Of a stretch of 64,000 nucleotides of DNA, positions 1 to 64,000 are shown piece by piece. Every line of letters starts with the position of its first letter. Position 1 is the stretch's first letter. A program made the translations under genes and the position numbers. This stretch comes from Pseudophaeobacter sp. EL27. GTDB taxonomy: Bacteria; Pseudomonadota; Alphaproteobacteria; Rhodobacterales; Rhodobacteraceae. Under the pieces are notes generated by a model. The model searched no databases. It saw only the letters and a program-made list of their open reading frames with translations, and had not been told where the DNA came from. The stretch lies in NCBI RefSeq assembly GCF_900313025.1, contig NZ_OMPQ01000002.1:248001-312000 (forward strand), written 5' to 3'.

Positions 1-560
1 GGAGACAACCGCGACATATAATGAAGAAACATACCACTGTAGTTGGCTGGTGGGTTTGCCCCCTTCTCCACCCGAATTGTTGTCTTGAGCATCTCAAACT
101 CCCCCTCGTACCCTCGGTGAAACAGCACAAGTTCAATGACATTCTCCAGGGCCGTTTCGTACTCTGAGTGGAAACCGCGAAGAGAGAAATTCCATCGGAT
201 CTGGGAGCTAGAAATACAGCGCCTATCGCGCCCAGAGACAAGATCTGCGCAAAACTGTCTGCGGTCGGCCAGATAAATCTGCTCAAGTGAATCATAGAGG
301 TCAGAAACATAAGGCGAGATGGTTTCAAGCCGCGCGACCACCGCGCCGCCGCAGGTCAAACAGGAGAATTCAATTGCCTCCGGCAAGACTGTAGTGTCCC
401 AAACACCAGCCTCCTCCATGCGCTGGAACTGCGGCGTCTTTGTGACAAGGGAGAACCGGTTTTCGCCTGCTTGGGCTGACAAGGCGGCCGAAAGACCTGA
501 AAACACAAAAAGAAGAAGCATCACCGCAAGGGTCGCTAAAGGAAATCTGCTCTGTCGCAT
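1..560 (-). CDS. Secreted protein of unknown function (3' part beyond window)
   Basis: The frame starts with ATG at 558-560 and is still open at base 1, so only about 186 N-terminal codons are visible. Residues about 6-28 form a hydrophobic stretch followed by an SAQA-G segment, a typical Sec signal peptide with cleavage after the Ala. The mature part carries a CLTC motif and two further cysteines (FCADL, RRCIS), which suggests disulfides or metal binding in the periplasm. It is divergent from zapE. I do not recognise the family, and the C-terminus is not available here. The frame was translated by hand without a stop. Confidence 0.6.
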   Translation of the reverse strand, partial: MRQSRFPLATLAVMLLLFVFSGLSAALSAQAGENRFSLVTKTPQFQRMEEAGVWDTTVLPEAIEFSCLTCGGAVVARLETISPYVSDLYDSLEQIYLADRRQFCADLVSGRDRRCISSSQIRWNFSLRGFHSEYETALENVIELVLFHRGYEGEFEMLKTTIRVEKGANPPANYSGMFLHYMSRLS

Positions 561-677
561 GCCTCGTCCTGTTCAATCTCAGCTCAGAGGAGATCATGCC
601 ATCCGGTATCGATCCTGTCACTCCAGAAGAGACTGCGCAGACTTCCCATCGTCAGGCCTTCGCGGTAAGCCTAGCCC

Positions 678-1751
678 ATGACTGATCTCAGCACGCTTTA
701 TGCCCAAAAGATTGCCAATGGTGATCTGCGCCCCGACCCCGCCCAGGAAGTGGTTCTGCCGCAATTCGACCGGATCTCGGCCGGGTTGCAGGCCGAGCCA
801 GTGAAACGCGGGCTGTTCCGTCGCGCCAGCCCCGCCCCCGCACCCAAGGGTCTGTATCTTTGGGGCGGAGTTGGTCGCGGCAAATCCATGTTGATGGATC
901 TCTTTGTCGACAGCCTTGGTGATATCCCGTCTCGGCGCGTGCATTTCCATGCCTTCATGCAGGAAATCCACGCCAAGATGCATGCCGCCCGCCAGGACGG
1001 CGTGCAGGATGCACTGTCGCCGGTCGCGCAGGAGGTGGCCGCCTCGGTCCGGGTCTTGGCATTTGACGAGATGCAGATCTCTGACATCACCGATGCGATG
1101 ATTGTTGGCCGCTTGTTTGAGGCCCTTTTTGCAGCGGATGTCTGTGTTGTCACCACCTCCAACCGGCTACCAGATGAGCTGTATAAAAACGGGTTGAACC
1201 GGCAGCTCTTCCTGCCCTTCATTGATCTTATCAAAGACAAGATGGAAGTCTGGGAGATGGTCAGCCCGGTGGACTACCGTCAGGACAGGTTGAAGGGCAG
1301 CGAGGTCTATTTTGCCCCGGCGGATGCTGCGGCGCGAGAGGCCTTGCAATCGATCTGGCAGGATCTCTCAGGCGGTAAGGCACAACCCCTGACTCTGGAG
1401 GTAAAGGGGCGTGAAGTGGTGCTCCCGGCTTTTCGCAACGGTGTGGCACGGGCGACGTTTTTTGACCTCTGCGGCAAAATGCTTGGCCCTGGCGATTACC
1501 TGGCGATTGCTGAGGAGGTGAAGGTGCTGGTGCTTGAGGGCATCCCCCGGCTCAGCCGCAACAACTTCAACGAGGCCAAACGCTTTGTGACCCTGATAGA
1601 TGCCCTCTATGAGGCGCGGGTCCGGCTGATCTGCACGGCGGCGGCCGAGCCGGAGTTTCTCTATGTCGAGGGAGACGGAGCGTTTGAATTTGAACGCACC
1701 GCCTCACGGCTGCGCGAAATGCAGGACCAAGATTGGGGACAGGACCAGTAG
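678..1751 (+). CDS. zapE: Cell division protein ZapE (AFG1-like ATPase)
   Basis: This 357-residue P-loop ATPase is of the AFG1/ZapE family. In E. coli ZapE associates with the Z-ring under stress; mitochondrial Afg1 helps turn over respiratory subunits. The Walker A motif GGVGRGKS lies at about 63-70 and the Walker B-like LAFDEMQISD at about 128-136. The conserved FxHF-type segment (RRVHFHAFM) and the later SRNNFNEAKRF region, which is typical of the family, are both present. Length matches the usual 350-390 residues. The gene is followed by hairpins and an intergenic repeat, and is convergent with folC. Confidence 0.95.
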   Translation: MTDLSTLYAQKIANGDLRPDPAQEVVLPQFDRISAGLQAEPVKRGLFRRASPAPAPKGLYLWGGVGRGKSMLMDLFVDSLGDIPSRRVHFHAFMQEIHAKMHAARQDGVQDALSPVAQEVAASVRVLAFDEMQISDITDAMIVGRLFEALFAADVCVVTTSNRLPDELYKNGLNRQLFLPFIDLIKDKMEVWEMVSPVDYRQDRLKGSEVYFAPADAAAREALQSIWQDLSGGKAQPLTLEVKGREVVLPAFRNGVARATFFDLCGKMLGPGDYLAIAEEVKVLVLEGIPRLSRNNFNEAKRFVTLIDALYEARVRLICTAAAEPEFLYVEGDGAFEFERTASRLREMQDQDWGQDQ

Positions 1752-1762
1752 GCAAGCTGAAA

Positions 1763-1793
1763 AAGGGGCCTTGCCCCCTCGCGCCAAAGGCGC
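1763..1793 (+). terminator. Hairpins after zapE
   Basis: Two short inverted repeats lie just past the zapE stop. One is GGGGC-ctt-GCCCC (1765-1777) and the next is GCGC-caaag-GCGC (1781-1793). Neither is followed by a clear T-run, so termination is only a suggestion; the intergenic repeat at 1833-1910 may contribute. Confidence 0.3.
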
Positions 1794-1832
1794 TCACCCC
1801 CAGGATATTTTGGGCCAAATGAAAGAGAGACC

Positions 1833-1910
1833 GCGCCGCGTCAGCGGCGCTGGGCCCAAGGGGCGAGGATCATTCTGCAAGAATGTTCCGAGACGGGCGG
1901 GAGCCTCCCT
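1833..1910 (-). repeat. Intergenic repeat family, copy A
   Basis: One copy of a dispersed repeat found six times in this window, in minus orientation here. Read on the minus strand it runs GGCTCCCGCCCGTCTCGG, then a variable hairpin CATTCT-tgc-AGAATG, then a C-rich arm with TTGGGCCCAGCG, then a GC-rich hairpin CGCCGC-tga-CGCGGCG. It sits between the convergent genes zapE and folC. The other copies are at 26296, 26548, 53582, 59971 and 60081. Confidence 0.75.
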
Positions 1911-1923
1911 TCGCCAGCTCTGA

Positions 1924-3198
1924 TTAACCGTTCTCCCGCAGGATATGGCCTGCAAGGTAAAGGGAGCCACAGATCAACACGCGGGAGTCCGGTGCTTTTT
2001 GCAAGATTGCCTGCAAAGCCTCTGCCGTGGTATTGGCAGTTGCGGCCTCCAGTCCCACCGATTGCGCCGCAGCCTGGGTTGCCTCGGCGGGTAGCGTGTT
2101 GATCTCATCCGGTATTGAGATTGCTGTGAGGCTTGCAGCCTGCCGGGCCAGCGGGGCCAGATATCCGCTGACATCCTTGGTATTGAGCATACCGCAGATC
2201 AGATGGGTTGGTCGTTTTGGCAAGCCCGCCAAGACCTGTTCCAGGGCAAGTCCGGCGGCTGCATTATGGCCACCATCCAGCCAGAGTTCGGCCTCTGCCG
2301 CCATCTCAACCAATGGGCCGGTTTTCAGCCGTTGCATCCGTGCGAGCCAGCGCGCCTGTGTCATGGCGGCCTCGCAGGCAGCGTCATCTGCGCCGAGATA
2401 GCGCAGCGCGGCCAGGGCAGCCCCGGCATTCTGTACTTGGTGCGCCCCCAGAAGTGCGGGCATCGGCAGGTCCAGCAAGCCCCGTTCGTCCTGGAACACC
2501 AGGCGATCCCGCTCCTGGCTGACATGCCACTGCTGACCATAGGCAATCAGGGGCGCGCCCAAGCCTGCGGCTGTGGCCTCGATCACCTCAAGTGCCTCAT
2601 CTGGCTGCGGGCCGACAATTACCGGTACTCCCCGTTTGATAATCCCGGCTTTCTCAGTCGCGATCTTGGTCAGGGTATCACCGAGGAACTGCTCGTGATC
2701 GATGGAGATTGGCGTGATCACGGTGAGGGCGGGCTGGGCAATCACATTGGTGGCATCAAGACGCCCACCCAGGCCCACCTCCAACAGGGTATAATCCGCC
2801 GGGTTGCGGGCAAAGGCCAATAGGCCCGCCACGGTGGTGATCTCAAAATAGGTGATGCTCTCGCTGCCATTGGTGACGTAGCACTCATCCAGAACCTCGG
2901 TGAGATGCTGTTCTGTGATCAACTCTCCTGCCAAGCGGATGCGTTCGTGAAAGCGCGCCAGATGTGGTGAGGTATAGGCATGTACAGATTTGCCCCAGCC
3001 CTCTAGCCCAGCGCGGATCATCGCCTGGGTTGACCCCTTGCCGTTGGTGCCCGCCAGATGGATCACCGGCGGCAGTTTTTCCTGCGGATTGTCCAGACGC
3101 TCCAGCAGGCGCCAGACCCGATCCAAAGTCAGATCAATAATCTTGGGGTGCAGCGCCAGCATGCGGGCGAGGATGGCATCAGAGGTCGGCTGGGTCAT
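1924..3198 (-). CDS. folC: Bifunctional folylpolyglutamate synthase/dihydrofolate synthase
   Basis: Adds glutamate to dihydropteroate and to reduced folates in the cytoplasm. The 424-residue length is normal for FolC. The Mur-ligase-type P-loop GTNGKGS is at about 50-56, and the DHE-like SIDHEQFLGDTL segment and the downstream LDGGHN motif, which starts the C-terminal ligase domain, are all visible. It lies downstream of accD in the same direction, about 100 bp away with a hairpin between. The accD-folC arrangement is common in alphaproteobacteria. Confidence 0.97.
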   Translation of the reverse strand: MTQPTSDAILARMLALHPKIIDLTLDRVWRLLERLDNPQEKLPPVIHLAGTNGKGSTQAMIRAGLEGWGKSVHAYTSPHLARFHERIRLAGELITEQHLTEVLDECYVTNGSESITYFEITTVAGLLAFARNPADYTLLEVGLGGRLDATNVIAQPALTVITPISIDHEQFLGDTLTKIATEKAGIIKRGVPVIVGPQPDEALEVIEATAAGLGAPLIAYGQQWHVSQERDRLVFQDERGLLDLPMPALLGAHQVQNAGAALAALRYLGADDAACEAAMTQARWLARMQRLKTGPLVEMAAEAELWLDGGHNAAAGLALEQVLAGLPKRPTHLICGMLNTKDVSGYLAPLARQAASLTAISIPDEINTLPAEATQAAAQSVGLEAATANTTAEALQAILQKAPDSRVLICGSLYLAGHILRENG

Positions 3199-3253
3199 GG
3201 GGCATACTCAACAACAGCAAAGGGAGAGAAAAAGGTCACCAAAACGGCAAACA

Positions 3254-3274
3254 GCCCGCCCTTAGAAGGCGGGC
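3254..3274 (-). terminator. Hairpin between accD and folC
   Basis: A perfect 7-bp inverted repeat, GCCCGCC / GGCGGGC, has a 7-nt loop. On the minus strand it is followed by TGTTTG, so it could be a weak intrinsic terminator or attenuating hairpin that separates accD from folC. Confidence 0.45.
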
Positions 3275-3298
3275 CGCGTCAAAACACTATAGGGCTAT

Positions 3299-4243
3299 TC
3301 AGCTTTCTGCTGCAGGGGTCTGTGCGGCATCTTTAGCCTCATTCGCGGCCTCTTCGCCTGCTTCTGGTGCTGGCAGATCACCGACCACCTGTGGCGACAT
3401 CCCCATCAACATGCGAATAATGGTGATCAGCTCAGCGCGCATTTCGGTGCGCGGGATCACCCGGTCCAGCATGCCGTGATCCAGCAGGTATTCGGCGCGT
3501 TGGAAACCTTCGGGCAGTTTTTCGCGGATGGTCTGTTCAATAACCCGGGGACCGGCAAAGCAGATCAGCGCGTTGGGTTCGGAAATATGCACATCCCCCA
3601 ACATCGCGTAAGACGCCGTCACACCGCCAGTGGTGGGATGGGTCAGCACCACGATATAGGGCAAGTTGGCCTCTTTCAGCATCTGCACCGCAACAGTGGT
3701 CCGGGGCATCTGCATCAACGACAGGATACCTTCCTGCATGCGGGCGCCACCAGCCGCTGAGAACAGCACCAGCGGGCGGCCCAGTTTGACGGCCTCTTCA
3801 GCTGCGGCGATGATCGCATTACCGACATACATGCCCATGGAGCCGCCCATAAAGGAGAAGTCCTGCGCTGCGGCCACAATGGGGGTGCGGCCAATCTCGC
3901 CGGCGGCCACCAGCATGGCCTCTTTTTCATCGGTCTTCTTCTGCGCCGCCTTCATGCGGTCGGGGTATTTTTTCTGGTCGCGGAACTTCAGCGGATCGGC
4001 GATCGGCTCGGGCACCGTGACCTCGGTGAAGACCCCGCCATCAAACAGCGCGGTGAAACGATCACGCGGGGTGATATGCATATGATGCCCACAGCTGGTG
4101 CAGACATTCTGGTTGTCGCTCAGCTCACGGTGAAACAGCATGGTGCCGCATTCGCTACACTTCTGCCAAAGATTCTCGGGCACTTCGCGACGCGAAAACA
4201 GCGAGTTGATCGTTGGGCGGACGTAGTTGGTGATCCAGTTCAT
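3299..4243 (-). CDS. accD: Acetyl-CoA carboxylase carboxyltransferase subunit beta
   Basis: Carboxyltransferase beta subunit that, with AccA, transfers the carboxyl group from biotin to acetyl-CoA to make malonyl-CoA for fatty acid synthesis. The N-terminal four-cysteine zinc ribbon is intact (Cys29, Cys32, Cys48, Cys51). The core shows GGARMQEG and the [14 protein letters not shown] segment of the crotonase-like fold. The 314-residue length is normal, with an acidic, Ala-rich C-terminal tail. It lies downstream of the CPBP protease gene with a 74-bp gap, so it may be transcribed with it. Confidence 0.98.
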
Positions 4244-4317
4244 ATCATGCCTCTGTCAGAGCCGTTTGGCGGCGGCCAGTTTGGACACCAGATAAGCTGC
4301 CTTGCTCAGAATTGCAA

Positions 4318-5208
4318 TCAGCGCCGTATCACCAGCCGTGCCGCCAGCCACAGAACCAGCATGGTGGCGCAATCCACCATCAGCCAGGGGCGCATTTCCG
4401 CGACATCCGACATCTCATAGGGCAGCAAATAGAGCGCCAGCCCATGCAGGCTGCTGGGTGACCCGAGGACAAGCAAGGCCACGATGTTATTGACAAAATG
4501 CACTGCAATGGCGGGTCCCAGGGTGCCGGCGCGCGCCGTGAGATCTGCCATCAACAGGCCAAACCCCATGGCCCACAGACAGATCAGCAGGGCATTGTCC
4601 CCGGCAACCTGTGGCATGTAGTGGGCCGCGCCAAACAGAGCTGCGGGCAGCCCAAGCCAGACCAGCGGGTTTTGGAATCGCGCCGCCAGCCCTTGTTGCA
4701 GATAGCCGCGAAACACCAGTTCTTCAGCGCTGACCTGCACCAGCAGGGCCAGCAGTGACAGGGGCAACAGGCCGAGCCAGACCGGCCAGCTCAGATTGGC
4801 GGTCAGCGGCGCGCCAAAATCATAGGGTGGCAGAATGAGCAGGGTGGCAAAGATCGCCAATCCCGCCAGACTGCAACGCACGAACTGCTGCAGCATCAGC
4901 CCCGGCGCCCCGACCAGACTGAGCAGGCTTCGGTGCTGCAGCATAGCTGCTGCCAGCCCGACCCCGAGGGTCAGAAAACCAAAGCTTGCCAGCAGGACCT
5001 GCAGGGCAAGCGGGGTGCGGCCCTGTTCCAGCGCGATCAGCCAGTCGAGGGAGGTAAAGCGCAGCAGGGTCAGGAAAAGCACCAGATTGAGCGCATAACT
5101 GAGTGCAGCAATCATCCCGAGCCCCAGCAGCAAACGCCAGAGCTGCGGCTTGGACCGGCCCGGCGCCACCAGCGCCTCATGGGCTGGGTAAGCTGATCCA
5201 AGGCTCAT
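4318..5208 (-). CDS. CPBP family intramembrane glutamic endopeptidase
   Basis: A 296-residue polytopic membrane protein with about eight hydrophobic segments. The CPBP (Abi/CAAX-protease-like) catalytic motifs are all visible: EExxxR as E162-E163-R167, a histidine in FGAAH (His196), and HFVNN (His237, Asn241). The enzyme therefore looks active. Its start overlaps the stop of the upstream pseudo-ABC gene by 4 bp (ATGA at 5205-5208), implying translational coupling. Substrate and role are unknown; context suggests it works with the pseudo-ABC/cNMP-binding protein. Confidence 0.85.
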   Translation of the reverse strand: MSLGSAYPAHEALVAPGRSKPQLWRLLLGLGMIAALSYALNLVLFLTLLRFTSLDWLIALEQGRTPLALQVLLASFGFLTLGVGLAAAMLQHRSLLSLVGAPGLMLQQFVRCSLAGLAIFATLLILPPYDFGAPLTANLSWPVWLGLLPLSLLALLVQVSAEELVFRGYLQQGLAARFQNPLVWLGLPAALFGAAHYMPQVAGDNALLICLWAMGFGLLMADLTARAGTLGPAIAVHFVNNIVALLVLGSPSSLHGLALYLLPYEMSDVAEMRPWLMVDCATMLVLWLAARLVIRR

Positions 5209-8200
5209 CGTGTTTCATCCTCTTTCGGCTCAAACCCTGTATCGCCGCTTGGCAGCTCAACTTTTGGCGCCACCTCACCCGATAAACCCATGGTCAACAA
5301 GCCCTCTTCTCTGACCTTGGTCGCCAGAGCCACCAAATGCCCCGAGACCGTTTCCAGCAACTGCGTGGCGACGCCCGCATCGCTTTCGATCACGGCGCGG
5401 TATTCTTCGGCACCGATGCGCAGGAACAGGCAGGGTGCGGCAGCCCGGAGATCCAGTTCACGTGGCTGCCGCAGAATTACAGCCAAATCCCCAATCAAAC
5501 GCCCCGGTTCGATGACCGAGATTGGCGCCATGCCCTCCGGCGCATCCGGCCAGTCCAATTCCGCCTGCCCCTCAAGACAGAGATAGACTGCATCGCCAAT
5601 TTCACCGCGTGCAAAGACCAGATCGCCCTGCGCAACCCGATGCCATTGCGCCGAAAAAGCCAGCAGGCGCTGGTTGCGCGAATCCAGCTGAGCAAAAAGA
5701 TCAGCCCGGCCAATCACATCCAGCTTTTGGTGGAAGTCTTCGGCAACCAACCCCTCTGGGCGGCCCTGCTGCCGTCGCTCAACACGCTCAGTCGGGCCAT
5801 CAATATGGCCATCCCGGATTTCAACAAACAGATCATAGCGTTCGGGGTGGCGGAACTCATCTTCCAGAAAGATCATCGTGGAGGCAGGCATTAGCGCCCG
5901 CAGCCTGTCGCGGGTGCGCAGACGACTGTCCGAATTATGGCTGGCCAGGGCCCGATCCAGAATCAACAGATCCGGGCGCTTGATTGCTGCACGGGTAAAG
6001 GCCGCGCGTTCCTGAAACACGGGGTCCAGCAGCGATCCCCCCAGCCCGGTGGGCAGATCATAAAGAATCAGGGCCAGACGTTTTTGCAACCCCTGCGCCA
6101 TCACCACCTCGCTCACGATGGCCTCGACCTGGCGTGCCTTATCCCCCGCATGGAGCGAAATCTTGCCAAACAGCGCGTTCTCCATCACCGAAAGCCGCGG
6201 GACATAGACACCGGAATCCAGAGCCGAGAACATGCCTTTTGATCGGGCGGTGAGCGCGCCGCCACTGGTGGCCCGGATGTTCAGAATGCGGGCCTTGAAG
6301 GCGCTGGGAAACCCAGGGCCGATCTGCTCCGCCGAGAGCAGGAAGGGGATCGTCATCAGCGCCACCCGGGAGGCTTCGCTCAGCCCCTGGCTGCCGCCCC
6401 TGTGTCGTCCCCGGACTTTGACCTCACCGCTTGGCGTGTTCTCCAGTGCGGCGTGTTCTTCGGCGGCACTGCACAGTCGGCAATATAGCTCTTCTTCCAA
6501 TCCCAGACGTTGAAACAGCGGGTGATCCAGATTCTCGCGGCCAAAGGTTTTGATCAGAGTTTCCGCCACCCCCAGACCAATTCCCAGGGTCTCCTCCGCC
6601 AGCTGCTGATCCCGGATCACATGATGAAACAACTGCCCCGGAGCCAGGAGCTCTTCGGGGGCAATGTCGCGCGTTGGAGTGGCAAAGAGCATATTGCTTG
6701 CCAGCGGCACCGCCGGGTTAAATTCCTGCGGGTCAAAATGGTAGACGGTGCTGTCCAGTCCAGCCTCGATCAGGCGTTGTTTGATCAAGGGGCGCAGCCG
6801 CACGATATGCTTTTCCAGCATCGGGTGTGTGCTAGGTTGTAGCTGGGCGTGCAGAGTGCGGCGAAACAACTGCTGGTCGACCCCCATGGCCTCGATCAGC
6901 TGAAACCACCAGTCGCGCATATCGCCTTCGGAACCCAATCCCGCCAGCGCCGGGTTCACCCAATCTGCCTCCAGCGAGTCCGGGCTATTGCCGGCGCGGA
7001 GAGCCTCGGCAATCTGGCGTTCGGTCTCGGCTGAGGGGCGCGGCAAGCTGGGCGTGCTGCGCAGGGGCATCAGCACATTGTCGCCCAGTGAGCCCGAAAA
7101 CAGATAGGGATGCGAATGCGCATAGCCGATCCGCGCTGCCAGCACCCCCTGATGTAGTGCCTCCAGCCGATGCCCGGCCACGGTAATCGACCCCCGCGTC
7201 GGCTGCACTTCACGGGTCAAAAGCTGGGCAAAGGCCGCCCGTTCGGCATCACTGCTGCTTTTGACCGCCACCCGGGCGCCCTGGGGGATCGTCAAGGACA
7301 GATCCTCGATCACCATGTTGCCCTCAGCGTCGCGCAGGGACACATTGCGGAAAATCACATCACCGCGCAGATGTGGCAGGCTCTTAGGCGTGCCCTCAAT
7401 CAGGGCGGCATCAATCATCCCCTTGGGGGCAAAGCGTTCGGTCATGATCACCCAGCGCAGCCCCATGTCCTGCACCTGATTGTAATAGGTCAACAGCTCC
7501 TTCCAGGGCGCCGACAGATCCTTATAGGCCGCCAGCCCCGCCACCAGGGCCCCGACGGTAATCTCACCGCGGATCGCCAGCACCCCACCTGCCGAATAAA
7601 ACACAAAAGGTGTCATATGGCCGATCGTGTTGTTGAGGAACTTCATGAAGTATTTTTTGTTGTAGATCCGGCGGCGGATATCAAACAACCGCCCCAGCCG
7701 GTCCGAGATCTGCGCCAGACGAAAGCGCCAGCCGCCATTGCCGCGCAGATCGGAAATCCCGGCGGCGGTCTCGCCGATCTCGGCAGCCAGCGCACGTACC
7801 TCCTGAATGCGTTTTTTGTTCAGCAGGTTGATCTGGCGCTGGAGCAGCGGGATCAACCAGGCCTGCAGCGGGATCAACGCAATGGAGACCAGGCCAAACC
7901 AGACGCTTTGCATGAACAAAAACGCCACGATGGTCAGCATCTGCCCCGCCTGAAACACCGGCTGCGCCAGTGCATCCCCCATCAGGCCACCCATGGGCTC
8001 GCTCTCCGAGGTGATCATCGACACCAGCTCCCCCTGGCTGGTGGTGCGGAAATAGGGTTTGGGAAAGCGGATCATGCGGTTGATCAAGGTATAGCGCAGC
8101 CGCCGCAGCAGCCGCTCCGCCGTCACCCCCTTGGCGGTGTTGAGCCGCATCTTCAGGACCCCGGCAACAAGCACCGCAGCCAGAAACCCGCAACACAGCA

Positions 8201-8402
8201 GCAAAAGATACTCTACCTGGCTGATCTCCTGCCCCCAGACCTGAACAATGGATTCTGGCGCACCAATGGCATCATTGATGATCCGCTTGGGCAGTTCCAA
8301 CGAGGCGTAAAGGAAGGGGAAAATCAGCAAGGTCAGTGCCAACAGGCCCAGCTGCTGACGCTTTGAGTAGCGCCAGATAAACGAAAACAGCGTGCGCGGC
8401 AT
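5205..8402 (-). CDS. ABC-exporter-like membrane protein with degenerate ATPase and C-terminal cNMP-binding domain
   Basis: The protein has 1065 residues from ATG 8402, chosen for the AAGGA just upstream; an in-frame ATG at 8453 would add 17. Residues about 15-300 form a type-I ABC exporter membrane domain with five or six helices. An NBD-like region follows but its motifs are lost. The Walker A site reads VKSSSDAERA, with no GxGKS. The signature is LLDPVFQER instead of LSGGQ. Walker B keeps LLILD, but the catalytic Glu is Arg (about 817). No H-loop His is evident. About 280 residues are inserted between two Q-loop/helical segments. The C-terminus (about 890-1025) is a CRP-like cyclic-nucleotide-binding fold with a GDLAV...PRELDL cassette. 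The long intact frame argues against decay, so it is probably a pseudo-ATPase sensor or scaffold. It overlaps the CPBP protease gene. Confidence 0.85.
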   Translation of the reverse strand: MPRTLFSFIWRYSKRQQLGLLALTLLIFPFLYASLELPKRIINDAIGAPESIVQVWGQEISQVEYLLLLCCGFLAAVLVAGVLKMRLNTAKGVTAERLLRRLRYTLINRMIRFPKPYFRTTSQGELVSMITSESEPMGGLMGDALAQPVFQAGQMLTIVAFLFMQSVWFGLVSIALIPLQAWLIPLLQRQINLLNKKRIQEVRALAAEIGETAAGISDLRGNGGWRFRLAQISDRLGRLFDIRRRIYNKKYFMKFLNNTIGHMTPFVFYSAGGVLAIRGEITVGALVAGLAAYKDLSAPWKELLTYYNQVQDMGLRWVIMTERFAPKGMIDAALIEGTPKSLPHLRGDVIFRNVSLRDAEGNMVIEDLSLTIPQGARVAVKSSSDAERAAFAQLLTREVQPTRGSITVAGHRLEALHQGVLAARIGYAHSHPYLFSGSLGDNVLMPLRSTPSLPRPSAETERQIAEALRAGNSPDSLEADWVNPALAGLGSEGDMRDWWFQLIEAMGVDQQLFRRTLHAQLQPSTHPMLEKHIVRLRPLIKQRLIEAGLDSTVYHFDPQEFNPAVPLASNMLFATPTRDIAPEELLAPGQLFHHVIRDQQLAEETLGIGLGVAETLIKTFGRENLDHPLFQRLGLEEELYCRLCSAAEEHAALENTPSGEVKVRGRHRGGSQGLSEASRVALMTIPFLLSAEQIGPGFPSAFKARILNIRATSGGALTARSKGMFSALDSGVYVPRLSVMENALFGKISLHAGDKARQVEAIVSEVVMAQGLQKRLALILYDLPTGLGGSLLDPVFQERAAFTRAAIKRPDLLILDRALASHNSDSRLRTRDRLRALMPASTMIFLEDEFRHPERYDLFVEIRDGHIDGPTERVERRQQGRPEGLVAEDFHQKLDVIGRADLFAQLDSRNQRLLAFSAQWHRVAQGDLVFARGEIGDAVYLCLEGQAELDWPDAPEGMAPISVIEPGRLIGDLAVILRQPRELDLRAAAPCLFLRIGAEEYRAVIESDAGVATQLLETVSGHLVALATKVREEGLLTMGLSGEVAPKVELPSGDTGFEPKEDETR

Positions 8403-8545
8403 GTCTGGTCCTTGTTGCATAAAAGCTGCATGGCAGGGGCTTGCGAATGACACCGACTTGCCGCCCGCAGCAGAAATTGGGTCACTATGTCAAAACTTGC
8501 TAACCCTATGCACCAGATTCAAAAAATCCAAGGTGAACTAGGTCA

Positions 8546-8577
8546 CGCACCTTTACGGTTGCACCCACAAAGGTGCG
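8546..8577. promoter_or_regulatory. Inverted repeat in divergent promoter region
   Basis: A perfect 9-bp inverted repeat, CGCACCTTT (8546-8554) and AAAGGTGCG (8569-8577), is separated by 14 nt. It lies between the divergent pseudo-ABC and lipoprotein genes, which favours an operator or a divergent regulatory site over a terminator. No regulator is identified. Confidence 0.45.
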
Positions 8578-8697
8578 AAATTATTGCGCTAGCAAATCAA
8601 TAGACCCCGGTTGCGGGGCAACAGAGGCTGGCCCCGAGAGGTCAGAAGACCAACAGAGATGATTTTCAGTACAGCGATCAAACCTCTTGGGCAGGAC

Positions 8698-9615
8698 ATG
8701 ATTCCAGTTCCCGCTGCAAATACCCCCCAGCGCGCCCGGCGCTCTGGTCTGGGGGTGCTCAATCACTTTGCTGGCTCTGCCCCCCTGACAATGCTGGCTC
8801 TGTGCTGCGCTCTCTCCGCCTGTTCCTCCCTGCCGCAATCGGGGATTTCCTTTGCCACCCGTGGCGAACAGATCGGGGATCAGCGCAGCCAGACCGCCGT
8901 TGTCCAGACAAAGACCCAGGCCCAGTTTGCCAAGGGCCAGGTCACTCTGGTCGCACCTCAGGGCCACTGTATCGACGCAACGATGCTGCGACAGGAAGCC
9001 ACTGGTGGCTTTGCCCTGCTGCCCCGTTGCAATCTACTACATGGCACCCAGCTCTTTGGCCGAAATCGCGCTGCCGTTATTACCGCAACCATTGGCCCGG
9101 CGCAGGGGGCCGCCGCGCCCTCGACAACAGAGCTGGCCCAGACGGCCGAGGGGGCAAGGCTGCTCTATTATGATGATAAGGGCCTGTTGCCATTGGTTCG
9201 GCTCCAATGGCCTGGTCACAGTGCCATGGGAGGATCCGGCGCCAGCGATGAGCATTGGCGTGGCGCCTTTGTGGTGAACAATCACCTGGTTGTTCTGGCG
9301 CTATATGCCCCCGAAGGCAGCAATCTCTTGGGGGCGGCCGGCGCCAAACTGTTGACCGATATGACCCGTCGCAGTCAAAAGGCCAGCCTTCAGGCGGCGC
9401 CACAGCCTGCTGCGATCTCGGCGCGCGAAGACAATGTGCGCCGCCCGGCACAGCAGGCGGCATCCCCAACCACCCGGCCAAAGGCGCGCCCTGGGTCCCA
9501 GGCCGGGGCGTCTGATCCGGCTCTTTCCCCGGCTGTGACGCAAAAACTCTCGCTGCGCAGGCGGATTGGCGGTTTATTTCGGACCTCTCCCGAGGCTAGA
9601 TTGACAACAGAGTGA
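8698..9615 (+). CDS. Predicted lipoprotein of unknown function
   Basis: About 305 residues from ATG 8698, which has GGCAGGAC upstream; ATG 8659 is an alternative. A hydrophobic segment ends in the lipobox LSAC, so the mature protein probably starts at Cys and is membrane-anchored in the periplasm. The body contains four cysteines (HCIDA, RCNLLHG) and WRGAFVVNNHLVVLALYAPEGS. The last 80 residues are basic, Ala/Pro-rich and probably disordered. I do not recognise a family. It is divergent from the pseudo-ABC gene across an inverted repeat. Confidence 0.65.
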   Translation: MIPVPAANTPQRARRSGLGVLNHFAGSAPLTMLALCCALSACSSLPQSGISFATRGEQIGDQRSQTAVVQTKTQAQFAKGQVTLVAPQGHCIDATMLRQEATGGFALLPRCNLLHGTQLFGRNRAAVITATIGPAQGAAAPSTTELAQTAEGARLLYYDDKGLLPLVRLQWPGHSAMGGSGASDEHWRGAFVVNNHLVVLALYAPEGSNLLGAAGAKLLTDMTRRSQKASLQAAPQPAAISAREDNVRRPAQQAASPTTRPKARPGSQAGASDPALSPAVTQKLSLRRRIGGLFRTSPEARLTTE

Positions 9616-9738
9616 AGAAGGTCGAAGGCTCTTTTGAACCAACGACTTGGCAAACAGCGGAGAGATCTTCGCAACACCGATCCCCAAGGCAGAAGCCGCG
9701 GGCAAATGGCCAAAGACAACAAAGGGTGCAGAACGCAT

Positions 9739-10500
9739 ATGGGCGGGTTTCTTAGCAAGCTGTTTCATCGACGCGCCTTGCGGCGCTGGCAGCATAGCGC
9801 AACGCGCGCCGCAAACATATCGCTGCCACTGCTGCGCCAACAACGCAACCAAGCCCGCGCCCTGCGCAGCCAGCTGGATCGGCTGATCCATATCGCTGAG
9901 GGGCGCCTGGCCCTGCCGCAGATTGGCTCCTCCTTCTTTCCACGCCCCCATGGCACCGACTGGTCCTGGCGCCCTGAGCTGTGGCGCGGCCCGATGCCGA
10001 CACCCGGGATTTCCTCGGTGCCGTCAAAATCCAAACTCGGCGAAGAAATCACCCTGTTTCACGATTGCAGCATTTCGGAACTGACCCTGCGCCAGTTGCG
10101 CAACAGCCGCGAAGAGGATCTCGCCCCCTTTGGCCTGCGCATGGATGTGTTCAATTTTGACGGCTCTTTCCTGTCGCTGGTGGTGGATTTGCCAACCGAG
10201 GCCTGCGAGGGGCTGTCGCGCCATCATCTGATGCGCATCGACAGCATCATCGAGACCGAAAAACCGATCGAGATCTTTGCCCGCCTCAATATCCGCCACG
10301 GTCCCAACACCGAGCAGCTGGTGCGGGAATTGCCTCTTGGTGAAAAGAACGTCACCGTGGAGTTTGACCTTGCCTACTCCGACCTGAACGAAAAGCGCAT
10401 AGAGCGGATCTGGCTCGACCTCATCTTTGAGGCCCCCGACATGAACCAGGTGGTGCTGCGTGATCTGACTTTTGCGCGCCACCGCCGCGCCAATATCTGA
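9739..10500 (+). CDS. Conserved hypothetical protein
   Basis: A 253-residue soluble protein from ATG 9739, where the protein-like sequence begins; upstream in-frame codons look like non-coding extension. The N-terminus is very basic (KLFHRRALRRW) and is followed by a helical stretch (LLRQQRNQARALRSQLDRL). The second half is strand-rich (FGLRMDVFNFDGSFLSLVVD, then VTVEFDLAYSDLNEKR) and looks like a beta-sandwich. I recognise no enzymatic motif. The next gene starts 10 bp after the stop, so the two probably form an operon. Confidence 0.65.
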   Translation: MGGFLSKLFHRRALRRWQHSATRAANISLPLLRQQRNQARALRSQLDRLIHIAEGRLALPQIGSSFFPRPHGTDWSWRPELWRGPMPTPGISSVPSKSKLGEEITLFHDCSISELTLRQLRNSREEDLAPFGLRMDVFNFDGSFLSLVVDLPTEACEGLSRHHLMRIDSIIETEKPIEIFARLNIRHGPNTEQLVRELPLGEKNVTVEFDLAYSDLNEKRIERIWLDLIFEAPDMNQVVLRDLTFARHRRANI

Positions 10501-10510
10501 GGCCCAAAAG

Positions 10511-10891
10511 ATGAGCGACCTGACCATCACCAAGATCCGTTTTCACAATGGCACCTGGGAAGGGGTCATCCAGAACGCCGCGGACAATGGCCTGCCGCCA
10601 GATATCCAGGTGCTTTATCAGGATCGCCCGCTTGAGGGCATCTCGATCACCGAAGGTGCTGCCACCAGCGAGTGGAACCTGCATATTGCCATTCCAGCCC
10701 AGGCCATTTCAGACGGGGTGCAGACCTTTGTCATCGCCGAGGGTGGCAGCGGCGGGCAAAAGCTGCAGAGCTTCTCTTTGATCGCAGGGGAGGCCGCCGT
10801 CGATGACATGCGCGCCGAAATTGAACTGCTGCGCGCCGAGCTGGACATGCTGAAACGCGCCTTTCGCCGTCATTGCCTGGAAACCAGCTAG
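10511..10891 (+). CDS. Small conserved hypothetical protein with C-terminal coiled coil
   Basis: 126 residues from ATG 10511, 10 bp downstream of the previous gene. The N-terminal 90 residues look like a small beta domain (ITKIRFHNGTWEGVIQNA, then TFVIAEGGSGG). Residues about 97-120 form an amphipathic helix with heptad leucines (DDMRAEIELLRAELDMLKRAF), likely an oligomerisation coiled coil. The function is unknown. Co-transcription with the preceding gene suggests a shared role. Confidence 0.65.
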   Translation: MSDLTITKIRFHNGTWEGVIQNAADNGLPPDIQVLYQDRPLEGISITEGAATSEWNLHIAIPAQAISDGVQTFVIAEGGSGGQKLQSFSLIAGEAAVDDMRAEIELLRAELDMLKRAFRRHCLETS

Positions 10892-10923
10892 TCAGCCATA
10901 CCTCCCCTGCCTGTAGATCCCGA

Positions 10924-11670
10924 TCAGGTCAGGGCGGCAAAAGCCTCGCCCAGCTGTTTCATCGCCTTGGCATAGGGCCCCGGCCCATAGCTGGCCCGTG
11001 CGACGCCGGCCTCCGCCACGGCTGACAGGGTCAAACCGCCACGCATCATCACATTAACCGGCAGCGGCGAGGCCGCGGTAATCCGGGCAATCAAATCCAC
11101 ATCCGTCAGACCGGGGATAAAAAATCCACTGGCGCCGGCGGCAGCATAGGCGGCGGCGCGGGTCAGTGCCTCCTCCACCAGATCCGCATGTTTGCCAGCC
11201 TCGGGCTCTTTCAGGAACAGATCGGTGCGGGCATTGATAAAATAGTCCCCATTGGCCGCGCGCATTGCGGCAATCCGGCGGGACTGTTCTTCGACGCCAT
11301 AGAGCCCGGAGCCGCCAATGATCTGATCCTCAAAATTGATCCCGACTGAGCCGGTTTCCACCAGTTTTTGGGCATTCTGAGTCAGGGCCTCGGGCTGTTG
11401 CGCAAATCCCCCCTCAAAATCCACCGTCAGTGGCAGATCACTGGTGGCAGTAATCCGGGTGGCGATCTGCAACAACAGCTCCAGCGGGATATCCTCTCCG
11501 TCGCCATAGCCCTGTGCTGCCGCCACCGACCAGCTGCCTGTGGCCAGCGCCTGTGCTCCGGCCTTGGAAAGGGCCGCCGCGCTGCCGGCATCCCAGATAT
11601 TGTAGAGCACCAAAGGTGTGCCGGGTTGATGCAGCTCGGCAAAGGCGCGGGCGCGGGCGGAATAGGTCAT
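10924..11670 (-). CDS. Isocitrate lyase/phosphoenolpyruvate mutase family protein
   Basis: A 248-residue TIM-barrel protein of the PEP-mutase/isocitrate-lyase superfamily, whose members make or break C-C or C-P bonds of 2-oxo-acid-like substrates with Mg2+. It shows the N-terminal LYNIWDAGSAAALSKAG segment, a VDFEGGF metal-site motif, GINFEDQI and INARTDLF, all typical. The KKCGH loop of true isocitrate lyases is not seen, so the substrate is uncertain. ATG 11670 overlaps the ada stop (ATGA at 11667-11670), so it is translationally coupled to ada. Confidence 0.85.
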   Translation of the reverse strand: MTYSARARAFAELHQPGTPLVLYNIWDAGSAAALSKAGAQALATGSWSVAAAQGYGDGEDIPLELLLQIATRITATSDLPLTVDFEGGFAQQPEALTQNAQKLVETGSVGINFEDQIIGGSGLYGVEEQSRRIAAMRAANGDYFINARTDLFLKEPEAGKHADLVEEALTRAAAYAAAGASGFFIPGLTDVDLIARITAASPLPVNVMMRGGLTLSAVAEAGVARASYGPGPYAKAMKQLGEAFAALT

Positions 11671-12731
11671 GCAGTCAATCTCTCTGTATAGCTGGTTTCG
11701 ATCTCGATCAGGCGTTGCTTGCGCCACAGCCCACCGCCATAACCGGTCAGGCTGCCATCAGCCGATAAGACCCGGTGACAGGGGACGACCACGGCAAGCT
11801 GATTGCTGCCATTGGCCCGCGCTACGGCACGGGTGGCCGAGGGGCGCCCCAGTTCCTGCGCGATCTGCGAATAGCTGCGGGTCTCGCCCGCTGGGATCTG
11901 CAGCAGATAGCGCCAGACCTCGCGTTCAAAGGCGGTGCCATGCAGGGCCAATGGCGTGTCAAACCGCGCCTGGGTTCCGGTGAAGTAATCCGCCAGCTCA
12001 GCCGCGATTTGCTGCGTGGGCTCAGGTCGGCCAAAGCCGACACCGCCGGGCTGCGCCTTTTGCAGCCGCTGCATTTCGCGCGGCAAGGCCTTACGATCGG
12101 CAAACTCCAACAGATGCAACTGGTGCTGACAGCTGATGGCAATCATCGCCCCCAGTGGTGTGTCGATCCAATCCGCCAACAGCAAGGCCTCTTTGCGAAA
12201 GGCGCCCGGCGCCATGCCGACCAGCCGGGCAAAGGCCGCACGAAAGGCCGAAGGGCTGTCAAAACCCGCATCAATCTGCGCCGCAATCACCGGCTCTCCG
12301 GCGGAGAGGGCGGTAAAGCCCTCACGCAGGCGGCGTTGCCGCGCCATCTCCAGAAAGGTCATGCCAAAATGGCGTTTAAAGGCGCGGCGCACAGTTGAGG
12401 GGTCATATCCTAGCTGCACCAGATCGCCCTCGCGCCAGCGATGGGTTGGGCGGGCCTCCAGCGCGTCGATCAGGGGCTGCACCATGGGGTCATCCCCGGC
12501 GGCGGCCTTGAGCGGCTTGCAGCGTTTGCAGGCGCGAAACCCCGCCTCGATACATTCGCCAGGGGTGGCAAAGAACTGGCAGTTCTCGAACTTGGGATTG
12601 CGTGCAGGGCAGCTCAGCCGGCAGAAGATGCCAGTGGAGGAGACACCAACATAGGCGCGCCCCTCATAGCTTTCATCGCGGGTGCAAAGCGCTGTGTACA
12701 GCGTTTGGGAATCAGGCAGGTCAAACATCAT
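11667..12731 (-). CDS. ada: Bifunctional DNA alkylation regulator/methyltransferase Ada
   Basis: 354 residues with the full Ada layout. The N-terminal zinc domain has four cysteines (Cys37, Cys41, Cys68, Cys71), one of which accepts methyl from phosphotriesters and turns the protein into an activator. An AraC-type HTH follows at about 95-180. The C-terminal O6-methylguanine methyltransferase has the PCHR active site (Cys about 318). It repairs and senses DNA methylation. A PEP-mutase-like gene overlaps its stop, an unusual partner compared with the alkB or alkA seen elsewhere. Confidence 0.96.
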   Translation of the reverse strand: MMFDLPDSQTLYTALCTRDESYEGRAYVGVSSTGIFCRLSCPARNPKFENCQFFATPGECIEAGFRACKRCKPLKAAAGDDPMVQPLIDALEARPTHRWREGDLVQLGYDPSTVRRAFKRHFGMTFLEMARQRRLREGFTALSAGEPVIAAQIDAGFDSPSAFRAAFARLVGMAPGAFRKEALLLADWIDTPLGAMIAISCQHQLHLLEFADRKALPREMQRLQKAQPGGVGFGRPEPTQQIAAELADYFTGTQARFDTPLALHGTAFEREVWRYLLQIPAGETRSYSQIAQELGRPSATRAVARANGSNQLAVVVPCHRVLSADGSLTGYGGGLWRKQRLIEIETSYTERLTA

Positions 12732-12821
12732 GACCCAAGACTAACCACTCCCAGCCCCTGCCGTCGCCGGTTTCCGGGCGTTAATGTGGAAAATCTCAGG
12801 TCACGCTTGCGTGTATTCGCC

Positions 12822-13919
12822 TCAACGTCGCGGCTTTTTTTTGCGTTTCACCGCGGCGCGAATGGTCTTTTGCAGGGCCTTGTCGCTACCTTTACGTTCC
12901 GCCAGAGAGGCGGTGTTGAACCGCTCTTCCGCTGCAAGCTTGTTCCAACGCTCCAAGCGCAGCGGGTTCACCTCACCGCGTTTGACAGCGGCATTGATGG
13001 CACAGCCCGGTTCACTGTCATGTTTGCAATTGCGGAATTTGCATTGGGTGGCCAGCGCAGTCAGATCTTCAAACAGATCGGCAATGCCGCTTTCGGCCTC
13101 GGCCATCTGCAACTCGCGCATCCCTGGCGTATCCATCACCGCGCAGCCATTGGGCAAAAAGCGCATGTGCCGGTGCCGGGTGGTATGGCGACCGCGCGCG
13201 TCATCTTCGCGGATTTCTGCCGTTTCGGCAGTCTCTTTGCCAAAGAGCGCATTGACCAGCGTTGATTTCCCCACCCCGGAGGAGCCCAGAAACACCAGCG
13301 TTTCTCCCGGTTTGCACCAGGGGGCGAGCTGCGCCTTGGCTGCATCACTTTTCGCGTTGAGCAAAACCACCGGCACCCGCGCCGAAATTGCCTCGGCCTG
13401 TTCCACATAGGGTGTCGGATCCTCACAGAGATCCGGTTTGGTCAACAGGATCACCGGCGTCACCCCGGCCTCAAAGCCGAGGGCCAGATAGCGCTCCAGC
13501 CGGGCAAGATTGAAATCCGGGTTACAGGAGCTGACGATAAAACTGGTGTCGGTATTGGCCGCGATCAGCTGGATGCTGCGGTCATGACCCGGCGCGCGAC
13601 GCTTGAACAGGCTTTTGCGCTCCAGCACCCGGCTGGAGGTCGGCAAGACCTGGTTGAACAGCACCCAGTCACCCACCGTGGCCGCCAGTTTTGGCGGCAC
13701 CAGCTGGTCGATGCCATCCCCCTGCACCCGCAACCCGCTGCGATGGGCCTCCACCACGCGTACCGGAGGGGTCTTCTCCAGGTCGATCCCCACCACCTGG
13801 TCCGCAAAGAACTCCTGCCAGCCGAGCTTCTCCAGCGCGGTCAACTCAGCATCGCCCAGCGCCGGACTGTCCTGAGCAGCATCATTTGGCAGCTCTTGGG
13901 GGGTATCCCGTGTTGTCAT
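12822..13919 (-). CDS. rsgA: Ribosome small subunit-dependent GTPase A
   Basis: A circularly permuted GTPase that assists late 30S subunit maturation. The 365 residues show an N-terminal OB-like domain, then the G4 motif TKPD before the G1 motif GSSGVGKST and the G3 motif DTPG, which is the diagnostic permuted order. The C-terminal zinc-binding segment (CKFRNCKHDSEPGC) is intact. The tail is highly basic (VKRKKKPRR), as expected for rRNA binding. It appears to be monocistronic. Confidence 0.96.
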   Translation of the reverse strand: MTTRDTPQELPNDAAQDSPALGDAELTALEKLGWQEFFADQVVGIDLEKTPPVRVVEAHRSGLRVQGDGIDQLVPPKLAATVGDWVLFNQVLPTSSRVLERKSLFKRRAPGHDRSIQLIAANTDTSFIVSSCNPDFNLARLERYLALGFEAGVTPVILLTKPDLCEDPTPYVEQAEAISARVPVVLLNAKSDAAKAQLAPWCKPGETLVFLGSSGVGKSTLVNALFGKETAETAEIREDDARGRHTTRHRHMRFLPNGCAVMDTPGMRELQMAEAESGIADLFEDLTALATQCKFRNCKHDSEPGCAINAAVKRGEVNPLRLERWNKLAAEERFNTASLAERKGSDKALQKTIRAAVKRKKKPRR

Positions 13920-14041
13920 AAAGGGTCTGCTTTCTTGCGGAGGCGAGGCGAAATTGGTCGCGCGCTAGGAATCACATATTGCCAGCCAGCTAAAGCCCCC
14001 TTGCAGCTGTTTCGGCTGCAAAGGCAAAAGGGTGACACAAA

Positions 14042-14067
14042 AGAACCGCCCCCAAAGGAGCGGTTCT
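14042..14067 (-). terminator. Terminator of the gpmI-envC-ctpA operon
   Basis: A perfect 8-bp inverted repeat, AGAACCGC / GCGGTTCT, has a 10-nt loop about 55 bp past the ctpA stop. On the minus strand it runs into TTTTGTG. A second hairpin, TTGCAGC / GCTGCAA, follows at 14001-14021. Confidence 0.7.
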
Positions 14068-14121
14068 GATCTTTGTAGCCGGTCAATTTCAGGGACTCCG
14101 CCCCAGAGATTGCCCCTATGA

Positions 14122-15462
14122 CTATTGCTTTGGCCCCAGAGCAACGAGACCTTTGAGAATGTCGATAGCATAGGCCAGCTGATAGTCCTGCGCGCGCAGT
14201 TCAGCCGCTTTTTCGGCCCGCTCACGATCCTCGGTGATCTGGCGGATTTCATCCTCGGTCAGGCTGTCGTTGTTGAGGCTGCCACGCAGGTCCGCCTCGG
14301 TGCGGGTGCGGCGGGCTGCGCTTTCCTCTGCGGCCTCTTCACTCTCGGCGGTGCGACGGGGCTGTTCCACCACGATATCGGGAGAGACGCCCAGCGCCTG
14401 GATCGAGCGACCCGATGGCGTATAGTAGCGCGCCGTGGTCAGGCGCATCGCCCCATTGCCCCGCAGCGGCATCACGGTCTGAACCGAGCCTTTGCCAAAG
14501 CTCTTGGTGCCAACGACGATGGCACGGCGATGATCCTGCAGCGCACCCGCCACAATTTCAGAGGCCGAGGCAGAGCCGCCATTGATCAGCACCACGATGG
14601 GTTTGCCATCTGAGAGATCACCAGGGGTTGCATTAAAGCGCTCGCCGTCCTCGGGGTTGCGGCCCCGGGTCGAGACGATCTCACCACTGTTGAGGAAACT
14701 ATCCGCAACGCTGATCGCCTCGGTCAGCAAGCCGCCCGGGTTATTGCGCAGATCCAGCACGATGCCACTGACTTTGTCGATGCCACCAGCCTCTTCGATC
14801 TGCTCTTGCAAGCCGGATTCCAGATTGGGCGTGGTCTGACGGTTGAAGGTGGTGATCCGCAGAACCACGGTCTCGCCCTCGGTGCGGGCACGCACGGCGG
14901 TCAGCTTGATGGTGTCGCGGATGATCGAGACGTCAAAGGGTTCCCCCTCGCCTTCGCGCACCACGGTGATCACAATCTCAGAACCCACAGGGCCACGCAT
15001 CAGATCAACCGCTTCATCAAGGCCAAGGCCCAGCACGCTTTCGCCATCCACATGGGTGATGAAATCACCCGCTTCCATGCCGGCCTCATCCGCAGGGGTG
15101 CCATCGATGGGGGAGACAACTTTGACAAAGCCCTCTTCCTGGGTCACTTCGATGCCCAGGCCCCCAAATTCACCGCGCGTCTGCACCTGCATGCTGGCCG
15201 CATCATCGGGCTTCAGATAGCTGGAGTGCGGATCAAGCGAGGACAGCATGCCGCCAATGGCCGCCTCGATCAGCTCTTTCTCGTCAACCTCTTCGACATA
15301 TTGGGCGCGAATGCGCTCAAAGATATCGCCAAACAGATCCAGCTGTTCATAGACCGTCGCTTCGCGATCCGTTTCCTGCGCCAGCAGAGGGCCGGCCACA
15401 TAGGTCGTTGCAACGATTCCGGCCAGCGTGCCGCCGATCGCCGCCATGGCAAATTTTCTCAT
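14122..15462 (-). CDS. ctpA: C-terminal processing peptidase, S41 family
   Basis: A periplasmic serine protease of 446 residues. ATG 15462 is preferred because AAGG lies 8 nt upstream; an ATG at 15477 would overlap envC. An N-terminal signal or anchor segment (KFAMAAIGGTLAGIVAT) is followed by a PDZ domain (about 90-180; GLGIEVTQEEGFVKVVSPID). The S41 core has GGSASASEIVAGALQDH and the catalytic Lys in GTKSFGKGSVQT. CtpA trims cell-wall hydrolases and other envelope proteins. Position directly after envC fits a role in peptidoglycan remodelling. Confidence 0.95.
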   Translation of the reverse strand: MRKFAMAAIGGTLAGIVATTYVAGPLLAQETDREATVYEQLDLFGDIFERIRAQYVEEVDEKELIEAAIGGMLSSLDPHSSYLKPDDAASMQVQTRGEFGGLGIEVTQEEGFVKVVSPIDGTPADEAGMEAGDFITHVDGESVLGLGLDEAVDLMRGPVGSEIVITVVREGEGEPFDVSIIRDTIKLTAVRARTEGETVVLRITTFNRQTTPNLESGLQEQIEEAGGIDKVSGIVLDLRNNPGGLLTEAISVADSFLNSGEIVSTRGRNPEDGERFNATPGDLSDGKPIVVLINGGSASASEIVAGALQDHRRAIVVGTKSFGKGSVQTVMPLRGNGAMRLTTARYYTPSGRSIQALGVSPDIVVEQPRRTAESEEAAEESAARRTRTEADLRGSLNNDSLTEDEIRQITEDRERAEKAAELRAQDYQLAYAIDILKGLVALGPKQ

Positions 15463-15469
15463 GAAACCT

Positions 15470-16618
15470 TCATCCACCTTTTCCGATGCGGAACCATGTT
15501 GCAGGATCCACCGGGCTGTTATCCATTCTGACTTCTATATAGAGCGTTTCTGTCCGGTCAGTTCCACCCCCTTCACCGCTTAGTGACAAAATGGCACCAG
15601 CCTGTGGGGCACTGCCCCCCATCAGGCCCACCGGCGTGCCTGCGGGGATGACCTGACCGGCAGAGCCGTAAACCTCTGCAAGTCCTGACAGAATAAAGAG
15701 TGTATCGGGCTGCGGTTCAAGGATCACCACATTGCCAAGATCCAAAAGCGGCCCGCGGTAGCGGATTGTTGCCGCCGTAGGTGAGCTCACCAAGGCGCGA
15801 GGGCGGGCAGCGATCAGCAGACCAGGACGGGTGATGCCTGCCGCATCGCGCTTGTTGAAGGCCCGCAGCAGCAGCCCCTCCACCGGGAGGTCGATCTCGC
15901 CCCGCTGGGCACTGATATCGGCTGTGAGCGGGATAATTTCCCCAGGACCACCCGCGATTTCGGCCAGGCCACTGGCAAATCCGGTCAGCGTCTCGGTCGA
16001 AGAAATCAGGATGGCGGTGCGCACCGGGTTTTCGGTAAATCGCCGCGGCAGATCGGTTCGGTCCGAAATCGCCGTCGACAGCGCGGTGCGGGCCTGCTGC
16101 ACCCCGGTCAGACCCTTTTCCAGGGTGCCAGCGGCGCTTTGCTGCAACAGGCGCAGGGTCTGCACCTCGTCCAGATCCCGGCGCAGGGCCTCGGCCCGCA
16201 AATACAGCCCCGGAGTCACCTCGGCCACCATCATCGCCGAACGCGCCGCGCCCAAGGGCCCCGAAGGATGTAGCATCAGCACTGGCGGCGCTGAGGTTTC
16301 AATGGTCTGCAGAATGCCCAGTAGCTCCGCCACTTCGTCTTCGCGGGATTGCAACTGAGCCAGCAGTTGCGATTCGCGCCGTGCCACCCGGCGCAGCCCA
16401 TCCCGCATGGCGCCCAGCCCGGCCTCATAGGCGCGCACCGTGCCGGTCAGCGCCTTGACGCGGTCCCGCGCGCTCTCGGCCGCTTCCAAAGCCACTGTTG
16501 CAGCTTCCAACTGATCCGCTGCCGCCTGCGCCGCCTCGGCAGGCGCCTGCTGCCCCTGCAGCGGCGCGGCAAAGCTGATCGTCAGAAATAGAAGCAGCCC
16601 GGTGGCGCGTTTTATCAT
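15470..16618 (-). CDS. envC: EnvC-like murein hydrolase activator, degenerate M23 family
   Basis: 382 residues with a signal peptide, a long coiled coil (about 30-200) and a C-terminal LytM/M23 domain. In the M23 domain the catalytic HxH is absent (the equivalent strand reads LYIEVRMD), as in EnvC, which activates amidases rather than cutting peptidoglycan itself. It lies between gpmI and ctpA, 7 bp before the ctpA start. This gpmI-envC-ctpA order is conserved in many alphaproteobacteria and links it to daughter-cell separation. Confidence 0.88.
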   Translation of the reverse strand: MIKRATGLLLFLTISFAAPLQGQQAPAEAAQAAADQLEAATVALEAAESARDRVKALTGTVRAYEAGLGAMRDGLRRVARRESQLLAQLQSREDEVAELLGILQTIETSAPPVLMLHPSGPLGAARSAMMVAEVTPGLYLRAEALRRDLDEVQTLRLLQQSAAGTLEKGLTGVQQARTALSTAISDRTDLPRRFTENPVRTAILISSTETLTGFASGLAEIAGGPGEIIPLTADISAQRGEIDLPVEGLLLRAFNKRDAAGITRPGLLIAARPRALVSSPTAATIRYRGPLLDLGNVVILEPQPDTLFILSGLAEVYGSAGQVIPAGTPVGLMGGSAPQAGAILSLSGEGGGTDRTETLYIEVRMDNSPVDPATWFRIGKGG

Positions 16619-16645
16619 ATGGCTCAGGTCTTTTTGGTCTGGGTC

Positions 16646-18163
16646 TCAGGTCAAAAGGCTTTCACCGGTCATCTCATCCGGCTTGGGCAGATCCATAAGC
16701 TCTAGCAGGGTGGGGGCAAGATCGGCAAGACGGCCATTGCGCAGCCCGGCGCCTTTGGGTCCGCCAACCAGCGCCAGCGGCACCAGATTGGTGGTATGGG
16801 CGGTATGCGCGCCGCCGGTTTCGGGATCCAGCATGACCTCGCAATTGCCGTGATCCGCCGTCACCAGCATGGCGCCGCCCGCCTTTTCCAGCGCTGCGAC
16901 CACCTGTGCCAGCCCCTGGTCCACCGCCTCGCAGGCCTTGATCGCCGCCTGAATATCGCCGGTATGGCCCACCATATCGGGATTGGCGTAATTGGTCACA
17001 ATCAAGTCATAGCCCGCCTCGATCGCCGCAACAAACTTCTCGGTCACTTCCGGTGCGCTCATCTCAGGCTGCAGATCATAGGTGGCCACCTTGGGCGATT
17101 TGGGCATGGCGCGGTCTTCGCCCTGTTCCGGCTCTTCCTTGCCGCCATTGAGAAAGAAGGTCACATGCGGGTATTTCTCAGTCTCAGCCAGGCGGAACTG
17201 ACGTTTGCCCTGTTTGGCGACCCATTCGCCCAGGGTATTGACCAGCTCAGCCTTGGGATAGGCGGTGGTCATATAGGCATTGTGGCCCTTGGAGTAATCC
17301 ACCATCCCCAAGAGGGCTGCCAGTTTGGGGCGCGCGCCAGTGTCAAACTCGGCAAAGCCCGGCTCACCAATGGCACGCAGAATTTCACGGGCCCGATCGG
17401 CGCGGAAGTTCAGGCAGAAGAACCCGTCGCCATCGCGCAGCCCCTCATAGCCGCGGATCACACTGGCGCCGATGAATTCATCCGTTTCCGACTGGTTATA
17501 GGCATGGGTCACCGCATCATGGGCATCGGCAACGCTGCGCCCCTCGCCCTTGATCATCGCGCCGTAAGCCTCGCCAATCCGTTCCCAACGATTGTCACGG
17601 TCCATGGCAAAATAACGCCCGGTGACGGTTGCGATCTTGGCCCCTTTAGGCAGCTCTTCTTTCAGCTGTTCGAAATAGCCATAGGCCGATTTTGGCGCCA
17701 CATCGCGCCCATCGGTGATGGCATGCAGCCAGACTGGCACCCCGGCCTCGGTAATCGCCCGGATCGCCGCCAGAATGTGATTGATATGGCCATGCACGCC
17801 ACCATCCGAGACCAGCCCCATCAGATGCGCAGCACCGCCGGTTTCTTTCAGCCTGGCAATGAACGCCAAAAGGGCGGCGTTTTGTTCAAAGGAGCCATCC
17901 TCGATCGCCAGATCAATCTGGCCCAGATCCATCGCCACCACCCGGCCGGCACCGATATTGGTATGGCCCACCTCGGAATTGCCCATCTGGCCGCTGGGCA
18001 GGCCCACATCCGGCCCATGGGTCACCAGTCGCGCCTGCGGACCCGCCGCCATCAGCGCATCAAACATCGGCGTCTGCGCCAGATAGGGGGCATTGGCCTC
18101 CCCGGGTGCCGCACTGCCCCAGCCATCAAGAATGCAAAGAACGACGGGTTTGGGCGTGGACAT
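16646..18163 (-). CDS. gpmI: 2,3-bisphosphoglycerate-independent phosphoglycerate mutase
   Basis: The Mn2+-dependent glycolytic enzyme that interconverts 3- and 2-phosphoglycerate. The 505-residue length is standard. Motifs include ILDGWG with metal ligand Asp13, the nucleophile Ser63 in MGNSEVGHTN, the HAITDGRD segment and the C-terminal TADHGNCE metal site. It is the first gene of the gpmI-envC-ctpA run, 27 bp from envC. Confidence 0.98.
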   Translation of the reverse strand: MSTPKPVVLCILDGWGSAAPGEANAPYLAQTPMFDALMAAGPQARLVTHGPDVGLPSGQMGNSEVGHTNIGAGRVVAMDLGQIDLAIEDGSFEQNAALLAFIARLKETGGAAHLMGLVSDGGVHGHINHILAAIRAITEAGVPVWLHAITDGRDVAPKSAYGYFEQLKEELPKGAKIATVTGRYFAMDRDNRWERIGEAYGAMIKGEGRSVADAHDAVTHAYNQSETDEFIGASVIRGYEGLRDGDGFFCLNFRADRAREILRAIGEPGFAEFDTGARPKLAALLGMVDYSKGHNAYMTTAYPKAELVNTLGEWVAKQGKRQFRLAETEKYPHVTFFLNGGKEEPEQGEDRAMPKSPKVATYDLQPEMSAPEVTEKFVAAIEAGYDLIVTNYANPDMVGHTGDIQAAIKACEAVDQGLAQVVAALEKAGGAMLVTADHGNCEVMLDPETGGAHTAHTTNLVPLALVGGPKGAGLRNGRLADLAPTLLELMDLPKPDEMTGESLLT

Positions 18164-18273
18164 GTCAAAGCTCCAAAGCAGGGCAGATGGTAAAATGTTC
18201 CCCGCCTTCTAACCGTTTGGCCTCTTGGGGTGAACCGTCAACCTGTCACAGGTGGCGTTATCAGTCGTGGTAT

Positions 18274-18681
18274 TCAATCCCGGCGCGGCAACAAAGGCAC
18301 CCGACGCGCCAGATCTGATCGCATGAGCGCGGGCGAGAAATAATGTGCCATCACATTCGAGCTGAGCAGATCGTCATTCTCAGTCAAAAACTGCAAAGTA
18401 CTTTCATAGTCCTTGGCCGCCGCTCGTTCCGCCGTAAGGCTCAAGAAAGCCAGTGTGACAGTAGCATTGTATTTCTCCGGCACCCCCGCGGCCTCGGTCA
18501 GGGCGCGTAGTCCTCGCGCATAGATCGCCATGGCCTCAAAAACTTCATGACGGGTGATCATCTCATAAGCAACGCCCAGATGCGCACGATGGCTAAACCC
18601 TACAGGGCCCAGTGTCCCCGCACTCAGTTCTTGTGCCATCACGGCATAATCGCTGCGACCTTCGCTATTTGCACGACTCAT
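18274..18681 (-). CDS. Conserved hypothetical protein, helical, paired with an RHH-like gene
   Basis: A 135-residue, mostly helical soluble protein. It contains FSHRAHLGVAYEMI, YARGLRALTEAAG and YNATVTLAFLSL, a pattern I have seen in a widespread family of unknown function (FxHxxHxxxA...). The paired histidines could bind a metal. Its ATG overlaps the stop of the small upstream gene (4 bp, 18678-18681), so the two are translationally coupled. Toxin-antitoxin behaviour is conceivable but unsupported. Confidence 0.65.
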   Translation of the reverse strand: MSRANSEGRSDYAVMAQELSAGTLGPVGFSHRAHLGVAYEMITRHEVFEAMAIYARGLRALTEAAGVPEKYNATVTLAFLSLTAERAAAKDYESTLQFLTENDDLLSSNVMAHYFSPALMRSDLARRVPLLPRRD

Positions 18682-18926
18682 TTTGGATCCTCTCGCAGGC
18701 TGTGACTGTCCTCGGCGCGCAGGCTCAGATCATAGACACCACGCAGCGCTTCGATCTTCTTCAACGTTTCCTCAGAGAAGGGCGCCTTGCCCTCAAAGGC
18801 ATGCAGAACCGTGCCCTCGACCAGTTCCGCCACTGAGATATCTAGGTATTCCGCCAGCGCTTTCATGGTTTTCAACAGCCGCGTCTCCAGGCGCAGGCCA
18901 GTTTGAACCCGGGTGATTGCTTTCAT
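18678..18926 (-). CDS. Small ribbon-helix-helix-like protein
   Basis: 82 residues from ATG 18926; AGGAG lies 6 nt upstream, which favours it over ATG 18932. The N-terminal TGLRLETRLLKTMKALAEY followed by LDISVAELVEG has the strand-helix-helix pattern of ribbon-helix-helix DNA-binding or antitoxin proteins. The remainder (PFSEETLKKIEALRGVYDL) is helical. A perfect palindrome at 18967-18990 in its promoter region could be its own operator. It overlaps the downstream helical gene. Confidence 0.6.
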   Translation of the reverse strand: MKAITRVQTGLRLETRLLKTMKALAEYLDISVAELVEGTVLHAFEGKAPFSEETLKKIEALRGVYDLSLRAEDSHSLREDPK

Positions 18927-18966
18927 CAGCATCTCCTGTTCTGAAAGACAGACATAAAAAAATTAG

Positions 18967-18990
18967 ATCTTGGTATCAGGGTACCAAGAT
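18967..18990. promoter_or_regulatory. Palindromic operator candidate
   Basis: A perfect 9-bp inverted repeat, ATCTTGGTA (18967-18975) and TACCAAGAT (18982-18990), has a 6-nt centre and lies 41 bp upstream of the RHH-like gene. The TTGGTA-N6-TACCAA layout resembles a dimeric repressor site. The rest of 18991-19235 shows no recognisable gene or signal apart from the AAAGGA ribosome-binding site before 19236. Confidence 0.5.
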
Positions 18991-19235
18991 TGCCACCCTT
19001 CCATCAGACTCTGCCCCCTCCAGAACAGAGCCCCTGCCCGTTTCACCTTTCCCAAAATATACAATTCCCCAGCTCACTACCCTCACCGCCGCCCTGTTCT
19101 GCGCAGCTTTGGCGGCTGCCACCTCGCGACGGATCAAACGGGCGCCCCTGCTGATCTATCCGCATGTTTCGGGTCGATCACACAGCGGCACCTGCGGCAG
19201 GATCACTCCAGATCCATCCTCAAAAGGACACCACA

Positions 19236-19700
19236 ATGACCAAGATCACCGCCCTTTCCACCGAGATCACCCGACGGCTGCAAAACGGTGGGCTGGACGC
19301 CCATGGACAGCCGCCAGAGCGCGCCGTATCCGACGGCGGCGGCAATCCCTGTCGACACTGCCTGCGCCATATTCCCAAAGGGGCAGAAATGTTGATTCTG
19401 GCTCATCGCCCCTTTGACACCGCGCAGCCCTATGCCGAAACCGGGCCCATCTTCCTCTGCGCCGATCCCTGCACCCGTCACGACAGCGCCGCGCTGCCCG
19501 AGATGCTGACCAACGCACCCGACTATCTGATCAAGGGCTACAATGGCGAAGATCGCATCGTCTATGGCACTGGTATCGTGATCCCACAGGCCCAAATGAT
19601 GCAGCAGGCAAAAGCAATTCTGACAGACAAACGGGTCGCCTATGTCCATATCCGCTCTGCCCGCAACAATTGCTACCAAGCCCGCATCGACCGCGACTAG
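19236..19700 (+). CDS. DUF1203 domain-containing protein
   Basis: 154 residues from ATG 19236, which has AAAGGA 8 nt upstream. It matches the DUF1203 family of roughly 150-residue cytoplasmic proteins of unknown function. Typical features are the CRHCLRHIPKGAEMLILAHR segment, GPIFLCADPC and the C-terminal HIRSARNNCYQARI. Several conserved cysteines (CRHC, CADPC, NNC) suggest metal or redox chemistry. It is a single gene between the RHH-like pair and the IS element. Confidence 0.85.
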   Translation: MTKITALSTEITRRLQNGGLDAHGQPPERAVSDGGGNPCRHCLRHIPKGAEMLILAHRPFDTAQPYAETGPIFLCADPCTRHDSAALPEMLTNAPDYLIKGYNGEDRIVYGTGIVIPQAQMMQQAKAILTDKRVAYVHIRSARNNCYQARIDRD

Positions 19701-19714
19701 CGACGCCAATTGTT

Positions 19715-19725
19715 CCCCCCCCCCC
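19715..19725. repeat. Run of eleven C
   Basis: A C11 homopolymer lies between the DUF1203 stop and the IS element. Such runs are prone to slippage and to sequencing error, and two other homopolymers in the window coincide with frameshifts (53115-53121 and 53259-53263). Confidence 0.8.
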
Positions 19726-19736
19726 GAAACAACCAA

Positions 19737-20606
19737 CTAGGATCAGGACCTATTAAATTTCTTGCTACAGCCGCGCCTGCATGATTCAATTTTCCCTTAT
19801 AGGGGATACTATGAGCAATATTTACTGGTTGGCAGAAGGTCAAATGGTGCGGCTTCGGCCCTATTTCCCGAAGAGCCATGGAGTTCCACGCGTAGATGAT
19901 CGTCGCGTTTTGAGCGAAATTGTCTTCATCAATCGCAATGGTTTGCGCTGGTGTGATGCTCCTAAGGAGTATGGACCACATAAGACACTCTACAACCGTT
20001 GGAAACGGTGGAGCGACAGGGGGGGCTTTGCGCGCATCATGGTGGGGCTGGCTGCCGTAGCGCATGACAGCAAGACGATCTCGATTGACGCGACCTACCC
20101 CAGAGCACACCGCATGGCCTCAAGCATACGGGTCAAAAGAGGCGGGGCGTGGACGTCTGATCGGGCGGAGTTTGCAGGATCAAACACCCCGAAAACGGGC
20201 GGAATGAACACAAAGCTACATGCTGTGATCGACACAATAGGACGACCAATTCGGTTCTTCATGACAGCTGGTCAGGTGAGCGATTATACTAGAGCGAGAG
20301 CTCCTGTGAGTAGCCTGCCAGAAGCCGATTGGCTGCTCGGGGATCGTGGTCATGACGCGAATTGGTTCCGTGAAGCCCTTGTAGATATGGGCATAACGCC
20401 TTGCATCCCTGGCCGGAAGTCACGCGACAAAATCATCAAGTACGATAAGCGCTGCTACAAAAGGCGGAACCGGATTGAGACCATGTTTGGTCGTCTGAAA
20501 GACTGGCGTCGCGTGACTACTCGTTACGACAGATGCCCTAAGGTATTCCTCTCCGCCATCGCGCTCGCCGCAACCGTCATATTCTGGTTATGAGTCCTGA
20601 GCCTAG
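19737..20606 (+). mobile_element. IS5-family insertion sequence with CTAG target duplication
   Basis: The element spans 19741-20602 (862 bp) and is flanked on both sides by CTAG (19737-19740 and 20603-20606), consistent with the YTAR target preference of IS5-type elements. The ends are imperfect inverted repeats: GATCAGGACCTATT on the left against GCTCAGGACTCATA read inwards from the right. One transposase frame fills it. The intact ends and target duplication suggest a fairly recent insertion. Confidence 0.88.
19811..20593 (+). CDS. IS5-family transposase
   Basis: 260 residues from ATG 19811, with GGGGA upstream; ATG 19781 is also in frame. The N-terminus has PFFPKSHG-type and EYGPHKTLYNRWKRW motifs. 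DDE residues are present: Asp in SIDATY, Asp in LLGDRGHD and Glu in RRNRIETMFGRLKDWRR. Between the first Asp and TGGMNTKLHA, codons 20141-20190 read GGAWTSDRAEFAG..., while the family's usual GRGRLIGR is found one frame over at 20145-20168. Frame displacement plus an inserted stretch has scarred this region, so activity is uncertain. Confidence 0.9.
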   Translation: MSNIYWLAEGQMVRLRPYFPKSHGVPRVDDRRVLSEIVFINRNGLRWCDAPKEYGPHKTLYNRWKRWSDRGGFARIMVGLAAVAHDSKTISIDATYPRAHRMASSIRVKRGGAWTSDRAEFAGSNTPKTGGMNTKLHAVIDTIGRPIRFFMTAGQVSDYTRARAPVSSLPEADWLLGDRGHDANWFREALVDMGITPCIPGRKSRDKIIKYDKRCYKRRNRIETMFGRLKDWRRVTTRYDRCPKVFLSAIALAATVIFWL

Positions 20607-20918
20607 CCTCCAAGATCATTATTTCCCAATCACCCGGTTTTTTGTCATCACTTTCCAAGCTGTTTGAGCTGGACATCAAGTTTGTTGTCCCAAAATAGCC
20701 GCCTGCTTCTTAGAGTCGAGCATCCGGTCCCTTTTGATCCGCATTGCTACAAGCTTCATGGGCTCGCCCGGCGGGACAGATTCAGACGTCGGGCAGCTGT
20801 GCAACGCAACCGGCTTTGCAGGCAGGTTTAACCCCTCAGAACCTGCCCATCTCGTACGAGAAATCATGTAAATCTGCCGTCATTGTTGTGTTCAGTTTCG
20901 CGTTGGAACCTGTTCCTT
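20607..20918. other. Gene-poor stretch beside the IS, possible gene remnants
   Basis: This 312-bp region has no recognisable gene. On the minus strand a 63-codon frame (20676-20867) ends with a stop that overlaps an ATG (TGATG, 20674-20678). That ATG opens a second frame beginning MSSSNSLESDDKKPGDWE, which runs into the IS at 20602. Neither matches a family I know. The stretch lies downstream of the ABC ATPase gene, where a permease would be expected, so it may be debris left by a rearrangement. Confidence 0.35.
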
Positions 20919-21848
20919 TCAACCCGATTTGGTCAACGACAGGAAGACATCCTCCAGATCGGCCTCGGCGGTTTTGACGTCGCGGATGGAGATACCGGCG
21001 CCATGCACGGCTGCCAGAACCTCTTCGGCACTGGTGTCATTGCCGTGGTAGCGCAGCAGCACCGCGCCATCGTCACGCAGTTCTGAGGTAATACCCGCCC
21101 CCTGTGGCAGACTGGTCACCGGGCTGGCCGGGTGAACCACCATGGATTTGGCATCCAGACGCCCCAACAGATTGGCGGTGCTGTCACGCGCCACGACTTC
21201 CCCCTGGTCGATGATGGCGATCTCGTCGCACATCTCTTCGGCCTCTTCCAGATAATGGGTGGTCAGAATGATGGTCATGCCCTGCTGGTTCAGCTTGCGA
21301 ATGTTCTCCCAAAGCATCTGACGTAGCTCGATATCAACTCCGGCGGTGGGCTCGTCCAGCACCAGGATATGCGGGTGATGCACCAGCGCCTTGCCCAGCA
21401 AGAGCCGCCGCCGCATGCCCCCAGACAGAGTGCGCGCATAGGCCTGGGCCTTATCGGTCAGCCCGACCATTTCCAGGATCTCATCGCTGCGCCTTTGGGC
21501 CTTTGGCACGCCATATAGCCCCGCCTGCACTTCCAATGCGCCGCGCGGGGTGAAAAACGGATCAAGGTTCAGCTCCTGCGGCATGACGCCAATAGCGGCG
21601 CGGCTTTGGCGCGGGTTGGCGTCCTGATCAAAGCCCCAGATCGTTACCCGACCGGATGTCTTACGCACCAGACCCGCCATAATATTGATCATGGTGGACT
21701 TGCCCGCGCCATTTGGCCCCAGCAGACCAAAGACCGAGCCCCGCGGGATGGTGAGGTCAATCCCCTTGAGAGCCTGCTTTTCCGGTTGGCCTTTGGCGCC
21801 TTTGTAGGTTTTGCGCAAGCTTTCGATACGGATTGCATCATCTCTCAT
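20919..21848 (-). CDS. ABC transporter ATP-binding protein, ABC-2 exporter type
   Basis: 309 residues from ATG 21848, about ten residues before the ABC fold begins; further in-frame ATGs exist at 21875 and 21956. It resembles YadG/CcmA-type ATPases that energise ABC-2 exporters. It has Walker A GPNGAGKST, the Q-loop MPQELN, signature LSGGMRRRL, Walker B ILVLDEPTAGVD and the switch His in TTHYLEEAEE, all intact. The C-terminus is complete (DLEDVFLSL). No permease gene is adjacent: downstream lie the gene-poor stretch and the IS. Confidence 0.92.
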   Translation of the reverse strand: MRDDAIRIESLRKTYKGAKGQPEKQALKGIDLTIPRGSVFGLLGPNGAGKSTMINIMAGLVRKTSGRVTIWGFDQDANPRQSRAAIGVMPQELNLDPFFTPRGALEVQAGLYGVPKAQRRSDEILEMVGLTDKAQAYARTLSGGMRRRLLLGKALVHHPHILVLDEPTAGVDIELRQMLWENIRKLNQQGMTIILTTHYLEEAEEMCDEIAIIDQGEVVARDSTANLLGRLDAKSMVVHPASPVTSLPQGAGITSELRDDGAVLLRYHGNDTSAEEVLAAVHGAGISIRDVKTAEADLEDVFLSLTKSG

Positions 21849-21883
21849 AGCAGTACTTGCCCCCGGTTTTTGCATCAGACATA

Positions 21884-21898
21884 CATGGTTTAACCATG
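21884..21898. promoter_or_regulatory. Palindrome between divergent genes
   Basis: CATGGTT-T-AACCATG is a perfect 7-bp inverted repeat in the short region between the ABC ATPase and the zinc-finger gene. It is an operator candidate for one or both; no regulator is known from the window. Confidence 0.35.
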
Positions 21899-21930
21899 CG
21901 CCTAGCCGAAATTCATAAGGACCGCCAGCG

Positions 21931-22113
21931 ATGACTATTGAAGCGCCCGAAACCAAGATCGTTGAAACCTACCGCGTTGCCTGCGACGGCAGCGAAGGCG
22001 CATTGGGTCATCCCCGGGTTTACCTGCAGATCCCCGAGGCCGAGGGCTTTGTCGAATGCCCCTATTGCGACTGCAAATACATCCACAAAGACCACGTAGA
22101 GGCCGCCGCCTGA
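21931..22113 (+). CDS. Zinc-finger domain-containing protein (CHCC type)
   Basis: 60 residues of the CHCC zinc-finger family, which includes mitochondrial complex I subunit NDUFS6; bacterial members are small stand-alone proteins. It shows the conserved ACDG segment, GHPRVYLQI and VECPYCDCKYI, with the Cys/His ligands present. Length is typical. The following DUF2459 gene begins close to or overlapping its stop. In alphaproteobacteria it may accompany complex I, although no nuo gene is nearby. Confidence 0.88.
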   Translation: MTIEAPETKIVETYRVACDGSEGALGHPRVYLQIPEAEGFVECPYCDCKYIHKDHVEAAA

Positions 22114-22805
22114 CCACCCGGCTGAGCCTGGTCAAGAAATTGGCAAGAGCCCTGCTTTTGCCAATTGGATTGATCACGGCCTATTGCCTTGCAGCTGTCT
22201 TGGGCGCGGTGATCCCTTCCGGATCGGCAAAGATACCCGCGACTGCGCGCAGCCATCAGGTTCTGCTGGTTGCTGGCCCTATTCACTATGATTTTTTGCT
22301 GCCATTGGATGCGCAAACGCGCGCGCAGTTTGGTTTTCTGCAGGCCAGCGGACTACCCGTGAACCATCTGAACGCGCGCTGGCTGGTGATTGGCTGGGGC
22401 GCCCACGGCTTTTACACCACAGAGCGCTATCAGGAGTTGACGCCGTCAACCCTGCTGAAGGCGACCTTTGGTGACCGCTCCGTGATGCGCGCCGAGGTTC
22501 TGGGGCACCAGGCCAACCTGCCAGACTTACCTAGCCTCCAGTTTGATGATGCGGAATACGAGGCCTTTCTTTTGGCCATTGCCGACAGTTTTGAACGACC
22601 CGAAAGAGCGCCCGTGCGAAGCCTGGATGTACCCGGCTTCACTCCGGGCGATCGGTTCTATGCCGCCAAGGGACAGTTTCACCTGTTTCGCACTTGCAAT
22701 ACCTGGGTCTCCCGCATGATCCGGGCCTCAGGCCGTCGTTTTGGCATTTGGACGCCCTTACCCTATTCCGTTAGCCTCTCCCAATGGCTCTATTTGAAGG
22801 AATAG
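22056..22805 (+). CDS. DUF2459 domain-containing membrane-anchored protein
   Basis: Up to 249 residues. A basic N-terminus (KKLARALLL) precedes a single hydrophobic segment, then a periplasmic domain with HQVLLVAGPIHYDF, WLVIGWGAHGFYTT and FHLFRTCNTWVSRMI, the hallmarks of the DUF2459/TIGR02117 family, which has a conserved Cys in TCNTW. The only ATG lies at 22056, inside the zinc-finger gene; a non-ATG start near 22110 would avoid the 58-bp overlap and is perhaps likelier. Function is unknown. Confidence 0.75.
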   Translation: MPLLRLQIHPQRPRRGRRLTTRLSLVKKLARALLLPIGLITAYCLAAVLGAVIPSGSAKIPATARSHQVLLVAGPIHYDFLLPLDAQTRAQFGFLQASGLPVNHLNARWLVIGWGAHGFYTTERYQELTPSTLLKATFGDRSVMRAEVLGHQANLPDLPSLQFDDAEYEAFLLAIADSFERPERAPVRSLDVPGFTPGDRFYAAKGQFHLFRTCNTWVSRMIRASGRRFGIWTPLPYSVSLSQWLYLKE

Positions 22806-22863
22806 GGCAACTCTGCTTTCCCTATGCGCTGGCCCCCTGCCCCAAACTGGCTATGCTGCCGAG

Positions 22864-23349
22864 ATGACCCAGTTGCTGATCATTTATCATTCCCGCACCG
22901 GTGGCACGCGCCAGATGGCCGAGGCCGCCTATCAGACTGCACAGACGGAAGGCCCCACCCGGTTGCTAGAGGCCTCAGAGGCTCAGCCGCAGGATCTGCT
23001 AGCAGCAGGGGGATACATCTTCTGCGCGCCGGAGAATCTGGCTGCCCTCTCTGGTCAGATGAAGGAGTTCTTTGACCGCTGTTATTACCCGGTACTGGGG
23101 CAGATCGAAGGACGGGCCTATGCACAGATGATCTGCGCTGGTTCAGATGGCACCAATGCCGCCCGCCAATTGGCCCGTATTGCAACGGGCTGGCGCCTGA
23201 AAGAGGTGCAGCCGCCATTGATCCTTTGTACCCATGCCCAGACGCCAGAGGCGATCCTGGCAGAAAAACATCTCTCTGCGGTTCAGCTGGAGCCCTGCGC
23301 CGATTTGGGCCAAGCCATGGGAGCAGGCCTCACCATGGGAATGTTTTGA
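22864..23349 (+). CDS. Flavodoxin family protein/NAD(P)H-dependent oxidoreductase
   Basis: 161 residues with a flavodoxin-like fold. The N-terminal LLIIYHSRTGGTRQMAEA is the FMN-phosphate-binding loop after the first strand, followed by the GYIFCAPENLAALSGQMKEF loop, which is typical of NADPH-dependent FMN reductases. It is probably a soluble oxidoreductase with unknown substrate. It starts 58 bp after DUF2459 and ends about 130 bp before polA, all in the same direction. Confidence 0.85.
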   Translation: MTQLLIIYHSRTGGTRQMAEAAYQTAQTEGPTRLLEASEAQPQDLLAAGGYIFCAPENLAALSGQMKEFFDRCYYPVLGQIEGRAYAQMICAGSDGTNAARQLARIATGWRLKEVQPPLILCTHAQTPEAILAEKHLSAVQLEPCADLGQAMGAGLTMGMF

Positions 23350-23476
23350 CAAGTGCACCCATTGCCCCATCCTCCCTCTCTGTGAAACTGGCCAAACGGC
23401 AATTGCTCTTGCCCGCCAGATCACCGATAACCGGAAACGGAACACGAACGAATTTCCCAGGGGAGCGCGACGGGCC

Positions 23477-26284
23477 ATGAGCGAGAGTAAATTCGGCAAA
23501 GGCTGCCATCTGCATCTGATTGATGGTTCTGCCTTTATCTTTCGGGCCTATCACGCACTGCCGCCCCTGACGCGAAAGTCGGACGGGCTGCCGATTGGCG
23601 CCGTGGCCGGGTTCTGCAACATGCTGCACCGCTACGTCGAGGGCAACACCGGTCCCGATGCGCCGACCCATGTGGCGGTGATCTTTGACCATTCCGGCAA
23701 AAGCTTCCGCAATGACATGTACGACCTCTACAAAGCCAACCGTCCGCCAGCGCCCGAAGATCTGCGCCCGCAGTTTCCGCTGACCCGCGACGCCACCCGC
23801 GCCTTTAATATCGCCTGCAAAGAGGTCGAAGGCTTTGAGGCCGATGACATCATCGCCACCCTCGCCCATCAGGCCCGCGACGCCGGCGGGCGCTGCACTA
23901 TCATCTCCTCGGATAAGGACCTGATGCAGCTGGTCGGCGGCGGCGTTGAAATGCTGGATGCGATGAAGAACAAGCGCATCGACAGTGATGGGGTACACGA
24001 GAAATTTGGCGTTGGCCCCGACCGGGTGGTGGATGTGCAGGCTCTGGCGGGCGATAGCGTCGACAACGTGCCCGGTGCGCCTGGCATCGGCATCAAGACT
24101 GCTGCCCTGTTGATCAATGAATATGGCTCGCTCGAAGAACTGCTGGACCGCGCCGAAGAGATAAAGCAGCCCAAACGCCGCCAGACCCTGATCGAGAAAC
24201 GCGATCAGATTGAGATGTCCAAACGCCTGGTGCAGCTGGACTGCGCCATGGATCTGGATTTCACCATCGAGGATCTCGAAGTTCTGGACCCGGACCCTGA
24301 AGTGCTGCTGGGCTTCCTGTCTGAGATGGAATTCCGCACCCTGACCAAACGCCTGGCCGACCAGCTGGGTCTCGATGCCCCTGCCATCCCCGAGGCCAGT
24401 GCCTCTGGTGGCTCAGCCACAACAGAAGCCCCGGCAGCGGTACCTTTTGATGCCGAAAAATATGAGTGCATCAGCGATGCGACAGGCCTGCAGGAATGGA
24501 TCGACCAGGTCTATGAGCGGGGCTATGTGGCGGTAGATACCGAAACCACCGGCTTGGATGCAATGGTGGTGGATCTGGTGGGTGTGTCGCTTTGTGTTGA
24601 CCCCGGTTCAGCCTGCTATGTTCCGCTGACGCATAAACAAGGCGGCGATGATCTCTTTGGCGGCGAAGGGCTGGCCGAAGGTCAGATGCCGCTGGAGCAG
24701 GCCCTGACGATGCTGAAGCCAATGCTGGAAGATCCGGCGGTGCTCAAAATCGGCCAGAACATGAAATATGACGCCAAGATCCTGCATCGTTACGGCATTG
24801 ATGTGGCGCCGATCGACGACACCATGTTGATGTCCTATGCGCTGCACGCGGGTGAGCATAACCACGGCATGGATATCCTGTCGGAGCGCTATCTCGACCA
24901 TAAACCAATCCCAATCAAACCGCTCTTGGGCACTGGCAAATCCGCCATCACCTTTGACCGGGTGCCCCTTGCCGACGCCGTGCCCTATGCCGCAGAGGAT
25001 GCCGATATCACCCTGCGCCTGTGGCAACACTTCAAGCCCGAACTGCATCAACGACAGGTAACGGTGGTCTATGAAACGCTGGAGCGCCCGCTGGTACCCG
25101 TGCTGGCGCAAATGGAGCGCAACGGCATCAAGGTCGACCGCGACACGCTCAGCCGTATGTCCAATGCCTTTGCCCAGAAAATGGCCGGGCTGGAGGATGA
25201 GATTCACGAACTGGCCGGCCAGCCCTTCAATGTCGGCTCGCCGAAACAGCTGGGCGAGATCCTGTTTGACAAGCTGGAGCTGCCCGGCGGCAAAAAAGGC
25301 AAGACCGGCGCCTATGCCACCGGTGCCGACATCCTCGAGGATCTGGCCACCGAACATGCTCTGCCGGGACTGGTGCTGGACTGGCGCCAGCTGAGCAAAC
25401 TGAAATCCACCTACACAGATGCGCTGCAGGACCATATCAATCCAGAGACTGGCCGGGTGCATACCTCCTATATTCAGACCGGGGCCAATACCGGCCGCAT
25501 GGCCTCGTCGGATCCCAACCTGCAGAACATTCCCGTCCGCTCCGAAGAAGGTCGCCGCATCCGGGAGGCCTTTGTGGCGGAAGAGGGCAATGTGCTGCTG
25601 TCGCTCGACTACAGCCAGATCGAACTGCGCATACTGGCCCATGTGGCCGGGATTGACGCGCTGAAAGCCGCCTTTGCCGCCGGTCAGGATATTCACGCCA
25701 TGACTGCTTCAGAGATGTTCGACGTGCCGCTGGATCAGATGACCTCGGATATTCGCCGACAGGCCAAGGCGATCAACTTTGGCGTCATCTACGGGATTTC
25801 CGGCTTTGGTCTGGCCCGCAATCTGCGCATCCCGCGGGCCGAGGCCCAGGGCTTTATCGACCGCTACTTTGAGCGCTTCCCAGGCATCCGTACCTATATG
25901 GATCAGACTGTGGAATTCGCCAAAGAGCACGGCTATGTGCAGACCCTGTTTGGCCGCAAGATCCACACGCCCGAGATAGCAGCCAAAGGCCCGCGCGCCG
26001 GCTTTGCCAAACGCGCCGCTATTAATGCGCCGATCCAGGGCACGGCTGCCGATGTGATCCGGCGCGCCATGGTGCGGATGCCCCAGGCCATCGCCCATCT
26101 GCCTGCCCGCATGCTGCTGCAGGTGCACGATGAACTGCTGTTCGAAGTGCCCGAAGCAGCCGTGGAAGAAACCATCGAGACGGCCCGCCAAGTCATGGAA
26201 AACGCCGCGGATCCAGCGGTACATCTGGACGTGAAACTCAGCGTCGACGCAGGACAGGGCAGCAACTGGGCCGAAGCCCATTAG
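23477..26284 (+). CDS. polA: DNA polymerase I
   Basis: 935 residues from ATG 23477, with GGGAG upstream. The 5'-3' exonuclease begins with HLHLIDGSAFIFRAYHALP. The 3'-5' exonuclease at about 340-530 keeps its acidic residues (VDTETTGLD, QNMKYDAK, AAEDADIT), so proofreading looks intact. The polymerase motifs are A LDYSQIELRILAH, B RRQAKAINFGVIYGIS and C QVHDELLFEV. It acts in Okazaki fragment processing and excision repair. It is followed by a large structured intergenic repeat and is convergent with DUF2798. Confidence 0.98.
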   Translation: MSESKFGKGCHLHLIDGSAFIFRAYHALPPLTRKSDGLPIGAVAGFCNMLHRYVEGNTGPDAPTHVAVIFDHSGKSFRNDMYDLYKANRPPAPEDLRPQFPLTRDATRAFNIACKEVEGFEADDIIATLAHQARDAGGRCTIISSDKDLMQLVGGGVEMLDAMKNKRIDSDGVHEKFGVGPDRVVDVQALAGDSVDNVPGAPGIGIKTAALLINEYGSLEELLDRAEEIKQPKRRQTLIEKRDQIEMSKRLVQLDCAMDLDFTIEDLEVLDPDPEVLLGFLSEMEFRTLTKRLADQLGLDAPAIPEASASGGSATTEAPAAVPFDAEKYECISDATGLQEWIDQVYERGYVAVDTETTGLDAMVVDLVGVSLCVDPGSACYVPLTHKQGGDDLFGGEGLAEGQMPLEQALTMLKPMLEDPAVLKIGQNMKYDAKILHRYGIDVAPIDDTMLMSYALHAGEHNHGMDILSERYLDHKPIPIKPLLGTGKSAITFDRVPLADAVPYAAEDADITLRLWQHFKPELHQRQVTVVYETLERPLVPVLAQMERNGIKVDRDTLSRMSNAFAQKMAGLEDEIHELAGQPFNVGSPKQLGEILFDKLELPGGKKGKTGAYATGADILEDLATEHALPGLVLDWRQLSKLKSTYTDALQDHINPETGRVHTSYIQTGANTGRMASSDPNLQNIPVRSEEGRRIREAFVAEEGNVLLSLDYSQIELRILAHVAGIDALKAAFAAGQDIHAMTASEMFDVPLDQMTSDIRRQAKAINFGVIYGISGFGLARNLRIPRAEAQGFIDRYFERFPGIRTYMDQTVEFAKEHGYVQTLFGRKIHTPEIAAKGPRAGFAKRAAINAPIQGTAADVIRRAMVRMPQAIAHLPARMLLQVHDELLFEVPEAAVEETIETARQVMENAADPAVHLDVKLSVDAGQGSNWAEAH

Positions 26285-26295
26285 GCAATCCTGTG

Positions 26296-26377
26296 CGGGG
26301 GGCTCCCGCCCGTCTCGGAACAATCAAAGATTGGTCCTCCCCCGTCGGGGGTGGCGCCGCGCTGACGCGCGGCGCGG
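26296..26377 (+). repeat. Intergenic repeat family, copy B-forward
   Basis: Starts GGGGGGCTCCCGCCCGTC, then the variable hairpin CAATC-aaa-GATTG (26321-26333), a C-rich arm and the hairpin CGCCGCGC-tga-CGCGCGGCG. It faces the inverted copy at 26548-26628. The 170 bp in between is itself palindromic: CAGTGCC / GGCACTG, CCGAGT / ACTCGG and TCAAGGGC / GCCCTTGA nest inside each other. The whole 26285-26681 interval contains no gene. Confidence 0.75.
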
Positions 26378-26496
26378 CAGTGCCAAATCGCAACCCATCC
26401 TCCGAGTTGGTCCGATTCGGGTCAAGGGCGGCAGAGCCGCCGCGCCCTGCGCGGCTTGCCCTTGAGGCGACTCGGACTGTTGTGACGCTGGCACTG

Positions 26497-26547
26497 GTGC
26501 TTTAGGGCAAACCTGCCCCTGAAGCACCTCTCAGCAGCTCTTTTTTT
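26497..26547 (+). terminator. Probable terminator downstream of polA
   Basis: The hairpin GTGCTTtaGGGCA / TGCCCctGAAGCAC (26497-26527) is followed after a short spacer by T7 (26541-26547). It lies between the two head-to-head repeat copies and would stop rightward transcription from polA. Confidence 0.6.
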
Positions 26548-26628
26548 GCGCCGCGCGTCAGCGCGGCGCCACCCCCAACAAAAAAGGGACATCCCTCGGG
26601 ATGTCTCGGAATTGGCGGGAGCACCACC
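26548..26628 (-). repeat. Intergenic repeat family, copy B-reverse
   Basis: An inverted copy facing B-forward. Read on the minus strand it has GTGCTCCCGCC, the variable hairpin GACATCCC-ga-GGGATGTC (26589-26606), a GTTGGGGGTGG arm and the GC-rich hairpin CGCCGCGC-tga-CGCGCGGCG. It lies between polA and DUF2798. Confidence 0.72.
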
Positions 26629-26681
26629 GACACAATAAACCAACTTCCCGATTGCGGAGCTGCAGACCGGCCTCACAGGTC

Positions 26682-26918
26682 TTACTCTGAAGGGGAGGGC
26701 TTTACCCAAGTCGCGACCAGTCGGCGCACGCCCGGTCCTGCGAATAGCACCACAACAAAGGCAATCGGCCAGCCAAAGAACCAGGCACTCAGCCAGGTTG
26801 AAACAACCTGATCGCCCAGACCAACCGTTTTGACGGAAGCCACCAGAGTCACGATACAGGACATCAGCCCCGAGAGGATAAAACCAACAACTGCGGGGGC
26901 AAGGCGGGCAGGGATCAT
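26682..26918 (-). CDS. DUF2798 family small membrane protein
   Basis: 78 residues with two predicted transmembrane helices (PAVVGFILSGLMSCIVTLVA and WLSAWFFGWPIAFVVVLFA) and a basic C-terminal end (GPGVRRLVATWVK). It fits DUF2798, small inner-membrane proteins of unknown function with the ILSGLMS and W...W...F pattern. It is convergent with polA across the repeat-rich region. Confidence 0.8.
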   Translation of the reverse strand: MIPARLAPAVVGFILSGLMSCIVTLVASVKTVGLGDQVVSTWLSAWFFGWPIAFVVVLFAGPGVRRLVATWVKPSPSE

Positions 26919-27019
26919 TACATCTGTCCTTGATCAAGCATCGGAGTCTTCACCTCAGGCATATGCCCGCGGTCACTGCGCAATATACATTCCAATAACA
27001 ATATGTAAATACTCAAACC

Positions 27020-27778
27020 TCACTCCACCAACATCCAGCCCAGGCTGTCCTCGGTCCGCAGGGTGGATGGGGTGTATTCCGCGCTCACCCAGCCGCGGTA
27101 GCCGCTGTCATCGATGGCTTGAAACAGGGTAGCGAAATCTACTGGTCCGGTTCCCGGCTCACAGCGACTGGGCGCCGCTCCGATCTGTACATGCACCGCC
27201 TGTTTGCCAAAACTCTCCCAGACCTGGGCCGCATCGCCGTGGATCATCTGGGCATGATAGGCATCATACTGCAGCCCTACATTGGGTCGATTCACCGCCT
27301 CCAGAACCTCGGCTGCAAGGTTGTAATCATCCAGAAAATAGCCCGGCTGATCGCCGGCGTTCAATGGCTCGATGGAAATGCGCTGTTTTGGGGCAAAATC
27401 CGCCGCCCAGCGCAGGTTGGTGATAAAGGTATCACGGGCTTCATCGCCCTTAGCATAGCCGGCCATGACATGGATGAGGCCCACATTCAGCATCTCGCCG
27501 TAGCGCAGCACCCGGCGGATGTCGCGCTGGAACCGATCCACCCCGTCCGGCAGCGCCGCATAGCCCGGCTCACCGCCAGTATAATTGGGCGGTGGCGCGT
27601 TGATCAGCACCAGCTCCAACCCATTGGAGAGCAGGGCCCGCTGGGTCTCCTTGGCGGCATACTCATAGGGCGACAGGATCTCCACTGCCGTGAACCCTGC
27701 ATTTGCAGCCGCGGCAAAACGATCCAGGTAGGGCAGCTCTGCAAAGAGCATTGATATATTTGCCGCAAATCGTGGCAT
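27020..27778 (-). CDS. hyi: Hydroxypyruvate isomerase family protein
   Basis: A 252-residue TIM-barrel (xylose-isomerase-like) enzyme that interconverts hydroxypyruvate and tartronate semialdehyde; close relatives (OtnI) act on 2-oxo-tetronates. Typical motifs are the N-terminal FAANISMLFAELPYLDRF, INAPPPNY, IHVMAGYAKG, the metal-ligand segment SIEPLN and LQYDAYHAQ, with YRGWVSAEY at the C-terminus. Length is normal. It lies downstream of DUF1285 in the same direction with a 132-bp gap. Confidence 0.9.
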   Translation of the reverse strand: MPRFAANISMLFAELPYLDRFAAAANAGFTAVEILSPYEYAAKETQRALLSNGLELVLINAPPPNYTGGEPGYAALPDGVDRFQRDIRRVLRYGEMLNVGLIHVMAGYAKGDEARDTFITNLRWAADFAPKQRISIEPLNAGDQPGYFLDDYNLAAEVLEAVNRPNVGLQYDAYHAQMIHGDAAQVWESFGKQAVHVQIGAAPSRCEPGTGPVDFATLFQAIDDSGYRGWVSAEYTPSTLRTEDSLGWMLVE

Positions 27779-27910
27779 GTCAGAGGCCTCCTGTCTGTCG
27801 TCGCCAATGGTCTAGCCCCAACGCGACCTTCCAGCCAAGCAGAGAAAACAACGCATTTTTTCTAACCTACGATGCCCCGCCATAACCAGGGTGGCCCTAA
27901 GGGCGTTACA

Positions 27911-28510
27911 TCAGGGCAATTCATCCGAGGGGATCACTGGAAAGAATTCGCCACCCGACCAGAGCCCAAACCAATCCTCGTGATGGCATCCCAGCTCCAC
28001 CAGCCGATAAAAACTCTTGCGATCAATCAGCGCCTCCAGGTCGCTGCGCACCAGAACATAGGGGGAGGGCTCACCGGTCTCAGCGTTGCGCTCCACCCGA
28101 ATCGGATGATCCGGCCCCGCCAGCATCTGATCACCCACATGGGTGGTAAACTGCAGCTGCTGCGTTTCGCCTGTGCCACTGACCTCAAAATCCACCGCCA
28201 CAAAGGGGGCATCGTCCACGGTGATGCCGACCTTCTCCACCGGGGTGACCAGGAAATATTTGCCCTCTTCCCGTTTTAGGATCGAAGAAAACAGCTTGAC
28301 CAGTTCAAAGCGCCCAATGGGCGTACCAAGATAGAACCAGGTGCCATCCCGGGCGATCCGCATGTCCAGGTCACCGCAAAAGGGCGGGTTCCACAGATGC
28401 ACCGGCGGCAATCCGCCGCGTACCCCGGCCTTGCCTGCCGCCTGGATCGAAGCCGCAAGCCCATCTGCCGATGGTGTCACAGTTTTTTGTCCACTCATTG
28501 CTTTTGCCAT
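27911..28510 (-). CDS. DUF1285 domain-containing protein
   Basis: 199 residues from ATG 28510, with GAGGGAA just upstream; ATG 28498 is an alternative. It is a soluble protein of DUF1285, with PPVHLWNPPFCGDLDMRI, GTWFYLGTPIGR, LVTPVEKVGI and DAPFVAVD all characteristic. The fold pairs two similar beta domains; the function is unknown. It is divergent from moxR across only about 50 bp, so the two promoters must overlap. Confidence 0.88.
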   Translation of the reverse strand: MAKAMSGQKTVTPSADGLAASIQAAGKAGVRGGLPPVHLWNPPFCGDLDMRIARDGTWFYLGTPIGRFELVKLFSSILKREEGKYFLVTPVEKVGITVDDAPFVAVDFEVSGTGETQQLQFTTHVGDQMLAGPDHPIRVERNAETGEPSPYVLVRSDLEALIDRKSFYRLVELGCHHEDWFGLWSGGEFFPVIPSDELP

Positions 28511-28562
28511 TTCCCTCAACCGCGATAGAGTAAGAGCATATATCCGCCGCGAAAGGAATGTC

Positions 28563-29566
<1,004 letters not shown>

Positions 29567-29570
<4 letters not shown>

Positions 29571-30478
29571 CCCAGTTCGCCGCCCCCAAAACTGTCACGT
29601 CTACTACCGAGGCAGTTCAATTGCGCAGCAGTGCCGAAACTGCCGCCAGTGCGCTGCCGCCGCTTTTGGTGCAGGCGCAGCAACTGGCCGGCTCGGTGCT
29701 AGGCGGCGATCACGGGCGGCGGCGCGCAGGCTTGGGCGATGATTTCTGGCAGTACCGCCCGCTGCAACAGGGCGACAGTCGCCGCATGATTGATCACCGC
29801 CGCTCTGCCCGGGGCGACCAGCAGTTTGTCCGTGAACGCGAATTGCAGATTGCCCAGACGGTGCATCTTTGGATCGATCAGGGCGCCTCGATGCGCTTTG
29901 CCTCAACGCCCGCCCTGCCCCGCAAGATTGACCGAGCCCGACTGATCGGGCTTGCCCTGTCAATCCTGATGCTGCGCGGCGGGGAACGGGTTGGCCTCAC
30001 CGGGGGCAACCTGCCGCCACGGCGGGGCAATCTACAGATCCTGCGCCTTGCAGATGCACTGAGCGCTGATGATAGCCAGGACTATGCCCCACCTGAGGAC
30101 CGCGCTATGGCACCCCATGCCCGCGCCCTGTTCATTTCTGATTTTCTGGGCCCGTTTGAACCGCTGGAACGCGCCCTCGCCAAAGCGGCGGATCGCGGCG
30201 TGCATGGCGTGTTGCTGCAGGTACTGGACCCTGCCGAGGAACGCTTTCCCTTTGCCGGGCGTACCCGATTTGAAAGCGTTAGTGGCGCGCTTACTCATGA
30301 AACACTCAAGGCCGCATCACTGCGCGATGAATACCTGGAACGCCTGGCCGAGCGTCGCGATGCGCTGGAGCGGTTGTGTCGCGTGGCAGGCTGGCGGATG
30401 GGACAGCATCACAGCAGTGATCCGGCGCTTGTCGCCCTGATGTGGCTCTATCACGCGATGGATCGGGGTCAGATATGA
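29567..30478 (+). CDS. DUF58 domain-containing protein
   Basis: A 303-residue cytoplasmic protein. The DUF58 signature is clear: DDFWQYRPLQQGDSRRMIDH followed by RRSARGDQQFVRERE, then a vWA-like fold (VHLWIDQGASM). It is the usual partner of MoxR ATPases. It overlaps moxR by 4 bp upstream and the DUF4159 gene by 4 bp downstream, consistent with a stoichiometric complex. Confidence 0.93.
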
Positions 30479-33279
30479 CAATGATTGGTGGTCTTGGCTT
30501 TACCGCACCCTGGCTTTTGCTGGGGCTGCTGGTGCTGCCGTTGCTGTGGATCCTGTTGCGGGCAGTGCCCCCGGCGCCGCGCAAACAGATCTTTCCCGCC
30601 GTAACACTGTTGCTGGGTCTCGCGGATAAGGACAGCCAATCCGATCGCACCCCTTGGTGGCTGTTGCTGCTGCGGCTCATGGCGGTGGCAGCCGCGATCC
30701 TGGGCTTTGCCGGGCCGGTGCTGAACCCAACCCGCGATATCGCCGGGTCCGGCCCGCTGGTGCTGGTGCTGGATGGCACCTGGGCCGGGGCCACAGGCTG
30801 GCAGGAAACCAGCAAACAGATCAGCGCCCGCCTGGAAGAGGCGGGCCGCGCCAACCGACCCGTGGCGCTGCTACAGCTCTCCGCCCCCAAGGCGCTACAA
30901 TTCCAGGCTGCGACCACCTGGCAACAACAATTGCCCGGCCTGCAGCCGCAGCCCTGGCAGCCCACTGCGGACCAGATCGCCAGTGCCAGCGCCCATCTCG
31001 CCGCCAGTGCAGAGCCTTTCGACAGCCTCTGGTTCAGCGATGGGTTGACCTATGCGGGGCAACAGGAAATCATCAAGGCCTTGAAGGCTCGCGGGGAGGT
31101 CACGGTGATCTCTTCCGGTCTGCCGGTGTTGGGGCTATTACCCCCAGTGGCCAAAGACGGCGCGCTGGAGATCTCGCTTTTGCGCAGCCAGCCGGGCGAG
31201 GCCACCTTGCCGGCACGTACAGTCCAGGTACAGGCGCGGGGCCGCGATCCCGGCGGCACCCACCGCACCCTGGCACAGGTCACGGCGCAGTTTGATGTCG
31301 GCGCCACACAGGCGAGCCTGCAACTCGCCCTGCCGGCAGAGCTGCGGGCCAGAATTGAACGGTTTGAGCTGCCGGACCAGCGCTCTGCCGGGGCTGTGGC
31401 GCTCAGTGATGACAGCCTGCGGCGGCGCGAGGTGGCGCTGATTTCTTCCGCCGCTCAGGATGAGGGGCTGGCCTTGCTGTCACCGCTGCACTACCTGCGC
31501 CAGGCCTTGACCCCCACGGCTGATCTGATCGAGGGCAGCCTGGGAGATATCCTGCCCGCCAACCCGGATGTGATTGTGCTGGCCGATGTGGCGCGGATCG
31601 CCCCCGATACCCAAGCAGATCTGGTAACTTGGGTCGAGGCAGGCGGTATGCTGCTGCGCTTTGCCGGGCCACGTCTGGCCTCCAGCGATACCGCCCGTGA
31701 AGCCGAAGAGCTGCTGATGCCCGTCCGCCTGCGCATTGGTGGGCGCAGCATTGGCGGCGCCATGAGCTGGGGTGAGCCCAAAATTCTTGCGCCCTTTGCT
31801 GAGGGCTCGCCCTTCTTTGGTCTCCCCATCCCGGCGGAGGTCGCCGTCTCGTCGCAGGTAGTCGCCCAGCCCGATCCCAGCCTCGCCGCGCGCACCATTG
31901 CCGCGCTGGAAGATGGCACGCCTTTGGTCACCCGCAAGGCCCTGGGACAGGGGCAGGTGGTTCTGTTCCATGTCACCGCCAATGCGGAATGGAGCAGCCT
32001 GCCGATCTCCGGTCTGTTTGTGCGCATGTTGGAGCGACTTGCCGTCTCCTCCGCCGCAAAACCGCCTGAGGCACAAAGCCTCGAAGGCACCACATGGCGG
32101 CCCGTCACCGTGTTGGACGGCTTTGGCCGCAGCGCTGAGGCCTCGACCCTGCCTGGGGTCTCCGGTCCGGACCTGATCGAACAACCCGCCGGGCCAGCGC
32201 TACGTCCTGGCCTCTATCAAAGTGACAGCCGCAGCCTGGCCCGCAATGCACTGGCGCAGGGCGATCTACTGACCGCCGCCAGCTGGGGCAGCGATGTTAC
32301 CCTGGCCGGATACAACAAGAGCCAGCAGCGGGCTTTGGCCGGGGTCCTGCTGGGGCTTGCGCTCGTTTTGCTGAGCCTGGATGTGGTAGCGACACTGCTG
32401 ATCAGTGGCCTGCTGACCCGCCCCAAGGGCTTGGCGATGATCGCCCTCGTCTTTGGCGCAGGGCTGGGACTGTCGGGAATGCCCGGTGCCGTTCAGGCCC
32501 AAGAAGCGCAGGAAGAAACAGCCCCTGGCGAACATGTCATCCGCGCGGGCGAGCTGACGCTTGCCCATGTTCTCACCGGTGACGCCAAAACAGACCGTAT
32601 CGCCCTCGCCGGCTTGCGCGGCCTGTCAGATACGCTGTTTTTCCGCACCTCTGTTGAGCCCTCGACACCGGTCAGCATTGATCTGGAGCGGGATGACCTA
32701 GCGCTCTATCCGCTGCTCTACTGGCCCGTCACCGCGACACAACCGCTGCCCTCAGCAAAGGCCTATGAGCGGTTGAACAGCTATTTAGGGTCCGGCGGCA
32801 TGATCCTGTTTGACACCCGCGATGCGGGGCGCGCGGCCAGTGGTACCGCCAGCCCGGCGGCGCGGCGATTGCAGCAATTGGCCCTGCCACTGGATATCCC
32901 GCCACTGGAGCCACTGCCCAGCGATCACGTCCTGACCCGGTCTTTCTATCTGTTGCAGGATTTCCCCGGTCGCCACCCGCGAGGCGCGCTCTGGGTGGAG
33001 GCCTCCCCGGCGGATGCCGAGCAGGTCGAGGGCATTCCCTTTCGCGATCTGAATGATGGGGTGACGCCAGTAGTCATCGGCGGCAATGACTGGGCAGCGG
33101 CCTGGGCGGTGGATGCCAATGGCCGACCAATGCTGCCTGTTGGGCGCGGCTATGCGGGCGAACGCCAGCGTGAGCTTTCCTATCGCTTTGGTGTCAATCT
33201 GGTGATGCATGTGCTCACCGGGAATTACAAATCCGATCAGGTCCATGTGCCGGCCCTGCTGGAACGGCTGGGACAATAG
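30475..33279 (+). CDS. DUF4159 domain-containing membrane protein with BatA-like N-terminus
   Basis: 934 residues from ATG 30475, overlapping DUF58. The N-terminal 90 residues carry the aerotolerance-regulator (BatA) layout with helices at about 8-25 and 58-80. A large periplasmic or lumenal region follows, with two more hydrophobic segments near 620-670, then a signal-like AQAQE boundary. The C-terminal DUF4159 domain (about 690-930) has LYPLLYWPVTA, GGMILFDTRDAG and DHVLTRSFYLL. It probably anchors the MoxR/DUF58 pair to the membrane; the molecular role is unknown. Confidence 0.88.
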   Translation: MTMIGGLGFTAPWLLLGLLVLPLLWILLRAVPPAPRKQIFPAVTLLLGLADKDSQSDRTPWWLLLLRLMAVAAAILGFAGPVLNPTRDIAGSGPLVLVLDGTWAGATGWQETSKQISARLEEAGRANRPVALLQLSAPKALQFQAATTWQQQLPGLQPQPWQPTADQIASASAHLAASAEPFDSLWFSDGLTYAGQQEIIKALKARGEVTVISSGLPVLGLLPPVAKDGALEISLLRSQPGEATLPARTVQVQARGRDPGGTHRTLAQVTAQFDVGATQASLQLALPAELRARIERFELPDQRSAGAVALSDDSLRRREVALISSAAQDEGLALLSPLHYLRQALTPTADLIEGSLGDILPANPDVIVLADVARIAPDTQADLVTWVEAGGMLLRFAGPRLASSDTAREAEELLMPVRLRIGGRSIGGAMSWGEPKILAPFAEGSPFFGLPIPAEVAVSSQVVAQPDPSLAARTIAALEDGTPLVTRKALGQGQVVLFHVTANAEWSSLPISGLFVRMLERLAVSSAAKPPEAQSLEGTTWRPVTVLDGFGRSAEASTLPGVSGPDLIEQPAGPALRPGLYQSDSRSLARNALAQGDLLTAASWGSDVTLAGYNKSQQRALAGVLLGLALVLLSLDVVATLLISGLLTRPKGLAMIALVFGAGLGLSGMPGAVQAQEAQEETAPGEHVIRAGELTLAHVLTGDAKTDRIALAGLRGLSDTLFFRTSVEPSTPVSIDLERDDLALYPLLYWPVTATQPLPSAKAYERLNSYLGSGGMILFDTRDAGRAASGTASPAARRLQQLALPLDIPPLEPLPSDHVLTRSFYLLQDFPGRHPRGALWVEASPADAEQVEGIPFRDLNDGVTPVVIGGNDWAAAWAVDANGRPMLPVGRGYAGERQRELSYRFGVNLVMHVLTGNYKSDQVHVPALLERLGQ

Positions 33280-33290
33280 GGGCGGATTTG

Positions 33291-35348
33291 ATGACACAGA
33301 CTATTCTCTTTGATCCGCTGCTGCCCTGGCCCGTGATTTGGGCTCTGGCGGTACTGGTCCTGGCCAGCCTGACCCTGGCGCTGTGGCGGCGGTTGCCGGG
33401 CTGGGGGCCGCGGGGGTTGGCCGCCCTCTGCCTGCTCGGCGCCCTGAGTGGCCCGCTGCGCCAAACCGAGGACCGCGCGCCGCTCAGCGATATCGTTTTG
33501 GTAGCGGTGGACAACACTGCCAGTCAGCAGCTCTCGGATCGTGAGGCACAGCTGGACGAGGCCCGTACCGGGTTGGAACAGCTACTCGATGCCCGCCCCA
33601 ATACCGAGACCCGCTGGATCACCGTCGAGGATGGCGCAGGCGACAGCGGCACCGCCCTGATGCAGGCCCTGTCGCAGGCCTTGGCGGATGAGCCGCAGGG
33701 GCGTGTGGCCGGCATTATTGCCCTCTCAGATGGTCAGGTGCATGACGCCGACCATACCATCGATCTGCCCGCGCCGATGCATCTGCTGATGACCGGCAGG
33801 CAGGGCGATTGGGACCGACGCCTGATCCTGCGCAATGCCCCGGCCTTTGCCATTATCGGTGAACCCGTCACCCTGACCCTGCGGATTGAGGACCAGGGCG
33901 CCGCCCCTGCAAATCAGCGTCAGGCGCCGCTGGAGATCTCCATTGATGGCGCTGCGCCGCAGCGCTTTAACCTGCCACTTGGGGTCGATTTTGACCTGCC
34001 GCTCACCCTGCCGCATGGGGGGCGCAATGTGATCCGCTTTGCCACGCCCGAAATCGACGGCGAGCTCACCGATCGCAACAATGCCGCCCTGGTGCAGATC
34101 AATGGGGTGCGCGACCGGCTGCGGGTGCTGCTGGTCTCGGGCGAGCCCCATGCCGGCGGGCGCACCTGGCGCAACCTGCTGAAATCCGACAGCTCGGTTG
34201 ATCTGGTGCATTTCACCATCCTGCGACCACCGGAAAAACAGGACGGGGTGCCAGTAGATGAGCTGTCGCTTATCGCTTTTCCCACCCGCGAGCTGTTTCT
34301 GGAAAAGATCGAAGACTTTGATCTGATCATCTTTGACCGCTACAAACGCCGCGGCATCCTGCCAGCGATCTATCTGGATAATGTGGCCAATTACGTCGAA
34401 CAGGGCGGTGCCGTTCTGGTGGCGGCGGGGCCGGATTTTGCCAGTGCAGACTCGATCTATCGCTCGCCACTGGCGCGAGTGCTGCCGGCCGCCCCCACCG
34501 CGCGGGTGCTGGAACAGGCCTATCGCCCCGCCGTGACCGAAGCAGGCCATCGCCACCCGGTGACCGCAGGGCTGGACCCTCACCGGCAAGAGGGCACAAC
34601 CCCCTGGGGCAGCTGGCTGCGCCAGATCGAGCTTGCCGCCGCTCAGGGCCATGTCCTGATGGAAGGGGTTGAGGCCCGCCCACTGCTGGTGCTGAACCGC
34701 GTGGCGGCGGGGCGCGTCGCGCTTTTGGCCTCGGATCATGCCTGGCTCTGGAGTCGCGGCTACCAAGGGGGCGGGCCACAGTTGGAACTGCTGCGCCGCC
34801 TGGCCCATTGGATGATGAAAGAGCCTGAGCTGGAAGAAGAGATGCTCTGGGCCGAGGTCACCGGCCAGACCATGCAGGTCTTTCGCCGCCGGATGAGTGG
34901 CGACGCGGGCCCGCTTACCGTGACGGGTCCCGATGGCAGCGTGACCAGCCTGCCGATGCAGGAGCGCGCTCCGGGGCTGTGGGAGGCGAGTTATACCGGC
35001 GCGGAACCCGGGCTTTACCGGCTTGGCGAAGGCACTGCAGATGCGGTTGTTGGCCTTGGCCCGGCCGCCCCGCGGGAGTTTCAGCAAACCATCGCAACTG
35101 CCGATCTGCTCAGCCCGGTTCTGGCGCCCCTGCGCGGTGGTGCCCTGGCGCTGGAAGAGGGCTTGCCCCGGCTGCGCGAAGTGAGCGCTGGTCGCCCTGC
35201 CTCTGGGCGCGGCTGGATCGGGCTGACGCCACGCGCCGCTTACGAGACCCGCTCGGTCTCGCAAACGGCACTGCTGCCTGCCTGGCTGGGCCTGTTGCTG
35301 GCGGCGGGTTTTGTCATTGCCGGCTGGCTATGGGAAGGGCGGCGCTAA
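33291..35348 (+). CDS. Large membrane-anchored protein of the MoxR cluster
   Basis: 685 residues from ATG 33291, 11 bp after the DUF4159 gene; TTG 33288 is also in frame. There are two N-terminal helices (about 12-28 and 40-55), a vWA-like segment (DIVLVAVDNTAS), then a class I glutamine-amidotransferase-like fold (RLRVLLVSGEPHAGGRTWR through VLVAAGPDF). A C-terminal transmembrane helix (LLPAWLGLLLAAGFVIAGWLW) ends in basic residues. Similar proteins close this operon in other alphaproteobacteria; the function is unknown. It is convergent with pbpC, 20 bp apart. Confidence 0.8.
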   Translation: MTQTILFDPLLPWPVIWALAVLVLASLTLALWRRLPGWGPRGLAALCLLGALSGPLRQTEDRAPLSDIVLVAVDNTASQQLSDREAQLDEARTGLEQLLDARPNTETRWITVEDGAGDSGTALMQALSQALADEPQGRVAGIIALSDGQVHDADHTIDLPAPMHLLMTGRQGDWDRRLILRNAPAFAIIGEPVTLTLRIEDQGAAPANQRQAPLEISIDGAAPQRFNLPLGVDFDLPLTLPHGGRNVIRFATPEIDGELTDRNNAALVQINGVRDRLRVLLVSGEPHAGGRTWRNLLKSDSSVDLVHFTILRPPEKQDGVPVDELSLIAFPTRELFLEKIEDFDLIIFDRYKRRGILPAIYLDNVANYVEQGGAVLVAAGPDFASADSIYRSPLARVLPAAPTARVLEQAYRPAVTEAGHRHPVTAGLDPHRQEGTTPWGSWLRQIELAAAQGHVLMEGVEARPLLVLNRVAAGRVALLASDHAWLWSRGYQGGGPQLELLRRLAHWMMKEPELEEEMLWAEVTGQTMQVFRRRMSGDAGPLTVTGPDGSVTSLPMQERAPGLWEASYTGAEPGLYRLGEGTADAVVGLGPAAPREFQQTIATADLLSPVLAPLRGGALALEEGLPRLREVSAGRPASGRGWIGLTPRAAYETRSVSQTALLPAWLGLLLAAGFVIAGWLWEGRR

Positions 35349-35368
35349 ACGGCAAAGCAGCCGTTGGC

Positions 35369-37528
35369 CTAAGGATGCGGCCTGTCGATCTCAATATCGA
35401 CGCTCACGCTGTGACCGGCGCTATCCAGCACCACAAGATTGGCAAAACCGGGTCCTGGGTTTGGCACCTCAAACTCCCGCCGACGCTGCCCCTTGGCCAG
35501 AACCCGGCCATCGGCCAGCAGGGCAAAGGGCGCCGTGCCACCGCGCAGCTTCACCACCAGCGGCTGCCCTTCCAGTGCCAATCCGGCCCCATTTGGCGGG
35601 AACAAGACCTGCGGCGCGGCAGCGCTCTGGGCAAAGACAGCATCGCGTGGGCGAAAGCGGCGCAGGGGCAGGGGCAGTTCTGCCGCGCCGAGGATCAGGG
35701 TCGCCGCTGGCGGTGGCGGCGGGACGGCAATTTCGGGTTTGAGCCGGCCAAAGGCCTCAAACAGCACTGGCGCTGCCAGATCACCGCCAAAGGCCCCCGG
35801 CACCGGGGTGCCATCGGCACGGCCCATCCAGACACCAATCACATGCTGCCCGTCCCAGCCAATCGCCCAGGCATCTCGGTGACCATAGGATGTCCCGGTC
35901 TTATAGGCCAGCACCCCGGCCCGGGCCCCGGGAGGTGGCGCCAACCCACGCAGGATATCCCCAAGCTGCCAGGCAGCGACCGGCGACATCATCCGGGGCA
36001 ATTCAGTAGGGCTGCTGGCCTGATCAGCGCGCAGGCGCGGCCCCTGCCCCCCTGCGGCAATACCGGCATAGAGCTGCACCAGATCCTGCAGTGAGGTGCC
36101 AATTCCCCCCAGGCTGATGGCCAGTCCCGGCTTTCCCCCCGGTAGTTTAGGCAGGGCGCCGCCACGCCGCATCACCGCCAAAAGCTGCGCCGGACCAATC
36201 TCTCGCGTCAGGCGCACCACCGGGATATTCAGCGACAGTTGCAGCGCCTCACGCACCCGCAGATCACCGCGAAACTGCCCGTCAAAATTCTGCGGCGCAT
36301 AGCCCTCAAAATCCACCGGCCCGTCATGGATCAGGCTTTCGGGATGGATCAGACCCGCGTCAAAACCCAAGCCATAGATCAGCGGTTTCAGCGTGGAGCC
36401 CGGTGACCGTGCGGCCTGGGTCATATCGACAAACCCCTGGCGGGCGCTGTCCTCATAAGAGGGCGAGCCAACCGAGGCCAGGACCTCGCCGCTGTGATGA
36501 TCCACCGCCAACAGCGCTGCCGAGACCCGCGTGCCAGCCCTGCGCGCGGCCTCTGCCACCAGAGCCTCCATCTTGGCCTGCACCTGCGCATCCACTGTTG
36601 CCGCAAGACGCGAAACGCCAGGGCGCGCCGCCAAAAGCCGATCCGACAGATGCGGGGCCAGACGCGGAAACCCCTGCATCCGGCGCGGCAAGGGTGCCTG
36701 TCGCGCGATATCGACCTCTGACGTGCTCAACAGACCTGCTTGTTCCAGCCGTGCAAGGACCCGGTCACGGGCGGCAGCAGAGGCTGCATGTGCACGATCC
36801 GGTCGACGGCGCTCAGGCGATTGCGGCAGGGCAATCAGCAGGGCCGCCTGCGATGGAGTGAGCCGATTGGGCGGTTTGCCAAACCAGGCGTAGCTCGCCG
36901 CCCGGATCCCTTCAAGATTGCCGCCATAGGGCGCATGGGTCAGGTAAAGCGACAGGATCTGCTGCTTGGAGAGCCTGCGCTCCAGCGCCAGTGCCAGACG
37001 GATCTGGCGCAGCTTGCCCGCCCAGGCCCCCGTGGTGCCATCCTCCAGCAGACGGGCCAGCTGCATGGTCAGGGTTGAACCGCCTGAGATCGTGCGGCCA
37101 TGCCACAGCGCCTGCCCAGCCGCCCGCAACATCGCCAGGAGATCTACCCCAGCATGAGAGTAGAACCGCTTGTCCTCATAGGCGATCAGCATGGCGATAA
37201 AATCCGGATCCACCTGCGCCAGCTGTGGAGCCATGCGCCAGATGCCATCGCCCACCGGATAGACCCGCATGAGCGCCCCGTTGCGGTCCAGAACCTCGGT
37301 CGAGGTTTCAGCCAACGTCATCGGCAGCGCTGTGTCGCGGATCCATTGGTCAATGCGCTGCAGGCCCGTGCCAACAATGGCCAAGACGACTGCCAAGGCA
37401 AAGCCCCGCTGCCAAAGCCCCCATCGCGCAGGCCGCCCTCTCTGTCGCTCTGTGCCCTGTCTGGTCCATGAGCCAAGGCGCGCAACAGGCGCGGTCAGGC
37501 GCGCCCATTGCATGAGGCGGCGGATCAC
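35369..37528 (-). CDS. pbpC: Penicillin-binding protein 1C
   Basis: A 719-residue bifunctional PBP. It has one N-terminal membrane anchor (about 43-60), a GT51 glycosyltransferase with EDKRFYSHAGVD and GGSTLTMQLARLL, and a transpeptidase with SPGSTLKP (Ser-x-x-Lys), SLN and KTGTS. A C-terminal BiPBP_C domain (about 630-719) is present. It polymerises and cross-links peptidoglycan in the periplasm. Its start overlaps the stop of the alpha-2-macroglobulin gene by 4 bp. This pairing is widely conserved and thought to protect and repair the wall after protease attack. Confidence 0.96.
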   Translation of the reverse strand: MIRRLMQWARLTAPVARLGSWTRQGTERQRGRPARWGLWQRGFALAVVLAIVGTGLQRIDQWIRDTALPMTLAETSTEVLDRNGALMRVYPVGDGIWRMAPQLAQVDPDFIAMLIAYEDKRFYSHAGVDLLAMLRAAGQALWHGRTISGGSTLTMQLARLLEDGTTGAWAGKLRQIRLALALERRLSKQQILSLYLTHAPYGGNLEGIRAASYAWFGKPPNRLTPSQAALLIALPQSPERRRPDRAHAASAAARDRVLARLEQAGLLSTSEVDIARQAPLPRRMQGFPRLAPHLSDRLLAARPGVSRLAATVDAQVQAKMEALVAEAARRAGTRVSAALLAVDHHSGEVLASVGSPSYEDSARQGFVDMTQAARSPGSTLKPLIYGLGFDAGLIHPESLIHDGPVDFEGYAPQNFDGQFRGDLRVREALQLSLNIPVVRLTREIGPAQLLAVMRRGGALPKLPGGKPGLAISLGGIGTSLQDLVQLYAGIAAGGQGPRLRADQASSPTELPRMMSPVAAWQLGDILRGLAPPPGARAGVLAYKTGTSYGHRDAWAIGWDGQHVIGVWMGRADGTPVPGAFGGDLAAPVLFEAFGRLKPEIAVPPPPPAATLILGAAELPLPLRRFRPRDAVFAQSAAAPQVLFPPNGAGLALEGQPLVVKLRGGTAPFALLADGRVLAKGQRRREFEVPNPGPGFANLVVLDSAGHSVSVDIEIDRPHP

Positions 37529-40500
37529 TGGATCACAACCGCGCCTGCAGCAGTATGGGCACGGTAGGCGGGGCGATACATGTCCTCAACCTGGGCTGCC
37601 GGGCGGTGGAATCTCCCCGGTGTCACCGCGCGGCTGATATAGGCAAGGGTTGCGGTTTTGCGCCCAGAGAGGTCAATCGCTGCCAAAAAGCGATCACTGC
37701 GGAATTCGGCATGTTCTGCTTCGCTTGGCTTCAACCAGGCCAAATCCCGCAGATCGCCCGACCGCAGAAGATTGGGATTGTCGATCTCGATCCCGGCGGC
37801 CAGCGGATCATTGATCATCAGCCGCGCCCCTACGGTTTCATGCGGCGTGACCCGCAGAACGGTGACAAAACGATCCCCCACCTCAAAGCGATCTCCCTCC
37901 AGCTCCCGGCCATCCAGGCTGTAGTAGCTGCGCTCGATCGTATAGCCATAGCCACCCGCCTCGGGGGGCTGCTCCGGCACGCCAAGTGTCGTCAGGGTGA
38001 GATCCGTTGCCACCCCGCTGGCGCTGGTGATCGACAGCTCTGGCATGGCCTGTCCGCCAGAGATTTGCACAAAGGGCCCCTCAGAGGGCTGACCATTGAT
38101 CAGCATCCCCGAGACCTCGGGGTTTTTGATCAGCGCATGGGCCGCCAGCAGCGTCCAGGCGGATTCCTGCGTTGACATCCGGCTGGTGTCGGCGCTGACC
38201 CGCGTGCTCAGTCTTTCAGCGCTGATCACATCAGAGCCCGCCTCGACAACCAGGGCCAGAACCGCGGCCGCATCGCGGCGTTGGGTGCCATAGTCCGCCC
38301 GCCAGACCGGGCCTTCGCGATCATCCCGCTGCATCAGCTCTGCGGCACGGGCAAACATCCGGTCGGCCCGGCGCTGATCGCCGTAAGCAGCCAGCGCGCC
38401 GCCCAATTGCGCCGCAGCCAGGGGCGTGGCAAAGGCGCGTGCCTTTACGTCAGCATAGTAGCGAAGATCCCCCATAGAGGCGGCCCCCTCGCGGGCCAGA
38501 ACTAGCAGTGCATAGGCGACATCTTCGCCACCCTCGTCAAAATCAGAGGCATAGTTCAGGCGATTGCGCAGGTTGTCCATCGCTCGCACAAAGGCAGCCT
38601 CCGGCACCTCATGCCCCTGTCGTCGTGCCCGCGACAGGAAATCAGAGGCATAGGCATCAAGCCAGAAATCACCGCTTTCAGCCCGCCACAGACCAAAGGC
38701 GCCATTACTGGCCTGCCGCGTCAACACGCGGCGGATGGCCGATTGGATGCGCGCATCGACCTGCGGCCCGCGTCCCAACCCCAGCGACTGCGCCACCGAA
38801 GACAGATAGAGCAGCGGCATCGCCTTGGAGGTCACCTGTTCGGTGCAGCCATAGGGGTATTGGTCAAGACTTTCGAGCAGGCCCGGCACGTCAAACTTGG
38901 CCAGCGGCCCGGCGGAGAGAACCGCCCGCGCGCTGCCCGGTCTGAGCCCGGCAAAGATATCCTCGCTGAGCTGGAAACTACTGCCCTTATTCAGGGTAAA
39001 GCGGCGCGTTGTTGCCAGCGCCGGATCATTGGCCCGTATTGGCAGGCGCAGGACCTGGCTCAGATGTTTGCCATCGGGGGTGATCAGTGACAGCACCACC
39101 TCCGGATCGCCAACATCCCGCGCCGTGACCGGCAGCTCCAGCACCGCTTTGCCCTGTTCCGCCAGCGTAATGGATCCGGGCAGTGTGCCCAGGGTGAGCC
39201 CTGCGCCCAGGGATTGCGCCAGAAGGGTCATCTGTCCGGCGGGGCCATCGGCATGCACCAGTTCAATACGGATTCGGCTTTGATCTCCGGGGGCCAGAAA
39301 ACGCGGCAAAGAGGCAGTGACAACAACCGGATCACGCACCAGCATATCCGCCTCTGCCTGACCCACCGCGCTGTGTGACCAGGCCATGGCCATCAGCCGC
39401 ACTGTGCCGTTAAAGGCAGGCAGTTCCATCGGAAAAGCCACCGTGCCACTGGCATCAACCTGCACTGCACCTGAAAAAAAGGCCACCAGATCCTGGGTTG
39501 GCGGCGGCGATTGCATCTGCAATCCGCGATCGGCGTCGCCGCCGGATCGCACCTGCCCCATGGCCCCATTGCCCGGATCAATCAGCCGCCCGTAGATGTC
39601 GCGCAGCTCCATGCCCAGACGGCGCTGGCCGTGGTAATGGGCACTCGGGTCCGGGCTTTTGAAACCCGTCAGATTGAGGATACCGAGATCCACCGCTGCC
39701 ACCGTCAGCCAGACCTCTTCGCCCGGCTTGGCGCCCGTAACGGCAATCTGCGCCGTCTCGGTGCTGCGGGGGCGGGCCACCTCGGGCACGTCAATACTGA
39801 CCTGCAGTTCCTGCCCTGGCTGGGTTACTGTCGCATGGGCCAGACCCAGCGCCCGGGTTGGGGTGCGGCTGGTCTTGCCCGTCAGTGGCTGCAACATCAT
39901 CGCAGTGACATAGGCGCCGCTGCCCCAATCCTGCGTGACCGTCAGCGGCACCAGCACCTCCCCCGCCGCGACCTCAACCGCGTGGCGTTCGATCACCCGG
40001 TTTGACAATACCGAGATCAGCGCCGTACCCGCGCTTTGCGGCACCAGCCGCAGCTGGGCGGTATCGCCGGGCTGATAGCTCTCTGCATCCAGTGACATCT
40101 CCAGCCGATCCGGTGTGGCCGAGGCATCGGCGGGCGCATACCAGCCCGCGTAGAAATCCAAAGCCGCCTCGACATAGTCCCCATCCAGCCGCTCAATCAC
40201 CAGCTCGTAGCGGCCCCAGTCGGTGGGGGTGGAGAGCAGGAAGGGGGTCTCCCCCAGCTGCGCCTCACCAGTGGCAATGCTTTTGCGGCGGGTGCTGCGC
40301 TCCCAGTTCCAGTTTCCGTAGAGCTGATACCAATGATAGCGGGTCTCGATCCGGTTCAGGCTCCATTTCACCCGCATGGGCATCGGCACCTGATTTGCTG
40401 ACAGGGCCATCAGCTCAAACCCGGCTTCGGTGCCCTCGGCCACCACCTCGTCAAACAGCGGCTTGATGCCCAGGATTGGCCCCGAAGGGCGCACCGGTAG

Positions 40501-43089
40501 ATCCATCGTCCGTTCAACCGGACGACCAGAGCCATCTGTCAGCCGGGTGGACAATGTGGCTGCAAAGGGCATGCCTGTGGCCTCGACCACCGGCAGCTCC
40601 ACTGTCACGCGGACTGCGCCATTGGCATCGGTGTTGTCACCGCCAAAGTAATTCCGCTGGCTGTCGCGTGGCGCATCAAAGCGACCAAAGTGATAGCCCG
40701 GCCATTTCGCCAGGGTGCTGACAGGGCGCAGACGCAGATCACCATCAATGCCCAGATCCGCCCCCGGTGCGCCAAAAAGATAGCGTGCCGAGATATCCAG
40801 CTGGGCAAATTCACCGGGACGCAGATTGCCCGCATTGGCAATGCTCTGGTCAAAATCTATGCGTTCCGGCATGAAATCTTCGACCAGGATCTGACGGCTG
40901 GCCAAAGCGGGAGCTTTGACATCGCTCTTGATCTCCAACCGCCAGGTGCCGCGCGGGGCTGTGCCGCCCACCGGCAGCGCAAAGACATGGCCGCCCGCCG
41001 CGCCACCGGTTGACACATGGCGGCTGTATTCCACCCCATCGGGGCGCGACAGAATCGCAGTCAGCGGCAGGCCCTCTATTGCCTGGGCGGTGCTGTCGCG
41101 GGACAAGGCGGTGGCATGGATCACCTCACCGGCGCGGTAAGCGCCACGATCGGTGGCCAGGAACACATCAACGGGCCCCGGAGAGGACCGCCCTTCGACG
41201 CCGCGATCCGACAGATCAAAAGCCGCATCTTTCAACGACAGGAAGGCAAAATCCTCGGCCCCGTCAGTACCAGTCACCTGCGCCTGGATCATCGCCGCAG
41301 CCGCGCCCCCGCGCCCACGGGCAAGACCCGGTGCAAAATGCGCATAGCCGCTGGCATCGCTCACAGCGGTGCCCAGCACCGCATTGGCGTTGGAGATCAG
41401 CGTCACCTCAACCCCGGCGCGGGGCATGGCATCCGAAAGCCCCTGCACCTGCACATGTAGCCCGTCGCTCCCGGACATGGTGCTGAGGCCGAGGTCGGTC
41501 AGCACAAACCACTGGGTTGCACTGGGGTTCTCATAGGGGTCAGCGCCCTTGTAGTTGGCCGAAAGCGCATAGATCCCCACCGGCTGATCGGCGATGGCCT
41601 CTGCCAATGGCAGGCGGGTGGTCATGTCCTGGTTCAGGGTGCTTTGCACCGTTGCCGTGCCGCTCCAGACCTCCTCGGCGATGTCGCTGGCAAAATGTTC
41701 CTCCTGCCACTGCGACAGGGGGCGTCCAAAGTAGCCGTCCTGAATGCTGCGCAACAGATTGCGGTCACTGACCCGACGCAGATGCAGCGTCACCTCTGTC
41801 AGGTTGACGGTTTCAATCGGCAGCGCCGCCTGATCGGTTTTGGCCAGCACATAGGCCCGGCCCGGAAAGCGCACAGCCGGGCTGCGGTCGCCGATGTAAT
41901 GGGTCAGCTCCACGTCCTTGATCAACGCATCGCCGTTGCCTGCAGGCAGGCCGCTGCGTAGGGTCATCCGGTACCGATGCCCATGTTCCAGCCCCTCAAC
42001 ACAAAGCTCCCGCCCTTCGGCGGTGGCGACGATACCAGGGGTCGAGAGCTTGATGTAATCCTCATAGGCCACGCCGCTCAGCAGCAGGGGTTCGGAGAAC
42101 TCAACACAAAGGCGCGGCGTGGCACTGTCGCTTTGCACCCGGCTGTCGGTGACTCGAAAGCCGTATTTTTCGATCATCCGGTCCAGCAGCCGTGCCGTAT
42201 CGCGGCGCGGTGCGATCTCTTCAGCCAGACGCAGCAGCGGCAACATATCCCGCCCCCGGCCCAGTTTCTCGAGCGCCTGCGCGGCGGCAACCAACCCATT
42301 GACCTGAACCACCGCTGATGGGGCCCGCAGATAGGCATTGAGCCCGGCGGAGAGCGCCTGTTGGCGAATTTTACGTTTGGTGTTGCTCTGGCCATTGCTA
42401 TGGCGCAGCAGCACAGCGGAATATTCCGCCCAAAGCCCGGCCTCATCACTCAGTGCAACCGCCTGAGCCAGCCAGCGCAGCGCGCCTGTGGTATTGCCGC
42501 CGCGGGCTTGGATTTGCGCGGCTGCGACCATGTCTTCCAATGTCGCGCCCTCAGACGGGAAATGGCGTCCAATCTCTTCGGCGCTCTGATAGGCGCGTTT
42601 GAAATCATCCTCCCGCAGGGTGCTCAGCCGCTGAGCGCGCGCTTCTCCCTGAGCCAAAAGAGCCCTGGGCTGAACCTGCTTCAGGGCCGAAATAGCGCCG
42701 ATGAACTGCGAAGCGGTCTGCATGTCCTGCTTTGGGAAACAGGCGTTGGAACGGGCATTGTAGGAAAACCCGGCGCAGCTGTCCTGGGCACTACAGGCCG
42801 CCTGACAAGAGGCCAGATCAGTATCAAACAGCGCCTGCAGGTCCGAGCCGTAATAATCGGTATCCGCAAAGGCCTGATAGCGCAGCGGCGGGATGGCTGG
42901 GCCAGCCTGCGCCACAGGGGCAAAGAGGGGCGTAAAACCCGTGGCCAAAATAAGGGCCAGCAGCGCTGATATACCTATCAAACGCGGCTCCGACGAGCGC
43001 CTGGGTGTAACTTTTCGCGCCTGTTCAAAAACACTCTGACACAGGCCAAGGGTGAAAATAGTGAACCGAGTAAAAAAACAAACTGGCAT
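37525..43089 (-). CDS. Alpha-2-macroglobulin family protein with N-terminal PAN/apple-like domain
   Basis: An 1854-residue bacterial alpha-2-macroglobulin, a periplasmic bait-and-trap protease inhibitor. ATG 43089 has a strong AGGAGGG. A signal or anchor segment lies at about 37-62. Next comes a cysteine-rich PAN/apple-like module (about 70-145; CQAACSAQDSCAGFSYN). MG domains, a bait region and the thioester domain follow, with an intact CTEQ motif (Cys1415-Gln1418). A helical alpha/alpha toroid and receptor-like end complete it. The thioester would covalently trap attacking proteases. It is coupled to pbpC by a 4-bp overlap. Confidence 0.95.
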   Translation of the reverse strand: MPVCFFTRFTIFTLGLCQSVFEQARKVTPRRSSEPRLIGISALLALILATGFTPLFAPVAQAGPAIPPLRYQAFADTDYYGSDLQALFDTDLASCQAACSAQDSCAGFSYNARSNACFPKQDMQTASQFIGAISALKQVQPRALLAQGEARAQRLSTLREDDFKRAYQSAEEIGRHFPSEGATLEDMVAAAQIQARGGNTTGALRWLAQAVALSDEAGLWAEYSAVLLRHSNGQSNTKRKIRQQALSAGLNAYLRAPSAVVQVNGLVAAAQALEKLGRGRDMLPLLRLAEEIAPRRDTARLLDRMIEKYGFRVTDSRVQSDSATPRLCVEFSEPLLLSGVAYEDYIKLSTPGIVATAEGRELCVEGLEHGHRYRMTLRSGLPAGNGDALIKDVELTHYIGDRSPAVRFPGRAYVLAKTDQAALPIETVNLTEVTLHLRRVSDRNLLRSIQDGYFGRPLSQWQEEHFASDIAEEVWSGTATVQSTLNQDMTTRLPLAEAIADQPVGIYALSANYKGADPYENPSATQWFVLTDLGLSTMSGSDGLHVQVQGLSDAMPRAGVEVTLISNANAVLGTAVSDASGYAHFAPGLARGRGGAAAAMIQAQVTGTDGAEDFAFLSLKDAAFDLSDRGVEGRSSPGPVDVFLATDRGAYRAGEVIHATALSRDSTAQAIEGLPLTAILSRPDGVEYSRHVSTGGAAGGHVFALPVGGTAPRGTWRLEIKSDVKAPALASRQILVEDFMPERIDFDQSIANAGNLRPGEFAQLDISARYLFGAPGADLGIDGDLRLRPVSTLAKWPGYHFGRFDAPRDSQRNYFGGDNTDANGAVRVTVELPVVEATGMPFAATLSTRLTDGSGRPVERTMDLPVRPSGPILGIKPLFDEVVAEGTEAGFELMALSANQVPMPMRVKWSLNRIETRYHWYQLYGNWNWERSTRRKSIATGEAQLGETPFLLSTPTDWGRYELVIERLDGDYVEAALDFYAGWYAPADASATPDRLEMSLDAESYQPGDTAQLRLVPQSAGTALISVLSNRVIERHAVEVAAGEVLVPLTVTQDWGSGAYVTAMMLQPLTGKTSRTPTRALGLAHATVTQPGQELQVSIDVPEVARPRSTETAQIAVTGAKPGEEVWLTVAAVDLGILNLTGFKSPDPSAHYHGQRRLGMELRDIYGRLIDPGNGAMGQVRSGGDADRGLQMQSPPPTQDLVAFFSGAVQVDASGTVAFPMELPAFNGTVRLMAMAWSHSAVGQAEADMLVRDPVVVTASLPRFLAPGDQSRIRIELVHADGPAGQMTLLAQSLGAGLTLGTLPGSITLAEQGKAVLELPVTARDVGDPEVVLSLITPDGKHLSQVLRLPIRANDPALATTRRFTLNKGSSFQLSEDIFAGLRPGSARAVLSAGPLAKFDVPGLLESLDQYPYGCTEQVTSKAMPLLYLSSVAQSLGLGRGPQVDARIQSAIRRVLTRQASNGAFGLWRAESGDFWLDAYASDFLSRARRQGHEVPEAAFVRAMDNLRNRLNYASDFDEGGEDVAYALLVLAREGAASMGDLRYYADVKARAFATPLAAAQLGGALAAYGDQRRADRMFARAAELMQRDDREGPVWRADYGTQRRDAAAVLALVVEAGSDVISAERLSTRVSADTSRMSTQESAWTLLAAHALIKNPEVSGMLINGQPSEGPFVQISGGQAMPELSITSASGVATDLTLTTLGVPEQPPEAGGYGYTIERSYYSLDGRELEGDRFEVGDRFVTVLRVTPHETVGARLMINDPLAAGIEIDNPNLLRSGDLRDLAWLKPSEAEHAEFRSDRFLAAIDLSGRKTATLAYISRAVTPGRFHRPAAQVEDMYRPAYRAHTAAGAVVIQ

Positions 43090-43242
43090 GACGCCCTCCT
43101 AAATCACTCACAGGCTGGCACGGGCTTAACACCATAGCAAGAAGTTCACGCGTAAGACTATTGCCGAGACCTTTGTATTTGCACCCGACGTTCGCCCCTC
43201 TTTGGGGAAAACCGTTTCTAATAATTGATGGAGCCCGCAGGG

Positions 43243-45525
43243 ATGAGCCTTGCTGACAAAATCGCAGAAGAACGCCGGGGAAGACTGGCGGCAGAGCGGC
43301 TGCTTGAACTCAAGCAGGCCGAGCTTTCCGCCGCGAATCGCAAACTTGGCCGCCATGCCCTGGCCCTGACCAAACAGATTGGTGTAACCCAGGCCGAAGC
43401 GGCAACCGTGCGGGAAGAAAATGCCAAGGTAAAATCAGACCTGAGCCAGGCCAATGAAAAAATCGAAACCGCCGAGCGCAGGCTCTGGCATTCGATCCAG
43501 GCCTTTCAGGATGGCTTTGCCTTCTTTGACGCCGACAGCCAGCTCATCGGCGCCAATACTGCCTATCTCAATATTTTTGACGGGTTGGAAGAAGTCACCC
43601 CGGGCATATCCTATATGCGCATCTTGCAGATCCTGACCGATGACGGCCTGGTCAACACCGGGGAGATGAAGCCGGACAGCTGGCGTGCAATGATGAGCGA
43701 ACGCTGGTTATCGATGTCGCCAGAACCCGTGGTCATCCAGCTTTGGGATGATCGCTATCTGCGCCTAATTGACCAACGTGGCCATGGCGGCGATGTGGTG
43801 AGCCTGGCGCTCGATATCACATCCTCAGTGCATTACGAGGAAGAGCTGCGCACCGCTCGCGAACGCGCCGAAGCCGCCAACCGCGCCAAATCGGCCTTCC
43901 TGGCCAATATGAGCCACGAGATCCGCACCCCGATGAACGGCGTTGTTGGCATGGCTGAGCTGCTCAACGACACCACGCTGAACGACGAGCAAAAACTCTA
44001 CGCCAATACCATCAAAAACTCGGGCGAAGCGCTGCTGGTCATCATCAATGACGTGCTCGATTATTCCAAAATCGAAGCCGACAAGCTGGTGTTGCACGAA
44101 GAAGTCTTCGATCTGGAACGCTGCATCCATGAAATTGTCATGCTGTTGCAGCCCACGGCCCGCGACAAGGGGCTTACCATTCTGGTGGATTATGATCTGT
44201 TCCTGCCAACGCAGTTTGTTGGGGATCCGGGGCGCATTCGTCAGGTGCTGACCAATCTGGCCGGTAATGCGGTGAAGTTCACCAACGAAGGCCATGTGAC
44301 CCTGCGCGTGACGGGCATTTCTGACCCGGAGGAAGGCACCTGTGCGGTGCATTGCATGATCGAAGATACCGGTATTGGTATCCCGGAAGAGAAAATCGAC
44401 CACGTCTTTGGGGAATTCAACCAGGTCGAGGACGAGCGCAATCGCAAGTTCGAAGGCACCGGCCTGGGGCTGGCGATCTCACGGCGCCTGATTGAATTGA
44501 TGGAGGGTGAAATCTGGGTCGAAAGCGACGAAGGCAAGGGCTCGTGCTTTGGCTTCCGTATTCCCCTGCCCATCGTCGGAGGGGCACCAAAGGCCACGCC
44601 CAAGCTCCCGAACAGCATACGACATATCCTGTTGGTGGACGAATCCGCCCTCAACAGCGAAATCCATCAACGACAGTTGATGTTGATGGGCGTCGAGACA
44701 ACAACCGCAGACAGCGTCTCTGACGCCATGTCAAAGATGAATATCGGCGTCGATTTGGTTCTGGCCGACCATTCCATTGCCGGTGGCGGGGGATTGGAGC
44801 TGGCCCGTCAGTTGCGGCAAAGCAAATGGGCCAACATCCCAATGATCATGCTCTGCTCCAATCCGCATGAACATCCCGAAGATGAAATCGAAGATCTCGC
44901 TGTGGAACTGCTGCCGCGTCCCACCCCGCGTGATGAGTTGTTTGCCAAGCTTGAAAACCTCGGCAATGCGCTGATGCAAAACCCGGCCTCTGCCGAGCCC
45001 GAAAATCAAGCTGCGCCAGAAACAGAGGCAGGAACCAGGCCCCAGACCCTGGAAGAGGCCTATGCTGCCGACAATGCCACCGCCCCTCCTCTGCCCGATC
45101 CAGAGCCCAGCGGCGCAAGGCAGATGCGTATACTGGCGGCTGAAGACAACAGGACCAATCAGCTGGTCTTCCGCAAGATGGTCAAGGACCTCAACATCGA
45201 GTTGAAATTTGCCAACAATGGCGTCGAAGCCGTGGAGCTTTATCAGTCCTTTGAACCGGACCTGATCTTTATGGATATTTCCATGCCGGAAATGGATGGC
45301 AAAGAGGCGACAGGAGAAATCCGTAAGCTGGAAGCGCTGACCGGGCGTCACGTGCCTATCGTCGCGCTAACAGCCCATGCCATGACCGGGGATTCCGACG
45401 GCATTCTTGCCGCCGGGCTGGATCACTACTTGACCAAACCGCTGCGCAAGGCGGTCATTCTGGAACGCATCATGCAGCATGTCTCGGAAGAGTTCCAAGA
45501 GGTGGAGACCACCTCAGCCGCATAA
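43243..45525 (+). CDS. Hybrid sensor histidine kinase/response regulator
   Basis: 760 residues from ATG 43243, with GGAG 9 nt upstream; earlier in-frame starts at 43225 and 43228 exist. It has an N-terminal coiled coil (about 1-85), a PAS-like sensor (about 86-195), HisKA with [12 protein letters not shown] (His225), and HATPase_c with GNAVKF, DTGIGI and GTGLGL. A first receiver-like domain (about 460-580) is weakly conserved. A canonical C-terminal receiver carries Asp678 in LIFMDISMP. No transmembrane segment is visible, so it senses a cytoplasmic signal. Its output partner is not encoded nearby. Confidence 0.94.
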
Positions 45526-45533
45526 GAGCGCGT

Positions 45534-46304
45534 TCAACCCGCGGGCTGACGCAGGAATACCGGTTTCATCGGTTCCGACAGCTGTGGTTGATAGGCATAG
45601 CCGCCGCTGTCAAAATCCTGCAGAGCTGCCACATCTGAAATCCGGTTTTGAATCACATAGCGCGCCATCGCGCCCCGGGCCCGTTTGGCATAAAAGCTCA
45701 CCACCTTGAGGGTGCCATTCTTGTCTTCCATAAAGACCGGCGTCACCACCTGCGGCTTCAGCGCCTTCAGGTCGACGGCGCCAAAATACTCCTGGCTGGC
45801 GCAGTTCACCAGGACCTGAGCGCCGACCTCTTCGGCCTGGGCATTCAGCGCCTCAGCAATCTGGCTGCCCCAATATTCATAAAGGTTCTTGCCGCGCGGG
45901 TTTTTCAGACGTGAGCCCATTTCCAGCCGGTAAGGCTGCAGCGCATCCAGCGGACGCAGCAACCCGTAAAGCCCGGACAGAATGCGGAAATGATCCTGTG
46001 CCCAGGCCATTTCCTCAGGCTCCAATGACGCGGCTTCCAACCCCTGATAGGTGTCGCCCGCAAAGGCCAGCGCGGCGGGGCGCAGATCCGTCGCCTTTGG
46101 ATCATCTTGGAAATCGCGAAAGCGGTTGTAGTTCAGCTTGGCCAGATCTTCGCTGATATGCATCAGCTTCATCAGCTCCGACACCGTGAGGTCGCGCGCA
46201 ACGGCGTTCAATGCGATGGCATCGCTCTGAAAGGCGGGGAAGGTCATCTCCTGATCCCGCTCCGACCAATCCAGCTTCTTGGCCGGGGATACCACTACCA
46301 GCAT
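45534..46304 (-). CDS. yaaA: Peroxide stress protein YaaA
   Basis: 256 residues of the YaaA/DUF328 family. In E. coli YaaA lowers free iron during H2O2 stress and limits Fenton damage; it binds DNA with a fold related to nucleotide-binding proteins. It has the diagnostic N-terminus LVVVSPAKKLDW, the FSGLYGLLRPLD-type segment (here LSGLYGLLRPLDALQPYR) and FYAKRARGAMARY. The length is normal. It is convergent with the histidine kinase, 8 bp apart, and lies 40 bp downstream of recQ in the same direction. Confidence 0.95.
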   Translation of the reverse strand: MLVVVSPAKKLDWSERDQEMTFPAFQSDAIALNAVARDLTVSELMKLMHISEDLAKLNYNRFRDFQDDPKATDLRPAALAFAGDTYQGLEAASLEPEEMAWAQDHFRILSGLYGLLRPLDALQPYRLEMGSRLKNPRGKNLYEYWGSQIAEALNAQAEEVGAQVLVNCASQEYFGAVDLKALKPQVVTPVFMEDKNGTLKVVSFYAKRARGAMARYVIQNRISDVAALQDFDSGGYAYQPQLSEPMKPVFLRQPAG

Positions 46305-46345
46305 CGCGCGCTCCTTTGTTTCCGATTTGTTTCCTTTTTCCAGAC

Positions 46346-48418
46346 TTAATCAGTCTGGCGCAAAACGTCCAGAAAGGCGGGCAAAAATCTCTCTGCCCGG
46401 CGCTCGCCCAACAGCATTGTGATGCCGCGTGTGTCCTCGGCCCGCATCTGCGCCAGCTTTGCCAGCATGGCAGCCGGACAACTGAGCGGCTTCAGGGTGC
46501 CGCATGCGCCGCGGATTAAACCGGTCTGGACCTCCATGAGGGCATCATAGGTTGATCCCGCCCCGGCCCGTGTTGCCAGTTTGCGCCGCTGGGGGTGCAG
46601 CGGTTCTACCGCGCCAGTGATGACCTCGAGGAACTCATCGCCGTAGCGCTCCAGTTTCTTGGCCCCAACACCGCCAATCCGTGCCATCTGATCCAGGGTT
46701 TCCGGGCGGGTTTCGGCCATCTCGATCAGGGTCTTGTCGTTGAACACCACATAGGCCGGCACTTTCTGCGCCTCAGCCAGCGCCCGGCGTTTGGCCTTCA
46801 GGGCCGACAGCAGTGGCGCGTCTTCTTCCGAGACCAGCATCTTGACCGCCGGACGGCGCTCGGCCGATTTGATGGTGTCCTTGCGCAGGGAGATCTGCGC
46901 ATCGCCCTTCAGCACCGGCAATGCCGCCTCTGTCATCCGCAGGGCCCCATGGCGTTGGGGATCCGGGCGTACCAGATCATGCCCCATCATCTGGCGAAAC
47001 ACTGCCTGCCACTGGCGCTTGCTGTATTCCTTGCCACAGCCAAAGACCGACAGATCATTATGACCCTTTTCCCGCACCCGATCGGTCTCATTGCCATAGA
47101 GAATGTCGATAAGGTGCCCAGCGCCATAGGTCTCATTGGTGCGCAGGATGGCCGAGAGCGCCTTGCGCACCGCCGTGGTGCCGTCAAAGACCTCTACCGG
47201 GGTGTCGCAGAGATCACAGTTGCCGCAGGGGTCCGAGTCTTCTTCAAAATATCCCAGGAGGGTCTGGCGCCGACATGTCAGCGCCTCGGCCAGACCCAGT
47301 AGCGCATTCAGCCGCCCATGATCGGCAGCGCGGCGCTCGGGTGGGGCCAGACCTTCATCGATCTGACTGCGCCGCAACCGGATGTCATCAGATCCAAACA
47401 GGGTCAGGGTTTCCGCAGGGGCCCCGTCGCGACCCGCGCGGCCAATTTCCTGGTAGTAGGATTCGATGGATTTGGGCAAATCCGCATGGGCCACCCAGCG
47501 GATGTCGGGCTTATCTATCCCCATACCAAAGGCCACGGTGGCCACCACAATCAGGCCATCCTCGCGGGCAAAACGCGTTTCCACGTCCCGCCGCTCCCCG
47601 GCCTCCATGCCACCGTGGTAGTGGCAGGCGGCGTGACCAGCGTCACGCAGGGCGCGGGCCAAGTCTTCGGTCTTGGCGCGGGTGCCGCAATAGACGATGC
47701 CGGACTGCCCTTTGCGGGCTGCTGCAAACTCCAGGATTTGACGGCGCGGCCCGTCCTTGGCGCCAAAGGCCAAGTGGATATTGGGCCGGTCGAACCCCCG
47801 CAGAAAGGCGCGCGGCGCATGGCCATCAAACAGCTTGCGAATGATCTCTTCGCGGGTCTCTGAATCGGCGGTGGCGGTAAAGGCCGCCAGTGGCACATCC
47901 AGTGCCTGACGCAGCTCGCCGATGCGCAGGTAATCGGGGCGGAAATCATGGCCCCATTGGCTGACACAATGGGCCTCATCCACAGCGATCAGGCTGACAT
48001 TGATGCGCTGCAACATGTTCAGGGTCGACCCCGAAGCCAGCCGTTCCGGCGCCATGTACAGGAGCTTCAGCGCACCGGATTCGATGGATTGCCAGACGGC
48101 TTCGGTCTCTTCTTCGGTATTGCCAGAGGTGAGCGCCCCTGCCGTGACGCCAACGGCTTGCAGCGCCCGCACCTGATCGCGCATCAGGGCAATCAGCGGT
48201 GAGATCACTACGGTGATGCCAGCGCGTTGCAGGGCGGGCAGTTGGAAGCACAGCGATTTGCCACCGCCCGTGGGCATAATCGCCAACACGTTTTCGCCGC
48301 GCGTTACCGCCTCAACGATCTCTTCCTGACCTGGGCGAAAGGCATCAAAGCCAAAAATCTCACGCAGCAGCGGAGTGGCTGTGCCCTCCGTTTCGGTGAT
48401 CGCTTGCGCGGCTGTCAT
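46346..48418 (-). CDS. recQ: ATP-dependent DNA helicase RecQ
   Basis: 690 residues from ATG 48418; the in-frame sequence upstream looks non-coding. It is a 3'-5' helicase of recombination and repair. Walker A is PTGGGKS, motif II is DEAH in VDEAHCVSQWGHDFRPDY, and motif VI is in EIGRAGRDGAPAE. The zinc-binding RQC cysteines (CGNCDLC) and the C-terminal HRDC domain (about 570-650) are present. It is a single gene with yaaA following. Confidence 0.97.
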   Translation of the reverse strand: MTAAQAITETEGTATPLLREIFGFDAFRPGQEEIVEAVTRGENVLAIMPTGGGKSLCFQLPALQRAGITVVISPLIALMRDQVRALQAVGVTAGALTSGNTEEETEAVWQSIESGALKLLYMAPERLASGSTLNMLQRINVSLIAVDEAHCVSQWGHDFRPDYLRIGELRQALDVPLAAFTATADSETREEIIRKLFDGHAPRAFLRGFDRPNIHLAFGAKDGPRRQILEFAAARKGQSGIVYCGTRAKTEDLARALRDAGHAACHYHGGMEAGERRDVETRFAREDGLIVVATVAFGMGIDKPDIRWVAHADLPKSIESYYQEIGRAGRDGAPAETLTLFGSDDIRLRRSQIDEGLAPPERRAADHGRLNALLGLAEALTCRRQTLLGYFEEDSDPCGNCDLCDTPVEVFDGTTAVRKALSAILRTNETYGAGHLIDILYGNETDRVREKGHNDLSVFGCGKEYSKRQWQAVFRQMMGHDLVRPDPQRHGALRMTEAALPVLKGDAQISLRKDTIKSAERRPAVKMLVSEEDAPLLSALKAKRRALAEAQKVPAYVVFNDKTLIEMAETRPETLDQMARIGGVGAKKLERYGDEFLEVITGAVEPLHPQRRKLATRAGAGSTYDALMEVQTGLIRGACGTLKPLSCPAAMLAKLAQMRAEDTRGITMLLGERRAERFLPAFLDVLRQTD

Positions 48419-48575
48419 GGAGTGGGACCTCGTTGGGTGCGGCTGCTCTGATTTGAGCGCCACAATCCCACAGGTCGATTCGGGCGGCAAGAGCAAGGGG
48501 CAAAGCTTTACGCTTCGCCCCCTTGGTTTTATCCACATCATCCGCTGAAACAGCCCAAACAGGCCACCAGAGGGC

Positions 48576-48863
48576 CTAGTAGAATGCGGCCATGTTGTTC
48601 TGGATGATGATGCGCAGGGCATAGACCGCGATCAGCACCACCAGCGGCGCCAGATCAATGCCGCTCATATTGGGCATAATGCGGCGCACCGGCGCGTAAA
48701 GCGGCTCGAGAATACGCTGCAGCATGTACCAGATCTGGCTCACCAGCTGCTGTTGCAGGTTCAGCACCTGGAAATTGATCAGCCAGCTCATGATCACATG
48801 AGCGATGATGAAGAACCAGACGATGTCCAGGATCAGCAGCAGAATTTGGAACAGAGAGAGCAT
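48576..48863 (-). CDS. YggT family membrane protein
   Basis: 95 residues with two hydrophobic helices (FQILLLILDIVWFFIIAHVI and LAPLVVLIAVYALRIII) separated by the typical YggT loop LEPLYAPVRRIMPNMSGIDL. YggT proteins are small inner-membrane proteins with links to osmotic tolerance and cell division (YlmG in Gram-positives and plastids). It is single and divergent from the thioesterase-like gene. Confidence 0.93.
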   Translation of the reverse strand: MLSLFQILLLILDIVWFFIIAHVIMSWLINFQVLNLQQQLVSQIWYMLQRILEPLYAPVRRIMPNMSGIDLAPLVVLIAVYALRIIIQNNMAAFY

Positions 48864-48995
48864 TCTTTACCTCTTTGGAATAGCAGCCCTACAGGTAAGC
48901 AGCCCTGTGCCTATGTGCAAGGCTTCCGCGAGGTTGCGGTTGACCATTGGTTAATCGGTGGCAAGAGGGGCACAACTCGACAAGAAAGACTGCAT

Positions 48996-49544
48996 ATGTT
49001 TCCGATTTTTCGCCTGATCAAAGACCTGCTGGAGGCGCGCCGCATGGCGCCGCTGGATCTGACTGAAACCCATGTCTCCAACCATATCTGCTGGCCCTGG
49101 GATCTGGATATCTGGCTGGAGCTGAACAATGGCCGCGCCATGACCCTTTATGATCTGGGCCGCACCATGCAGGCCCAGCGCGTTGGGCTGATCAGCGCCC
49201 TGCGTCAGAACCGCTGGGGCATGACCGTGGCGGGCTCTTCCGTGCGGTTTCGCCAGCGCATCCGCGGCTTTGAACGGTTTGAAATGCGCAGCCGCGCGGT
49301 GGCCTGGGATGACAAATTCATCTACCTGGAACAGTCGATGTGGAAAAAGAACGGCAGTTGCGCCAGCCATGTGATGCTGCGCACTGCACTCACTGACAAA
49401 GATGGCATCGTGTCTCCTACTCGGGTGCTTGCGGCCATGGGCCGCGCAGACCAGCAGCCTTTTGAGATGCCCGACTGGATCGATGCCTGGCGCGCAGCGG
49501 ACGCGCAACGTCCCTGGCCACCAATGCAAGATACCCTTGCCTAG
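48996..49544 (+). CDS. Acyl-CoA thioesterase-like hotdog protein
   Basis: 182 residues from ATG 48996, with AAGAAAG upstream. It fits the hotdog-fold thioesterase family related to eukaryotic THEM6. Features are SNHICWPWDLDIWLELNNGR (the Asp in the first hotdog strand), YDLGRTMQAQRVGL, and later the strand pattern SVRFRQRIRGFERFEMRSR and SHVMLRTAL. Substrate is unknown. It may share a promoter region with yggT, and the MFS gene follows 59 bp downstream. Confidence 0.8.
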   Translation: MFPIFRLIKDLLEARRMAPLDLTETHVSNHICWPWDLDIWLELNNGRAMTLYDLGRTMQAQRVGLISALRQNRWGMTVAGSSVRFRQRIRGFERFEMRSRAVAWDDKFIYLEQSMWKKNGSCASHVMLRTALTDKDGIVSPTRVLAAMGRADQQPFEMPDWIDAWRAADAQRPWPPMQDTLA

Positions 49545-49603
49545 CGCGCTATGTGCCTGTCTTATCGCAGATAATGAAAATAATGCGGACAGGCAGGGAC
49601 AGA

Positions 49604-50968
49604 ATGAGCGAAATTTCAACGCGCAAGCGCATTTGGGGCTGGTGGTTCTTTGACTGGGCCAGCCAGCCCTATCACACGCTGCTGGTGACCTTTGTCTTTG
49701 GTCCCTTCTTTGCCGCCGTTGCCGCAGGCTATTTTATGGGAGAAGGTCTGGAACCCGAAGCGGCCAAGGCCCAGGCCCAGGCCCTGTGGTCGATTGGCAT
49801 GACCGTTACCGGGCTGATGATCGGTTTTGGCGCACCTTTCATTGGTGCCCTGGCAGATATCTCCGGACGCAAACGACCCTGGTTGATTGGCTTTTCGCTG
49901 ATGTATGTGCTCGGCGCCTGGGGGATCTGGTATTCGGACCCAGCAGGCAGCAACCTGTGGTGGATGCTGGTGACCTTTGGCTTTGGCTTCATCGGCGCAG
50001 AATTTGCGCTGATCTTTGCCAATTCGCAGCTGCCCAGCCTCGGCGATAAAGACGATGTTGGCGCCATCTCCGGCTCCGGCTTTGCCTTTGGCTATCTGGG
50101 AGGCGTGTTGGCGCTGTTCATCATGTTGCTGCTGTTTGTGGAACAGGGCAGCGGCAAAACCCTAATCGGTCTGGACCCTGTGCTGGGGCTGAATGCCGAG
50201 ACCCGCGAAGGCACCCGCGCAGTGGGGCCCTTTACAGCCCTGTGGTTCGTTACCTTTATGGTGCCCTATTTCCTCTGGGTCAAAGACGACGCTGGCACCG
50301 GCAAGCGCGGCACACTGGGGCAGGCCGTTTCCCTGGTGGTTTCCTCAGTAAAGGCCCTGCGATACCGGGGCAGCCTGGCGCGCTACCTTGGGTCGTCTAT
50401 GTTGTACCGGGACGCACTGAATGGGCTTTATGGATTTGGTGGGGTCTATGCCGCACTGGTGTTGGGCTGGGAAATCACCCTTATCGGCATCTTTGGCATC
50501 ATCTCGGCCATTGCCGCCGCAGCCTTTAGTTGGGTCGGCGGCTTAGCCGACAAACGCTATGGTCCCAAACCCGTCATCGTCACCGCGATCCTGGTGCTGA
50601 CGCTGGTCTGCATTACCGTGGTGAACATGTCACGCGAGTCGCTCTTTGGTATGCCCCTTGCAGAAGGCTCCAAATTGCCGGATGCAATCTTCTTTGGCTG
50701 CGGCATGCTGATCGGCGGTTTCGGCGGAATTTTGCAGGCTGCCAGCCGCAGCCTGATGGTGCGCCATACCGATCCTGCAAAGGCGACTGAGAGCTTTGGC
50801 CTCTATGGCCTGTCAGGGCGCGCCACTGCCTTTTTGGCGCCGGGGCTGATTGGGCTTGCCACAACCGTGACCGGTAGCGCACGATTGGGCATTAGCCCGG
50901 TGATTTTTCTGTTTATCCTCGGGTTGATCGTGTTGTACCGGGTCAAGGCAGAAGGAGATCAGAGTTGA
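49604..50968 (+). CDS. MFS transporter, UMF1/Atg22-like
   Basis: 454 residues from ATG 49604, with AGGGA upstream, and about twelve transmembrane helices. The N-terminus WGWWFFDWASQPYHTLLVTF is typical of the UMF1 (unknown major facilitator 1) branch related to yeast vacuolar Atg22. Further signatures are the cytoplasmic loop DISGRKRPW and the late ASRSLMVRHTDPAKATESFG. The substrate is unknown. mepA begins inside its stop codon (TTG at 50965, TGA at 50966). Confidence 0.92.
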   Translation: MSEISTRKRIWGWWFFDWASQPYHTLLVTFVFGPFFAAVAAGYFMGEGLEPEAAKAQAQALWSIGMTVTGLMIGFGAPFIGALADISGRKRPWLIGFSLMYVLGAWGIWYSDPAGSNLWWMLVTFGFGFIGAEFALIFANSQLPSLGDKDDVGAISGSGFAFGYLGGVLALFIMLLLFVEQGSGKTLIGLDPVLGLNAETREGTRAVGPFTALWFVTFMVPYFLWVKDDAGTGKRGTLGQAVSLVVSSVKALRYRGSLARYLGSSMLYRDALNGLYGFGGVYAALVLGWEITLIGIFGIISAIAAAAFSWVGGLADKRYGPKPVIVTAILVLTLVCITVVNMSRESLFGMPLAEGSKLPDAIFFGCGMLIGGFGGILQAASRSLMVRHTDPAKATESFGLYGLSGRATAFLAPGLIGLATTVTGSARLGISPVIFLFILGLIVLYRVKAEGDQS

Positions 50969-51834
50969 GACTGCTGTTAGCGAGTTTTTGTTTAGTCATT
51001 GCGGGTCTCACCACCGCCGATGCTGCCACCCCGGCCAAGCAGCTGTTTGGCGCCAAGGATAGTGGATCACAACAGGCTCCGGCCGCCTATGGTTCTTATG
51101 CCAAAGGCTGTGTCGCCGGCGCAGTCCAGCTGCCGGAAACCGGACCGACCTGGCAGGCCATGCGGCTTAGCCGCAATCGCAACTGGGGTCATCCCGAAAC
51201 CATCAGCTTTATAGAAAAGCTCAGCCGGGTGGCGGCCAGCCAGCCGGGCTGGAACGGGCTTTATATTGGCGATATCAGCCAGCCGCGCGGCGGGCCTATG
51301 TTGTCAGGCCATCGCAGCCATCAAATGGGGCTGGATATCGATATCTGGATGCGCCCGGCCGATAAGCTGACCTATAGCCGGGCCCAGCGCGAAAAGATCT
51401 CCTCCATCTCGATGCGGCGCAGCAATGGTGCCTTTGTCAATTCCGATTGGACCCGCGCCCATCACGAGATCATCAAGGCTGCCGCCTCTGACAAACGTGT
51501 GGCACGGATCTTTGTCTTCCCCGGTGCCAAGGTGCAGATGTGCAAGGACGCCAAGGGCGACCGGCGCTGGCTGCGCAAAATCCGCCCCTGGTGGGGCCAT
51601 CACTATCATTTCCATGTGCGCCTCGCCTGCCCCAAGGGGGCCAGCGGCTGCGTTAATCAGGATCGCCCACCGCGCGGCGATGGCTGTGACGCGGCGCAGA
51701 AATGGGTTGATGATATCTTGAACCCGCCCCCGCCAAAGCCAGCGGACCCCAATGCCCCGGCTCCCAAACCCCGGCGGGAATACACCCTCACGGATCTGCC
51801 CAAACAATGCGCAGCTGTATTGAACGCAAACTGA
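50965..51834 (+). CDS. mepA: Penicillin-insensitive murein endopeptidase
   Basis: 289 residues starting at TTG 50965, which overlaps the MFS stop (GTTGA) and has AAGGAG 7 nt upstream. A Sec signal peptide (LLLASFCLVIAGLTTADA) directs it to the periplasm. The MepA/M74 zinc site is complete: SGHRSHQMGLDID supplies His and Asp ligands, and WGHHYHFHVRL supplies the second His set. It cuts D-Ala-meso-DAP cross-links in peptidoglycan. The Pro-rich tail (PPPPKPADPNAPAPKP) is probably disordered. Confidence 0.95.
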   Translation: MRLLLASFCLVIAGLTTADAATPAKQLFGAKDSGSQQAPAAYGSYAKGCVAGAVQLPETGPTWQAMRLSRNRNWGHPETISFIEKLSRVAASQPGWNGLYIGDISQPRGGPMLSGHRSHQMGLDIDIWMRPADKLTYSRAQREKISSISMRRSNGAFVNSDWTRAHHEIIKAAASDKRVARIFVFPGAKVQMCKDAKGDRRWLRKIRPWWGHHYHFHVRLACPKGASGCVNQDRPPRGDGCDAAQKWVDDILNPPPPKPADPNAPAPKPRREYTLTDLPKQCAAVLNAN

Positions 51835-51845
51835 GTTAGGCCAGG

Positions 51846-52775
51846 ATGACGCGTAGAAAACTGGCCGGCGGCCTGGTGCTGATCACCGGTCTGATTGCGG
51901 CCGCTGCCACCCTGGCAGCAAGCAGGCAGGCCGGAACAACATTCCACCCGCGTGCCAGCGCAGAGCAAGCACAGCCCGCCGGGAGCTACACCTGGCGGGC
52001 CAGCCCCGATTGGTTTGGGGGTTTCTCCGGGCTAGAGCTCTCGGCGGATGGATCGCAGATGGTTGTCCTCAGTGATCGCGCGCATCTGGTGCGGGCTGAT
52101 GTCCATCGACAGAACGGCGAGATCGCATCGGTCTCCCTGCACAGCGCCCAACACCTGCGCTCCTCCAAGGGGCGGCGGCTTTTGGGCCGGATCATGGACA
52201 GCGAAGGCCTGGCCCTGGCGCCGGATGGCTCGCTGTTCATCTCCTTTGAGGGTCTGTCGCGGGTTGTGCATCACCAAACCGAGGCCAGCCGCGCCCGCGT
52301 GCTGCCCCGCCCCAATGATTTTCGCGGCTTGCCCTTGAACAAATCGCTCGAGGCCCTCGCCATTGACCCGCAGGGGCGGCTCTATACCCTACCGGAAAAA
52401 GTCCTGAACGCCGATGGGGAGATCCCGGTCTGGCGCTGGAATGGCGCACGCTGGAGCCAGCCCTTTACCCTGCCCCGGCGCGGCGGCTTTCTGCCTGTAG
52501 GCGCCGATTTTGGTCCTGATGGCCGGTTTTACCTGCTGGAGCGCAACTTTGTCTTCATCGGATTTCGCAGTCGGCTGCGGCGCTGGGACATCACCGATCA
52601 GGGCGCGATAAACGAAGTGACCCTAATGGAAAGCAGCACCGGCGTGCATGACAACCTCGAAGGCCTGTCTGTCTGGCGCGACACCACGGGAATCCTGCGG
52701 GCCACCATGGTGTCGGATGACAATTTCAAAGCCCTGCAACGCACCGAACTGGTGGAATACACCCTGCCGGACTGA
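51846..52775 (+). CDS. Esterase-like activity of phytase family protein
   Basis: 309 residues starting 12 bp after mepA. An N-terminal signal or anchor (LAGGLVLITGLIAAAATLAA) is followed by a beta-propeller-like phytase_like domain: FSGLELSADGSQMVVLSDRA, DSEGLALAPDGSLFISFEG, LEALAIDPQGRLYTLPE and DNLEGLSVWRD. It is probably a periplasmic or membrane-anchored hydrolase of unknown substrate and likely co-transcribed with mepA. Confidence 0.88.
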   Translation: MTRRKLAGGLVLITGLIAAAATLAASRQAGTTFHPRASAEQAQPAGSYTWRASPDWFGGFSGLELSADGSQMVVLSDRAHLVRADVHRQNGEIASVSLHSAQHLRSSKGRRLLGRIMDSEGLALAPDGSLFISFEGLSRVVHHQTEASRARVLPRPNDFRGLPLNKSLEALAIDPQGRLYTLPEKVLNADGEIPVWRWNGARWSQPFTLPRRGGFLPVGADFGPDGRFYLLERNFVFIGFRSRLRRWDITDQGAINEVTLMESSTGVHDNLEGLSVWRDTTGILRATMVSDDNFKALQRTELVEYTLPD

Positions 52776-52828
52776 GGGAAGGTATCTCTAGTCCTCGACA
52801 CTGAGATGAAGATACAGACTCTGCTGTC

Positions 52829-53524
52829 CTAGAGGGCAGACACTTCGAACCCATCCAACAGTTCGGCGACCGAAAGCATAAATACGAGCATGGCGCTTGG
52901 AAATAGCTCTGCATTCCCAGAGGCCGAATAGACACTATCACCCCTTTGCCACTCGCAACTCATAGACGAAAATTGCCTGCGACATGGCTCCACCCGCGCA
53001 GGGCCACCTTTGCCATGGTTGAAATCCACCGCCTTACCGATGATCACTGTTTTCTCCCGTGTTTCATAGCGTGGGACCAAATCCGACACGGATACCTTAA
53101 CAAGGAAATACTTGCCCCCCCGGCTCAGGGCTCCCATTGTAGGGGCTATACTGCCACGGAATTTCATGCCTGTTTTCGCCGAGCCAATAGTGCTGATGGA
53201 ATCCGCTATCCATCTTTGGCAAGAATGGAAGGCAGGCTGCGATAGTTAGAACGATCAACCCCCTTGGTAGTGACGCGGGGAGAGGGGACGTCGCCGGAAC
53301 CAAAGGCCCAACATCCCAACCGTGGCCAAAACAGGCAGGACAATGGCACCATAGCGCAACGGACCAAACAGATCCCCACGAGCGGTCATTGGGTGATAAA
53401 ATTCGGAAACCTTGAGCGAGACATAGGTACCGCCGCCCCAGGCAAATGACGCGACAACCGCGCACCAAAACAACATGCTAAATCGAAACATGCCCCAACA
53501 TACCTCTGCGACTGAGGGCTTCAA
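52829..53524 (-). pseudogene. Membrane protein gene broken by two homopolymer frameshifts
   Basis: Three overlapping frames on the minus strand join into one protein of about 230 residues. Frame 1 (53524 to 53255) gives two helices and ends ..SPRHYQGG. Adding one G at the G5 run (53259-53263) continues as LIVLTIAACLPFLPKMDSG and HYWLGENRHEIPWQYSP, ending ..SPEPGG. Removing one G at the G7 run (53115-53121) continues as KYFLVKVSVSDLVP to the stop at 52829. The result is three helices plus a soluble domain. Opposite single-base changes at two homopolymers suggest sequencing error, or alternatively a recent pseudogene. The family is not recognised. Confidence 0.7.
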
Positions 53525-53581
53525 CTCTCAATCTCCTCAAAATTGTCTCCCCCTGTGAAGCCACTGGTTGGCGAAACCACA

Positions 53582-53648
53582 GAGCGGTGCCGAGCCCAAC
53601 GGGAGAGGCACATTCTTTGTATGTGGCGATCTGGGCGGGAGCCCCCCT
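53582..53648 (-). repeat. Intergenic repeat family, copy D
   Basis: Read on the minus strand this has GGGGGGCTCCCGCCC, the variable hairpin CACAT-acaaaga-ATGTG (53609-53625) and TCTCCCGTTGGGCTCGG, matching the other copies. The GC-rich end hairpin is replaced by other sequence. It sits between divergent genes, unlike the other copies. A separate hairpin, GCACCcGCAGG / CCTGCGGTGC, follows at 53655-53676. No other signal is recognised in 53525-53781. Confidence 0.6.
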
Positions 53649-53781
53649 TCCGCTGCACCCGCAGGCCCTGCGGTGCGTCAAAACACTTGCCAACGGCCTC
53701 CAACACAGCTAGGTGAGCGCGTCTTCCGCACAAGATGCGGAACAAGTCGCCGCGACCTTGTATAAAAAACGGAACTGAAAA

Positions 53782-54405
53782 ATGAATCGTTCTCATCTAC
53801 CTGGCATTCTTGCCATGGCTGCCGTTGTGGTGGCCTCCAATATCCTGGTGCAATTCCTGTTTGGCCAATGGCTGACCTGGGGCGCCTTTACCTATCCAAT
53901 CGCCTTTCTCATCACCGATGTGATGAACCGTGTCTATGGCGCCGGACCAGCCCGCCGCGTGGTCTTTGTCGGCTTTGTCGTGGGCGTGATCTGCTCGCTC
54001 ATCGGCACGCAAATTATGGGCGAGTTTGGCCCGCTGGTCACCCTGCGCATCGCGCTTGGCTCTGGCCTCGCCTTCCTCACCGCGCAGCTGCTCGACGTAT
54101 CGATCTTTGCCGCCCTGCGGTCCGGCAAATGGTGGCGTGCGCCGCTGGCCTCCACTCTGGTGGGTTCCTCGGTGGACACGGCGATCTTCTTTACCGTGGC
54201 CTTTTCCGGCGCGCTGACCTGGATCGAACCCGCCAATGACATCTCCTGGGCGGCAGAAATGCTGCCACTTCTGGGTGCTGGCCCCATGGCGCCGCTCTGG
54301 ATCTCGCTGGCGGTAGCCGACTGGATGGTGAAGCTCTCGCTGGCCCTGCTGGCGCTGCTGCCCTTCCGTATGATTGTCAGCCACCTGACGGCCAAACCCG
54401 CATAA
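53782..54405 (+). CDS. Queuosine precursor transporter (VUT family)
   Basis: A 207-residue inner-membrane protein with about six helices, of the VUT/ECF-like family that includes YhhQ, the importer of preQ0/preQ1 for queuosine tRNA modification. It has YPIAFLITDVMNRVYGAGPARRVV near the start (conserved D-x-x-N), IALGSGLAFLTAQLLDVSIF, and WWRAPLASTLVGSSVDTAIFF. No preQ1 riboswitch is recognisable upstream, where repeat copy D lies. A rho-independent terminator follows. Confidence 0.92.
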   Translation: MNRSHLPGILAMAAVVVASNILVQFLFGQWLTWGAFTYPIAFLITDVMNRVYGAGPARRVVFVGFVVGVICSLIGTQIMGEFGPLVTLRIALGSGLAFLTAQLLDVSIFAALRSGKWWRAPLASTLVGSSVDTAIFFTVAFSGALTWIEPANDISWAAEMLPLLGAGPMAPLWISLAVADWMVKLSLALLALLPFRMIVSHLTAKPA

Positions 54406-54433
54406 GCCTCCACAGCAATACAACACACTTGGC

Positions 54434-54466
54434 AAAAGGCCGTGGTCCATGGGGCTGCGGCCTTTT
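54434..54466 (+). terminator. Intrinsic terminator after the queuosine precursor transporter
   Basis: A perfect 9-bp inverted repeat, AAAAGGCCG (54434-54442) and CGGCCTTTT (54458-54466), lies just past the transporter stop and ends in a T-run. Confidence 0.8.
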
Positions 54467-54497
54467 CCATTTGCGCCAGCCGCGCTACATCCGGCTC

Positions 54498-54917
54498 ATG
54501 CTCCATATCACCAACGATATCGCCCTCCAGGACTGGGAACTCTCCGAGAGCTTCATGCGCGCCTCGGGCCCAGGCGGGCAGAACGTCAACAAGGTGGCCA
54601 CCGCCGTCGAGTTACGGTTCGAGGCCGCGCGCTCCCCAGCGCTCACCCCGGCGGTGAAATCCCGTCTCAAACGGCTGGCCGGTCGGCGCTGGACCAAAGA
54701 GGGCGCGATCCTGATGCAATGCGACGAGACCCGCTCGCAGCTGCGCAACCGCGAACTGGTGCGCGAACGGCTGGTCGAGCTCATTCGCAAGGCCCTGGTG
54801 GCACCAAAGCGTCGTATAGCGACCAAACCAACTCGCGGTTCCGTCAAACGGCGGCTGGAAGGCAAAAAGCAGCGCAGCGCTATCAAATCGACGCGAGGGA
54901 AAATCACCCCCGAGTGA
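54498..54917 (+). CDS. arfB: Alternative ribosome-rescue factor ArfB (peptidyl-tRNA hydrolase)
   Basis: 139 residues from ATG 54498. It has the GGQ motif in SGPGGQNVNKVATAVELRF, which hydrolyses peptidyl-tRNA on stalled ribosomes. The long basic C-terminal tail (KPTRGSVKRRLEGKKQRS) enters the empty mRNA channel. The domain and tail layout are typical of ArfB/YaeJ. It is single, between the transporter and the SDR gene. Confidence 0.94.
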   Translation: MLHITNDIALQDWELSESFMRASGPGGQNVNKVATAVELRFEAARSPALTPAVKSRLKRLAGRRWTKEGAILMQCDETRSQLRNRELVRERLVELIRKALVAPKRRIATKPTRGSVKRRLEGKKQRSAIKSTRGKITPE

Positions 54918-54984
54918 TCCTTATGATTGCACCCAAGCCCTGGCTTAGCCATGTTCAGTGCAAATGGATTTGAGGGAGAAGACT

Positions 54985-55731
54985 ATGCGGCTGGCAGGAA
55001 AATGCGCCATTGTAACGGGTGGAGCCTCGGGCTTTGGTCTTGGCATCGTTGATAAATTTCTGACCGAGGGCGCCCGGGTGATGATCGCCGATATCAATAT
55101 TGATGGCGCCTCGGCATTGGCCGCTGAACGCGGCGACATGGCCATGGCCCAGCAGGTCGATGTCAGCAATGCCGCCTCGGTGAATGCCATGGCAGAGGCG
55201 GCAATTGGCGCCTTTGGCCGCGTTGATATTCTGATCAACAACGCTGGTGTTACCCATCTGCCCACCCCGCTGGACGAGGTGAGTGAGGAGGATTTTGACC
55301 GGGTGTTCAATGTGAATATGAAATCCGTCTATCTGACCGCCCGTGCCCTGGTACCGCATATGAAGGCAAATTCCAGCGGAGCCATCCTCAACGTGGCCTC
55401 CACCGCAGGCGTGTCACCGCGCGCCAATCTGAACTGGTACAATGCCTCCAAGGGCTGGATGATCACCGCCACCAAAACCATGGCAGTGGAACTGGCCCCC
55501 AGAGGTATCCGGGTGAATGCCATCAACCCGGTGGCCGGCGAGACCCCGCTGCTGCAGTCCTTCATGGGCGAAGACACGCCGGAGATCCGCGCCAAGTTCC
55601 TGTCCACCATTCCAATCGGGCGGTTCTCCACCCCTCAGGACATGGGCAATGCCGCCTGCTATCTGTGTTCTGACGAGGCCAGCATGGTCACAGGTGTGGC
55701 TATGGAAGTCGACGGAGGGCGCTGCATATGA
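54985..55731 (+). CDS. SDR family oxidoreductase
   Basis: 248 residues from ATG 54985, with GGGAGAAG upstream. It is a short-chain dehydrogenase with the Rossmann motif TGGASGFGLG, NNAG, and a YNASK catalytic Tyr/Lys with the upstream Ser (NVASTAGVSPR). Asp in ADINIDGA after the second strand suggests NAD+ preference. It is the first gene of a cluster with a cupin gene (4-bp overlap) and a P1 peptidase. The substrate is unknown; glucose-1-dehydrogenase-type annotation is common for relatives. Confidence 0.93.
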   Translation: MRLAGKCAIVTGGASGFGLGIVDKFLTEGARVMIADINIDGASALAAERGDMAMAQQVDVSNAASVNAMAEAAIGAFGRVDILINNAGVTHLPTPLDEVSEEDFDRVFNVNMKSVYLTARALVPHMKANSSGAILNVASTAGVSPRANLNWYNASKGWMITATKTMAVELAPRGIRVNAINPVAGETPLLQSFMGEDTPEIRAKFLSTIPIGRFSTPQDMGNAACYLCSDEASMVTGVAMEVDGGRCI

Positions 55732-56081
55732 AAACGATCAATCTGGCCGAAAAACTGGCGTTCTTTGACAGCCATTGGGACCCCAAGGTGGTGGCCGACT
55801 ATAATGATAACGAGATCATGGTGGTCAAATTTCAGGGTGAATTCCCGTTTCACCTGCATGAAGACACAGATGACTTCTTCCTGGTACTTGAAGGCGAGAT
55901 GTTGATGGATATCGAGGGCGAGGCCTCGCATCCGGTCTCAGCCGGCGAGCTGTTTGTGGTGCCTAAGGGGGTCACCCACCGTCCGCGTGCCGCGCAGGAA
56001 TGCAAGGTGCTGCTGATCGAGCCCAAGGGAGAGCCGAACTCGGGCGATCCCACCACTGCGGCCGCAAAAAACCGGATCTAA
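55728..56081 (+). CDS. Cupin domain-containing protein
   Basis: 117 residues forming a single small beta-barrel cupin. The metal-site motif 1 reads HLHEDTDDFFLVLEGEM (two His and a Glu-like position), and motif 2 is GELFVVPKGVTHRP with the last His. It may be a sugar/isomerase-like or dioxygenase-like cupin, or simply a ligand binder. It overlaps the SDR gene by 4 bp, so it probably works in the same pathway. Confidence 0.9.
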   Translation: MKTINLAEKLAFFDSHWDPKVVADYNDNEIMVVKFQGEFPFHLHEDTDDFFLVLEGEMLMDIEGEASHPVSAGELFVVPKGVTHRPRAAQECKVLLIEPKGEPNSGDPTTAAAKNRI

Positions 56082-56198
56082 CACGCGGTTTTGCGGGAAC
56101 TTGGCGGTTCGGCGCAGCCTGTTTGCGCCGGATCAAAGACCCAGCCGGAATCACGCCTAAAAGGGAGGGGCAATTTGCCCCGCCGTACGTTTTGGAAC

Positions 56199-56254
56199 AG
56201 GAGGTCATCAGATGATCCCAACCCTGATGAAACCGGCCCGATGAAACCAGGGCC
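56199..56254 (+). promoter_or_regulatory. Shine-Dalgarno and duplicated start region of the P1 peptidase
   Basis: A perfect AGGAGGT (56199-56205) precedes ATG 56212, but that frame encodes only MIPTLMKPAR and stops at 56242-56244, overlapping the peptidase ATG at 56241 (ATGA). The cause is a near-repeat: GATGAAACCGGCCC (56226-56239) followed by GATGAAACCAGGGCC (56240-56254). Removing one 14-nt unit would put ATG 56212 in frame with the peptidase. Confidence 0.75.
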
Positions 56255-57272
56255 TAAAAATCTCATCACTGATGTGCCCGGCCTCCTGGTCGGCAATGCA
56301 CGTGATGCCGCGTTGAAATCCGGCAGCACTGTCTTGCTGGCGGCAGAGCCGCTGACCGCATCGGTGCATGTCATGGGCGGCGCGCCGGGGACGCGGGAGA
56401 CGGATTTGCTGGCACCGGATAAATCCGTGGCCAAGATTGATGCGCTGGTGCTGTCGGGTGGATCCGCCTTTGGGCTGGATGCCTGTTCCGGCGTTGTTGA
56501 TGGGCTGCGCGCCCAGGGGCGCGGATTTGTCCTGGGGCCTGCAATCATTCCTCTGGTGCCCGGTGCGATCCTGTTTGACCTGCTGAACGGCGGCAACAAG
56601 GACTGGCTCGATAACCCCTATAGGGCGCTGGGACGGGCCGCGTTTGAAGATGCTTCTGATGACTTCTCCCTCGGCAGCCATGGCGCTGGCACCGGGGCCC
56701 TCACCGCGATGCTGAAAGGCGGGCTGGGCTCTGCCTCCTTTGTGCTGGAGAGCGGCGTCACCGTTGGCGCCCTGGTGGCCGCCAATCCAATGGGCAGCGT
56801 CACCACGCCCGGGGATCGCCATTTCTGGGCCGCGCCTTTTGAGGTCGATGGCGAATTTGGCGGTGCTGGACCTGACAGCGCAGTCGGACTGGGGCGCAGC
56901 CTCGACAGTCGCAAAATGCAATCCATGCGCGCCCTTGCGGCAGGTGAAGAGCTGCCCGCCGAACGCGGCAATACCACCATTGCCATTGTCGCCACCAATG
57001 CCGCCCTGACCAAGGCCGAATGCCAGCGCATAGCCACAGCCGCCCATGACGGCATTGGCCGCGCCACCGTTCCGGCCCATGCGCCGGGGGATGGCGATCT
57101 GGTTTTTGCCGCCAGCACCAACGCCCGCCGCCTCGCCAATCCCGAGATGGAACTGGGCCAAATCGGCCATGCCGCCGCGCTCTGTCTCAGCCGTGCCATC
57201 GCACGGGCCATCTATAGCGCCACACCAGAAGACCACGATCTCCTGCCCTGTTGGAGCGCGTGCCAAACCTGA
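56241..57272 (+). CDS. P1 family peptidase (DmpA/S58-like)
   Basis: 343 residues from ATG 56241. It belongs to the self-cleaving N-terminal nucleophile-like P1/S58 family (aminopeptidase DmpA, beta-peptidyl aminopeptidases). It begins with NLITDVPGLLVGNARD, which is typical, and shows VLSGGSAFGLDACSGV, SHGAGTGALTAMLKGGLGSAS and VGALVAANPMGSVTTPG, where autoproteolysis before Ser/Thr is expected. Translation probably depends on re-initiation after a 10-codon leader (see 56199-56254). It is probably part of the SDR-cupin cluster, 160 bp upstream. Confidence 0.88.
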   Translation: MKPGPKNLITDVPGLLVGNARDAALKSGSTVLLAAEPLTASVHVMGGAPGTRETDLLAPDKSVAKIDALVLSGGSAFGLDACSGVVDGLRAQGRGFVLGPAIIPLVPGAILFDLLNGGNKDWLDNPYRALGRAAFEDASDDFSLGSHGAGTGALTAMLKGGLGSASFVLESGVTVGALVAANPMGSVTTPGDRHFWAAPFEVDGEFGGAGPDSAVGLGRSLDSRKMQSMRALAAGEELPAERGNTTIAIVATNAALTKAECQRIATAAHDGIGRATVPAHAPGDGDLVFAASTNARRLANPEMELGQIGHAAALCLSRAIARAIYSATPEDHDLLPCWSACQT

Positions 57273-57321
57273 AACACCGGCGCGAGCTGCGCCAGAAACA
57301 CCCATGCGGCGGATTCACTCG

Positions 57322-57350
57322 TTGACACTCCCTGCCAACAAGCGCCGTAT
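57322..57350 (+). promoter_or_regulatory. Possible sigma70-type promoter of the cytochrome gene
   Basis: TTGACA (57322-57327) is followed after 17 bp by CCGTAT (57345-57350), a perfect -35 with a weak -10, 34 bp before the cytochrome ATG. Confidence 0.3.
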
Positions 57351-57383
57351 TCCAACCAGCCAACTCAAAACCGGAGCAAGCAT

Positions 57384-57869
57384 ATGAAACCCGTCCTGAC
57401 TGCAGCCCTTCTTAGCCTTCTGGCAGCCCCCGCCTTTGCCGAAGGTGATGCCGCAAAAGGCGAAAAGGCCTTTAACAAATGCAAATCCTGCCACGCCGTG
57501 GTCTCTGACACCGGTGAGAAAATCATCAAAGGCGGCAAGACCGGCCCCAACCTCTGGGGTGTTGTTGGCCGCACAGCGGGCAGCTATGAGGGCTTCAGAT
57601 ACGGCAAGGATCTGATTGCTGCCGGCGAGGGTGGCCTGGTCTGGGATCTTGAGAGCTTTACCGCCTATGCTCAGGACCCTCGTGGCTTCCTGCGTGAGCA
57701 TCTGGGCGACAGCAAGGCCAAGTCGAAGATGTCTTTCAAGCTGAAAAAGGGCGCCGAAGACATCTATGCCTTCCTGGCCCAGTTTAGCCCTGTCGCCGAA
57801 GAGCCGGCTGAAGAACCCGCAGAAGATGCCGCGGCAACCGAGACCACCGAACAACCTGCTTCCGAGTGA
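57384..57869 (+). CDS. Class I c-type cytochrome (c550/c2-like)
   Basis: 161 residues with a Sec signal peptide ending AAPAFA-EGD. One haem-binding CKSCH motif lies at about residues 33-37, and the methionine ligand in KSKMSF is present. The fold and the GPNLWGVVGR loop match Rhodobacterales soluble cytochromes c2/c550, periplasmic electron carriers between the bc1 complex and oxidases or reductases. The last 30 residues are an acidic, Ala/Glu/Pro-rich tail, also seen in Paracoccus c550. It is monocistronic with a terminator after it. Confidence 0.92.
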   Translation: MKPVLTAALLSLLAAPAFAEGDAAKGEKAFNKCKSCHAVVSDTGEKIIKGGKTGPNLWGVVGRTAGSYEGFRYGKDLIAAGEGGLVWDLESFTAYAQDPRGFLREHLGDSKAKSKMSFKLKKGAEDIYAFLAQFSPVAEEPAEEPAEDAAATETTEQPASE

Positions 57870-57945
57870 TCCTGCCCTTGTCTTCCCGCCTCTCGGCCCC
57901 GTTTTTAGGGGTCGCATAGCCTGGATTGCCTGAAACTTGAGCATC

Positions 57946-57975
57946 AAAGGCCGTGACCTCAGGGGCGCGGCCTTT
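57946..57975 (+). terminator. Terminator between cytochrome c and idi
   Basis: The inverted repeat AAAGGCCG (57946-57953) / CGGCCTTT (57968-57975) is 77 bp after the cytochrome stop. It resembles the terminator at 54434-54466 in its GGCC core. Confidence 0.65.
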
Positions 57976-58053
57976 CGCGTAGTTGCTTTGCCGGGCAACC
58001 CGCGTTAGCCATTGCGGGCTGCGCAAGAGTGGCAAAACGATCATGGATTCAGA

Positions 58054-58596
58054 ATGCCCCATATGATCCCGGCCTGGGTGAACGGCGAACTGACACCGGT
58101 AGAGAAGCTCCTGGCACATGAACAGGGGTTGAAGCACAAGGCTGTCTCGGTGTTTGTGGTCAAGGGCGTCAAAATCCTGATGCAGCGCCGCGCCCTGGGG
58201 AAGTATCATACGCCCGGTCTTTGGGCCAATACCTGCTGCACCCATCCCATGTGGGAGGAGGCCTCCTCTGCCTGCGCGGTGCGTCGCATGGAAGAAGAGT
58301 TGGGGTTGAAGGGGCTCTATCCTGAGTTCCGTCACCAGCTGGAATATCGGGCGGATGTGGGCCATGGCATGGTAGAACACGAGGTCGTCGACGTGTTTCT
58401 TGCCCATGCTCATCGTCCGCTCACCCCCGTAGCAAACCCGGATGAGGTGATGGAAACCCGCTGGATGGATTACCATGACCTGCTGGCAGAGGTGCACCGC
58501 CACCCAGAGCGTTTCACCCCCTGGCTGAAGATCTATCTGCACAAATACGCCGACATCATCTTTGGTCCCGACCTGATCATCGCCTCCAAAACCTGA
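58054..58596 (+). CDS. idi: Isopentenyl-diphosphate delta-isomerase (type I)
   Basis: 180 residues from ATG 58054, with GGA upstream; ATG 58063 is possible. It is a Nudix-fold enzyme that interconverts IPP and DMAPP for isoprenoids (quinones, carotenoids, undecaprenol). It has WANTCCTHP with the catalytic Cys, the Nudix-like AVRRMEEELG helix, the conserved GHGMVEHEVVDVF segment, and WMDYHDLL. Length is usual for bacterial type I Idi. Confidence 0.95.
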   Translation: MPHMIPAWVNGELTPVEKLLAHEQGLKHKAVSVFVVKGVKILMQRRALGKYHTPGLWANTCCTHPMWEEASSACAVRRMEEELGLKGLYPEFRHQLEYRADVGHGMVEHEVVDVFLAHAHRPLTPVANPDEVMETRWMDYHDLLAEVHRHPERFTPWLKIYLHKYADIIFGPDLIIASKT

Positions 58597-58710
58597 ACCC
58601 AGTCGCACCTCTTGCCTCCTGTTGCCAGATTGGCAAGGGATCTGTTTTCGCTTGCCTTCTGGGCAGGCTCTGTGGTTTTGTGCCACCACATATTAGGAGG
58701 TATACTTACT

Positions 58711-59970
58711 ATGTCCGTTCTTATTGCAGGGGGTGGTATCGCCGGGCTGAGCCTTGGCCTGACGCTTCACCAGATTGGCGTGCCCTTTCACATCTACGAA
58801 TCCGCCGCTGAGCTGCGCCCATTAGGGGTCGGTATCAACCTGCAACCCAATGCCGTGCGCGAGCTGTTTGACCTGGGGCTGGAGGCGGAACTGGAAGAGA
58901 TCGGCATTCGCACCCGGCAGCTGGGGTTCTACTCCAAACTTGGTAAGACCATCTGGGAAGAGCCGCGCGGCATGGAGGCCGGCTATGCCTGGCCGCAATA
59001 CTCAGTGCATCGCGGCGAACTGCAAATGATGCTGTATCAGGCGCTGGTTTCCCGGGCAGGTGGCGACTGTATCACCACTGGTGCGCGCGCCCTGGGGTTT
59101 GAACAGACAGCTGGCGGCGCAGACCTGTTGCTGGCAGATGGTTCCCGCAAGAGCGGCACACTTGTTGTGGCGGCAGATGGTATTCACTCAGCCCTGCGCG
59201 CGCAGATGTACCCGGGTGAGGGCGCGCCGATCTGGAATGGTCGGATTCTCTGGCGGGCAACCACCCAAGGCACACCGTGGAAGGGCGAGGCCGCCATGGC
59301 AATGATCGGTCATGACAGTCTGCGCCTGGTGGCCTATCCGATCTCGCGCCCAGATGCTGACGGGTTGGCAACCCTCAACTGGATTGCTGAGAAGAGCTTT
59401 GACCCTTCCGCGCCCTGGAAGAAAGAAGACTGGAACCGCGCCGCCGATATCAACGACTTCATCGCCGAGTTCGAAGACTGGCAGTTTGACTGGATCGATG
59501 TCCCCGGCCTCATCCGTGGTGCAGAGGTGGTCTATGAATACCCCATGGTTGATCGCGACCCGCTGCCGCAATGGGGCTTTGGGGCTGTGACCCTGATGGG
59601 GGATGCGGCCCATCCGACTTATCCGGTGGGCTCAAACGGGGCCAGCCAGGCCATTATTGATGCGCGGGTTATTGGCGCAAAGCTCCTGTCCCATGGTGTC
59701 ACCCCGGCAGCGCTTGCGGCCTATGAGGCAGAGGTGCGCCCGATTGCCACCGGAATTGGCCAGACCAACCGCGCGGGCAAAGGGCCGGATGCCGTGCTGC
59801 AGCAGGTTGAAGATCTCTGTGGGGGAGATTTTATCAGCATTGAAGATGTCATTCCCAGGGCCGATCTTGCGGCCCATGCGGAGCGTTACAAATCCATCGC
59901 AGGGTTTTCAATTGAGGCGCTGAATGCCCGCCCGGCGACAATCAAAGCCGATGCAAGAGTGATCAGCTAA
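58711..59970 (+). CDS. FAD-dependent monooxygenase, PhzS-like
   Basis: 419 residues from ATG 58711, with a strong AGGAGGT upstream. It is a group A flavin monooxygenase with FAD-binding GGGIAGLSLGL, DG motif AADGIHSALRAQ and GD motif LMGDAAHPTYPVGSNGASQA. Several signatures match Pseudomonas PhzS (5-methylphenazine-1-carboxylate hydroxylase): LGVGINLQPNAV, PQYSVHRGELQMML and YPMVDRDPLPQWG. The substrate here is unknown, and no phenazine genes are near. It is single, followed by intergenic repeats. Confidence 0.9.
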   Translation: MSVLIAGGGIAGLSLGLTLHQIGVPFHIYESAAELRPLGVGINLQPNAVRELFDLGLEAELEEIGIRTRQLGFYSKLGKTIWEEPRGMEAGYAWPQYSVHRGELQMMLYQALVSRAGGDCITTGARALGFEQTAGGADLLLADGSRKSGTLVVAADGIHSALRAQMYPGEGAPIWNGRILWRATTQGTPWKGEAAMAMIGHDSLRLVAYPISRPDADGLATLNWIAEKSFDPSAPWKKEDWNRAADINDFIAEFEDWQFDWIDVPGLIRGAEVVYEYPMVDRDPLPQWGFGAVTLMGDAAHPTYPVGSNGASQAIIDARVIGAKLLSHGVTPAALAAYEAEVRPIATGIGQTNRAGKGPDAVLQQVEDLCGGDFISIEDVIPRADLAAHAERYKSIAGFSIEALNARPATIKADARVIS

Positions 59971-60049
59971 GGGGGGGCTCCCGCCCGTCATCAGGCCCTT
60001 TGGGCCCTCTTCCCGTTGGGCCCAGCGCCGTGCTGACGCACGGCGTCCG
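59971..60049 (+). repeat. Intergenic repeat family, copy C-forward
   Basis: It begins GGGGGGGCTCCCGCCCGTC directly after the monooxygenase stop. The variable hairpin is GGCCC-ttt-GGGCC, followed by CCCGTTGGGCCCAGCG and the end hairpin CGCCGTGC-tga-CGCACGGCG. In that end stem a G-C pair of the other copies is changed to T-A on both sides, a compensatory change. Confidence 0.78.
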
Positions 60050-60080
60050 CTCTGCCGCAACCTCTGATCATGCCGCAACC

Positions 60081-60168
60081 GCGCCGCGCGCCAGCGCGGC
60101 GCCGGGCCCAAGGCCGCCAAGGGCATTCGGCGTCCGCCAATGACCCGCGGGCGCGGGAGCCCCCCCCC
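60081..60168 (-). repeat. Intergenic repeat family, copy C-reverse
   Basis: An inverted copy facing C-forward. Read on the minus strand it has GGGGCTCCCGCGCCCG, the variable hairpin CATTGGCG-ga-CGCCgAATG with one bulge, CCTTGGGCCCGGCG and the end hairpin CGCCGCGC-tgg-CGCGCGGCG. It lies between the convergent monooxygenase and glpK genes. Confidence 0.75.
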
Positions 60169-60225
60169 ATTGCACCTTGGAGACACGAGACCTGTAGAAT
60201 CACTCCCGCGCAGCAAACGCCTGTC

Positions 60226-61710
60226 TTAAATGCCAATGACAGCCTGCACGGCGCGTTGCCAGCGGGCATAGGCGGCGTCCCGCTGTTCCGAACCCATATC
60301 TGGCGTGAACTTACGATCCAGCGCCCAGGTCGCGGCAAATCCGGCCTGATCCGGGTAGATGCCCGCCTGCATACCCGCCAGCCAGCCCGCACCCAAGACC
60401 GTTGTTTCCTGCATCTTTGGGCGGTCCACAGCGGCACCAAGAAGATCAGACAGGCTTTGCATCGTCCAGTCACTGGCGCTCATACCGCCATCGACCCGCA
60501 GGGTCACATGGGTTTCCGCTGGCCAATCTGCCCGCATTGCCTCCCACAGATCCCGCGTCTGATAGGCCACGCTTTGCAAGGCCGCGCGCGCCATTTCAGC
60601 GGGGCCAGAACCGCGCGTCAGGCCAAAAACGGCGCCTCGGCATTCCGGCTGCCAATAGGGCGCACCCAGACCGGTAAAGGCCGGCACCAACAACACATCC
60701 TGTTCAGGATCCGCTGCTTGAGCCAACTCCCCGGACTGTGCCGCATCCTCAATGAGACCCAACCCATCTCGCAGCCACTGCACCGCAGCCCCGGCGATAA
60801 AGATCGACCCCTCCAGCGCATAGGTGGGCTTACCCCCTAGCTGATAGGCCACGGTGGTGAGCAAACGGTTGCTCGACACAACCGGCGTCTCGCCAGTGTT
60901 CAGCAGGGCAAAGCAGCCGGTGCCATAGGTGGATTTCATCATCCCCGGCGCAAAACAGGCCTGACCAATGGTGGCGGCCTGCTGGTCGCCGGCCACCCCC
61001 AGAATTGGCACCGAACCGCCCAGGATGTCTGGCACAGTTGTGCCAAACTCCGCCGCGCAGTCCTTGACCTGCGGCAGCATCTGCATCGGCACCTTCAATG
61101 CCTGGCAGAGCTCTGCACTCCAGGCACCTGCCCGAATATCATAGAGCATGGTGCGTGAGGCATTGGTGGCATCGGTCACATGCGAAGCGCCACCGGTCAG
61201 GCGCCAGATTAGGAAGCTATCAATAGTGCCAAAGAGCAGCCCGCCATTTGCAGCTTGGTCCCGCGCCCCGGCTGTCTGATCCAGAATCCAGCGCACCTTG
61301 GTGCCCGAAAAATAGGGATCCAGTAGTAGGCCGGTTTTGTGGCGGATCATGTCTTCATGACCCTCAGCGCGCAGAGCCTCGCAGATCTCAATGGTGCGAC
61401 GATCCTGCCAGACAATGGCCTTGTGGATCGGCCTGCCACTGGCCCGGTCCCAGACCGCCGTGGTTTCACGCTGATTGGTGATGCCAATGCCCGCCAGATC
61501 CGCAGCCGTGATGCCCTGCTCCGCCAAGACCTGCCGACAGGTCGCAACAACAGAGTCCCAGATCTCTTCCAGGTCATGCTCAACCCAGCCCGCCTTGGGG
61601 AAATACTGGGGAAACTCCTGTTGCGCTGAGCCGATGACCTGCATCTCAGCGTCAAACAGCACCGCCCGTGTTGACGTGGTGCCCTGGTCAATTGCCAGAA
61701 TATATTTCAT
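60226..61710 (-). CDS. glpK: Glycerol kinase
   Basis: 494 residues of the FGGY kinase family. It phosphorylates glycerol to glycerol-3-phosphate. It has the N-terminal [17 protein letters not shown] phosphate motif, [26 protein letters not shown] and the [17 protein letters not shown] segment. Length is normal. No glpF or glpD is beside it. A hairpin (61712-61745) lies in its 5' leader. Confidence 0.97.
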
Positions 61711-61711
61711 G

Positions 61712-61745
61712 TCCCGCCCCTGTGATGGATCTCCTCAGGGCGGGA
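61712..61745 (-). promoter_or_regulatory. Hairpin in the glpK leader
   Basis: TCCCGCCCcTG (61712-61722) pairs with CAGGGCGGGA (61736-61745) with one bulged C, ending one base before the glpK start codon. On the transcript the loop carries GAGGAG and the 3' arm carries GGGGCGGGA next to the ATG, so folding could affect translation initiation. Confidence 0.4.
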
Positions 61746-61805
61746 GTTTAGCTGCAAGATGTTACCGCTGCCAGTCCTGACTAAAGCATTAGTTCAAAAA
61801 CCGGA

Positions 61806-62648
61806 TCACACCGCGATATTGTCGATCAACCGCACATCTTCGATCCAGGCCGCAACAAACAATCGCACCGGGGCTTCGGCCGTTTCCATTGTGCTCAGGT
61901 CCTCTGCTGAACAGAGCGAAAGATACTCCAGCTCGTTAAAGCCTGCGGCCAGGATCTCAGCTTCGGCCTGCTTTTTCAGATCCGCAAAATGACCACCTGC
62001 GGAGACCTCTGCGGCCAGTCGCGTCAAGATCGGATGCAGAGCCCCGGCCTTCACCAAGCCGTCAGCCGAGAGCCGCATATTGCGTGAAGACATCGCCAGA
62101 CCGGAGGCTTCGCGCACGGTTGGGCACCCCACCACCTCTATCGGGATATCCAGATCCCGCGCCATGCGCCGCACCACCAGAAGCTGCTGATAGTCTTTCT
62201 CGCCAAAAAATGCCTGATGCGCCCCGGTTTGCAGAAACAGCTTGGCCACCACCGTGGCAACCCCGTCAAAATGGCCCGGACGACAGGCGCCCTCCATCTG
62301 ATCTGCCACCCCTGCCACCGAGACATTGGTGGCAAATCCACCCGGGTAGATCTGATCCGGGTCCGGCACATAGATCACATCGACATCATAGGGCGCCAGC
62401 TTGATGGCATCGTCATGTTCGGTGCGCGGGTAATTGGCCAGATCTTCCGGATTGTTGAATTGCTTAGGGTTGACAAAGATCGTCACAATCACCCGGTCAC
62501 AGGTGGCCTTGGCGGCCTCAACCAGGGACAGATGACCGGCATGAAGCGCCCCCATGGTTGGCACCACGGCGACGCGCTCCCCGGCACGGATCCAGTCACT
62601 ATGCTTGGCCCGCAGCTCGGCGAGTTGGCGAATAATCGGAGCAGTCAT
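61806..62648 (-). CDS. panC: Pantothenate synthetase
   Basis: 280 residues. It condenses pantoate and beta-alanine with ATP to make pantothenate, a coenzyme A precursor. It has the PTMGALHAGHLSLVE motif (HxGH of the nucleotidyl-transferase superfamily), FVNPKQFNNPEDLANYPRT, FFGEKDYQQL and SSRNMRLS. It lies 8 bp downstream of panB, forming a panB-panC operon. Confidence 0.97.
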   Translation of the reverse strand: MTAPIIRQLAELRAKHSDWIRAGERVAVVPTMGALHAGHLSLVEAAKATCDRVIVTIFVNPKQFNNPEDLANYPRTEHDDAIKLAPYDVDVIYVPDPDQIYPGGFATNVSVAGVADQMEGACRPGHFDGVATVVAKLFLQTGAHQAFFGEKDYQQLLVVRRMARDLDIPIEVVGCPTVREASGLAMSSRNMRLSADGLVKAGALHPILTRLAAEVSAGGHFADLKKQAEAEILAAGFNELEYLSLCSAEDLSTMETAEAPVRLFVAAWIEDVRLIDNIAV

Positions 62649-62656
62649 GGCGGCTG

Positions 62657-63490
62657 TTACCCTTTTGCAGGTGTTATCTGGTCGGCAAAGACATGTTCGG
62701 CGGCGGGAAACGCGCGCGCGCGGACCTCGGCGGCATAGGCAGCAATTGCGGCCTCGGCATCAACGCCCAGATTGCCATAGCGTTTGACAAATTTGGCTTT
62801 GAAGGCGGTGAACAGCCCCAGCATGTCATCCACCACCAGCACCTGCCCGTCACAGCCCGCCGAGGCGCCAATACCAATGGTGGGGATTGGAACTGCTGCG
62901 GTGATCTCATCCGCGAGGTTTTGTGGCACTTTTTCCAGCACCACAGCAAAGGCGCCAGCCTCAGATACAGCCTGCGCTCCGGCCAGTACCGAGGCACCGG
63001 CATCATCACGGCCCTGCACCTTGTAGCCGCCAAGGGTATTGATCGACTGCGGCGTCAGTCCCACATGGGCCATCACCGGAATGCCGCGCTCAACCAGAAA
63101 CTGGATGGTGGGCGCCATCTCGACGCCGCCCTCCAGCTTGACCGCTGCCGCATTGGTTTCCCGCATCAGCCGGGCGGCATTGCCAAAGGCCTGCTGCGGG
63201 CTTTCCTCATAAGAACCAAAGGGCATGTCGATGACCAACATGGCCCGGCTCAGCCCCCGCGCCACTGCCGCACCATGCAGAATCATCATCTCCATGGTGA
63301 CGCCCAGGGTCGAGGGCAGCCCGTGCAGCACCATGCCAACGCTGTCACCGACCAAAACAAAATCACAATGCTCATCCATCATCTGCGCCATCGGCGTTGT
63401 ATAAGCGGTCAGGCTGACAATCGGCGTTTTGCCCTTCTGCGCAAGGATATCGCTGGCAGTGATGGCGGGGGTCTTTGAGTTCGCGCTCAT
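62657..63490 (-). CDS. panB: 3-methyl-2-oxobutanoate hydroxymethyltransferase
   Basis: 277 residues. It transfers a hydroxymethyl group from 5,10-methylene-THF to ketoisovalerate to make ketopantoate, the first step of pantothenate synthesis. It has the metal-site [44 protein letters not shown] and [15 protein letters not shown]. It is the first gene of the panBC operon and is divergent from the solute-binding protein gene across about 160 bp. Confidence 0.97.
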
Positions 63491-63653
63491 GGTTTTCCCT
63501 GGTTTGGTTCGGGTTGCGCACGTCTATCAACTGACGCCGCGTGCTTCCAGAGGGCGAAATGTCTCGCAGCCCTTGATTACCCCGCGGAAAACGGGAAACC
63601 TTGGCTTCAAAGCCCCGGCAACAGGGGATCCACAGCAACAAGGGAATTGAGAA

Positions 63654-64000
63654 ATGACATTCAGATCAATCATCTTTGCCGCCAGTTCAACGCTGGCTTT
63701 GATGGCCGGTACCGCCTTTGCCAAGGATACCGTCACCATCGGGTTGCAGCTGGAGCCGCCCCATCTTGATCCCACCAGCGCCGCCGCCGGCGCGATTGAC
63801 CAGGTTCTTTACTCCAATGTTTTTGAAGGTCTGACTCGGTTTATGGGCGATGGATCCGTGGTACCGGGCCTGGCCAAAAGCTGGGATATCTCCGAAGACG
63901 GGCTGTCTTATACCTTCCATCTGAACGCAGGTGTTACCTTCCACGATGGCACCAGCATGGATGCCGATGACGTGAAATTCTCGCTGGACCGCGCCCGTGC
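63654..64000 (+). CDS. ABC transporter substrate-binding protein, family 5 (5' part)
   Basis: Runs off the right edge; about 115 N-terminal residues are visible from ATG 63654, with AAGGGA upstream. The signal peptide [19 protein letters not shown] is followed by [39 protein letters not shown] and [15 protein letters not shown], which are hallmarks of the DppA/OppA/NikA family of periplasmic binding proteins. The transported ligand, probably a peptide or similar compound, cannot be told from this part. Permease genes would be expected beyond the window. Confidence 0.9.

Follow-up and report, generated by a model that had tools for sequence, protein, structure and literature searches.

Motion driven by ATP is the defining property of ABC exporters. 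Type IV exporters such as MsbA, TmrAB and PCAT1 share a membrane-domain fold and an NBD framework with the protein family described here, which is unlike them in its lost ATPase residues, in an NBD insertion of about 300 residues that bears repeats, and in a cNMP-type module. HetC from Nostoc PCC 7120 is described, in outline, as a peptidase-containing ABC exporter whose N-terminal cNMP domain is required for function and binds ppGpp in vitro, and which also needs its catalytic ATPase residue (PMC10986499). As so described, HetC resembles the protein reported here in joining an ABC exporter to a cNMP-type domain; it differs in its peptidase domain, its required ATPase residue and its N-terminal cNMP domain, the present protein having a C-terminal cNMP-type domain and no peptidase family among its Pfam matches. 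SbmA has, again in outline, an ABC-exporter-like membrane domain that functions without an NBD, and the SLiPT (SbmA/BacA) peptide transporters lack both an NBD and coupling helices (PMC13316013). The likeness to the SLiPTs thus outlined lies in the ABC-exporter membrane fold, which in them works without ATP, and the difference in the enlarged NBD-like domain that the present family keeps. A weak likeness also exists between the family's separate cNMP protein and TIGR03896, the "bacteriocin-type transport-associated protein" (E 4.3e-8, 32.9 bits, far under the cut-off); however, the family's protein is tied to a saccharide cluster, and no bacteriocin genes were found among the identified neighbour families. 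A search of open-licence PMC papers, judged by the titles and abstract openings of the papers listed, found no published description of the ABC-like family or of its glycan cluster.

The window, a 64,000-nucleotide stretch of the Pseudophaeobacter sp. EL27 genome, contains a gene for a protein of 1065 residues which, judged from its sequence, is an ABC-exporter-like pseudo-ATPase composed of a membrane domain, an NBD-like domain and a cNMP-type module (Table 1). The start of this reading frame at 8402 matches the starts of homologues.

Table 1. Features of the locus, in window coordinates.
Feature	Position	Strand	Basis
Predicted ABC-exporter-like pseudo-ATPase with fused cNMP-type domain, 1065 aa	5205..8402	-	Pfam, model, Foldseek
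Transmembrane domain, residues 1-340	7383..8402	-	PF00664; identity blocks
NBD-like domain, first part, residues 345-450	7053..7370	-	Motifs absent: Walker A (site 7227-7268), Q-loop
Insertion, residues 451-722, extra copy of NBD N-x-L-F helical segment	6237..7052	-	Profile-profile self-comparison; model
NBD-like domain, second part, residues 723-868	5799..6236	-	No LSGGQ, catalytic Glu or H-loop His; Walker B Asp816 remains
C-terminal cNMP-type domain, residues 886-1033	5304..5747	-	PF00027; cassette counts
CPBP-family (Rce1-like, PF02517) intramembrane protease, 296 aa	4318..5208	-	ORF; Pfam E 1.2e-15
accD, after CPBP in ABC-containing and ABC-lacking loci alike	3299..4243	-	
DUF6478 gene, far side of the type A ABC-gene site	9634..10500	+	PF20086 E 2.1e-129

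The first-pass annotation of this DNA had proposed that an ABC exporter membrane domain is kept and that a cyclic-nucleotide fold is added at the C-terminus, and both proposals are borne out. Pfam places ABC_membrane (PF00664), the type IV exporter membrane domain, at residues 51-290 (E 5.9e-18) and cNMP_binding (PF00027) at residues 922-1008 (E 4.2e-11, 43.1 bits over a cut-off of 27.5), while ABC_tran at residues 366-470 scores 24.6 bits, just below its 25-bit cut-off. The AlphaFold model of the whole protein (mean pLDDT 79; mostly 80-94 in the NBD-like parts) matches solved ABC exporters in Foldseek, for example TmrAB (6rai_B, TMt 0.62). The best conserved stretch, residues 101-300 in the transmembrane domain, has a mean identity to the window protein of 0.78-0.88 per block and includes the intracellular-loop regions near residues 112-125 and 210-228. 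The predicted model is weak there, with pLDDT of only 43-71 over residues 111-200, a stretch that includes the first intracellular loop.

The canonical Walker A motif is absent from the window protein, which has AVKSSSDAERAAFA at this site. Ser430 occupies the position of the Q-loop Gln, LDPVF that of LSGGQ, Arg817 that of the catalytic Glu and Asp848 that of the H-loop His. The Walker B Asp816 is the sole ATPase-motif residue left among those checked, so that the earlier statement that every ATPase motif is degenerate holds for all of them except this residue. Among 118 non-Roseobacter members, and with the caveat that aligning motifs as degenerate as these is uncertain, the Walker A Lys is present in 74 and followed by S/T in 5, the Walker B Asp in 10, the catalytic Glu in 68 and the H-loop His in 42. 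Under the same caveat, the Walker A Lys, Q-loop Gln, catalytic Glu and H-loop His are each found in 0 of 20 Roseobacter sequences, 16 of which retain the Walker B Asp, so that some nucleotide or metal binding by the Roseobacter proteins might still occur. The alignments show here an apparent erosion of ATPase residues across the family, affecting the Mg-coordinating ones most, and almost complete in the Roseobacters. Homologues with intact motifs, which the first-pass annotation had named as a refutation, turn up only marginally. A single non-Roseobacter member (L245, 1/118) is largely intact: it has a Walker A GxxxxGKT, the Walker B Asp and Glu, the H-loop and LSGAQ, and no Q-loop Gln.

The insertion within the NBD-like domain, first estimated at about 280 residues, is present and is nearer 300: the spacing from N442 to N742 is 301 in the window protein and 280-326 across 138 aligned sequences. 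Profile-profile self-comparison aligns residues 551-722 with 723-830 (prob 98, E 1.4e-13) and residues 425-550 with 551-722 (prob 90, E 1.4e-6). The insertion is shown here to hold repeats of one NBD helical segment, over 54-60 aligned columns. An unrelated insert domain is rejected on this self-comparison, the insertion being at least partly an internal repeat.

An old alphaproteobacterial family of proteins derived from type IV ABC exporters has the window protein among its Roseobacter members. The family is matched in 129 of 385 alphaproteobacterial genomes; outside the class, a 398-genome sample of the phylum gave one membrane-domain-only match, on a 3.2-kb contig. The Roseobacter copies form a single clade (support 1.0), within which the sister of the type A copies is that of Sulfitobacter dubius (L086), with a fused cNMP domain and still inside the full cluster of glycosyltransferase, histidine-phosphatase and deacetylase genes. 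At least three of the six cluster genes lie nearby in 71 of 106 family loci and all six in 44, and none was seen in 27 loci, where flanks were limited. The same search of control stretches found at least three genes in 1 of 26, and this one (L279) is itself the locus of a membrane-domain relative. This usual neighbourhood, the family's one link to saccharides, suggests a tie to a pathway for a saccharide or glycolipid. The copy in the window itself lies outside such a cluster; the window genome also has a type B paralogue, with a cluster about 17 kb from it. The recurrent neighbour families that were identified are cNMP proteins, glycosyltransferases, a phosphatase, a deacetylase, a cyclase, an AMP-binding enzyme and Exo_endo_phos, many of the other recurrent frames being antisense shadows.

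The cNMP-type module is shown here to be a regular partner of the ABC-like family (99/106 loci): it is encoded by a gene of its own downstream in 88 loci, fused in 11 and not found in 7. The canonical phosphate-binding cassette of such domains is Gly-Glu with Arg-Thr/Ser-Ala, and the separate cNMP proteins keep it (E 85/88, R 88/88, T 85/88). In the window protein Gly971 and Arg981 are kept, Glu is replaced by Asp972 and T-A-T by E-L-D. The G and R are likewise invariant in type A, with E to D in 77/77 and T/S to Q in 55/77; given this altered cassette, the ligand of the type A domain may have changed or been lost. In four of the 106 loci (L161, L170, L171 and L177), a same-strand nucleotide cyclase gene (PF00211) adjoins the ABC/cNMP genes. 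A cyclase occurs anywhere in the flanks in seven of them, which may be no more than background, cyclase density being known for the window genome alone (5 matches).

The gene that follows overlaps the ABC-like gene by 4 bp in the window and, as the first reading of the DNA had it, encodes a CPBP protease with intact catalytic motifs: the EExxxR, His and HxxxN residues (E162, E163, R167, H196, H237 and N241) are invariant in 90/90 aligned homologues. Here the pseudo-ABC protein, cNMP sensor and CPBP could be a dedicated signalling or regulated-proteolysis unit, in which the ABC-like protein controls or presents a substrate to the protease. Besides the invariant catalytic residues, the type A junction favours such a unit, all 74 detected pairs lying within 40 bp and 67 overlapping, with start codons taken as those nearest to the window's start. 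So does adjacency in 24 of 25 genomes with a full type A match (at least 1000 residues at at least 54%, counted by eye from tables), the remaining one being cut at contig ends. However, we consider this reading unlikely. Outside those 25, no CPBP match was found in three genomes with partial or split matches (G760, G821 and G857; 55-77%), nor a CPBP gene near a second copy in G154; CPBP is also absent at the S. dubius locus and at L049, whose downstream DNA is full. It was not found beside the type B paralogue or other Roseobacter copies outside type A, and a CPBP profile, which a very divergent CPBP could escape, placed it beside the ABC gene in only 1 of 106 wider family loci. In Rhodobacteraceae, the link between CPBP and accD does not depend on the ABC gene: CPBP occurs in 127 of 198 genomes versus 38 for the ABC gene, and 15 of 16 sampled CPBP loci without the ABC gene are CPBP-accD. 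Because CPBP is so often present without it, the ABC gene was probably the later arrival. The DUF6478 gene is present in 75 of 77 near-full-length loci, and in L204, L205 and L207, which lack an intervening ABC gene, it lies near CPBP. CPBP as a founding partner of the family is rejected on these counts. Of the joint function first proposed, the pseudo-ATPase scaffold, the cNMP partner and the type A junction stand; CPBP as a family partner does not, its adjacency being confined to the type A subclade. Homologues that lack this neighbour, which the first-pass annotation had named as a refutation, do occur.

Many type IV exporters are heterodimers in which one site is degenerate, and the family could supply the degenerate half of such an exporter, with a partner providing the catalytic site. 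ABC genes do lie near some members (Azospirillum L088 and Sinorhizobium meliloti L273), yet they look like importers because substrate-binding proteins and permeases accompany them, and no ABC exporter was found among the identified recurrent neighbour families. Moreover, Roseobacters have lost both Walker A and the signature, so that both composite sites would suffer, and we regard a heterodimer as distinctly improbable. A secondary transporter like SbmA, its membrane domain driven by an ion gradient and its NBD-like part a structural leftover, has a precedent in SbmA as outlined in its published account (PMC13316013) and fits the existence of membrane-domain-only relatives, including one in the window genome (L003). 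It is rather improbable, however, for a family that, unlike the SLiPTs, still has a large NBD-like domain, with purifying selection acting on it, and has conserved intracellular-loop regions. The loss of nearly all ATPase motif residues, together with a broken frame in one relative (L070, Pseudophaeobacter leonis), might indicate a decaying pseudogene or an annotation artefact, which is hardly credible: frames exceed 900 residues in 77 of 80 loci, the AlphaFold model is ABC-like, and dN/dS across five segments of the protein is 0.05-0.22 against seven relatives, with synonymous sites partly saturated (pS 0.32-0.74). These ratios rule out decay, and with it the value near 1 that the first-pass annotation had named as its sign; the predicted pseudo-ATPase scaffold is evidently under purifying selection.

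We favour, at about even odds, a glycan-linked ABC-exporter derivative that is gated by a sensor domain instead of being driven by ATP. In such a protein the membrane domain would keep changing conformation, with ATP hydrolysis no longer the driver. The enlarged NBD-like domain would use the conserved intracellular loops to relay to the membrane domain whether the cNMP-type domain has its ligand, so that the protein would gate or regulate how a lipid-linked saccharide is moved (or made). On the simplest account, the window copy, of type A, would have left the glycan cluster and settled in front of the older CPBP-accD pair; in this branch CPBP is co-translated and may have joined later, as a client and not a founding component. 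A broader version, which we put forward tentatively, is that a ligand-controlled gate took the place of the ATP motor: repeats of a helical segment enlarged the NBD, catalysis was switched off and control passed to the cNMP-type sensor, with a neighbouring cyclase in some lineages. The outcome would be a conduit or regulator for surface glycans that is signal-gated and independent of ATP, and of which several decay stages are still alive. Catalytic loss would then have begun at the Mg site, the rest following in the Roseobacters.

Graded loss of ATPase residues in a large family whose architecture is maintained by purifying selection would show a primary transporter becoming a gated or regulatory protein, and would also show the way in which control can pass to a cNMP-type module. 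The decay series from the near-intact L245 to the fully lost type A would provide natural variants for testing. A conserved glycan gene cluster is marked by the family as well; the open-licence PMC search gave no description of this cluster, parts of which lie beside a family member in S. meliloti.

A role in anti-phage defence was dropped, neither the ABC-like nor the CPBP protein of the window having a PADLOC match at 0.001. Relatives of the window protein give weak PADLOC matches, to mad3 and, through the cNMP domain, to TIR and Pycsar models. Of the seven membrane-domain-only loci examined, a count that leaves out the full-length member L280, four have CopB shortly upstream.

The large window protein carries, by Pfam matches, an ABC-exporter membrane domain, then an NBD-like domain split by an insertion, and a cNMP-type domain. 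Its AlphaFold model (57 sequences; mean pLDDT 79, pTM 0.61, weak at residues 111-200) retrieved ABC exporters with Foldseek, for example TmrAB chain 6rai_B (TMt 0.62, 902 alignment columns). The gene is real and conserved. Against seven relatives, all five segments (membrane domain, two NBD parts, insertion, cNMP domain) have a Nei-Gojobori dN/dS of 0.05-0.22, and the neighbouring CPBP-family protease gene gives 0.15-0.24 against four relatives; with synonymous sites partly saturated, these values are meaningful only as a contrast with 1. Decay of the ABC-like gene, of which the first-pass annotation had named a dN/dS near 1 as the sign, is thereby ruled out.

Positions of the features discussed, by locus
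Feature	Locus	Position	Strand	Remarks
ABC-exporter-like protein	window	5205-8402	minus	1065 residues
CPBP gene	window	4318-5208	minus	296 residues; 4 bp shared with ABC-like gene
Glycan cluster	L193	6902-12878		conserved in alphaproteobacteria
Glycan cluster	L086	886-6895		conserved in alphaproteobacteria
Glycan cluster	L160	440-6588		conserved in alphaproteobacteria
Cyclase beside ABC/cNMP genes	L170	9664-11883
Cyclase beside ABC/cNMP genes	L171	9648-10988
Cyclase beside ABC/cNMP genes	L161	after 9998
Genes after fused gene	L086	10298-13054		Sulfitobacter dubius; glutathionylspermidine-synthase-family, DUF1190, bestrophin-type channel
Two type-A-like copies	G154	C1:452520-455546 and 4038675-4041707		Rhodobacteraceae; one only adjoins CPBP
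Stand-alone membrane domain	L003 (G000:C11)	1252-2469		~400 aa, no NBD; window-protein relative
Stand-alone membrane domain	L194	7570-8784		as L003

Scanning genome contigs for close peptide patterns gave 84 confirmed relatives. The 80 loci kept, titled as Roseobacter-clade or alphaproteobacterial bins, include 77 with a frame of more than 900 residues. Full-length relatives are also found on plasmid records of Azospirillum (~33% identity) and of Sinorhizobium and Rhizobium (27-28%). In profile searches the family matched 129 of 385 genomes of the class (E <= 1e-60) and 28 of 398 in a phylum sample (E <= 1e-80), 27 of them inside the class; the sole match outside covers the membrane domain only. 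This wider family is a more interesting object than the ABC-CPBP arrangement.

ATPase motifs were counted in 138 aligned sequences, 118 non-Roseobacter and 20 Roseobacter, whose kinship means that the counts are not independent. The non-Roseobacter sequences keep the Walker A Lys in 74 cases (followed by Ser/Thr in five), the Q-loop Gln in 25, the signature Gln in 112, the Walker B Asp in 10, the catalytic Glu in 68 and the H-loop His in 42. In the Roseobacter sequences the Lys, both Gln, the Glu and the His are each absent (0/20), a count checked on individual rows, and the Walker B Asp is present in 16. The motif losses first reported for the window protein are correct except at Walker B, where Asp816 is still there. 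Homologues with intact motifs had been named as evidence against a pseudo-ABC protein; one member, L245, comes near, with Walker A, Walker B with its Glu and the H-loop, yet its signature reads LSGAQ and the Q-loop Gln is gone.

The insertion is common to all 138 sequences (N442-N742 spacing 280-326). The helical segment between Q-loop and signature is normally present in one copy. In profile-profile comparisons the segment around the second N-x-L-F (551-722) aligns with that of the third (723-830; probability 98, E 1.4e-13) and with that of the first (425-550; probability 90, E 1.4e-6), and first and third align at probability 69 (E 4.6e-5). The helical segment is therefore present three times in the NBD-like domain, a repeat claim limited to the 54-60 aligned columns.

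Partner genes were sought in 106 wide-flank loci, of which seven are plasmid records and 99 genome regions. The 129 class genomes account for 97 of the regions, and the others among them were covered with short flanks at most. A cNMP gene lies downstream on the same strand in 88 and is fused in 11; it was not found in seven, each with at least 1.7 kb of downstream DNA. The S. meliloti annotation calls the pair an ABC transporter and a "Crp/Fnr family transcriptional regulator". The glycan cluster comprises four glycosyltransferase genes (two GT28-like, two GT4-like) together with a histidine phosphatase and a polysaccharide-deacetylase-like gene, and in most cases it is oriented divergently to the ABC-cNMP pair. 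Within the fetched flanks, at least three of its six genes occur in 71/106 loci, all six in 44 and none in 27. The identical search of 26 control stretches (16 accD regions, six membrane-domain-relative regions and four window pieces) found at least three in one, L279, where another membrane-domain-only relative adjoins the cluster.

One recurrent neighbour family is an adenylate/guanylate cyclase (PF00211), matched in seven of the 106 loci and also present in L280, fetched later; the window genome has five PF00211 matches. The overall count at family loci may be background. Adjoining co-directional cyclases hint at where a signal for the sensor might come from: on the same strand, they lie 66 and 91 bp upstream of the fused genes of L170 and L171, respectively, and adjoin the cNMP gene in L161 and L177. 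The others are 1.4 kb away (L090) or further off or on the opposite strand (L153, L235). The phosphate cassette is canonical in the 88 separate cNMP proteins (G 88, E 85, R 88, T 85, A 88). In 77 sequences of type A, the Roseobacter branch holding the window copy (itself among the 77), G and R are invariant, E is replaced by D in all 77 and T/S by Q in 55, so that it is uncertain whether the window copy binds an ordinary cyclic nucleotide. Other ligands are realistic by analogy with HetC, whose cNMP domain bound ppGpp, cAMP giving no significant protection (PMC10986499).

The proposed joint ABC-CPBP unit has a conserved junction but is a lineage-specific arrangement. A similar CPBP gene directly follows the ABC frame in 74 of the 80 Roseobacter loci (the L061 copy partial at a contig end), with a gap of -11 to +32 bp and overlap in 67. 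It is missing in L049 and L081 despite full downstream DNA, and in L055, L070, L072 and L074, which are cut short or broken. Among the 106 wider family loci it occurs once, in Ruegeria conchae (L085), itself an accD locus. Across 198 Rhodobacteraceae genomes, 127 have such CPBP genes (E <= 1e-25) versus 38 with the ABC-like gene (E <= 1e-100). Sixteen CPBP loci were taken from genomes that lack a full type A match; the ABC-like gene is absent within 12 kb in every case, and accD adjoins CPBP in all except L210. DUF6478 and CPBP lie close together in L204, L205 and L207 with no ABC-like gene between them, and DUF6478 is 2-4 kb off in several others; the 77 near-full-length ABC loci have accD in 74 and DUF6478 in 75. 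Since CPBP-accD pairs exist without it, the simplest history is that the ABC-like gene arrived later, in front of a pre-existing pair. The conserved junction shows that the ABC-like gene and CPBP have been co-translated ever since, so that a link between them could have been acquired. Many Rhodobacteraceae have the accD-linked CPBP gene, at times in tandem duplicate (e.g., L200).

Synteny and the tree also bear on the origin of the window copy. All 20 Roseobacter sequences group in a single clade (support 1.0), divided into type A with its sister L086 (0.963) and type B (0.997). L086 has a fused gene still within a complete cluster, and the type B paralogue in the window genome (48% identity to the window protein) has a complete copy of the cluster ~17 kb away. 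Type A would therefore most simply descend from a cluster-borne fused gene that relocated.

The data establish the architecture, selection, motif erosion, repeats and partner genes, and the history is deduced from synteny and the tree; the mechanism is a proposal. The window protein would no longer be driven by ATP hydrolysis; its NBD-like domain may instead pass on the state of the sensor via conserved loops, with a saccharide intermediate as possible cargo or target. The alternative to such a sensor-gated protein is an ion-driven carrier, for which SbmA is a precedent (PMC13316013), and to which the existence of membrane-domain-only relatives lends some support. The relative of this kind in the window genome (L003) has a copper-resistance setting of CopB, cupredoxin, YHS and DUF411 genes, and CopB also lies shortly upstream of those in L274, L276 and L277.
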